Of a stretch of DNA of 33,277 nt, positions 1-33,277 are shown one piece after another. The notes beneath the pieces were generated by a model. The model had not been told where the DNA came from. It saw nothing but the letters and a program-made list of their open reading frames with translations, and made no database searches. Positions within the stretch are counted from its first letter, which is position 1; every line of letters begins with the position of its first letter. The position numbers were made by a program, and so were the translations under genes. Origin of the DNA: Paludisphaera rhizosphaerae (GTDB taxonomy: Bacteria; Planctomycetota; Planctomycetia; Isosphaerales; Isosphaeraceae); contig NZ_JAALCR010000050.1 of NCBI RefSeq assembly GCF_011065895.1, forward strand, positions 1 through 33,277, read 5' to 3'.

Positions 1-105
1 AAACTGGGAAATCGGCAGGGTGTTGATGGCCAGGGCGCCGAGGAACACGATCAAAATCGAGATGACGATGGCCAACGCCGGTCGATGCAGAATATTCGCG
101 AGCAT
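1..105 (-). CDS. RND efflux pump inner-membrane subunit, N-terminal fragment
   Basis: The first 35 codons of a minus-strand gene that leaves the window at base 1. The protein opens with MLANILHRPALA and continues into a hydrophobic helix ending near NTLPISQF. This is the start seen in AcrB/HAE1-type RND pumps: a short cytoplasmic segment, TM1, then the first periplasmic strand. The ATG at 105 has a GAGG-like ribosome site about 12 bases upstream. It lies 79 bases downstream of a periplasmic adaptor gene on the same strand, the normal adaptor-pump order, so the two are probably one operon. The substrate cannot be told. The identification rests on few residues plus context. Confidence 0.72.
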   Translation of the reverse strand, partial: MLANILHRPALAIVISILIVFLGALAINTLPISQF

Positions 106-184
106 ACTTCGAGCGCCCTCGCTGGCTTTAAACCCAGGAAGTGATTCTTAAGACGGCTTGATTCTGCTTTCAGAACCTTGCTCG

Positions 185-1435
185 TTACTCCGCCTTGTGC
201 TTCGCGTGCGCGAGAACCTCTTCCGGCTCGCGGAACTCGTATTCGACCTTGTCGCCGTCGCGGACCTGACGGGTCCCTTCGACGATGAGCTTCTCTTTCG
301 GGTCGATGACCCCCTCGGCGAGGACGTAGATGTCGTCGAGTTCGTGGTCGACGGTGATCCCACGCTGACGGACCACCTCGTCTTCGCCGACGACGTAGAT
401 GTATTGCTTGGCCAGATTCTCGAAGGTCGCCCGTTGCGGGATGACGAGGGCGTTGTGCAACGGCCGGCTCCACAGGATGGTGCCGGTCTGGCCGTGCCGG
501 AGCAGCCTGTCGGGGTTCGGAAAGTCCGCGCGAAAGGCGATGTTGCCGGTCTCGTTGTTGAACTTGCCCTCGATCGCACCGATCTTGCCGGGCTGCGGGA
601 ACGTGTTGTGGTTCGCCAACTCCAGCTCGATGACTGGGGCTTCCTTGTTCTGGCCGACCTCCGCCATGTATTCGAGATAGCGCCTCTCGGGGACGTTGAA
701 ATAGACCCACATGGTGCTGTTGTCGGAGAGGGTCGTGAGAATGTCCCCCTCATTGACGAGGCTGCCCAACTGGTGGAGCTGCTTGTCGGCGATTCCGTCG
801 AAGGGGGCCCGAACGTCGGTGAAGTTCAACTCGGCCTTCGCCAGGGCCGCCTTGGCCTGAGCCTTGGCCAGCTTGGCCTGGAGCAGGGAGACTTCCGTCG
901 GGGCGACAACCTTGGACTCAGACAGCTTCTTCGTGTAATTGAACTCCAACTGGGCGAGTTGAGCCTCGGCCAGCTCGGCGTCCAGTTTGGCCTGGTAGAG
1001 GACCGGGATGACCTTGAACATCAGGTCCCCCTTCTTGACCGTCTGTCCTTCCCTGACCGCGATGTTCTCCAGGTAGCCGCTCTCCAGGGCGCGGACTTCG
1101 ATGTGTCGCTGCGAGTGGATCTGGCAGACGTACCGCTCAGTGAGGGTGACGTCCATGATCTTGGGAGTGGTCACCACGACCTTGTGGGGTTCATGGTGGG
1201 CTTCCTCTCCCTCGCCGTGTCCCTCCAGCTTGCTGGAGACGAGCTCCCTGGCCTTATGGTAGTGCTCGGTCAGGTATTCCACGCTGGCGTGGACCTTCTC
1301 CGAGTAGGGGGGCGGAAGAACGTCGATCCCCATCTTCGACAACCCGAGGACGCCGCCGACGACGGCCAGGACCGTCAGCACCAGGATTTTGATAATTCGC
1401 CGGACGACGACGAGGGTGGCGTGCATAGCCTTCAT
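185..1435 (-). CDS. RND efflux periplasmic adaptor (HlyD/MFP family)
   Basis: Membrane-fusion protein of 416 residues that would bridge the RND pump encoded just downstream to an outer-membrane channel. Residues about 10-33 form an N-terminal hydrophobic anchor. A barrel-sandwich (lipoyl-like) half follows near RHIEVRALESGYLENI with VREGQTVKKGDLMF. Next comes an alanine/leucine-rich helical hairpin (about 148-200), the returning half-motif VRAPFDGIADKQL, then beta-barrel and membrane-proximal domains. Between anchor and barrel there is an unusual linker rich in His and Glu (about 72-84). Two starts compete: ATG 1435 has AGGAG only two bases away, while ATG 1426 has it eleven bases away; both keep the anchor. 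No outer-membrane factor gene is visible. Family assignment is firm, substrate unknown. Confidence 0.9.
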   Translation of the reverse strand: MKAMHATLVVVRRIIKILVLTVLAVVGGVLGLSKMGIDVLPPPYSEKVHASVEYLTEHYHKARELVSSKLEGHGEGEEAHHEPHKVVVTTPKIMDVTLTERYVCQIHSQRHIEVRALESGYLENIAVREGQTVKKGDLMFKVIPVLYQAKLDAELAEAQLAQLEFNYTKKLSESKVVAPTEVSLLQAKLAKAQAKAALAKAELNFTDVRAPFDGIADKQLHQLGSLVNEGDILTTLSDNSTMWVYFNVPERRYLEYMAEVGQNKEAPVIELELANHNTFPQPGKIGAIEGKFNNETGNIAFRADFPNPDRLLRHGQTGTILWSRPLHNALVIPQRATFENLAKQYIYVVGEDEVVRQRGITVDHELDDIYVLAEGVIDPKEKLIVEGTRQVRDGDKVEYEFREPEEVLAHAKHKAE

Positions 1436-1878
1436 TGCTCCTGGCCGATCAGCGGCCGATCGACGTTCAGAACCTCGGGCGAGAAAATCTCCAGCGGTTC
1501 GCCTCTCTGCCGTAAAGTACGTTCAGAAAAGGCGAAGGGCCGTCGGAAAAACGCAAAATCCTTGACGAGAACCTTCGTACACGCCTGCGCACGTCAACGA
1601 CGATTTATGAATGACGATGCCCAAGGCTTGCGGTCGGCTGACGACGGATTAGGGACCTGGGAGAGGGAGGGAGGTCCCTGGGAGGGCGAGGCCGATCGGC
1701 GTTCCTTGTCGCCGCGCCTCTGAACAAGGCTGATCAAACTAGCATGGCGGCGTTGACGTTAACGGCACGCGATCCGTCGGGGCGGTTTCAAATCCTGATG
1801 AGGAAGCGTGGGAACGATGAGCGTCCCCCCCCGATGATCGCGTCCGCGCAGCGTCGACGACGCTGGACGGAGAACAGG
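1436..1878. other. Gene-free stretch
   Basis: Upstream region of the adaptor gene and downstream region of the small secreted protein. No credible gene is seen. The only structure noted is an inverted repeat, GGGACCT at 1652-1658 and AGGTCCC at 1672-1678, around a purine-rich G/A tract. No convincing -35/-10 pair for the adaptor operon could be read. Confidence 0.5.
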
Positions 1879-2271
1879 TCAACAGCGCAGCGGTCGGCCG
1901 GCGAGCGCGACGGCAGAGTTGATCAATTCGGCGTGAGGCTTGAGAGAGGGCGTCGGTCGTGCATCGAAGCACACGGAGACGGGCGGAGTCGCCACGCTCA
2001 ATTCATCTTCGATCTCGATGTCGGCTTCCAGCTCATCCTTGAAGTCGGCCCCAAGGGGGTCGGCCGCACGGAACGAGCAGCCGGCCGCTGTTTTGGACCG
2101 ACCGCGGTAACCGTCCTTGCAAACTGGATAATTGTGAGCCAGTGACAGGGAGCTGTAGGAAGACGCCGATGGACGTGGGCTGTGATGCCTCATCGGTGCG
2201 GACGTCACCGCCAGCAGCAATGCTGCCGCCGCCAGGACGTAAACACTGTGATCGATGAGACGCCCTATCAT
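1879..2271 (-). CDS. Small secreted protein of unknown function
   Basis: Product of 130 residues beginning MIGRLIDHSVYVL, with a hydrophobic core (LAAAALLLAV) typical of a signal peptide. The body is Ser/Pro-rich, then acidic (about 80-95), and contains four Cys after the signal. No family is recognised. An in-frame start 60 bases upstream (2331) falls inside the -35/-10 region described at 2310-2338, so the ATG at 2271 is preferred; GAGGG lies about 13 bases before it. The gene stands alone. The promoter and signal peptide make it more likely real than not, but codon bias is weak and it could be a chance frame. Confidence 0.5.
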   Translation of the reverse strand: MIGRLIDHSVYVLAAAALLLAVTSAPMRHHSPRPSASSYSSLSLAHNYPVCKDGYRGRSKTAAGCSFRAADPLGADFKDELEADIEIEDELSVATPPVSVCFDARPTPSLKPHAELINSAVALAGRPLRC

Positions 2272-2309
2272 CGTCAGCCCAGCCCTCGGACAGGTTAAAT
2301 GCTTGTCAG

Positions 2310-2338
2310 ATCTTAAGGAAACCCTAAGCAATCGTCAA
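2310..2338 (-). promoter_or_regulatory. Sigma70-type promoter for the small secreted protein
   Basis: Read on the minus strand: TTGACG (2338-2333), a 17-base spacer, then TAAGAT (2315-2310). Transcription would begin near 2303, about 30 bases before the ATG at 2271. The stretch between here and the tRNA gene shows only a 7-bp inverted repeat (CGCATCG 2408-2414, CGATGCG 2424-2430). Confidence 0.6.
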
Positions 2339-2568
2339 GGGCGGCAGGACGGCGAACAAGGTGGGCTTAGAGAGGAATATGCGGCTTTCCACGCACCCAG
2401 ATGTAAACGCATCGCCGAGTGGACGATGCGGCTACCTGAATGGGAAACCCGAGAGGATGCGACAGCCTTCAGGCCGCCGCATCGAACGCTCCCGACGCTG
2501 GGCTTTGAGAGAAGCCCCCAGGGAGCAGAGTATCGGCATTGATGAGCCGGATCGTCCGGCATTGCCAG

Positions 2569-2656
2569 CGGAGGAGGTGGGATTCGAACCCACGGTACCG
2601 CGGAGCGGTACACCGGTTTTCGAGACCGGCCCTTTCAACCACTCAGGCACCCCTCC
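2569..2656 (-). tRNA. tRNA-Ser (anticodon CGA)
   Basis: An 88-nt class II tRNA. The acceptor GGAGGGG pairs with CTCCTCC (one G-T), discriminator G. The D-arm is followed by the anticodon stem CCGGT/ACCGG holding loop CTCGAAA, so the anticodon is CGA and reads UCG serine codons. A long variable arm (GTACCGC...GCGGTAC) confirms the serine type, and the T-arm is GTGGG TTCGAAT CCCAC. CCA is not encoded. It begins 15 bases after the tadA stop on the same strand, so it may be processed from a tadA transcript. Confidence 0.96.
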
Positions 2657-2671
2657 GGTGTTTGTGGCTGG

Positions 2672-3169
2672 TCAACGTAGTTTAGAGGAAAGCCGTCGAT
2701 CGTGGAAGAACAGACTGAGGATTTCGCCGCAGTCTTCCGCCAAAATCCCTGCCGTCGTTGGAACGCGATGATTCAAACGGCGGTCGTCGACCAGGCGATA
2801 AAGGCTCCGGCAGGCTCCCGCCTTGGGATCGACCGCTCCGTAAACCAGACGGGCGATCCGCGCATGAACGATCGCCCCGGCGCACATCACGCACGGTTCA
2901 AGCGTCACGTAGAGTGTGCAGTCGTCGAGCCGCCAGCGTCCCAGCGCCCGACCCGCGAGCGTCAACGCCACCCGCTCGGCGTGGGCGGTCGGATCGTGGA
3001 TCGTCTCCCGGAGGTTGTAGGCCTGGGAGACGACGCGATCGCCGATCGCCACCACGGCTCCCACGGGGACCTCGCCCATCGCGGCAGCCTCGCGCGCCAG
3101 CGTCAGCGCGCGTTCCATCATCCGACGGTCGCGATCCGAATCGCCATCCTCCCCGCCTCGGCTCGACAT
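2672..3169 (-). CDS. tadA: tRNA-specific adenosine deaminase TadA
   Basis: Zinc-dependent deaminase of 165 residues that converts A34 to inosine in the ACG anticodon of tRNA-Arg in the cytosol. The zinc and catalytic motif HAE occurs in PTAHAERVAL (about 62-71), and the PCxxC motif in LEPCVMCAGAIVHARI (about 91-106). EVPVGAVV near residue 33 is also typical. Length matches the family (about 150-170). The ATG at 3169 has GGAG about six bases upstream. A charged N-terminal tail of about 15 residues precedes the domain. The serine tRNA gene downstream is not a TadA substrate, so the link, if any, is co-transcription only. Confidence 0.95.
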   Translation of the reverse strand: MSSRGGEDGDSDRDRRMMERALTLAREAAAMGEVPVGAVVAIGDRVVSQAYNLRETIHDPTAHAERVALTLAGRALGRWRLDDCTLYVTLEPCVMCAGAIVHARIARLVYGAVDPKAGACRSLYRLVDDRRLNHRVPTTAGILAEDCGEILSLFFHDRRLSSKLR

Positions 3170-3273
3170 CGCTTCTCCGATGGAATTCGCCGCCGACCGG
3201 GTAAAATGCCAGGACGAAGGGCGGCTCCAACAAGCCTGCCCCGTTGAACTCCCCCCAGAGGAGCCGCCCGGCC

Positions 3274-3786
3274 ATGTCGCAGCTCGTCGAATTCTACCGC
3301 GGGACCGGGGAGGATGCGGAGGGGAGGAAGCTGGCCGACGTCTGGGCCTTCTCCGACGACGAGATGGAGTTCCACCACGACTTCATCCAGTGGATTTTCC
3401 CTCTCCAGCAGGCCAGCCGGTTCAATCCGTACGCCCCGATCCTCTCCGACCGAGACATCGCCGCCTTCCAGGACGAGCCGGTCCTCCGCGACAACCTCAA
3501 ACATTCCTTCGACCGATTCCTGGCGTTCGTGGGCCTGGAGGAGAAGGACGGGCGGGTCGTCCCGGCGGCCGATTTCGAATCCAAACGCCAGATCTTCCTC
3601 GCGCCCGACCACAACTGGCTGCGGATCACCCGCGCGCTGACGAGCCTCCGACTGCTGGGCCTTCCCGAGCAGTCGGAGGCTCTATACGAAGGACTGCTGG
3701 ACCTGATCAAGGACGGCCAGGCCCGGATCACGGCCGAGACCCGGCGGTTCTGGAAGAATGCGGCACGGCCCGACGCCGGCGATTGA
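3274..3786 (+). CDS. Opioid growth factor receptor (OGFr) N-terminal-domain protein
   Basis: A 170-residue soluble protein. Residues 22-58 read DVWAFSDDEMEFHHDFIQW, then IFPL and SRFNPYAPIL. This matches the conserved core of the OGFr conserved region (a D/E-rich turn, HDYIQWLFP, then FN.xAP.L), known from animal opioid growth factor receptors and scattered in bacteria and fungi. A second conserved block, NWLRITRALTSLRLLGL, lies at 114-130. It is mostly helical and has no signal peptide or membrane segment. The start at 3274 has AGAGGAG ten bases upstream. It is transcribed alone, divergent from tadA and convergent with the aquaporin gene (30-base gap). The biochemical role of the bacterial family is not known to me. 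Confidence 0.85.
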   Translation: MSQLVEFYRGTGEDAEGRKLADVWAFSDDEMEFHHDFIQWIFPLQQASRFNPYAPILSDRDIAAFQDEPVLRDNLKHSFDRFLAFVGLEEKDGRVVPAADFESKRQIFLAPDHNWLRITRALTSLRLLGLPEQSEALYEGLLDLIKDGQARITAETRRFWKNAARPDAGD

Positions 3787-3816
3787 CCGAGCGTCGAGGC
3801 GTGCCCGGTCCATCGA

Positions 3817-4978
<1,162 letters not shown>

Positions 4979-6355
4979 TCAGAGAATGTAGCGGCTGAGA
5001 TCCTCGTCACGGGCGACGTCGTCCAGGCGGTTGCGGACGAGGACGGCGTCGATGACGATTCGCTCCCCCTTGCGTTCGGGGGCGTCGAAGCTGACGTCTT
5101 CCAGCACCCGTTCGAGAATCGTGTGCAGGCGGCGAGCGCCGATGTTCTGGGTGGAACGGTTGACCTGAAACGCCAGATCGGCCATCGCCTCGATGGCGTC
5201 GTCAGTGAACTCGATGGTCACCCCTTCGGCGCTAAGCAGGGCTTCGTACTGGCGGAGGAGGGAGGCCCGAGGCTCCCGAAGGATCCGGGCGAAGTCGTCG
5301 CGGGCGAGGTCGTGCATCTCGACCCGGATCGGGAACCGCCCCTGGAGTTCGGGCATCAGGTCGGACGGTTTGCTGCGGTGGAATGCTCCGGCCGCGACGA
5401 AGAGGATGTGGTCGGTCTTCACCGGGCCGTACTTGGTGTTGACCGTCGTCCCCTCGACGATGGGCAGCAGGTCGCGCTGGACGCCCTGGCGGGAGACGTC
5501 GGGCCCCCGCGAGCCGCCGTCGTCGCCGGCGACCTTGTCGATCTCGTCGATGAAGACGATCCCCGACTCCTGGGCCAGTTCGACGGCCGCCTGGTTCACC
5601 TTCTCGGGGTCGAGGAGAGCGTCGACTTCCTGCTGGAGCAAGATCGGCCGGGCCTCGCGGACGGTCGTCCGACGCGGCTTGGCGGCCTTGGGCATGATCT
5701 TCTCGAACATCCCCTGGATGTCCATCTCCATCTGCTCCAGGTTCCCCGCGCCGAGGATCGAGACCGGCGGGGCGGATCGGCCGGGGATCATGACCTCGAC
5801 CTCGCGGTCCTCCAACTCGCCGGCCGTCAGCCGAGCCCGGAGCTTCTCCCGCGACCGCGCCCGACGTTCGGCCGCCTCGTCCGCGGCTCCCGGCGGCGGG
5901 GTCGGATCCCAGGGCGATGGCGAGGGGGACGACTGCGGCGGCAGCATCAGGTCGAGCAGTCGGTCCTCGACGCGTGCCTCGGCCTGTTCCTGGACGCGTT
6001 TGCGCTCGATCTCGCGGACGAGGAGGATAGACGCCTCGACGAGGTCTCGGATCAGGCTCTCAACATCGCGACCGTAGTAGCCGACCTCGGTGAACTTGGT
6101 TGCTTCGGTCTTGATGAACGGAGCGCCGACGAGGGTCGCCAGCCGACGGGCGATCTCGGTCTTGCCGACTCCGGTCGGGCCGATCAGCAGGATGTTCTTG
6201 GGTGTCACCTGGGCGCGAAGGTCGTCCGAAAGCATCCGCCGCCGCCAACGGTTGCGCAGGGCGATCGCCACCGCGCGCTTGGCGTCGGCCTGGCCGACGA
6301 TGTCGCGATCCAGTTCGGCGACGATCCGCCGGGGCGTCAGCTCGTGCTCGGACAC
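4979..6355 (-). CDS. hslU: ATP-dependent protease ATPase subunit HslU (ClpY)
   Basis: AAA+ unfoldase of 458 residues that feeds substrates to HslV in the cytosol. The N-terminal segment [18 protein letters not shown] is typical. Walker A is GPTGVGKT (59-66) and Walker B IVFIDE (266-271). The intermediate I-domain occupies about 110-240 and carries a Pro/Ser-rich insert (about 140-156). The C-terminus ends EDLSRYIL, matching the tail that docks into and activates HslV. The pore loop reads GYYG (92-95) instead of the usual GYVG. The start overlaps the end of hslV by 19 bases, so the pair is translationally linked in the usual hslVU order. Length is close to other HslU proteins (about 440-460). 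Confidence 0.97.
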
Positions 6356-6885
6356 GGGAGTTCCTCCACCGTCAGATGCGTGTTCGTGTAGATGTCGATC
6401 CCCCCCGCGATCGTCAGCGATTCGCGGACGATCTCGGCAGCGGAGAGGTTCGAATGAGCGACCAACGCCCGTGCCGCCGCCAGCGCATAGCCTCCGCCGG
6501 AGCCGGTGGCGAGCAGACCGTCGGTCGGCTGGATGACGTCGCCGGAGCCGGTGAGCATCAGGCTGTGGCGGGCGTCGACGACCAGCAGGACGGCCTCCAG
6601 CCGGCGCAGGGCGCGGTCGGTCCGCCAGAGCTTGGCCAATTCGATAGCGGCCCGGGGGATATTGTTGGGATGGTCCTTCAGCTTGCCCTCGAACCGCTCC
6701 AGCAGGGCGAAGCCGTCGGCCGCCGAGCCGGCGAAGCCGACGATGACCTGGCCGTCCAGCAGTTTGCGGATCTTCACCGCGTCGGCCTTCATGACCTGGG
6801 TCCCCAGCGTCACCTGGCCGTCGCCGCCGATGGCGACCTTACCCCCCTTCCGCACCGAGAGGATCGTCGTCGCATGCCACTTCAA
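6337..6885 (-). CDS. hslV: ATP-dependent protease proteolytic subunit HslV (ClpQ)
   Basis: Threonine protease of the HslVU complex. The core [23 protein letters not shown] is followed by [35 protein letters not shown] and [14 protein letters not shown], all diagnostic. The start is placed at TTG 6885: a perfect AGGAGG lies eight bases upstream, and the product then begins MKWHA before the nucleophile Thr6. The short propeptide ending HA resembles that of Bacillus ClpQ, whereas in E. coli the Thr directly follows Met1. An alternative ATG at 6930 would add 15 residues. The mature form needs autocleavage before Thr6, which is inferred. The gene overlaps hslU by 19 bases. Confidence 0.95.
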
Positions 6886-6893
6886 GGGGGTCG

Positions 6894-6899
6894 CCTCCT
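6894..6899 (-). promoter_or_regulatory. Shine-Dalgarno site deciding the hslV start
   Basis: AGGAGG on the minus strand, eight bases before TTG 6885. No comparable site precedes the ATG at 6930, so the TTG start is favoured. Confidence 0.65.
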
Positions 6900-7014
6900 G
6901 GTCGCCGATCGCGCGGTGGGTCGTATCCATACAATCAAGGGACGGCCGCCCGCGCGCGGTTCGCTCGCCTTCCCGAGGATACGAGATCAAGGGGCCCGCC
7001 GCCAATTGGGGCGA

Positions 7015-8625
7015 TCAGTCGACGCGCGTCGCAGCCGGTCTGCGGCCGATCTGGGGAGGCGAGGGGTCGTCCCTGAGGAACTCGGAGAGTTGCTCCTTGA
7101 GCCGGTCGCGCTCAAGGGCCTGCTCCCGCGTGTACCGATATGGGACGGCTGCAATCTGCTCGTTGAGCCGGAAGACCCGGACGCGTCGCAAAGGAACGCC
7201 GGCGCGGACGACCTGGAAATCGTCGAGCGGCTGGCAGCTCTTGAAGAAGTGTTCGTAGAAGGCGAACGGGGTGTAGTCGTCGTCGATCATGACCATGACG
7301 CCGTCGCGGCCGACCCATTCGGCCGGATCGCTCCAGAAGGCGAAACCGCGAGCGTCGCCCATGTTATAGCAGACGACCGGGCGTCGGAGCCGCGTCGCGT
7401 GGGCGATCTGCGCGCTCTGAAACCAGTTGCGGGTGAAGATGAAGGTCCGGGGATCGTCCAGCACGCCCAGCCCCTCAAGCCTGTCTGCGACCTGATCCCA
7501 GCCGTAGCCGTCGGCCGTGGGATCGGTCTTCGCCGTCAACAGGCCCGATCGCTGGACCCATCCCGTGCGAGCCTCGGTCAGCGTGATCGCCAGGACGACG
7601 ACCGAGAACCCAGCAGCCAACGCGAGCCGTCGTCGCGACTGCGTCGGCAGAGCGATCGCTCGATCAGCCAGAACTCGGCCGAGCGATGGGAAAAGTGGGA
7701 CGATCCCAATCAGCCCCCAGTGGGGCAGCACCGACCGGGTGCAGGCGACCGCCGTGAAAACGCCCAAAGGCGCGACGCAAAGGCAGAGCGCCAGGCGCTC
7801 GTGCTCGTCGTCGCGGTCCTTCCAACCGGCGATCAGCCGCCAGCCGACGGCGATCAGCATCACCCAGATCCACGGGAACAGATAGGCCGCCTGCGCGGCG
7901 ATCGCTCCGAGAAGACAGTCGGGCCGGAGTCGGAACCCTCCGACGGCGCGGCTCCCCTGGAAGGCGAACGACGCCCAGCCGTTGTTCACGTTCCAGATGA
8001 TGACCGGGCTGAAGACGATCAGGCCGAGTGCGACCGCCAGATAAGGCCCGGGATGAAGCAGCAGCCGTCGCCGGCCCGGCCGCAAGGCCAGGTAAAGGAC
8101 GGTCCCGGCGGGCAAAAAGACCGCGTGATATTTGCTCAACATCGCCAGCCCCCAGACCAGGCCGACGGCCGCCCAGAGCCGGAGGCGGTCGGGCCGTTCC
8201 AGAGCGAGGTCGATGCGGTCGATGGTCAGGAGCCAAAAGAAGAGCAGGGGGCCGTCGGGCAGAGCGAACGTCCCCACGGCCAGCCCGTAATAGCCGGTCA
8301 GGTTCAGCGCCAGCGCCGCGTAGAATCCGGCCCAGCCGCCGAACCAGCGCCCAGCAATCCGGGCCATGAGGTACGTCGAGCCCGCGAAAAGGGCGACGAA
8401 GCCCGCCCGAAGGGCGAGGGCCGAGTAGAGGTCGGGCGAGCCGGACAACCCAAGCGTCTCGACCCAGGCAAGCATCGGCGGGTGGTCGAAATAACTCAGG
8501 GCCGGGTGCAGGGCGTACAGGAAGTGGTACGCCTCGTCGTTCCCAAGCCCCAGATTCGACGCCGCGACGATTCGAAACAGCGCCGAGATCGCAATCAGGG
8601 CGGCTACCGCCAACCTGGGTGTCAT
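7015..8625 (-). CDS. Glycosyltransferase family 39-type membrane protein
   Basis: Integral membrane glycosyltransferase of 536 residues, GT-C fold. It begins with TM1 (LAVAALIAISALFRIVAA) followed by the acidic first-loop motif LGNDEAYHFLYALHP and YFDHPPMLAWV, typical of ArnT/PMT-like GT39 enzymes that use lipid-linked sugars at the outer face of the membrane. About eleven further hydrophobic helices follow, then a soluble C-terminal domain (about 360-536) with a Pro/Arg-rich tail. The ATG at 8625 has GAGGAAG four to five bases upstream. It lies upstream of hslV on the same strand with about 129 bases between, and may be transcribed separately. Acceptor and sugar are unknown. Confidence 0.88.
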   Translation of the reverse strand: MTPRLAVAALIAISALFRIVAASNLGLGNDEAYHFLYALHPALSYFDHPPMLAWVETLGLSGSPDLYSALALRAGFVALFAGSTYLMARIAGRWFGGWAGFYAALALNLTGYYGLAVGTFALPDGPLLFFWLLTIDRIDLALERPDRLRLWAAVGLVWGLAMLSKYHAVFLPAGTVLYLALRPGRRRLLLHPGPYLAVALGLIVFSPVIIWNVNNGWASFAFQGSRAVGGFRLRPDCLLGAIAAQAAYLFPWIWVMLIAVGWRLIAGWKDRDDEHERLALCLCVAPLGVFTAVACTRSVLPHWGLIGIVPLFPSLGRVLADRAIALPTQSRRRLALAAGFSVVVLAITLTEARTGWVQRSGLLTAKTDPTADGYGWDQVADRLEGLGVLDDPRTFIFTRNWFQSAQIAHATRLRRPVVCYNMGDARGFAFWSDPAEWVGRDGVMVMIDDDYTPFAFYEHFFKSCQPLDDFQVVRAGVPLRRVRVFRLNEQIAAVPYRYTREQALERDRLKEQLSEFLRDDPSPPQIGRRPAATRVD

Positions 8626-9336
8626 GAGCTTCCTCGCTCCCCGTATTCCTACTATTCCAGGCCGGCGAAGTCTTACCCGGGAGCGAGCTTCGGGGCGAGA
8701 GCAAATCCTTCACCCGCTTCGTGTACTTCGTGTGCAAGATTTGCCCGGAGAAAGTGCAGCCGCAACCTCCGGTTTGCCGAGCAGCCGGACGACCACGGCG
8801 ACCCGCCCGATCGGTGCCGACGTCGGCGGGAGGACGGTCGAATCGTTGCAAGTCCCATGAAGGCCGCCTGTTTGCAACGAGAGGAGTGACGAGGTCGTCG
8901 AGATCGGAGAGATCGGCGACGCCGTTGGAACGGCCGGGCCGGTGTGGGAAGCCCGGAGTTTGTCAAGTCTTCGCGAGAACGGCCCTGGTTTTGCTCTGGC
9001 CAAGATCGTCGTCTTGAGGAATCCTGAAGAATCGTGGGGCGCGCCTTGGATTGGAGCCGCGGTAGGCTACATTCTCAAATAAGGAGCGGCCTCCCACGAA
9101 GCACCTGGCGAAGACGTCGCGAACATCACCGCCCCGAGAAGCGTCTTAATCACTAGAGGGGACGAGAGGAAAGAGGAGAAGTCAGAAGCCGTCGATCGTC
9201 GAGTTCCGGACCTTCGGTTCCACCATCATCCGAGATTCAAGGCCACGAAGCACGACGACTGGAGTTCGAGGGACGTCCGACGGCTGCGTCAAATGATCAC
9301 AGAGGTCGGCAATCTCCATAAGAAAAGAGGAACGCC
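8626..9336. other. Gene-free stretch of about 700 bases
   Basis: No credible gene on either strand. Near 8722-8740 the heptamer TTCGTGT occurs twice in tandem. A perfect inverted repeat lies at 8843-8880. A weak promoter for the small gene at 9337 might be TTGGAT, 16 bases, TACATT (about 9049-9076), but this is only suggestive. Confidence 0.4.
8843..8880. repeat. Perfect 9-bp inverted repeat
   Basis: TCGTTGCAA (8843-8851) and TTGCAACGA (8872-8880), separated by 20 bases. It sits about 220 bases upstream of the GT39 gene and 460 bases upstream of the 80-residue gene. It could be a bipartite operator or a hairpin. There is no T-tract, so it is not a standard terminator. Confidence 0.5.
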
Positions 9337-9579
9337 ATGACTGCGAAACTGGCCGAAACCCAACTCTGGCAGCACAACCTGGTCTCTCTGATCCGCTCGG
9401 GGCTTTTCCTCCGAGCCGAGACCCGGGCGTCCCACGGCCTGTTCACTGTCGTCGGCGTTTATTCGGACGGTACGACGTCCGCCCCCCTGGCGAAATACTC
9501 CGACCCTAGACGCGCGACCGACGCGGCTGAGATCGTCAATCGGATGGCCATGGTACCCCCGCTCGTCGAGGCCAACTGA
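9337..9579 (+). CDS. Small protein of unknown function (80 aa)
   Basis: An 80-residue soluble protein with no signal peptide or membrane helix and no recognised family. The middle (LFTVVGVYSDGTTSAPLAKYSDPRRATDAAEIVNRM, described by its ends only as a strand-rich then helical segment) looks like a small alpha/beta fold. AGAGGAA lies about six bases before the ATG. A strong hairpin terminator follows 51 bases after the stop, which supports a real single-gene unit. Both neighbours are on the opposite strand. Confidence 0.72.
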   Translation: MTAKLAETQLWQHNLVSLIRSGLFLRAETRASHGLFTVVGVYSDGTTSAPLAKYSDPRRATDAAEIVNRMAMVPPLVEAN

Positions 9580-9630
9580 GCCTCCCGAGCGGCCCTCGCT
9601 CCCTCCTCGAAACCGAACGCAAGACATCTC

Positions 9631-9675
9631 ACCGCCGCCTCGATCCCCACGTGATCGAGCGGCGGTTTGTGTTTC
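9631..9675 (+). terminator. Intrinsic terminator after the 80-aa gene
   Basis: Arms at 9631-9645 and 9653-9666 pair over 14 bp with one bulged C and a seven-base loop. They are followed by TTTGTGTTT. Oriented for the plus-strand gene. Confidence 0.8.
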
Positions 9676-9714
9676 GAAGGGCTGCGTCTGAATCGCGACC
9701 TCCCTCGGCAGAGG

Positions 9715-9854
9715 GCAGGAGCGTAGCGGCGGGTGAAGGTCATGGGATTTCGGAGGGCATGTCGGACGCAGACGCTCGAAGACCCGTCGCTACGCCTGCA
9801 GTCCGACGACCCTCACCCGGCCCTCCGGGCCACCCTCTCCCAACGGGAGAGGGT
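9715..9854. repeat. Composite palindromic (REP-like) element
   Basis: Three nested or adjacent inverted repeats. The segment at 9715-9734 pairs with 9782-9799 (core CGTAGCG, two-base bulge, one mismatch). GGCCC-TCC-GGGCC lies at 9819-9831. A perfect 10-bp stem with loop AAC lies at 9832-9854 (CCCTCTCCC/GGGAGAGGG core). GTCGGAC at 9761-9767 and GTCCGAC at 9801-9807 offer an alternative pairing. It lies just 3' of the RND pump gene, where it might also act as its transcription end. Confidence 0.65.
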
Positions 9855-9873
9855 GCTTCACCCTCGCATAGGA

Positions 9874-12800
9874 TTATCGCGCGCTCTCGACCGTCTCCCA
9901 CTCCCTCGCCGGGGCCTCAGCCGCGAGCGCCGGGGCTTGTTCGACTGAGAAGCGGACGCCCATGCGGCGCAGGAAGCAGACGAACTGGTCGAGCAGGGCG
10001 TAGAAGACGGGGGTGACCAGAAGCGCCAGGACGAGGGAGAGCATCTGGCCGCCGATGATGACCTTGGCCATGCTCGCGCGAGCCCCTGCACCGGGGCCTT
10101 GACCGAGGGCCATCGGGACCATCGAGGCCACCAGCATGACCGTCGTCATCAGGATCGGCCGCAACCGGGTGTGGTTGGCCTCGACGATCGCGTCGTGCCG
10201 TGATTCCCCCCGCGCCCGGAGCTGGTTCGTGGCGTCGACCTGGAGGATACCGTTCTTCTTCACGATGCCCACGAGCATGAACAGCCCGAACATCGCGTAG
10301 AGGTCTAGAGGCGTCCTGAAGAAGTAGAGCGACAGGAGCCCGAAGGGGATCGTCACGGGCAAGGCCATGAGGATGGAGATCGGCTGGGTCCAGCTCTCGA
10401 ACTGAGCCGCCAGGATCAGGTACATGAACAGCACCGAGAGCCCGAAGGCGATCCCGAAGTAGTAGGCCGTCTCCGCCAGCGTCTTGGCCTGGCCGGTCAG
10501 GACGTAAGAGTAGCCGGGCCCCATCTCCATGTCCTTGATGACCCCCTGAGCGAGCGTGACGGCGTCGCCCAGGGCGATGGACTCGGGATTACCCAGCACG
10601 GTCACGATCCGCTCGCGGTTGAGCCGCTCGATCTCCGTCGGCCCCCGCTCGTCGACGAGCTTCGCAAGGCTGGAGAGCTTCACCAGCCCGGCCTTCGACG
10701 AGGGGAGGGTGAGTTGGTAGATCTCGTCAACCGAGCCGCGGAGCTTGGCGTCGGCACGGAGCCAGACGTCGTACTGCTCCTCACCGTCGCGGAACCGGGT
10801 GACCGGCAGACCGCCGACGAGGACGCGGAGGCTGTCGGCAATCGTTCCGACCGGCACGCCCAGGTCGCTGGCCGCCTCCCGGTCGACGTTCACCTGAACC
10901 TCGGGCTTGCGGAGCGAGAGCGTCGTGTCCAGGTCGACGACCCGGCCGTCGCGCTTCAGACCCTCGACGAGCTTATCGGCGTACACCGACAGTTGCTCCA
11001 GGTCGGGCCCCCCCAGGTTGATCTGGAAAGTCTGTGGACGACGTCCTCCCTGGAAGGCCGAGACGTCGTTGACGCTGGCGCGGAGGTCGGGGTAGTCGGC
11101 CAGAAACGCGCGGGCCTCCTGCTGGATGGCGAACTGGGTGTAGTCGCGCTCTTCCAGCTCGGCCATGCGAACGTAGATCGTCGCCCGGGTGACGTCGCCC
11201 GCTCCCTTCACCGCCCGGCCGGTGGTCGAGCCGATCTGAGTGAAGACGTGTTTCGTCCCGTTGAGCTTCCAGACGCGCTCCTCCAGCTCCTTCATGAGGC
11301 TCGAGGTTCGCTCCAGGCTGTAGCCCTCGGGCGTGGTGACGCTGACCTCATACTCGCTCTGGTCGTCGCGGGGGATCAGTGAGAAGCCCACCGCCTTGCC
11401 GATGGGGATCGTCGACAGGAACGTCAACAGAGCGATGATGATAACCACGAACTTGAATCGGAGCGCCCCGCGGAGCATCCCGCCGTAGCTGCCGTCGATG
11501 ATCCGCCAGATGAAGCCCGACTTGGACGCCGCGCCGTGACCACCCTCGCCCGGCTCCAACTTGAGGAACCGCGAGCAGAGCATCGGCGTCAGGGTGAACG
11601 ACACGAACAGGCTCATCGCCACGGCGAAGGCCACCGTACCGCCGAAGCTGGAGAAGAACCGGCCGACGATGCCTCCCATGAAGGCGATCGGCAGAAAGAT
11701 GACGATCAGCGAGAGGCTGGTCGCCATGACCGCCAGGGCGATCTCCTTCGTCCCCTTGCGCGAGGCCGTCATGGCGTCGAGACCATCCTCCTCCATATGG
11801 CGGAAGATGTTCTCGTGCACGACCACCGCGTCGTCGATCACAATGCCGATCGCCAGGATCAGGGCGAGCATCGTGATGTTGTTGAGCGTGAAGCCCATGT
11901 ACCGCATAAACATGAACGTCGGGATGATCGACGTCGGGATCGCCATCGTGGCGATGAGGGTCGTTCGCCAGTCTCGGATGAACAGCAGGATCGTCCCCGA
12001 GACCAGCACGGCCGCCAGCATCAGGTGGAACTTCACCTCCTCGATGGACTTCTCGATGAACCGCGACTGGTCGCGGATGATCTCGATGGCGATGTCCGGA
12101 GGGAGGGTCTGCATGATCGTCTCCAGCCGTTCTTTCACGTCGTGAACGAGCTGGACCGTGTTGACCCCCGACTGCTTCTGGACCACCAGGCTCACAGCGG
12201 AATCGCCGTCGAGCCGGGCGAGGCTCCGAGGCTCCTCGAACGAGTCCTCGGCGCGGCCGACGTCCTTGACCCGAATCGGATAGCCGTTGCGGTTGGCGAT
12301 GATGAGGTTGTTGAACTCGGCTTCCGTCCGGAGCCGCCCCAACGTCCGAAGCACCAGCTCGCGCGGGCCCTGATCGACGCGGCCTCCGGGGACTTCCAGA
12401 TTCTGCCGCAACAGGGCCTGCTGGACGTCGTCGACCGAGAGGTCGTAGGCGGCGAGGCGGTCGGTGTCGATGACAACGTTCATCGCCCGCGTCCGGCCGC
12501 CGACGAGGTTAATCGAGCCCACGCCGGGCACCGTTTCCAGTCGCTCCTTGATCTGGCGGCGGGCCAACTCGGTCACCTCGCGGAAGTCGCGACGGCCGGA
12601 GATTGCCAGGGTCGCGACGGGCATCGAGCCGGTGTCGAACTTGTCGATGATCGGCGGGTCGGTCCCATCGGGGAGATCGCCGAGGATCGTGTTGACCTTG
12701 TCGCGGACCTCCTGCGTTCCGACGTCTCCGTTCTTCGAGAGCAGGAACTGCACGGTGACGACCGACACCCCCTCCTGCGTCGTCGAGCGCAGCTCGTCGA

Positions 12801-13029
12801 TGCCGGAGACCGTGTTGATGATGTCCTCGATGGGCTTGGTGACCGTCGACTCCATCTCCTCGACGCTGGCCCCCGGCAGCACGGTGGTCACCGTGCAGAC
12901 GGGGAAGTCGACGTCGGGGAAGAGGTCGACGCCCAGCTCGGAGTAGGAGACGGCCCCCAGCACCAGCGGGACGATCACCAGCACCCACGTGAAGACGGGG
13001 CGATTGATGCAGACGTCGGACAGCGTCAT
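9874..13029 (-). CDS. RND efflux pump inner-membrane subunit (HAE1/AcrB type)
   Basis: Complete proton-driven export pump of 1051 residues. TM1 is in INRPVFTWVLVIVPLVLG, followed by two large periplasmic loops and two sets of transmembrane helices. The TM4 proton-relay acids are in GIVIDDAVVVHENIF, and the TM10 lysine in VGIVKKNGILQVDATNQLR. Both agree with the AcrB pattern (Asp-Asp and Lys). Length fits the family (1020-1060). It begins 31 bases after the adaptor gene and is the third gene of a TetR-adaptor-pump operon. No outer-membrane channel gene is present, so a TolC-like partner must be encoded elsewhere. Substrate unknown; hydrophobic compounds are likely from the family. Confidence 0.96.
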   Translation of the reverse strand: MTLSDVCINRPVFTWVLVIVPLVLGAVSYSELGVDLFPDVDFPVCTVTTVLPGASVEEMESTVTKPIEDIINTVSGIDELRSTTQEGVSVVTVQFLLSKNGDVGTQEVRDKVNTILGDLPDGTDPPIIDKFDTGSMPVATLAISGRRDFREVTELARRQIKERLETVPGVGSINLVGGRTRAMNVVIDTDRLAAYDLSVDDVQQALLRQNLEVPGGRVDQGPRELVLRTLGRLRTEAEFNNLIIANRNGYPIRVKDVGRAEDSFEEPRSLARLDGDSAVSLVVQKQSGVNTVQLVHDVKERLETIMQTLPPDIAIEIIRDQSRFIEKSIEEVKFHLMLAAVLVSGTILLFIRDWRTTLIATMAIPTSIIPTFMFMRYMGFTLNNITMLALILAIGIVIDDAVVVHENIFRHMEEDGLDAMTASRKGTKEIALAVMATSLSLIVIFLPIAFMGGIVGRFFSSFGGTVAFAVAMSLFVSFTLTPMLCSRFLKLEPGEGGHGAASKSGFIWRIIDGSYGGMLRGALRFKFVVIIIALLTFLSTIPIGKAVGFSLIPRDDQSEYEVSVTTPEGYSLERTSSLMKELEERVWKLNGTKHVFTQIGSTTGRAVKGAGDVTRATIYVRMAELEERDYTQFAIQQEARAFLADYPDLRASVNDVSAFQGGRRPQTFQINLGGPDLEQLSVYADKLVEGLKRDGRVVDLDTTLSLRKPEVQVNVDREAASDLGVPVGTIADSLRVLVGGLPVTRFRDGEEQYDVWLRADAKLRGSVDEIYQLTLPSSKAGLVKLSSLAKLVDERGPTEIERLNRERIVTVLGNPESIALGDAVTLAQGVIKDMEMGPGYSYVLTGQAKTLAETAYYFGIAFGLSVLFMYLILAAQFESWTQPISILMALPVTIPFGLLSLYFFRTPLDLYAMFGLFMLVGIVKKNGILQVDATNQLRARGESRHDAIVEANHTRLRPILMTTVMLVASMVPMALGQGPGAGARASMAKVIIGGQMLSLVLALLVTPVFYALLDQFVCFLRRMGVRFSVEQAPALAAEAPAREWETVESAR

Positions 13030-13060
13030 AGGACGGACCTCGGGACGTGTTCGGTTCTCG

Positions 13061-14458
13061 TCAAGACTTCGCCGGCGCGGGCTGCTTGGGAGCCTCGGGT
13101 TGATCAGGTTCGATCGGCGTCGAAGCCTCGGACTTGGCGGATTCGGGAGGGCGGACGAAGATCTTGGCTCCGTCAGCCAACTTGGTCTGGCCGGTGACGA
13201 CGACCTGCCCGGTGGCTGGGAGCTTCTTGCTGGTCACCTCGACCCAACCGGTCCCCTCCCTGCCGAGAACCAGGTCGTCGATGGATCGGACCTTGTCGCC
13301 GTCGAGGAGGAATAGCTTGGTGACGCCGGCGTACTGAACGACCGACTCGATCGGGACGACGGCGGCGTCGGCCGCGGCCTCGGTGACGATCACGGCCTTG
13401 GCGAAACCGCCCGGGTGCAGCAGACGCTCCTCGTTCGGAGCCACGGCCTCAACGTGAAAGGTCCGGCTGGCGGAGTCGATCGTCGGGTTGATCCGCGCGA
13501 CCTTCCCCTCGAAGGTGCGACCGGGATGCGAGGCCACCGAGATCCGAACGGGCTGTCCCTCGCGAACGCGATCGCTGAAGCGTTCGGGGACGGTCAGCCA
13601 GAGTCGCAGGGGGTTCTCGATGACCATGTCGAAGACCGCCTCGCCTTCCTTGATCATCTGCCCCTCAGCCACGGAGCGGCTGGCGATGGCGTAGACCACG
13701 TCGTCGGCCTTGGCCTTGGTCGGGACCGCCTCCTGCGGCTGAGGCGCGAGGATCGTCATGTCCTTGAGGAGTTGCTCCTGCTGGTCGCGGTTCACGCGGC
13801 TGGCCAGGGCCATGGCGATGATGTTGCGGGCGGTCGACTTGGCGTTGTCGTACGCGGCGATCGAGGTCCGATAGTCGGTCTCGCGATCCTCAAGCTCCTG
13901 GGTGGTGCTGGCCCCCTTGCGGTTGAGGTTGCGCTGGCGGGCGAGGTCCGCGGCGGCCTTCTCCATCGACAGCCTGTACTGGACGACGGCGGCGACCTTC
14001 TCGATGACCTCCTCGGTCTGAGGCCCGTTGACCAGGGTTTCGCTGATTCCGTAGCGGCGGACGAAATCGTCGGCCATCTGCGAGGTGATCCCCAGCCGCA
14101 CCAGTTCCGCCAGGTATCGGGATTCGGCCGCGTTATAGGCGAGTTGGGCGTCGACGGGATCGAGTTGCACCAGCGGTTCGTCGGGTTTGACGCGGTCTCC
14201 CATGTCGTGGAAGACCTTCAACACCCGGCCCGACCGCTTGGAGCCGACCGTCACCTGCTCCCAGCCTCGCAGCGAGCCGACGGCCTCGATGGTCCGTTCG
14301 ACCGATCGCTTTTCAATCGGCGCGACGGTCACCACGACGGGCTGCGGCGCCTCGGCCGCCTTGTTCTCGGCCGCCTTCTCTTCCTTATGTGCGCAGCCGG
14401 CCCAGGCTGTCGCCAGGACCGCTGCGACCAGGATCGACGCTGACGTCCTACGTTTCAT
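13061..14458 (-). CDS. RND efflux periplasmic adaptor, lipoprotein
   Basis: Membrane-fusion protein of 465 residues. The leader MKRRTSASILVAAVLATAWAGC ends in a lipobox with Cys22, so it is probably lipid-anchored, as AcrA is. A Lys/Glu/Ala linker follows. Lipoyl-half motifs are near VGSLRGWEQVTVGSKRSG and VFHDMGDRVKPDEPLVQLD. A long helical hairpin spans about 120-230, and beta-barrel and membrane-proximal domains follow (LRLWLTVPERFSDRV, GKVARINPTIDSASRTF). The C-terminal tail of about 25 residues is Pro/Ala/Glu-rich. The start codon overlaps the stop of the TetR gene (ATGA), indicating translational coupling. It works with the pump encoded 31 bases downstream. Confidence 0.94.
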   Translation of the reverse strand: MKRRTSASILVAAVLATAWAGCAHKEEKAAENKAAEAPQPVVVTVAPIEKRSVERTIEAVGSLRGWEQVTVGSKRSGRVLKVFHDMGDRVKPDEPLVQLDPVDAQLAYNAAESRYLAELVRLGITSQMADDFVRRYGISETLVNGPQTEEVIEKVAAVVQYRLSMEKAAADLARQRNLNRKGASTTQELEDRETDYRTSIAAYDNAKSTARNIIAMALASRVNRDQQEQLLKDMTILAPQPQEAVPTKAKADDVVYAIASRSVAEGQMIKEGEAVFDMVIENPLRLWLTVPERFSDRVREGQPVRISVASHPGRTFEGKVARINPTIDSASRTFHVEAVAPNEERLLHPGGFAKAVIVTEAAADAAVVPIESVVQYAGVTKLFLLDGDKVRSIDDLVLGREGTGWVEVTSKKLPATGQVVVTGQTKLADGAKIFVRPPESAKSEASTPIEPDQPEAPKQPAPAKS

Positions 14459-15078
14459 GAGCGACCTTCCTGGCCCGCGACGGGGCGACGGTCCTCGAAA
14501 GCTCGGAGCAGCGCCGCGACGAGCACGCGCGTGCGGTCCTCCCCGAGCGGTTTGTTCTTATAGAGAAAGTCGATGATGGAGACCATCAGGACGCCTCGGA
14601 ACATCGTCTCGAAATCGTCGACGTCTTCCGGGGCCACCAGCCCAGAGTCCACACAACGTTGAAAGGCCGCCTGAGTCCAGCCGTGAAGGTCGGCCTTGCA
14701 GCACTCCATGAACGGAGCGACGCCCGCCTCGGGGGGACCGAACCCCACCGCGAAGAAGAACCGCGAACGGTCTGGATCTTCGCGGCAGAAGTCGAAATGG
14801 GCCTCAAGCACTCGTTCCAGCACCCGGACGGGGTCGGGCTCGCCGTCGATCACGGCCTTGAGTCGAGCGGAAAGCTCGGAGATGGGTTCGACCAGAATGG
14901 TCTTCGCCAGCCCCTCCTTGCTCCCGAAGTGGTAGTAGAGCGTCGGCTTGGCAACGCCCGCCTCCTCGACGATCTCCCTCGTCGACGTGGCCTCGAACCC
15001 TTGCCGAGCGAACAGCCGCGCCGCCGCTCTGGCGATGTGCCGCGCCGCCTCATTGTCTTCCGGCTTCGCGACCGTCAT
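14455..15078 (-). CDS. TetR-family repressor of the efflux operon
   Basis: A 207-residue regulator. The N-terminal helix-turn-helix is clear: ARHIARAAARLFARQGFEA, then TSTREIVEEAGVAKPTLYYHFGSKEGL (about residues 10-55), ending in the classic YYHFGSKE. The C-terminal ligand domain is helical with aromatic residues (DRSRFFFAVGFG) and is not assignable to a ligand. The ATG at 15078 is chosen because the domain begins soon after it and upstream in-frame codons lie in the promoter-operator region. The stop overlaps the adaptor start (ATGA). It probably represses its own operon through the palindrome at 15121-15136, with release by a pump substrate (inferred). Confidence 0.93.
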   Translation of the reverse strand: MTVAKPEDNEAARHIARAAARLFARQGFEATSTREIVEEAGVAKPTLYYHFGSKEGLAKTILVEPISELSARLKAVIDGEPDPVRVLERVLEAHFDFCREDPDRSRFFFAVGFGPPEAGVAPFMECCKADLHGWTQAAFQRCVDSGLVAPEDVDDFETMFRGVLMVSIIDFLYKNKPLGEDRTRVLVAALLRAFEDRRPVAGQEGRS

Positions 15079-15120
15079 CCCAGACCTTTCGACCTTGCCG
15101 ACTGGCAAAAGAAGACAAGC

Positions 15121-15136
15121 TACCGACCGGTAGGTA
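15121..15136. promoter_or_regulatory. Probable TetR operator
   Basis: A 16-bp palindrome TACCGACCGGTAGGTA centred on ACCGGT, with one mismatched pair. It lies 42 bases before the repressor start and covers the expected transcription start, so binding would block initiation. Confidence 0.72.
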
Positions 15137-15164
15137 TTCTCGCCGAAGTCGCCTCGGACGTCAA
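15136..15164 (-). promoter_or_regulatory. Promoter of the TetR-adaptor-pump operon
   Basis: Read on the minus strand: TTGACG (15164-15159), 17 bases, GAGAAT (15141-15136). The predicted start falls near 15129, inside the operator palindrome. Confidence 0.6.
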
Positions 15165-15293
15165 TCCGAGGTTGAAGCAGAAAGGGGAGGGACCTCGCTC
15201 TCGCGGCGATGCGACGTAGAATCAAGAGAGTCGCGTTCCCGTCGGGGTTCGGGTCGCGCCTACCTATCGCCCGTAAATCGCCGAGGAGTCGCC

Positions 15294-15743
15294 ATGAACC
15301 TGGAACGGCCGATCACCGACCGGATCACCATTGCGGATCAGCCTTCGGCGGAGGATCTTGCTCGGCTCAAGGCGGAAGGCTATGTGGCCGTCGTGAATCT
15401 CCGCAAGGACGGCGAGCCCGCGCAGCCGATGGACGTCGCCGCCGAGGGGAAGGAAGTCGCCGACCTGGGGATGGCCTACCATCACTACGCGATCGACCAA
15501 CCGCCGCTGACCGAATCCGGGGTGACGGCGACCAGCGATTTCATCGACCGCGAGGCGGCGAAGGGGAAGGTGCTCGTCCACTGCATGAAGGGAGCCCGAG
15601 CCGCCGCCCTGGTGCTGCTCCAGCAAGCCCGAGCCCACGGCTGGCAACCCGACGAGGTGCTTGCCAAGGGCCGCGCGGTCGGCCTGGAGCTGCCGCCCCC
15701 GCTGCAGGCGAAGGTCGATCAGTATTTGAAGTCGCAAGGCTGA
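15294..15743 (+). CDS. DUF442 / beta-lactamase-hydrolase-like phosphatase-type protein
   Basis: A 149-residue cytosolic protein of the tyrosine-phosphatase superfold. Early segments ITIADQPSAEDLARLKAEGY and AVVNLRKDGE match DUF442 proteins. The P-loop is VLVHCMKGARAAAL with nucleophile Cys97 and Arg102. The spacing C-x4-R is that of DUF442 rather than the C-x5-R of classical phosphatases. In other bacteria this domain occurs alone or fused to a metallo-beta-lactamase fold (persulfide dioxygenase context). Here it stands alone, and its substrate is unknown. AGGAG lies five to six bases before the ATG. It is divergent from the TetR operon. Confidence 0.85.
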   Translation: MNLERPITDRITIADQPSAEDLARLKAEGYVAVVNLRKDGEPAQPMDVAAEGKEVADLGMAYHHYAIDQPPLTESGVTATSDFIDREAAKGKVLVHCMKGARAAALVLLQQARAHGWQPDEVLAKGRAVGLELPPPLQAKVDQYLKSQG

Positions 15744-15826
15744 GCCCCGGCCGCTTGACCCGGCCGAAATCCGCCTTAGATTGAACCAAGAGAGGCGGCC
15801 GCGGATCGTTGGGGCGGGAGGTGGTT

Positions 15827-16066
15827 GTGAGGAACCCATTTGGTCGATTCGGCGTGTTGTTCCTCGCCCTGACGCTCATCTACATTTTGAGCAGCGGCCC
15901 GATTCTGGCGACGGCCTGCCGCCTCCGCGAGTTCACCGGATACGACGGCTGGTACGCGACCTTCATCCCCTACTGGCCGCTTCTGACGACGGTCGGCCGA
16001 GACTCGTTCGTAATCCATTACATTGAGTGGTGGTTCGCGTTCGCCGGCGCCGTCGGCCCAGGATGA
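15827..16066 (+). CDS. Small membrane protein of unknown function
   Basis: Product of 79 residues starting at GTG 15827, with GGGAGG just upstream; the frame is open from a TTG at 15809. One clear hydrophobic segment (FGVLFLALTLIYILSSGPIL) is followed by an aromatic-rich region containing WYATFIPYWPLL and YIEWWF, which may form a second membrane-associated segment. No family is recognised. It follows the DUF442 gene by about 80 bases and precedes the TPR pair on the same strand, so an operon is possible. Confidence 0.65.
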   Translation: MRNPFGRFGVLFLALTLIYILSSGPILATACRLREFTGYDGWYATFIPYWPLLTTVGRDSFVIHYIEWWFAFAGAVGPG

Positions 16067-16133
16067 AAACACCCGTCAGAGCCCCGCGCAGGCGACGGCT
16101 CCGATTCCAGGTCCACACATGAGGGAGTCGTCG

Positions 16134-18896
16134 ATGTCCCGTCCCGGAATCCTCATCGTGGCCGCAAGCGTCTGGATCGGCGTCGGCCTCGTCGCCGACA
16201 CGGCTCACGGCGGCGAGGACCCGCGCACGGCGGAAACCTTCCTGACGGCCCTCCGCGAAAAGGGGATGTACGACCTGGCGTCGGAGTACATCGAGCGTCT
16301 TCGGTCCGACCCCGGTCTCGGCCAGCCTCTCAAGGGCCTGCTCGACTACCACGAAGGCCGGGCCTTGATCGACGAGGCGTCGCACAGCGTCGACCTGGCT
16401 CGGCGCCGCGAATTGCTCGACCGCGCCGCCGGCCGTCTAAGCATGTTCGTGAAAGACCGCCCCGAAGATCAGGCGACGCTGGAAGCTCTGATCGAGATCG
16501 CCCGCAGCCTGTTCGAACGCGGCCATCTCGCACGGTTGGTCGGCGAGGACTCAACCGACGCCGATCGCAAGAAATCCAAGCTCGACGAGGCCCGCGACAT
16601 GTTCGGCCAGGCCGCCGACGCCTACGGCCACGCCGCCGAACGTCTCGCCGAGGCCCACAAGAAGCTGGCCGGCTTCATGGAGCGAGGCGACCCCCGCATC
16701 GCTGAGCGCGATCGAAGGCGCGACAACATGCTCGACGCCCGGCTCAAGCAGGGCCTCGCCATGTACGAGAAGGCCCAGACTTTCCCGGCGGAATCCAAGG
16801 AACGCGCCGACCTGCTGAACTATGCCCTGGCCCGCTTCGACGAGGTCAACAAGGACTACCGGCAAAGCATGGCCGGATTCATGGCCCAGACCTTCCAGGG
16901 CAAGTGCTACGAGGAGCAGGGGAAGATCGGCGAAGCGATCGGCCTCTACAAAACGATCCTGGATCAGCCCGATCCTCGGCTCCGCGACATCAAGCGCACC
17001 GTCCACTACTTCTACATCGTCGCCCTGACGAAGCGACAGCAGTTCCCCCTGGCGGCCGACGAGGCCGTGAAATGGCTGCAAACCTACGACCGCCGTGAGG
17101 AAAGGCGTTCGATGGACGGCGTCGGCGTCTATTACGAGCTGGCCCGCAGCCTCGACGCCCAGATCAACAAGGACACGCCCAAGGCGGATCGAGAGGCTGC
17201 GACCAAGAAGATCGTCGAGGCGCTCTCGCAGGTCGTCCGGATGCCGACGCCTTTCAAGAACGACGCCGTGGCGATGCTCAAGAAGTACAAGCCCGGCTCG
17301 GCGATCGAGCCCAAGGAACTGGCCCGCCTGAGCTTCGACGAGGCGGTCCTCCAGGCCGACGAGGCGATGGGCTCGCGCGAGTGGGCCCGAGCCGTCGCGC
17401 TTCTGCGGACGGCCGTCGCCAAGGCGGGGCCGCGACAGGCCGACAAGATCGACCTCAGCCGCTTCCACCTGGCCTATGCCCTGTACATGGACAAGAAGTT
17501 CCCCGAGGCCGAGGTCGCGGCCGGCTGGCTGGCTCGCAACAAGTCGCGGTCGGAGTTGGCGCCCCCGGCCTCCGCGCTGGCCTCGCAGGCGATCCTAGAC
17601 CAGTACAACAACCCCCGGGAACTCGATCGCCCCGGGGACCTGGATCGCTACATCGACCTGGCCAAATACACCGTCGCCACCTGGCCCACGCGTGAAGAGG
17701 CCGACGAGGCCCGCATGCTCCTGGGCCAGATCCACCAGGGCCGCGGCGAGTTCGACCAGGCCGCCGCCGATTTCGCCTCCGTCCCCGAGCGGTCGCCGCG
17801 GCGGCTGGAGGCCCAAACCCGGCTCGGCGGCGCCCACTGGGCCAAGAGTCGCTCTCTGGCCAGGGCGGGTGATGACAAGAAGCCCGAATCCGACGCCGAG
17901 GCCGCCGAGGCCGTGACGATCCTCAAGAAAGCGCTCGACGACCGCAAGGCGGCTGGAGCCCCCGTCGACGACGCCGGTTATCTCGGCAACGCCGCTGACC
18001 TGGGCTCCGCGCTGACGGAATCGGACAAGCCCGACGAGGCGATCAAGACCCTCAGGCCGATCGTCGACGCCCAGAAGACCAAGACCGGCCCTGCGTTCGG
18101 CCGGCTGATGGAATCGTACCTGCTCGCCCAGGTCGGCGCGGGCCAGGTTGAGGCGGCCATCGCCTCGATGCGAGCCGTTGAGGCCAGCGGCGACGGCGTC
18201 AACCGCACTCAGCTCTACTACCGGTTCGGACGGCTGCTGGAAACCGAATTGGAGCGACTCGCCAAGGCCAACCAGCCTCTGAAGGTGACCCAGCTTAAGG
18301 ACGCGTACCGCAAGGCCCTGACCTCGCTGGCCGAGAGCAAGTCCGGCCAGACCTTTGAAACCCTGCGGTGGGCCGCCGAGGGCCTGCTCTCGATCGACGC
18401 TGGCGCCGACGCCGAGACCATCCTTCGCCGGGTGATCGCAGACGCCCAGGCCGATCCCAACTTCCTCAAGGAGAAGGGGGGGCCGGAGCGGCTCCTCCGC
18501 GCCAAGGTGAAGCTCGCCACGGCGCTCCGCGTCCAGAAGAAGTTCGATCAGGCCGCCTCGCAGATCGACGAGCTCATGGCCGACGAGACCTTCAAGCGTT
18601 ATGCCGATCCGCAGTTCGAGAAGGGCGAATTGCTCGACGCCCAGGCCGAAGCCGGCCAGGGATCGTGGGCCGCGGCCGCCGCCCACTGGCAGGATCTCGC
18701 CCAGAGACTCGGCCGCGTCAGACCCAAGCCGGAATCTTACTTCGAAGCCTGGTATCGAGCCGCGATCGCCCTGTCGAAACAGAAACAGAATCCCAAGGCC
18801 CGCCAGACCCTGACCGCCGTCATGCGGCTCAACCCGACCGTCGGCACGCCCGAGATGAAAGAGAAGTACGAGAGCCTGCTGGCGAAGTTGAAGTGA
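16134..18896 (+). CDS. Large secreted tetratricopeptide-repeat protein
   Basis: A 920-residue protein. The signal peptide is MSRPGILIVAASVWIGVGLVADTAHG; the rest is almost wholly helical and rich in Ala, Asp, Glu, Lys and Arg. Repeated helix pairs of TPR type recur, for example FQGKCYEEQGKIGEAIGLYK, LGQIHQGRGEFDQAAADFA and AIALSKQKQNPKARQTLTAVMRLNP. No catalytic domain is seen, so a periplasmic scaffold is the natural reading. The start 16134 is chosen over the ATG at 16119 because GAGGGAG sits six bases upstream and the signal peptide then begins correctly. A second secreted TPR gene follows after 59 bases. In planctomycetes such pairs are often near ExbB/TolQ-type genes (from memory); none is in this window. 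Confidence 0.88.
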   Translation: MSRPGILIVAASVWIGVGLVADTAHGGEDPRTAETFLTALREKGMYDLASEYIERLRSDPGLGQPLKGLLDYHEGRALIDEASHSVDLARRRELLDRAAGRLSMFVKDRPEDQATLEALIEIARSLFERGHLARLVGEDSTDADRKKSKLDEARDMFGQAADAYGHAAERLAEAHKKLAGFMERGDPRIAERDRRRDNMLDARLKQGLAMYEKAQTFPAESKERADLLNYALARFDEVNKDYRQSMAGFMAQTFQGKCYEEQGKIGEAIGLYKTILDQPDPRLRDIKRTVHYFYIVALTKRQQFPLAADEAVKWLQTYDRREERRSMDGVGVYYELARSLDAQINKDTPKADREAATKKIVEALSQVVRMPTPFKNDAVAMLKKYKPGSAIEPKELARLSFDEAVLQADEAMGSREWARAVALLRTAVAKAGPRQADKIDLSRFHLAYALYMDKKFPEAEVAAGWLARNKSRSELAPPASALASQAILDQYNNPRELDRPGDLDRYIDLAKYTVATWPTREEADEARMLLGQIHQGRGEFDQAAADFASVPERSPRRLEAQTRLGGAHWAKSRSLARAGDDKKPESDAEAAEAVTILKKALDDRKAAGAPVDDAGYLGNAADLGSALTESDKPDEAIKTLRPIVDAQKTKTGPAFGRLMESYLLAQVGAGQVEAAIASMRAVEASGDGVNRTQLYYRFGRLLETELERLAKANQPLKVTQLKDAYRKALTSLAESKSGQTFETLRWAAEGLLSIDAGADAETILRRVIADAQADPNFLKEKGGPERLLRAKVKLATALRVQKKFDQAASQIDELMADETFKRYADPQFEKGELLDAQAEAGQGSWAAAAAHWQDLAQRLGRVRPKPESYFEAWYRAAIALSKQKQNPKARQTLTAVMRLNPTVGTPEMKEKYESLLAKLK

Positions 18897-18955
18897 CGTC
18901 AGACGCCCCCAACCTTCGAGCGAGTTGACCGAAAGGCCATCCCAGGAGCCACGCC

Positions 18956-20005
18956 GTGACCCATCCCACCCCTCTTCGCATGGCGATCGTCTTCGCTCTG
19001 CTCGCCTCTCCGCTCGCCGCGCGCGGCGACGTGATCAATCTCATCGCCGGCACGACGTTCAAGCAGGGGCAGGGGGGGGCGGTGCGCGGCCAGGTCACGG
19101 CCGAATCGCCTTCCGAGGTGGCCGTCTCGCTGGGGAACAGCACGATCAACGTCCCCACCGACCAGATCGAATCCATCGAGTACCAGGGCCAGCCAGCCTC
19201 GTTGCAGCTTGCGATTACCAGTGCCGACGCTGGCCGCGCCTCGGACGCGATCACGCAATACCAGAAGGCCGCGACCGAGGCCGCCGGTAAGGCGTTCGTC
19301 GTCGAGGCCGCCAAGTTCGGCGAGGCCTCGACCCTGGCCGATCTGGCCCTGACCGAGCCAGAACGAGTGAAGGAGGCGCTGGGCAAGCTCACGGCGTTCA
19401 TCCAGTCCTACTCCAAGGGACGGCACGTCGTCCCGGCGCGGGTGGCCCTGGCCCGGCTGCAGCTCCACACCGAGGACTACAAGGGGGCCGAGGCGAACAT
19501 CGCCGAACTGGCCAAGATCCCTCCAGGAGCAAACAACGCCGCCGTCCTCAAGGCCCGCCTTCTGCTGAAGCAAGGAGACGCCAAGGGCGCCGCCGCCGAC
19601 CTCGACCGCCTCATCGCCGCAGCCTCCGACGAGCCGACTCGCCAGGTCGAGTTAAAGATGGTGAAGGCCGAGGCGCTGATCGCCGCCAGCAAGTACGATG
19701 AGGCCGAGTCCCTCGTCCGCCAGGTGATCGCCGCCGCCGCGCCCGACGACGTCCTGATCCAGTCCAAGGCGTACAACACCCTGGGAGACTGCCTCTCAGC
19801 GGCGGCCAAGCCCAAGGACGCGCTCCTCGCCTACCTGCACGTCGACCTGCTCTATTCCAAGGACAAGGAGGAGCACCCCCGAGCCCTTCGGCGGATCGAA
19901 CAGGTCTTCCGGAAGCTCGGCCAACTCCCCCGCGCTGAGGAGTACAGCCAGCGGCTCAAGCAGGAATATCCCAACAGCCCGTGGGCCAAGCAGGCCCAGG
20001 GCTGA
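18956..20005 (+). CDS. Secreted tetratricopeptide-repeat protein
   Basis: A 349-residue protein starting at GTG 18956, with AGGAG seven bases upstream. The signal peptide is MAIVFALLASPLAARG after an eight-residue lead. Next comes a short beta-rich domain (about 25-80) with VRGQVTAESPSEVAVSLG and INVPTDQIESIEY, which resembles the small strand-rich segment often seen ahead of TPRs in planctomycete envelope proteins. TPR-like helices then run to the end, the last being RRIEQVFRKLGQLPRAEEYSQRL. It lies 59 bases behind the 920-residue TPR gene and was probably transcribed with it. Together they look like a periplasmic protein-interaction module; the partner is unknown. Confidence 0.87.
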   Translation: MTHPTPLRMAIVFALLASPLAARGDVINLIAGTTFKQGQGGAVRGQVTAESPSEVAVSLGNSTINVPTDQIESIEYQGQPASLQLAITSADAGRASDAITQYQKAATEAAGKAFVVEAAKFGEASTLADLALTEPERVKEALGKLTAFIQSYSKGRHVVPARVALARLQLHTEDYKGAEANIAELAKIPPGANNAAVLKARLLLKQGDAKGAAADLDRLIAAASDEPTRQVELKMVKAEALIAASKYDEAESLVRQVIAAAAPDDVLIQSKAYNTLGDCLSAAAKPKDALLAYLHVDLLYSKDKEEHPRALRRIEQVFRKLGQLPRAEEYSQRLKQEYPNSPWAKQAQG

Positions 20006-20020
20006 GTCGACCGGCGGCGG

Positions 20021-20248
20021 CTACTCGTCCTCCGCATCCTCGCGGCGACGGGCGGCCTCCTGGAAGATGAGGATCGTCCCCGTCAGCCAGAACGCAAATC
20101 CAACGGCGACGATCGACCACACCTGGTTCGACGTCATTCCAAACAGGCTGCGCCCCCCGTCCCGTCCGCCGAGCGCAACCGCCGCCAGACCGAACATCTC
20201 CATGAGCAAGCCGACGATGCGGACGATCTGACCGATGTTGGCGGGCAT
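20021..20248 (-). CDS. Small two-helix membrane protein
   Basis: Product of 75 residues from ATG 20248: a first hydrophobic helix (IVRIVGLLMEMFGLAAVAL), a Gly/Arg loop, a second helix (VWSIVAVGFAFWLTGTILIF) and a charged tail RRREDAEDE. No family is recognised. The ribosome site is poor. The frame is open from 20329, but the extra N-terminus would be encoded by the 30-bp palindrome, so the shorter form is preferred. It lies downstream of the Gfo/Idh gene on the same strand and converges on the TPR gene. Confidence 0.65.
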   Translation of the reverse strand: MPANIGQIVRIVGLLMEMFGLAAVALGGRDGGRSLFGMTSNQVWSIVAVGFAFWLTGTILIFQEAARRREDAEDE

Positions 20249-20292
20249 GAGGCGGGTCTCGGAACGAAGCGGGAAGACGGCCGACGAGAAAC

Positions 20293-20322
20293 CCATGGGC
20301 TGGGTCGCGACCCAGCCCATGG
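20293..20322. terminator. Perfect 30-bp palindrome, possible terminator
   Basis: Arms of 15 bases (starting CCATGGGCTGGGTCG) with no mismatch and no loop. It begins ten bases after the Gfo/Idh stop on the minus strand. RNA from that gene would fold into a 13-bp stem with a four-base loop, followed only by GTTTCTC. It may be a terminator or a protein-binding site. Confidence 0.55.
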
Positions 20323-20331
20323 AGTCCACGA

Positions 20332-21696
20332 TCAGATCTTGGGCAACTCGAACCCCTTGCGGGCCTCGCGGGAGAGCAAGGCGTCGGCTTCGGGGTCATT
20401 CTTGAAGCGTTCGGCCTCGATGTCCCAGTTGAGCTTGCGGCCGACCCTGTAGGCGATGTTCCCCAGGTGGCAGGTGTTGGTGGAGCGGTGGGCGATCTCA
20501 ATGTCGCTCGTCGGCTTGGCCCGAGACGCGAGGCAGTCCAGGAAGTTGCGGACGTGCGGCTTCTGGCCGTCGTCCCCCTTCTCCTTGGAAGGTTCGAGGG
20601 TGATCTTCCGGTTCTCGCGGGGCCCGTGGACCAGCTTGATGCCGTAGGGCTCGTCGATCTTGTCCGGGATGACCTCGTAGCCCTCGCGGTTCAGCATCAA
20701 CGTACCGTCGGTGCCGCAGAAGAGGATGCCGTAGCCGTTGCCGTTGAACTTGTAGCCGTTCCCCTTGCGCATCGAGTACGTCAGGGTGGCCGTGGGGAAC
20801 TCGTAGACGACCTGGAGCGTGTCGGGCGTGTCGCGGTCGTCGTCGGTCGTCTCGATGCCGCCGGTCGCGTAGACGCTGTTCGGGCCCTTGGCGTCGAGCG
20901 CCCACAGGACGATATCGTTGAGGTGGACGCCCCAGTCGCTCATCATGCCGCCGGCGTAGTCGGAGAACCAGCGGAAGAGCAGGTGGAAGCGGTTCGGGTT
21001 GAACCGCCGCGAAGGCGCGGGGCCGAGCCAACGGTCGTAGTCGACGTACGGCGGGGCCTCCAGCGAGTCGGGGTAGACGCCCATGCCGACGGGGCTGATG
21101 TTCTCATAGTTCCAGGTCTGGACCCAGAAAACCTTGCCGAGCTGGCCCGACCGGACGATGTCGACGGCCTTGCCGAAGTGCTTGGAGGAGCGCTGCTGAG
21201 TGCCCACGGCGATGATCTTGCCGGTCTTCTTGCCGGCCTCGATCATGGCTCGCCCTTCGGCGACGTTGTGGGCGACGGGCTTCTCGACGTAGACGTCCTT
21301 GCCGGCCAGCACGGCGTGGATCGTGGGCAGGGCGTGCCAGTGGTCGGGGGTGGCGATGATGACGGCGTCGATGTCCTTGCGGTCGAGCATCGCGCGATAG
21401 TCGCGCATCGTTTCGGGCCGCTCGCACTCCTTGATCTTCTTGATGCGATCGGCCGTATCGCCGGCATGGCGGTCGTCGACGTCGGCGACGGAGACCACGT
21501 CGACGTCTTCCTCCTTGAGGAACGTGTCCAGAAGCTGGTTGCCCCGGCTGCCAGGGCCGATGATCCCCAACCGCTTGCGCTCGCTCGGAGCCGCGGCCCC
21601 GGACTTGCCGATCGCCGGCGCGGCGAACGCCGAAGCCGCACCGACCGCGACGCCGGCCGTCCCCACGAACCCCCGCCTCGTAATGCTCTCGCTCAT
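20332..21696 (-). CDS. Tat-exported Gfo/Idh/MocA-family oxidoreductase
   Basis: NAD(P)-dependent sugar-type oxidoreductase of 454 residues. The N-terminus SITRRGFVGTAG plus a hydrophobic Ala-rich run to APAIG is a twin-arginine signal, so the enzyme is exported folded with its cofactor. The Rossmann motif GPGSRG lies at 47-52, ATPDHWHALP near 115-124, and the catalytic EKP at 138-140. The C-terminal domain is of the type seen in many planctomycete paralogues, with RWFSDYAGGMMSDWGVHLNDIVLWAL and a final substrate-domain segment. The exact substrate is not predictable. The start has a GAGGCGG-like site. It is divergent from the amidohydrolase gene. Confidence 0.95.
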   Translation of the reverse strand: MSESITRRGFVGTAGVAVGAASAFAAPAIGKSGAAAPSERKRLGIIGPGSRGNQLLDTFLKEEDVDVVSVADVDDRHAGDTADRIKKIKECERPETMRDYRAMLDRKDIDAVIIATPDHWHALPTIHAVLAGKDVYVEKPVAHNVAEGRAMIEAGKKTGKIIAVGTQQRSSKHFGKAVDIVRSGQLGKVFWVQTWNYENISPVGMGVYPDSLEAPPYVDYDRWLGPAPSRRFNPNRFHLLFRWFSDYAGGMMSDWGVHLNDIVLWALDAKGPNSVYATGGIETTDDDRDTPDTLQVVYEFPTATLTYSMRKGNGYKFNGNGYGILFCGTDGTLMLNREGYEVIPDKIDEPYGIKLVHGPRENRKITLEPSKEKGDDGQKPHVRNFLDCLASRAKPTSDIEIAHRSTNTCHLGNIAYRVGRKLNWDIEAERFKNDPEADALLSREARKGFELPKI

Positions 21697-21958
21697 GATC
21701 GTCGTCCGCCTCGCCTGACGTTGGAAGGGTTTGACCCGTGGCGGACGCCGTCGCTCCGCAGGGTCGCTCCGGTGATCGTACTCCGCTCCGAAGCCGAATG
21801 ATAGGCCCCGCGCGCCGACGCCTCGAACACCGTTGCCGGCGCTGCTATCATCGGGCCCGGACGCGTTTCAGTCCGGATTTCATGGCTGAGTGAAAAGGGG
21901 ATTCCTCGCCAGGCCCGCCGGAAGCTGGCGTGCGAGGAGTCTTCAGAAAGGGGTCTCG
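21697..21958. promoter_or_regulatory. Divergent control region of Gfo/Idh and amidohydrolase genes
   Basis: A 262-base region with starts facing both ways. A TATCAT box on the plus strand (21846-21851) has a weak -35 (TCGAAC, 17 bases upstream). A TATCAT on the minus strand around 21799-21804 has no good -35. No operator palindrome was recognised. Confidence 0.35.
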
Positions 21959-22909
21959 ATGGGTCCTGGGTTCACCAACCGGAGACGGTTTCTCCACACT
22001 GCGCTGACGACCTCGGCGGCGGCGATGGCCTACAGTCGAGTGCCTCGCGCTCAGGCCGGCGCGGCGGTCGGCGGGCCTTACATCGACGTCCACACGCATC
22101 TGGGACGAACCTGGAACGGCGACGAACCGATGACGCCCGAGGCGCTCGTCCGTTGGATGGACGACAACAACATCGCCAAGGCGGTCGTTCTGCCGCTGGT
22201 CTCCCCCGAGTCGTCCAGCTACCTGAACCTCACCGAGCAGGCCCTCGCCGGCGCGAAGGCCTTCCCCGACCGCCTCATCCCCTTCTGCTGCATCGACCCG
22301 CGCACCAGCTACCGGGGAGGTCGCAAGGGTCTGGTCGCCATGCTCAAGGAGTACGTCGATCAGGGGGTGAAAGGCTTCGGCGAGCACAAGGTCGGCCTGC
22401 CGATCGACGACCCCAGGATGATGGCGGCCTATGAGGCGTGCGACGACCTCAAGCTTCCCGTCCTCTTCCACTGCGACGACATCCGAGGGACCGACCAGGC
22501 TGGGCTGCCAGGCCTGGACCGGGTCCTCACCGCCTTCCCGAACCTCAATTTCATCGGTCACGGCCCTGGCTTCTGGGCGTCGATCTCCGGCGACCTGAAG
22601 ACGGCCGGGCTGGGCTCCTACCCCAAGACGAAGGTCGCCCCCGGCGGAGCCCTCGACCAGTTGTTCGACAAGCACAAGAACCTCTGGGGCGACCTCTCGG
22701 CCGGCTCGGGCTCGAACGCGATCAGCCGCGACCCGGACTTCGGCCGCGGCTTCCTGATCCGCCGGGCCGATCGGCTCCTGTTCGGAACCGACTACCTCAA
22801 GCCCGGCCAGGAGGTTCCCCAGTTCCAGATGCTCGCCGGCTTCGACATCCCCGCCGACGTTCGAGCCGCCATCGAGCGGGGCAACGCGACGAAGTTGCTG
22901 AAGCTCTAA
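21959..22909 (+). CDS. Tat-exported amidohydrolase (amidohydrolase_2 type)
   Basis: TIM-barrel metal hydrolase or decarboxylase-like enzyme of 316 residues. A twin-arginine leader TNRRRFLHTALTTSAAAMA ends near ARAQA. The mature part opens with the metal motif YIDVHTHLG (His45, His47), followed by LPVLFHCDD, FIGHGPGFW and LLFGTDYLKPG (a His, a His and the terminal Asp of the family pattern). AAGGGG lies about seven bases before ATG 21959. The frame is open upstream, but the Tat leader fits this start. The product of the divergent gene is also Tat-exported, so the two may act in the same periplasmic catabolic step (inferred). Substrate unknown. Confidence 0.9.
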   Translation: MGPGFTNRRRFLHTALTTSAAAMAYSRVPRAQAGAAVGGPYIDVHTHLGRTWNGDEPMTPEALVRWMDDNNIAKAVVLPLVSPESSSYLNLTEQALAGAKAFPDRLIPFCCIDPRTSYRGGRKGLVAMLKEYVDQGVKGFGEHKVGLPIDDPRMMAAYEACDDLKLPVLFHCDDIRGTDQAGLPGLDRVLTAFPNLNFIGHGPGFWASISGDLKTAGLGSYPKTKVAPGGALDQLFDKHKNLWGDLSAGSGSNAISRDPDFGRGFLIRRADRLLFGTDYLKPGQEVPQFQMLAGFDIPADVRAAIERGNATKLLKL

Positions 22910-22924
22910 CGGAGCCCCGACCGC

Positions 22925-24337
22925 TCAGACCGGCTTGCGGGGCATCAGGTAGTAAATTGGGATGCCGACCAGCATGCTGAAGAGGGCGATCGTCGAGGTC
23001 TCCCACGAGTTGATGAACGCCGCGACCAGCAGAACGCCCGTCAACAGCAGGTAGACGGCCGGCGTCACAGGATACCCTGGAGTGCGGAACGGGCGGTCGA
23101 GGTCGGGCCGCTTCCAACGCAGGACGAAGATCGCGCTCATCGAGAGCAAGGAGAAGAGCGACAGGCCCACGCTGGCGTAGATGAACAACTTCTCGAACGA
23201 GTTCGTCCAGAGCAGCGTCAGCGTCGCGACGATCTGGAAGAACGTCGCAACAGCCGGCGTCTCCGCGCCGGGGGTCAGCTTCGCAGCCACCGCGGGGAAC
23301 TGGCCGGCCTTCGCCATCGCGTAGATCACGCGGGGCCCCAGAAGCATATAAACGCTCAACGACGAGAGCATCATCAGGCCGATCGCCACGCTCAGCGGGT
23401 CAGACCACCGGTCTCCGAACAGCTTTCGAGAGGCGATGTCGGCGATCTTGGCCACGGCGTCGAGCCCCTGCTTGTTCGCCGGGTCGTCGACGATCGCCTT
23501 GACGTCGGCCGCTGAAAGAGCCAGAGCGTAGACCGTGTTCACCGCCAGGTAGAGTAGAACGACCAGCCCCGTGCCGATCAGAATGGCCTTCGGCAACACG
23601 CGCTGGGGGTCGCGGATCTCCCCGGCCAGGTACGAAGCCCCGTTCCAGCCGGTGTACGCATAGTAGATGAACACCAGCGAGAACAGCATCGTCGTCGCCA
23701 GGTCCACGGTGATCGGTCTGGAGTCGGAGAGGTTCGCCGTGTTCCGCCAGCCCGCAGCCAGGCCGGCGACGATCAGGACCACGAGGACCCCCACCTTGAG
23801 GCCCGTGATCCATCCCTGAACCATCGTCGTCCGCCGTCTGCCCGAGACGTGGATCGCCGCGAAAATCAGGACCGCCAGCGTCGCCAGCCCGCGCTCGGCG
23901 AGCATCGCCCGATCATCCGTCAGCCGCATGGGCGCCAGCACATACTTCGCCGCCGCGTAGGCCGCCGAAGCGCTGGGACAGGCGAAGCCCATCAGGTACG
24001 ACACCCAGCCCGACAGGAACGCGGCGAGCGGCCCATACGCCTCGAAGAGGTAAACGTAGTCGCCCCCCGTTTTGGGCAAGGCGGCCGACAGTTCGGCCAG
24101 AGTCAGCGCCCCGCAGATCGCGATCAGGCCGCCGATGAGCCAAAGCCCCAGCATCCACTGGTTGCTGCCCACGAGATACATCGTGTAGCCGGAAGTCGTC
24201 AGAACCCCCGTCCCCACCATGCTGGCGACGACGACGAAAACCGCCATCCAGAGGCCGAATTCGGCCGGCATCTTCGGCGAAGAGGCGGAAGAATCGGCAA
24301 AGTCGTCGTCGGCGATCGGCGATTCAGGCGGCTTCAT
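22925..24337 (-). CDS. APC-superfamily amino acid/polyamine permease
   Basis: Transporter of 470 residues with about twelve membrane helices. TM1 contains VVASMVGTGVLTTSG, the G-x-G-I/V unwound motif of the APC fold that binds the amino group of substrates. TM2 is GLWLIGGLIAICGALTLAELSAALPKTGGDY, typical of the family. The N-terminal tail (about 25 residues) is acidic and Ser-rich. ATG 24337 is preferred over a TTG five codons upstream. The gene ends 15 bases from the amidohydrolase stop (convergent). A hairpin-rich leader precedes it. Substrate specificity is not inferable. Confidence 0.92.
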   Translation of the reverse strand: MKPPESPIADDDFADSSASSPKMPAEFGLWMAVFVVVASMVGTGVLTTSGYTMYLVGSNQWMLGLWLIGGLIAICGALTLAELSAALPKTGGDYVYLFEAYGPLAAFLSGWVSYLMGFACPSASAAYAAAKYVLAPMRLTDDRAMLAERGLATLAVLIFAAIHVSGRRRTTMVQGWITGLKVGVLVVLIVAGLAAGWRNTANLSDSRPITVDLATTMLFSLVFIYYAYTGWNGASYLAGEIRDPQRVLPKAILIGTGLVVLLYLAVNTVYALALSAADVKAIVDDPANKQGLDAVAKIADIASRKLFGDRWSDPLSVAIGLMMLSSLSVYMLLGPRVIYAMAKAGQFPAVAAKLTPGAETPAVATFFQIVATLTLLWTNSFEKLFIYASVGLSLFSLLSMSAIFVLRWKRPDLDRPFRTPGYPVTPAVYLLLTGVLLVAAFINSWETSTIALFSMLVGIPIYYLMPRKPV

Positions 24338-24358
24338 CGTTAATTCCCACAAGGATTA

Positions 24359-24418
24359 AGGGTTCAAGCGTAAGCTTGATACAGAGAGAGAAAATCTCTA
24401 ACTGCACACTTGAACCCT
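24359..24418 (-). promoter_or_regulatory. Structured leader of the APC permease
   Basis: In the minus-strand RNA, AGGGUUCAAGUGU (24418-24406) pairs with ACGCUUGAACCCU (24371-24359) over 13 bp with one U-G. Within the loop, AGAGA-UUU-UCUCU forms a small hairpin. CAAGC-UUAC-GCUUG (24378-24365) competes with the outer stem. The outer stem ends 21 bases before ATG 24337. Confidence 0.5.
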
Positions 24419-24439
24419 ATGTGAAAGGCGACGTAGAAT
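24410..24439 (+). promoter_or_regulatory. Candidate promoter of the 134-aa gene
   Basis: TTGAAC (24410-24415), 18 bases, TAGAAT (24434-24439). The gene starts at 24512. The -35 overlaps one arm of the permease leader stem, so the two divergent transcripts share sequence. Confidence 0.45.
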
Positions 24440-24511
24440 AGGCGACGGCGAGGGACACGCCATCGGAGTCACGAACGACGATCCACGGCTCCAAAACGGG
24501 AGGCGAGTTCG

Positions 24512-24916
24512 ATGAGCGAACTGGGAACGTTGCAGCGACCTTCGACCCCCTCGCGACGTCGCGGGGAGCAGCGTCGGCTGGGACTGACGGACGCGGAGCC
24601 CACCACTCTAGCAACTGGCCCCCTGGTCGAAGAGGGCCCGCCGCCAGTCCGTTTTCCGCGCCCACGCAAGGCGAAGCCGGCCGCGAAGGCGGAACCGGCC
24701 AAGCCCGACCGGACGCCGCCCCCGCCGGTGTTCCATCCGCTGGCCTATCGCAGCGTTGTCGCCGCGTGGTCCCTGGAGTCCCGCGAACGCTGGGGACGAC
24801 GCGCCAATGATCTGGAGGACGCCGGCCTCTCCTGGCGCGACGCCGAAACCCAGGCGTTCGTCGAGGTCTGGAACGACCTCCGCCGCGCCGGCGGTTACGC
24901 CGACCCGGACCGTTAA
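24512..24916 (+). CDS. Protein of unknown function, Pro/Lys-rich N-terminus
   Basis: Product of 134 residues. Residues 1-75 are low-complexity and basic, rich in Pro, Arg, Ala and Lys (KAKPAAKAEPAKP), and likely disordered. Residues 76-128 form a compact helical domain with YRSVVAAWSLESRERWGRRA and WRDAETQAFVEVWNDLRRA, containing three conserved-looking Trp. No signal or membrane segment. GGGAGG lies about nine bases before the ATG, and a possible promoter at 24410-24439 fits. Family not recognised. The basic tail might bind nucleic acid or protein, but nothing shows this. Confidence 0.75.
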   Translation: MSELGTLQRPSTPSRRRGEQRRLGLTDAEPTTLATGPLVEEGPPPVRFPRPRKAKPAAKAEPAKPDRTPPPPVFHPLAYRSVVAAWSLESRERWGRRANDLEDAGLSWRDAETQAFVEVWNDLRRAGGYADPDR

Positions 24917-24923
24917 ATCGTTG

Positions 24924-24993
24924 CTGGTTGTCAGTTCTCAGTTGTCAGAGATGGATGCTCCCAACTGAGAACCGAGAACCAAGAACCGACAAC
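24924..24993. repeat. Inverted arrays of a GTTSTCR heptamer
   Basis: The plus strand carries GTTGTCA-GTTCTCA-GTTGTCA (about 24927-24947). The minus strand carries a related series of four to five units (24993 back to 24962). GTTCTCAGTTG (24934-24944) and CAACTGAGAAC (24962-24972) pair perfectly over 11 bp with a 17-base loop. It lies between two convergent genes and may serve as a two-way terminator. Confidence 0.65.
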
Positions 24994-25694
24994 TATTCAG
25001 CCGGCTTACGGAAGCGGGCGAAGAAGTTCTCCTTGAGTTCGGGCTTGGGGCCGTCGGCGGACTGGAATCCGGCGGCCTCGATCTCCTTGCGGAAATCGGC
25101 CTGCCCAGCGCGGACGTGCTTGAGGATGAACTCCGAGCTTTTGCCTTCCTTGCGGTCGAACTCGATGACGATCAACGTGCCGCCGGGCCTGAGTGTCTTC
25201 TTGATCGAGGCCAACATCTGTTGGTGATCCTCGAAGTGGTGGTAGACGTCGCTCAGGAAGACGAGATCCACCGACTCCGGCTCCAGGTTCGTCCCGTTCT
25301 GCGAGCCGAGGACCGTCTTGACCTGCCTCTGACCGAGCTTCGCCGACTGGGCGTCGATGTGCTTCAGGAAGTCCTTGGAGATGTCGACGGCGTAGACGGC
25401 CCCTTCGGCTCCAACCTTCTCGGCCATCAGCCGTGTGAACAGCCCCGACCCCGCGCCGATGTCCGCGACGGCCATCCCCGGCTTGAGTTGCAGGGCGGCC
25501 ACAATCGCGTCGCGTTTGGTTGAGACCTCGCGGTCGTGGCCCTCGAAGCTCTTGATGAACCGGTCGACGTTTTCCTTCTTCTGGAACTGCTCGTTGATCT
25601 TGGGGTCGACCTTTCCCTTGGACGGCTCCTGCGCCCAGGCTCCCGCCACGAACATCACGAGAGTCGCCGACGTCATTCCAAGCTTCCAGTCCAT
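24993..25694 (-). CDS. Class I SAM-dependent methyltransferase with signal peptide
   Basis: A 233-residue protein beginning with the hydrophobic leader MTSATLVMFVAGAWAQE, predicted to be cleaved near residue 21. A Rossmann-like methyltransferase domain follows: motif I VADIGAGSG (76-84), an acidic end of strand 2 at YAVDISKDFL, then LVFLSDVYHHFED (motif IV region) and LRPGGTLIVIEFD (motif V/VI). The export signal is odd for an enzyme that needs cytosolic SAM; such signal-bearing homologues occur in several Gram-negative groups (from memory). The start 25694 has GAAGGGGAAG upstream. It is divergent from the phosphopantetheinyl transferase gene. Substrate unknown. Confidence 0.9.
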   Translation of the reverse strand: MDWKLGMTSATLVMFVAGAWAQEPSKGKVDPKINEQFQKKENVDRFIKSFEGHDREVSTKRDAIVAALQLKPGMAVADIGAGSGLFTRLMAEKVGAEGAVYAVDISKDFLKHIDAQSAKLGQRQVKTVLGSQNGTNLEPESVDLVFLSDVYHHFEDHQQMLASIKKTLRPGGTLIVIEFDRKEGKSSEFILKHVRAGQADFRKEIEAAGFQSADGPKPELKENFFARFRKPAE

Positions 25695-25781
25695 GCGCTT
25701 CCCCTTCGTTGCAGATTCCTGTTCGGACGGCTGCCCGGCTTCCACTGAACACCATACCGGGGATGTGGTACAAGAGGGACG

Positions 25782-26492
25782 ATGTCCACCACGCCTCCTT
25801 TGATCCTCGACTTCGCCGGCTCAACGATCCTCCCCGCCACCGGGACGATCCACGTCTACCGCGTGGACCTCTCTGGTGACGACGCGTTTCGCCAGTCGGC
25901 CGAGTGGGACCTGCTTTCAGCCGATGAACGAGCGCGGGCGGAACGGTTGGTCAGGGCTCGCGACGGGCGGAAGTTCGTGAAGTGTCGCGGGGCGCTCCGA
26001 TCGATATTAGGCGGATTGTCGCACGTCGCCCCAGACTCGGTGGCCTTCGAGGTGGGACCGGGTGGAAAGCCCATGCTTCCGGACGGGCCCTGGCGGTTCA
26101 ACGTCAGTCACTCGGGAGAGTTGGCGCTGATCGCCGTGGCGCAGAACGTGGAACTGGGCGTCGACGTGGAGGAGTACCGAACGATCCAGCAGTCCGACCG
26201 GATCGTCGAATCCTACTTCACCGCGGCCGAATCGGCCGAGTTCCGCAGGCTCGACGAGGACGACCGCTCGGAGGCGTTCATCCGGGGCTGGACGCGGAAA
26301 GAGGCCGTCGTGAAAGCCCAGGGAGTGGGGCTGGCTGGGTTGGCGACCGAGTTCGAGACCCTGTTCGGCGCAGGCCGTCCTCCCGAGGCGTTCCGCCTCT
26401 GCGAGCCGATGGACGAGGTTCGCGGCTGGCGGCTCTGGGAGGTCTCGCCCAGGCCCGGATACGTCGCCACGCTGGCCGTCGCCATCGATTGA
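25782..26492 (+). CDS. 4'-phosphopantetheinyl transferase (Sfp type)
   Basis: A 236-residue enzyme that moves phosphopantetheine from CoA to a Ser of carrier proteins (fatty acid, polyketide or peptide synthesis). Signature motifs are GGKPMLP (94-100), FNVSHSG (106-112), GVDVE (126-130, Mg ligands Asp128 and Glu130) and RGWTRKEAVVKAQGVGL (168-184). Two-domain length, about twice that of AcpS, agrees with the Sfp group. GAGGG lies about five bases before the ATG. No polyketide or peptide synthetase genes are in the window, so its carrier target lies elsewhere. The nearest upstream gene is divergent. Confidence 0.95.
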   Translation: MSTTPPLILDFAGSTILPATGTIHVYRVDLSGDDAFRQSAEWDLLSADERARAERLVRARDGRKFVKCRGALRSILGGLSHVAPDSVAFEVGPGGKPMLPDGPWRFNVSHSGELALIAVAQNVELGVDVEEYRTIQQSDRIVESYFTAAESAEFRRLDEDDRSEAFIRGWTRKEAVVKAQGVGLAGLATEFETLFGAGRPPEAFRLCEPMDEVRGWRLWEVSPRPGYVATLAVAID

Positions 26493-26598
26493 GACGGATT
26501 TCGACGGTTGTCGCGTTGTCCGACGGGGCGGCTCGATCTTAAGATGAATCTCGCGTCCCAGCCTCGATTTCTTCTCGCGGGGGGTGCGACGAGCGACG

Positions 26599-27447
26599 AT
26601 GAGCATGATCGGATTCGCCCTCACAATCCTGGCGGCGTATGTGGTCATTCGGATGCTAGCGAAGGCCGGAGCCTGGGCGACCGGCTCCCGCTACCGGGCC
26701 TTCCGCCGCCTGGCCTCGCGCTTCGGCGGCCGTTATGAGACGCGCGGCCTGTCGGATTCTCCCATCGTGAGCTTCCCCGAGGGGGAGGACATCGTCCGGG
26801 TCGGGCTCGCGCCAGCCTCGGGGCGAAGGCCGGGAGGGACCAGTACGCGCGTCGTCGTCCGTTTCCGCACAGGGATGCCGTTCCGGCTGGACCTGACGCC
26901 TCAGAACTCGCCGGCCGTGCGTATGGTCGCCAAGGGGACGCAGCCCGTCCGCGTGGGAGACCGGGAATTCGACGGCGCGTACGCCGTCCGCGCCAACGAC
27001 CCCGACATGGCGCTCGACTTCCTCTCGCCCGCGACGCGATGGGCCGTCCAGGGGCTTCAACGCCTGGTCCAACCCGGAGGGTTGTCGATCTCGATCATCC
27101 CCGAGCGTCTGCTCGTCCAGATCGACCGCAACCTCAGCGACGACGAGGAAGCGCTGTTCGCGGCCGTCGCGGAGACCTTGACCATCCACAAGGGCCTCCG
27201 CGAGGGGGTCCGCAGGAGGGTCGGCGAGGGCGTCACCCTTTTGGAAGGAGATGCGGCCGCTGATCCAGACGAGGGGCCTCCCGTCTGCAAGGTCTGCGGC
27301 GAGATCGTCGACACCGGCCCGATCACCCTCTGCGCCAAATGCGGCGCTCCGCACCACCGCGACTGCTGGGAGTTCGTCGGCTGGTGCTCGATCTACGGCT
27401 GTGGAGGGAAGCTCGGCAAGCCGGCGTCGACGTCGATCCGATCGTGA
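26599..27447 (+). CDS. Membrane-anchored protein with prokaryotic RING-type zinc finger
   Basis: Product of 282 residues. An N-terminal helix MIGFALTILAAYVVIRML anchors it to the membrane. Residues about 25-215 form a mixed alpha/beta domain (strand-rich near RVVVRFRTGMPFRLDLTP, helix-rich near DDEEALFAAVAETLTI) that I do not recognise. The C-terminal end (228-270) is Cys/His-rich: C230-x2-C233, C245-x2-C248, H252-H253, C256, C263, C268, with CKVCGE and CAKCGAPHHRDCW. This is the cross-brace spacing of prokaryotic RING fingers (Prok-RING_1). It probably binds two zinc ions and proteins. No ubiquitin-like or E2-like gene lies nearby, so ligase activity is not supported. The ATG at 26599 is preferred to a GTG at 26584. 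Confidence 0.82.
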   Translation: MSMIGFALTILAAYVVIRMLAKAGAWATGSRYRAFRRLASRFGGRYETRGLSDSPIVSFPEGEDIVRVGLAPASGRRPGGTSTRVVVRFRTGMPFRLDLTPQNSPAVRMVAKGTQPVRVGDREFDGAYAVRANDPDMALDFLSPATRWAVQGLQRLVQPGGLSISIIPERLLVQIDRNLSDDEEALFAAVAETLTIHKGLREGVRRRVGEGVTLLEGDAAADPDEGPPVCKVCGEIVDTGPITLCAKCGAPHHRDCWEFVGWCSIYGCGGKLGKPASTSIRS

Positions 27448-27577
27448 AAGTCCCCACACGCCGAGACGCCTTTTCACGTACAGATGAGTAGACCACCCCG
27501 CGGCCTGGCCTTCATGTTAAACTGGCCTCAGGTCGCGGTCGTCGCGACAGCAGAGAAATCAAAGGGCCCGATCCGCG

Positions 27578-27886
27578 ATGCCGAAGTTCGTCAAGATGGC
27601 CGACCTTAAGGACCTCCCGGTCGGCGGTGCGAAGGAAGTGGAGTTCGAAGGTCGGGTCTACGCCCTGTTCAACGTCGACGGAACGATCTCCTGCATCGAC
27701 GGCCTCTGCCCTCATCAGGGGGGGCCGCTGGTGGACGGACCGCTTGAGGGGTGCAAGGTCGCGTGCCCCTGGCATGGATGGGAGTTCGACGTCCAGACCG
27801 GCAAGACGCCACTGGGCCCCAAGATCAAGGTGGACGTCTTCGAGGTGAAGGTCGAGGGCGAGGACGTGATGGTGCTCGTCCCTTGA
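27578..27886 (+). CDS. Rieske [2Fe-2S] ferredoxin-like protein
   Basis: A 102-residue soluble protein made only of a Rieske domain. The cluster ligands are C44-P-H46-Q-G and C63-P-W-H66, in the usual CxH...CxxH pattern; WEFDVQTGK follows. It resembles the small Rieske ferredoxins and the NirD-type electron carriers that serve dioxygenases or reductases. No reductase or oxygenase partner lies next to it. It stands between the RING-finger gene and a GNAT gene on the same strand, with gaps of 130 and 76 bases. The ribosome site is weak. Confidence 0.93.
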   Translation: MPKFVKMADLKDLPVGGAKEVEFEGRVYALFNVDGTISCIDGLCPHQGGPLVDGPLEGCKVACPWHGWEFDVQTGKTPLGPKIKVDVFEVKVEGEDVMVLVP

Positions 27887-27962
27887 CCCGGCTCGTCGGG
27901 CCCGCGACGCCCGCCGTCTGAACCCGCTTCCCCGTCGCAACGGACCCCCGCGACTTCGGCCG

Positions 27963-28949
27963 TTGATCCACTACCGACCCTTCCGCAACGCCGACCCACC
28001 CGCACTGGTCAAGCTCTGGAACGCCGCTGTTCCAGAGTCGTCGTCGGCCCGTCCCCTGAGCGTCCACGAGCTGGACGACCACGCCTTCAACCCGCCGACC
28101 TTCGACCGGCAAGGGCTGATCGTGGCCGAGCGCGACGGTCGACCGGTCGGCTTCGTCCACGCTGGGTTCGGGCCCGTGGAGTCCGAGCCGCCGCAACCGC
28201 TCCGCCTCGACCACGAGATGGGGGTCGTCGCCATGCTGGTCGTCGAGCCCGGCGCGGGTGCCGAGGAAACGGCCGGCGGTCTCGTCGTGGAGGCTGAGCG
28301 CTACCTGAGACGGAAGGGGGCGAAGGTCCTCTACGGCGGCGGCGCCCTCCCCATGAACCCGTTCTACTGGGGGCTCTACGGCGGCAGCGAGGCGGCCGGG
28401 GTGCCGTCGAGCCACTTCCTCTTCAACTCGACCCTGACCAACCTGGGCTACGAGCCCATCAGCACGGCCGTCCACCTCCACTTCGACCTCCACCGTCCCG
28501 ACCCTCGCGACCCCCGCGCTGGGATTCTCCGCCGTCAGTTCGAGACCGTCTTCGAGGAAGACCCGGTCGGTTCCTCGTGGTGGGAGATCCTGGCTCTTGC
28601 CGATTTCCATCCGATGCGGGTCGGGCTTCGTTCGCGGGCCGACGGCGTCGAGGTCGCCCGAGCCTACACCTGGGACATGACCTGGTTCGGCCGGAACGAC
28701 GGCCGACCCCGACTGGGCGTCTTCGGGGTCGAGGTCGAGCCTGCCCACCGCCGCAAGGGGTACGGCCGGTTCCTCTTCGGCGAGATCATCCGGCAGGCTC
28801 GCGAACGCGGCTTCCTGACGATGGAGGTCCAGGCCCTGGCCGACAACGAGCCGGCCATGATCCTCTACCAGACCGTCGACTTTGAGCCCGTCGAACAGTC
28901 CACCGTCTTCCGCCTCCCCGCGCCTTTCCCCGAGCGCTCGCGGCCCTGA
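27963..28949 (+). CDS. GNAT-family N-acetyltransferase, two-domain
   Basis: Product of 328 residues. The C-terminal domain has the acetyl-CoA motif VFGVEVEPAHRRKGYGRFLFGEI (about 243-265) with R-R-K-G-Y-G, followed by TMEVQALADNEPAMILYQTVDFEPVE, all typical GNAT. The N-terminal half (YRPFRNADPPALVKLWNAAV; VVAMLVVEPGAGAEETAGGLV) looks like a second, more diverged GNAT domain, the duplicated layout seen in mycothiol-synthase-like proteins. The only plausible start in the frame near the domain edge is TTG 27963, with no clear ribosome site. Substrate unknown. The stop lies 3 bases from the end of the convergent serine hydrolase gene. Confidence 0.87.
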   Translation: MIHYRPFRNADPPALVKLWNAAVPESSSARPLSVHELDDHAFNPPTFDRQGLIVAERDGRPVGFVHAGFGPVESEPPQPLRLDHEMGVVAMLVVEPGAGAEETAGGLVVEAERYLRRKGAKVLYGGGALPMNPFYWGLYGGSEAAGVPSSHFLFNSTLTNLGYEPISTAVHLHFDLHRPDPRDPRAGILRRQFETVFEEDPVGSSWWEILALADFHPMRVGLRSRADGVEVARAYTWDMTWFGRNDGRPRLGVFGVEVEPAHRRKGYGRFLFGEIIRQARERGFLTMEVQALADNEPAMILYQTVDFEPVEQSTVFRLPAPFPERSRP

Positions 28950-28952
28950 TTC

Positions 28953-29876
28953 TCAGGGTTTGGCATCTCCTTTGGCGAAGAAGGTCACAATCTCCAGGGC
29001 GATCTTGTCGGCGGCGGCCTCCATCTTCGCGCCGGCCTCCTCAGGGGTCGCGGCACCGGAATCGCCCTTGGCGATCATGACGACGTAGACGATCGGGGCC
29101 TTGCCGTCGCGGTCGTACCAGCCGGATGCGACCCGAGTGATGGGGAGTGTGTCGAGCGAGCCCCCCTTGGAATGGCGGCGGCCGATCGCCGGGTCGTCGC
29201 CCGTGGTGAGAGCCGTTCGGCAGGCTTCGGCGGTGGCGGGGTCGAGGTTCGGCACCGTCCGCGAGGCCAGCCGGGCCAGCACGGCGGCCAGGGACTCAGC
29301 GGTCGCCTCGTTGTCGCCGCGGACCTTGCGGTCAGTCAGCATGTAGCGGCGGACCATGATCGGCAGGAAGGCGGGGTCGCGGCGGTGGATCGCGGCGGTG
29401 GTCTCGTCGGGACCGCCCAGGAGAGCGATCGCCACATTGCAGGCGGCGTTGTAGACGATATTCGAGGCGTCTTCCGAGCCGAGCAGAACCCGGCCGATGC
29501 GGCGGACGCTGGCCCCCTTGAGCCCCGCGCGGATCTCGTCGCGCTGTTTGGCGTCGAAGTGGGCGACGGCTGGATGCTCGTCCTTGAGGATTTCGTCGAG
29601 CCCTGGAGCGGGGGCGTCCAGGGCCTTCGGGAACTTGGCGAACAGCTCGATCATGATGGCCGTCTTGATCGAGCTGGCTGTCGGCAGCGTGAGGCCCGCG
29701 TCCTTTCGATAGGCCGCGATTTCATGGGGAACGACCTCGACGAGCACCCCGACGCGGACGCCCGAGCCGAGATCCTGAATGATCGGGGCAAGGGCCTTCA
29801 TCGGGTCTTCCGCGGCGGTCGCAATCGTCGTCGTCAAAATCGCGGCGAGGGTCGCCGTCCAGGTCGTCTTCAGCAC
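28953..29876 (-). CDS. Secreted serine hydrolase, class A beta-lactamase fold
   Basis: A 307-residue product if it starts at GTG 29876: GGAG lies seven bases upstream and the leader MLKTTWTATLAAILTTTIATAAED is then a normal Sec signal. The nucleophile motif is TASSIKTAIMIEL (Ser68 and Lys71, S-x-x-K). A region resembling the S-D-N loop reads SEDASN (134-139), and the K-T-G equivalent reads K237-G-G. The class A omega-loop sequence ExxLN with the catalytic Glu is not visible, so beta-lactam hydrolysis is doubtful and a penicillin-binding or esterase role is possible. A longer start at 29990 would overlap the divergent DUF2905 start and lacks a ribosome site. Confidence 0.82.
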   Translation of the reverse strand: MLKTTWTATLAAILTTTIATAAEDPMKALAPIIQDLGSGVRVGVLVEVVPHEIAAYRKDAGLTLPTASSIKTAIMIELFAKFPKALDAPAPGLDEILKDEHPAVAHFDAKQRDEIRAGLKGASVRRIGRVLLGSEDASNIVYNAACNVAIALLGGPDETTAAIHRRDPAFLPIMVRRYMLTDRKVRGDNEATAESLAAVLARLASRTVPNLDPATAEACRTALTTGDDPAIGRRHSKGGSLDTLPITRVASGWYDRDGKAPIVYVVMIAKGDSGAATPEEAGAKMEAAADKIALEIVTFFAKGDAKP

Positions 29877-29988
29877 CGAGCGTCTCCGGAAAAGGTCTGG
29901 CGGCAAGGCGGTTGCGTTCGTCGGAGAGGTGTCGCCATCATGGGCCGTGGGGGCGGTCTCTGCAAGGCTTTCGCAAGGGGAGTTCGTC

Positions 29989-30219
29989 ATGGCTGGGAAC
30001 GGTTCCATGGGGCCAGTCATCATCCTCGTCGGGTTCGGAGTGATCCTGCTGGGTCTGGTGGTCTGGTCCGGAGCCCTCTCCTGGTTCGGAAGGCTGCCCG
30101 GCGATATTCGGATCGAGCGGCCTGGGGTGAGCGTCTTTGCCCCGATCACGTCGATGATCGTGGTCTCCCTCGTGCTCTCGGCGGTGTTGGCGGCCTATCG
30201 GTGGTTCTCGGGGTCGTAG
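29989..30219 (+). CDS. DUF2905 family small membrane protein
   Basis: A 76-residue protein with two membrane helices: VIILVGFGVILLGLVVW and ITSMIVVSLVLSAVLAAYRWF. Between them lies the family signature LPGDIRIERPGVSVFAPI (GRLPGDIRI...P). The function of DUF2905 is unknown. AAGGGGAG lies about six bases before the ATG at 29989. The gene is single, divergent from the serine hydrolase gene, and is followed by ppiC-like on the same strand after 115 bases. Confidence 0.9.
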   Translation: MAGNGSMGPVIILVGFGVILLGLVVWSGALSWFGRLPGDIRIERPGVSVFAPITSMIVVSLVLSAVLAAYRWFSGS

Positions 30220-30261
30220 GGTTTCGGGATCGATTCGCGCGGCGGCGCTTGAGGAAATCGT

Positions 30262-30267
30262 TATAAT
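30262..30267 (+). promoter_or_regulatory. -10 box of the parvulin gene
   Basis: A consensus TATAAT 68 bases before ATG 30335. No recognisable -35 lies at 16-18 bases upstream, so an activator or an unusual -35 may be used. Confidence 0.5.
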
Positions 30268-30334
30268 CCGGAAAATCGGTCAAGGCTGCCGGCCTTTGCC
30301 GTGGGAACAGAGAAGGTTCAGGGAGATCCCTTTG

Positions 30335-31426
30335 ATGCGCAGGATCGTGCTTGCCAGCTTCGCGGTCGCCACGGCGGCCCTCGGATGGAACCTCGCTGCG
30401 GACCGGGCCTCGGCGCAGCAGGCGGCCCCGGGAGAGCCCAAGGTCGCCATGCCGTCGGTGACGAACCCGACGGAGGTCATCGCCACGGTCACCGACAAGG
30501 GCGTGACCGACAACATCACCAAGGGCGAGGTCTTCAACGTCGTCACCCGCTACCCGATCCCGCCGACCGAGGATCGCGAGCTGGTCTATCGCGACGCCGT
30601 CGACACCCTGGTGAACACGAAGCTGGTCACCCAGTTCCTCACTCGCCAGAAGATCGTCGTCAAGCCGGAGCAGGTGCAGGAGGAGATCGCCAAGCTGGAG
30701 CAGGGGCTCAAGGCTGAAGGCAAGGACCTGGCGACCTCGCTGCTGGAGAACGGCTTCTCGCTTGACGAGATCAAGAAGGAGATGACCGACCGCCTGCGCT
30801 GGATCGAGTTCGTGAAGGCCAAGGCCACCGACGCCGAGCTGAAAAAGTTCCTGGCCGAGCACCACGACCTCTTCGCCGGCACCCAGGTCCGCGCCAGCCA
30901 CATCCTGCTGAAGACCGAGCCCAACGCAACGCCGGCCGACAAGGAGAAGGTCAAGGCGCAGCTCCTGGGCATCAAGAAGCAGATCGACGCCGGCCAGATC
31001 AAGTTCGCCGACGCCGCCAACAAGTTCTCGCAGGACCCGGCCAACCAGGGCGGAGCCGGCGGCGACCTGGACTATTTCAACCTCAACAGCGGCTTCATCC
31101 CCGAGTTCACCGACGTCGCCTTCAAGCTCAAGAAGGGGCAGGTCTCCGACCCGGTCGAGACGCCGTTCGGCTTCCACCTGATCCAGGTGACCGACCGCAA
31201 GGAAGGCAAGGCCCCCGACTTCGAGCAGGTCAAGCCGTACGTCACCTCGGCCTACGCCGCCGAACTTCAGCGGACCCTGCTGACCGAGGCCCGCAAGTCG
31301 GCCAAGATCGACGTCAAGCCGATGCCCAAGGACCTCTTCCCGAACGTCCCCGTGCCGGTCGCCCCTGCCGGCGCCGCCCCGGCCGCCAAGGCCGCCGAGC
31401 CGAAGGCCGCCGCCCCCAAGCCGTGA
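30335..31426 (+). CDS. Secreted peptidyl-prolyl isomerase, parvulin (PpiC/SurA-like)
   Basis: A 363-residue protein. Signal peptide MRRIVLASFAVATAALGWNLAADRASAQQ, then a SurA-like helical N-terminal chaperone part (about 45-175). The parvulin domain follows (about 180-285): VRASHILLKTEP, KFADAANKFSQDPANQGGAGGDLDYF, GFIPEFTDVAFKLKKGQVSDPVETPFGFHLIQVTDRKEG. The C-terminal tail is Ala/Pro/Lys-rich and low-complexity. It likely assists folding of exported proteins in the periplasm. ATG 30335 is chosen because GGGAG lies nine bases upstream and the signal peptide then starts correctly. A double hairpin follows the stop. Confidence 0.94.
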   Translation: MRRIVLASFAVATAALGWNLAADRASAQQAAPGEPKVAMPSVTNPTEVIATVTDKGVTDNITKGEVFNVVTRYPIPPTEDRELVYRDAVDTLVNTKLVTQFLTRQKIVVKPEQVQEEIAKLEQGLKAEGKDLATSLLENGFSLDEIKKEMTDRLRWIEFVKAKATDAELKKFLAEHHDLFAGTQVRASHILLKTEPNATPADKEKVKAQLLGIKKQIDAGQIKFADAANKFSQDPANQGGAGGDLDYFNLNSGFIPEFTDVAFKLKKGQVSDPVETPFGFHLIQVTDRKEGKAPDFEQVKPYVTSAYAAELQRTLLTEARKSAKIDVKPMPKDLFPNVPVPVAPAGAAPAAKAAEPKAAAPKP

Positions 31427-31442
31427 GCCCGACCCTCGCCGT

Positions 31443-31484
31443 CCTCCCCTCAACCCCGAGGGGAGGCGGCCCGCCGTCGGCGGG
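31443..31484 (+). terminator. Two hairpins downstream of the parvulin gene
   Basis: First stem CCTCCCCTC/GAGGGGAGG (31443-31451, 31458-31466), 9 bp perfect with loop AACCCC. Second CCCGCCG-T-CGGCGGG (31470-31484), followed by TTCGATT. There is no long T-tract, so termination may be incomplete. Confidence 0.55.
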
Positions 31485-31596
31485 TTCGATTGCAATCCCC
31501 AGCGACCGAACCCGTCGGACGCAAAGCCAACCCCGTGAAGGCTTTCACGTCGCATTTCCGCCTTCCGGCCATGGCTTCGTTCGATCATCTTCGCTC
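31482..31596 (+). repeat. Dispersed 115-bp repeat, copy 1
   Basis: Starts GGGTTCGATTGC (9 of 12 bases match copy 2) and contains CGACCGAACCCGTCGGACGC (31503-31522). It closes with GGCTTCGTTCGATCATCTTC near 31573-31592. The spacing of all three blocks equals that of copy 2. It lies 56 bases after the parvulin stop. Confidence 0.65.
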
Positions 31597-31694
31597 GGCG
31601 TCTCACGGTATCCCACCGGAGGAAACGTCGTTCGAGCCAACGCGCCCAGTCTCGTAGGAGACAACCGGCGCGTGACGGCCTTGCCGTCTTCTTC

Positions 31695-31809
31695 GGGTCC
31701 GTTCGCCGGGACCGACGACCGAAGCCATCGAACGCAAACCACTCCCGGAAATGGACTTGGGGCCCCCTTTCGGCGTCCTGGGCCTGGCTTCGTTTGATCA
31801 TTTTCGCGT
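31695..31809 (+). repeat. Dispersed 115-bp repeat, copy 2
   Basis: A tandem-like second copy, 213 bases after copy 1. It starts GGGTCCGTTCGC (identical in copy 3), contains CGACCGAAGCCATCGAACGC (31716-31735) and ends CATTTTCGCGT. The closing block matches copy 1 at 24 of 28 and copy 3 at 26 of 34 positions by hand count. The central 35 bases are not conserved. Confidence 0.68.
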
Positions 31810-32060
31810 CACTCGCCCCTGACTCCCCTCGATCCAACGGCCGTCCGTACGGCAGGCTTTCGCCTCGGCGCCTCTATCGATATCTTGGTTCCCATCGGTC
31901 GATTTTGTCCGCGTCGTCTCGCGGCATTCTCGCGAACATGGCTCGGTCGGCGAAATCCTTGAGCCCCTGGCAGGTCGAGGCGGCTCAGATGGATCGACGG
32001 GGCGCGAATCCAGTCTGATATCGCTGCGGCGGCCTCAGGGCCGGAAGAGCTCGGTTCACG

Positions 32061-32113
32061 GCGTGGCATGTCCACGCTTCAAACGCTCTTTCGACAGGAA
32101 ATGGTCCTGTCGA
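32061..32113 (+). promoter_or_regulatory. Two leader hairpins with ATG in each loop
   Basis: GCGTGG-CATGT-CCACGC (32061-32077) and TCGACAGGA-AATGG-TCCTGTCGA (32091-32113) are perfect stems of 6 and 9 bp. Both loops contain an ATG in frame with the following gene. If translation starts at 32146 or 32158, these form a structured leader. Confidence 0.45.
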
Positions 32114-32145
32114 GTGAGGCGTCTCCATTCCCGAGTCCAGATCGG

Positions 32146-33252
32146 ATGGAACCGAAGATGTCCCAAGCGCCGACGTCGCCGCGCGGGCGGATCGAGTCCC
32201 TCGACCAGTTTCGGGGCTATACGGTCGCGGCCATGCTGTTCGTGAACTTCGTGGGGGGGCTGACCGCCTTCCATGCGACGTTCAAGCACCACCGGACGTA
32301 TTGCAGCTACGCCGATACGATCATGCCCCACTTCTTCTTTGCGGTGGGGTTCGCCTACCGACTGACGTACCTTCGTCGGCTGGCGACGGTCGGCCGGCGC
32401 GAGGCGGATTGGGCCGTCGTGCGTCGGGCTTTGGGGTTAGTGCTGCTGGGCTTCGTGATTTATCACCTGGACGGGGAGGTGAAGTCGTGGGAGGCGCTGC
32501 GGAAGCTGGGGCCTTCGGGCTTCTTCTCCACGGCGTTCAAACGTTCCCTCTGCCAGACGCTCGTCCAGATCGGGCTGACGTCGGTCTGGATCCTGCCGGT
32601 CGTGGCAGCCTCGACGCGGGCGCGGGTGATCTATTTGATCTTCGGCGCGGTGCTGCACCTGGGGCTCTCGGCGTGGTTCTGGCTCGATTTCGCCTGGAAC
32701 ACGCCGGTGATCGACGGTGGGTGGTTGGGCGTCTTGAGTTGGGCGATCCCGATGCTGGCGGGGACGTTCGCCTACGACGCGATCGCCGCCCGCGACGCCG
32801 ACGGCCGCGCGCGGGGGACGGCGATCCCCGAGTTCCTGGGCTGGGGAGCCGTCCTGATGCTGTCGGGCTATCTTCTCTCCTGCGTCGGCGGGATCGCCCC
32901 GCCTCCCTTCACGCCGCCCGCTGAAGGAGCCGTCGTCGACCTCTGGACGATGAGCCAGCGCACGGGGAGCGTCTCCTACCAGGCGTTCGCCGCCGGCTTC
33001 TCACTGGCCGTGTACGCCCTGTTCGTCGCGGCGTGCGACGTCGGGGGCCTGTCGGCAGGGGTATTCCGCACCTTCGGGACGAACGCCCTGGCGGCGTACA
33101 TTGTCCATCCGATGGTCGAGCAGGCCGTGCGGCCCTATCTGCCGAAGGACGCCCCGCTGTGGTACGCGGCGGCAGGGACGGCCCTCTACTTCGTGATCTG
33201 CTGGGGGTTGATCCGGTATCTGGAGAAGAACCGGATCTTCCTCAAGATATAA
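32146..33252 (+). CDS. DUF5009 / HGSNAT-like membrane acyltransferase
   Basis: A 368-residue membrane protein of about ten helices. The N-terminal motif RIESLDQFRGYTVAAMLFVNFVGG followed by HHRTYCSYADTIMPHFFFAVGFAYRLTYLRR is the signature of DUF5009 proteins related to heparan-alpha-glucosaminide N-acetyltransferase, which pass acetyl groups from cytosolic acetyl-CoA to a glycan across the membrane. The family role here is inferred; the acceptor is unknown. The start is uncertain: ATG at 32146 or 32158 leaves a short cytoplasmic tail, while ATGs at 32068 and 32101 lie in hairpin loops. The end is complete, with TAA 25 bases before the window ends. Confidence 0.86.
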   Translation: MEPKMSQAPTSPRGRIESLDQFRGYTVAAMLFVNFVGGLTAFHATFKHHRTYCSYADTIMPHFFFAVGFAYRLTYLRRLATVGRREADWAVVRRALGLVLLGFVIYHLDGEVKSWEALRKLGPSGFFSTAFKRSLCQTLVQIGLTSVWILPVVAASTRARVIYLIFGAVLHLGLSAWFWLDFAWNTPVIDGGWLGVLSWAIPMLAGTFAYDAIAARDADGRARGTAIPEFLGWGAVLMLSGYLLSCVGGIAPPPFTPPAEGAVVDLWTMSQRTGSVSYQAFAAGFSLAVYALFVAACDVGGLSAGVFRTFGTNALAAYIVHPMVEQAVRPYLPKDAPLWYAAAGTALYFVICWGLIRYLEKNRIFLKI

Positions 33253-33277
33253 CCTGGATAGGCCAAGTACTTGTTGC

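Follow-up and report, generated by a model that had tools for sequence, protein, structure and literature searches.

A probable membrane-anchored RING E3-like component of a planctomycete YukD-like ubiquitin-like pathway

The protein encoded by a RING finger gene in a 33,277-nucleotide stretch of planctomycete DNA (the window) is probably a membrane-anchored, E3-like (ligase) component of a pathway built around a YukD-like ubiquitin-like protein (Ubl). This reading is based on the domain anatomy and zinc ligands of the protein, pathway genes in the same genome, gene linkage in relatives, co-occurrence, and a fold match of the protein core. If the RING protein is a ligase, a bacterial E1-E2-E3-JAB cascade at a membrane would become open to testing, and three membrane-complex proteins (TtfA, CCDC47, and the window protein) would be joined through the fold of its core.

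The RING protein gene and its membrane anchor

The layout of the gene and its product is collected in Table 1. The open reading frame starts at an ATG that tentatively fits the starts of its relatives, which were themselves chosen near the start of each match, and one named relative is a Paludisphaera soli protein with 74% identity. Conservation was followed in a 25-row alignment (A1), the rows of which came from full-length family matches selected independently of the finger motif.

Table 1 Features of the RING protein gene and its upstream neighbor, in window coordinates
Feature	Position	Strand	Evidence
RING protein gene, 282 aa + stop	26599..27447	+	ORF; sequence; 25-row alignment A1; matches in 40/45 family genomes
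Single N-terminal transmembrane (TM) helix, residues 3-21	26605..26661	+	Hydropathy and K/R counts; helix 2-28 in AlphaFold2 model
Alpha/beta core, residues 29-209	26683..27225	+	AlphaFold2; Foldseek; VIA-align; DUF3137 matches
Variable linker, residues 210-229	27226..27285	+	Low pLDDT in model; alignment A1
C4HC3 RING-type finger, residues 230-268	27286..27402	+	Prok-RING_1; eight invariant ligands; finger-only model
4'-phosphopantetheinyl transferase (PPTase) gene, upstream of RING gene	25782..26492	+	Pfam ACPS

The protein has one hydrophobic stretch (residues 3-21), and because no lysine or arginine precedes it while six occur in the following 20 residues, the remainder of the protein is predicted to be cytosolic. 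An N-terminal stretch without a preceding lysine or arginine recurs in all 25 rows of A1, window protein included (three rows carry a second, weak hydrophobic stretch), and the N-terminal membrane anchor proposed by an earlier model reading of the letters (hereafter the sequence-only reading) therefore agrees with hydropathy and charge in every row.

A C4HC3 RING-type finger

The finger follows the ligand pattern C230-x2-C233-x11-C245-x2-C248-x4-H253-x2-C256-x6-C263-x4-C268, and its eight zinc ligands (C4HC3, four pairs) are invariant in 25/25 rows of A1, as well as in 41/41 rows of a further alignment (A4) whose phylum rows were picked by the motif. Against Prok-RING_1 (PF14446), the window protein scored 33.7 bits (cut-off 29.1), all 25 A1 rows matched at E<=0.05, and the host genome held one match above the cut-off, with the other 11 listed (E<=10) far below it. 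Both the profile score and the invariance of the ligands bear out the C-terminal eight-ligand Cys/His RING finger recognized by the sequence-only reading. Members of Prok-RING_1 are not all ubiquitin-related.

Modeled by itself from 41 rows (mean pLDDT 89.7), the finger forms a beta-hairpin followed by a helix. The fold neighbors of this zinc-free model were RING, U-box, and ZZ domains with modest Z scores of at most 6.4 (best 6.4 for IFT-A, 6.3 for Ada2, and 6.2 for a U-box/E3 entry, so identified by title), the top Foldseek row was BIRC7 with UbcH5b-Ub (probability 0.97 but E 0.16), and C1 and PHD profiles also matched the finger weakly. The finger model is compatible with a binuclear treble clef, in which the cross-brace zinc site is putative. 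A model without a cross-brace, which the sequence-only reading had named as grounds for dropping the RING assignment, was not encountered, yet the model obtained carries no zinc and its fold neighbors are modest and mixed.

Outside the ligands, all 25 rows of A1 share V232 (in C-x-V-C), W257, and K271. In the archaeal RING protein srfp, ligation was lost or impaired when I30, W58, or R69 was mutated (PMC5654768, excerpt), and positional equivalence of these residues to V232, W257, and K271 is putative. An excerpt of PMC11354881 describes prokaryotic RINGs as C4HC3 with a more widely spaced last pair, and the finger here is likewise C4HC3 with longer spacing in its last pair.

The core shares a fold with TtfA and probably CCDC47

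The AlphaFold2 model built with A1 reached a mean pLDDT of 81.7 overall, with ten-residue means in the core mostly at or above 88 and loops down to 69, and placed an alpha/beta domain of ~180 residues at about residues 29-209. The sequence-only reading had described this part as an unrecognised alpha/beta domain; alpha/beta it is, but it can now be recognized as TtfA-like in fold and weakly DUF3137-like in sequence. A Foldseek search of the PDB returned TtfA (6t84) at E 7.1e-7 as the sole match below 0.001, followed by 6w6l_7 (human TMCO1 translocon) at E 0.012. In VIA-align, 6t84 again ranked first (Z 15.1, rmsd 3.6, 160 residues, 12% identity), ahead of 7tm3_4 (Z 13.3, rmsd 5.0, 209 residues, TM helix included) and 6w6l_7 (Z 10.5, rmsd 3.7, 171 residues), and the next matches scored Z 8.2 and lower, with type III secretion chaperones among them. 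The two translocon chains, which from titles and residue numbers we take to be CCDC47, have 7-9% identity. The window protein thus has an N-terminal TM helix followed by a TtfA fold, while the C-terminal coiled coil of the CCDC47 type is absent, the model past residue 209 consisting of linker and finger with no long helix.

At the level of sequence, the window protein scored 16.5 bits against DUF3137 (PF11335), under the cut-off of 26.1, and 24 of the 25 A1 rows matched this family at E<=0.05 (best 1e-6). Searching PDB sequences with the A1 profile (E<=10) gave 39 matches, all at profile positions 176-269 (finger and flank) and none in the core by itself, so the link to TtfA and CCDC47 is one of fold. 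Elsewhere in the phylum, six genomes (G107, G191, G302, G313, G406, and G426) have core-only matches to A1, and the proteins whose A1 match is confined to the core (L156-L163), some of them long-tailed, belong to a wider DUF3137-like group.

TtfA, the trehalose monomycolate transport factor, is an essential partner of the transporter MmpL3 in mycobacteria, with an N-terminal TM helix (2-24), a conserved part spanning about residues 1-205, and a disordered tail (PMC6593404, excerpt). It shares the TM helix and core fold with the window protein but has a disordered tail in place of the finger and binds MmpL3. In CCDC47, from the multipass translocon of the endoplasmic reticulum, a coiled coil comes after a large globular domain on the cytosolic side (PMC7505659, excerpt). 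CCDC47 thus shares with the window protein a cytosolic globular domain adjoining the membrane, but it is eukaryotic and ribosome-bound and carries the coiled coil where the window protein has its RING. The three proteins have a common layout of a membrane helix, a globular domain, and a differing tail (disordered, coiled coil, or RING). The literature searched contained no paper treating TtfA together with CCDC47 and, by title, no pertinent paper joining two or more of CCDC47, a bacterial homolog, DUF1682, and DUF3137. About 12-17 kb before the RING gene, the window also holds genes for an AcrB-type RND pump and a HlyD-type adaptor (9874-14458, reverse strand), which are of note since TtfA partners an RND-type transporter.

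Ubl, E2, E1, and JAB genes in the host genome

According to the sequence-only reading, no E1, E2, or ubiquitin-like gene was present, which holds inside the 33 kb window but fails for the genome as a whole. The genome-wide search for E2 and ubiquitin-like genes that it proposed as a check was run with E2 (A2) and Ubl (A3) profiles built from relatives; these located the host-genome E2 and Ubl genes side by side, in a contiguous Ubl-E2-E1-JAB cluster on another contig (L126 = G000:C21:22000-41900). The Ubl scored 56.7 bits against YukD (cut-off 27) and ends in VVAG before the stop codon, and its mean column identity across 11 rows is 82%; in the Ubls of some relatives, the AG is trailed by a few more residues. 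The E2 (257 aa; UQ_con 46.6 bits, cut-off 27) keeps the HPN motif and a cysteine 8 residues past the N, where it aligns with yeast Ubc13. For the E1 (399 aa; ThiF 179.6 bits, cut-off 28.1), UBA7 and UBA1 chains ranked first among PDB matches and ThiF next, while ThiF and MoeB models outranked Ube1 in NCBIfam, none of them above cut-off. The JAB protein scored 36.7 bits (cut-off 22.5), and one or two TM helices were predicted in each of the five JAB proteins examined. The JAB gene of the host (L126:10160-11641) encodes two predicted TM helices, and the charged segment that separates them looks coiled-coil-like by eye; if these predictions hold here and in its orthologues, both the writer and the eraser would be bound to the membrane.

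Ubl conjugation in bacteria is mainly known from antiphage loci of scattered occurrence. We considered an antiphage reading and rejected it, since at E<=0.1 PADLOC matched none of RING, Ubl, and E2; the E1 gave partial matches to many E1-E2 models (best 2.1e-14) and to BilD (9.7e-7), and the JAB protein weakly matched JAB and coiled-coil models. Since the system is found in most of the family and its Ubl is very conserved, the evidence points to a housekeeping role.

For the proteasome family, the host genome has two matches above cut-off, one of which is HslV while the other scored 26.7 bits. HslU and HslV genes (NCBIfam equivalog models above cut-off) lie in the window at 4979-7005 on the reverse strand, ~20 kb from the RING gene, and it is probably a coincidence that this proteasome-like peptidase, HslUV, shares the window with the RING gene.

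Gene order and linkage in the Isosphaeraceae

Across the family set of 45 Isosphaeraceae genomes, the RING gene family was matched in 40 (one finger-only), and E2 and Ubl were each matched in 38 (one with distant matches only). With the finger-only RING of G017 and the distant E2/Ubl matches of G016 set aside, the co-occurrence count comprised 39 RING and 37 E2 genomes of the 45: RING, E2, and Ubl together in 35, neither RING nor E2 in four, RING only in four (G003, G006, G016, and G043, which are 92, 85, 83, and 81% complete), and E2 only in two (G017 and G027, 89 and 77% complete). No significant E2 or Ubl match was obtained in G003, G006, or G043, and only distant ones in G016. When the count is limited to the 32 family genomes that are at least 90% complete, both are present in 29, neither in two, RING only in one, and E2 only in none. 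RING, E2, and Ubl are all missing from the four genomes of genus g18 (94, 93, 64, and 77% complete).

In 19 of the 35 genomes, representing 11 genera, the RING gene immediately precedes the Ubl gene on the same strand, the two matches being 145-221 bases apart (1282 in G014); in the remaining 16, among them the genus of the window (6/6), it is unlinked. Gene neighborhoods of homologues, another check proposed at the outset, were compared in 33 regions (22 from the family and 11 from elsewhere in the phylum) and placed Ubl, E2, E1, and JAB genes beside the RING gene in relatives: within ~10 kb of it, E2 was present in 12 regions, Ubl in 11, E1 in 11, and JAB in 10. The usual order, downstream of the RING gene and on its strand, is Ubl, E2, ThiF-type E1, JAB, with the exceptions that the partner genes precede the RING gene in L093 and that JAB lies 8 kb off on the opposite strand in L072. 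The first of these loci (in G349) is an operon with two E2-like genes, two JAB genes, and the RING gene last; in one of its E2-like genes, the cysteine normally found after HPN is missing from its place. An MMPL-type gene is found 4-8 kb from the RING-Ubl-E2-E1-JAB genes in L069, L070, L072-L077, and L082, and an M48 peptidase cluster in six regions.

In G014 (L084), the PPTase and RING genes come first, and Ubl, E2, E1, and JAB follow, in this order, after 1.3 kb that holds short open frames, so the PPTase-RING pair of the window corresponds to half of a layout that is complete elsewhere. PPTase neighbors the RING gene in nine of the 33 regions (window included), three of the compared regions being outside the genus of the window, and we regard it as outside the system but useful as a synteny marker. 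As candidate partners, the window neighbors PPTase, Rieske, and GNAT were discarded for showing no functional link; Rieske and GNAT recur in one region outside the genus of the window. A pattern scan of nine unlinked operon regions detected no RING motif in the vicinity of the operon. A tree was built from 38 RING proteins; 16 of its 35 inner forks stayed open, and the linked and unlinked states need five changes, two of which are forced by well-supported branches. If the RING protein is the ligase, its gene can sit far from the operon, and a scan of a single neighborhood misses the link, as here.

Co-occurrence and exceptions across the phylum

The phylum set consisted of 392 genomes, in each of which up to six candidates were scored for the A1 and E2 profiles, so that the counts are lower bounds: at least 44 of the 392 matched A1, at least 33 matched E2, and at least 29 matched both (Fisher p 1.3e-28, with genomes treated as independent and kinship ignored). 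Among the at least 44 genomes with A1, the six core-only ones include none of the 29 with E2, and nine had a finger match but no E2 match. In all eight genomes with a strong E2 match (two from the family of the window), an A1 match spanned the finger and extended into the core.

Exceptions center on genus g25 (G156, G339, and G388; L086-L088), whose genomes, 99% complete, retain the helix, core, and finger, the last with C-x-A-C instead of C-x-V-C, while E2 is unmatched at E<=1 and Ubl matches are no better than E 0.17. The protein can thus exist without this E2, and a reading as a non-ligase adaptor survives there at least. G122 has neither an E2 nor a Ubl match, and G282 has a Ubl match at E 1.1e-21 and no E2 match. 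A search for PF00179 in five genomes returned no match, the controls being likewise unmatched. Many of the weaker phylum matches are finger-only, which fits an additional Ubl system, paralogous to the first and with two RING proteins (e.g., L098-L100). Loci of this putative second system include L098-L101 and, in the wider phylum, L062 and L065; those inspected have adjacent pairs of RING-protein genes, and distant E2 matches occur in seven family genomes. One match in Deltaproteobacteria (L004) was dropped, as the open frame that contains it, 1088 residues long, has an odd composition and a pattern scan found no finger, E2, ThiF, or JAB at the locus.

A putative mechanism and competing readings

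Two features that one would look for in the E3 of a Ubl system were found here: the genome also encodes E1, E2, and Ubl, and the genes are linked or co-inherited, with exceptions of the g25 type. From these data we infer an enzyme activity, an order of steps, E2 docking, and membrane-side targets, as follows. The ThiF-type E1 would adenylate the YukD-like Ubl at its C-terminal Ala-Gly, and the HPN-type E2 would then take the Ubl as a thioester. Held by the N-terminal helix at the cytosolic face of the inner membrane, the RING finger may dock the charged E2, while the TtfA/CCDC47-like core would bind a membrane protein or complex and so select the target; the membrane-anchored JAB protease could remove the tag or trim the Ubl. 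Going further, the system might be a bacterial counterpart of ubiquitin-based membrane-protein quality control, in which an anchored E3 and an anchored JAB eraser manage YukD-like tags on membrane or nascent membrane proteins, as housekeeping rather than antiphage function, with a target-reading core that shares ancestry with CCDC47 and TtfA. As a whole we consider this extension speculative and rather doubtful.

The sequence-only reading had concluded that the protein may be a non-ligase adaptor, i.e., a membrane scaffold whose finger is a protein-binding zinc module and for which adjacency to Ubl genes is regulatory or historical only. The unlinked RING gene in the genus of the window, the three g25 genomes that keep the protein without a detectable E2 or Ubl, and the resemblance of the finger to ZZ, C1, and PHD domains as well are all in line with this idea. 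Because the L126 genes reside in the same genome and the RING gene is directly upstream of Ubl in 19 of 35 family genomes, however, a ligase is likelier than an adaptor, and the linkage across 11 genera, the joint lack of RING, E2, and Ubl in the four g18 genomes, the phylum-wide co-occurrence, and the invariant V232, W257, and K271 also argue against the adaptor, which we consider unlikely.

Two further readings assign the main role to the membrane part of the protein. The E2 could act without an E3, the RING protein itself being modified or bringing Ubl conjugates to the membrane; the TtfA-like core fold agrees with such a substrate or receptor, given that TtfA is the essential partner of MmpL3 (PMC6593404, excerpt), as do the TM helices predicted in the five JAB proteins, but a mere receptor would not need a conserved C4HC3 RING-type finger, and we hold this to be improbable. 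Least probable in our estimate, and very much so, is an accessory of an MMPL/RND transporter akin to TtfA, its finger a stabilizing zinc knot with no Ubl chemistry. Such an accessory would suit the core fold (Z 15.1 to TtfA), the same layout of TM helix, ~180 aa core, and variable tail, the MMPL-type genes of nine of the 33 regions (with Pfam confirmation in L069), and the AcrB-type RND gene ~14 kb upstream in the window; yet the compared regions of the window's own genus contain no MMPL-type cluster, and Ubl, E2, E1, and JAB genes are closer and in more regions. A RING E3-like component of the Ubl pathway is thus the reading that we prefer.

Comparison with known systems

Burroughs, Iyer, and Aravind reportedly described, in 2011 (Mol BioSyst 7:2261), the prokaryotic RING fingers of Ubl operons, their C4HC3 pattern, and their Ubl/E1/E2/JAB neighborhoods. 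The genes studied here share with operons of that type the C4HC3 finger, the neighborhoods of Ubl, E1, E2, and JAB, and the occurrence in planctomycetes, but differ in that the RING gene lies off the operon in the genus of the window and in 16 of 35 family genomes, and in that the fold of the core is identified. Ubl/RING operons are thus already known, planctomycetes included, and the literature searched yielded no description of either a TtfA/CCDC47-like core in a RING protein or the separation of the RING gene from the operon.

Another related system is the srfp cascade of Caldiarchaeum subterraneum, in which a RING E3 works with its own ubiquitin, E1, and E2, and an Rpn11-type protease processes the pro-ubiquitin (PMC5654768, excerpt). 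A RING protein alongside its own modifier, E1, E2, and JAB/Rpn11-type protease is common to both. As given in that excerpt, srfp is small and classed as RING-H2 (C3H2C3), whereas the window protein is C4HC3 and membrane-anchored with a 180-residue core, and the Ubl of the srfp system ends in GG, whereas the YukD-like Ubl here ends in AG. In 2006, Iyer described operons that combine Ubl, E1, E2, and JAB in prokaryotes (PMC1779556, excerpt), and related RING-containing Ubl operons in Actinobacteria, Planctomycetes, and Acidobacteria were called sporadic (PMC4197634, excerpt, citing Burroughs 2011), in contrast to the system described here, which is present in most genomes of its family.
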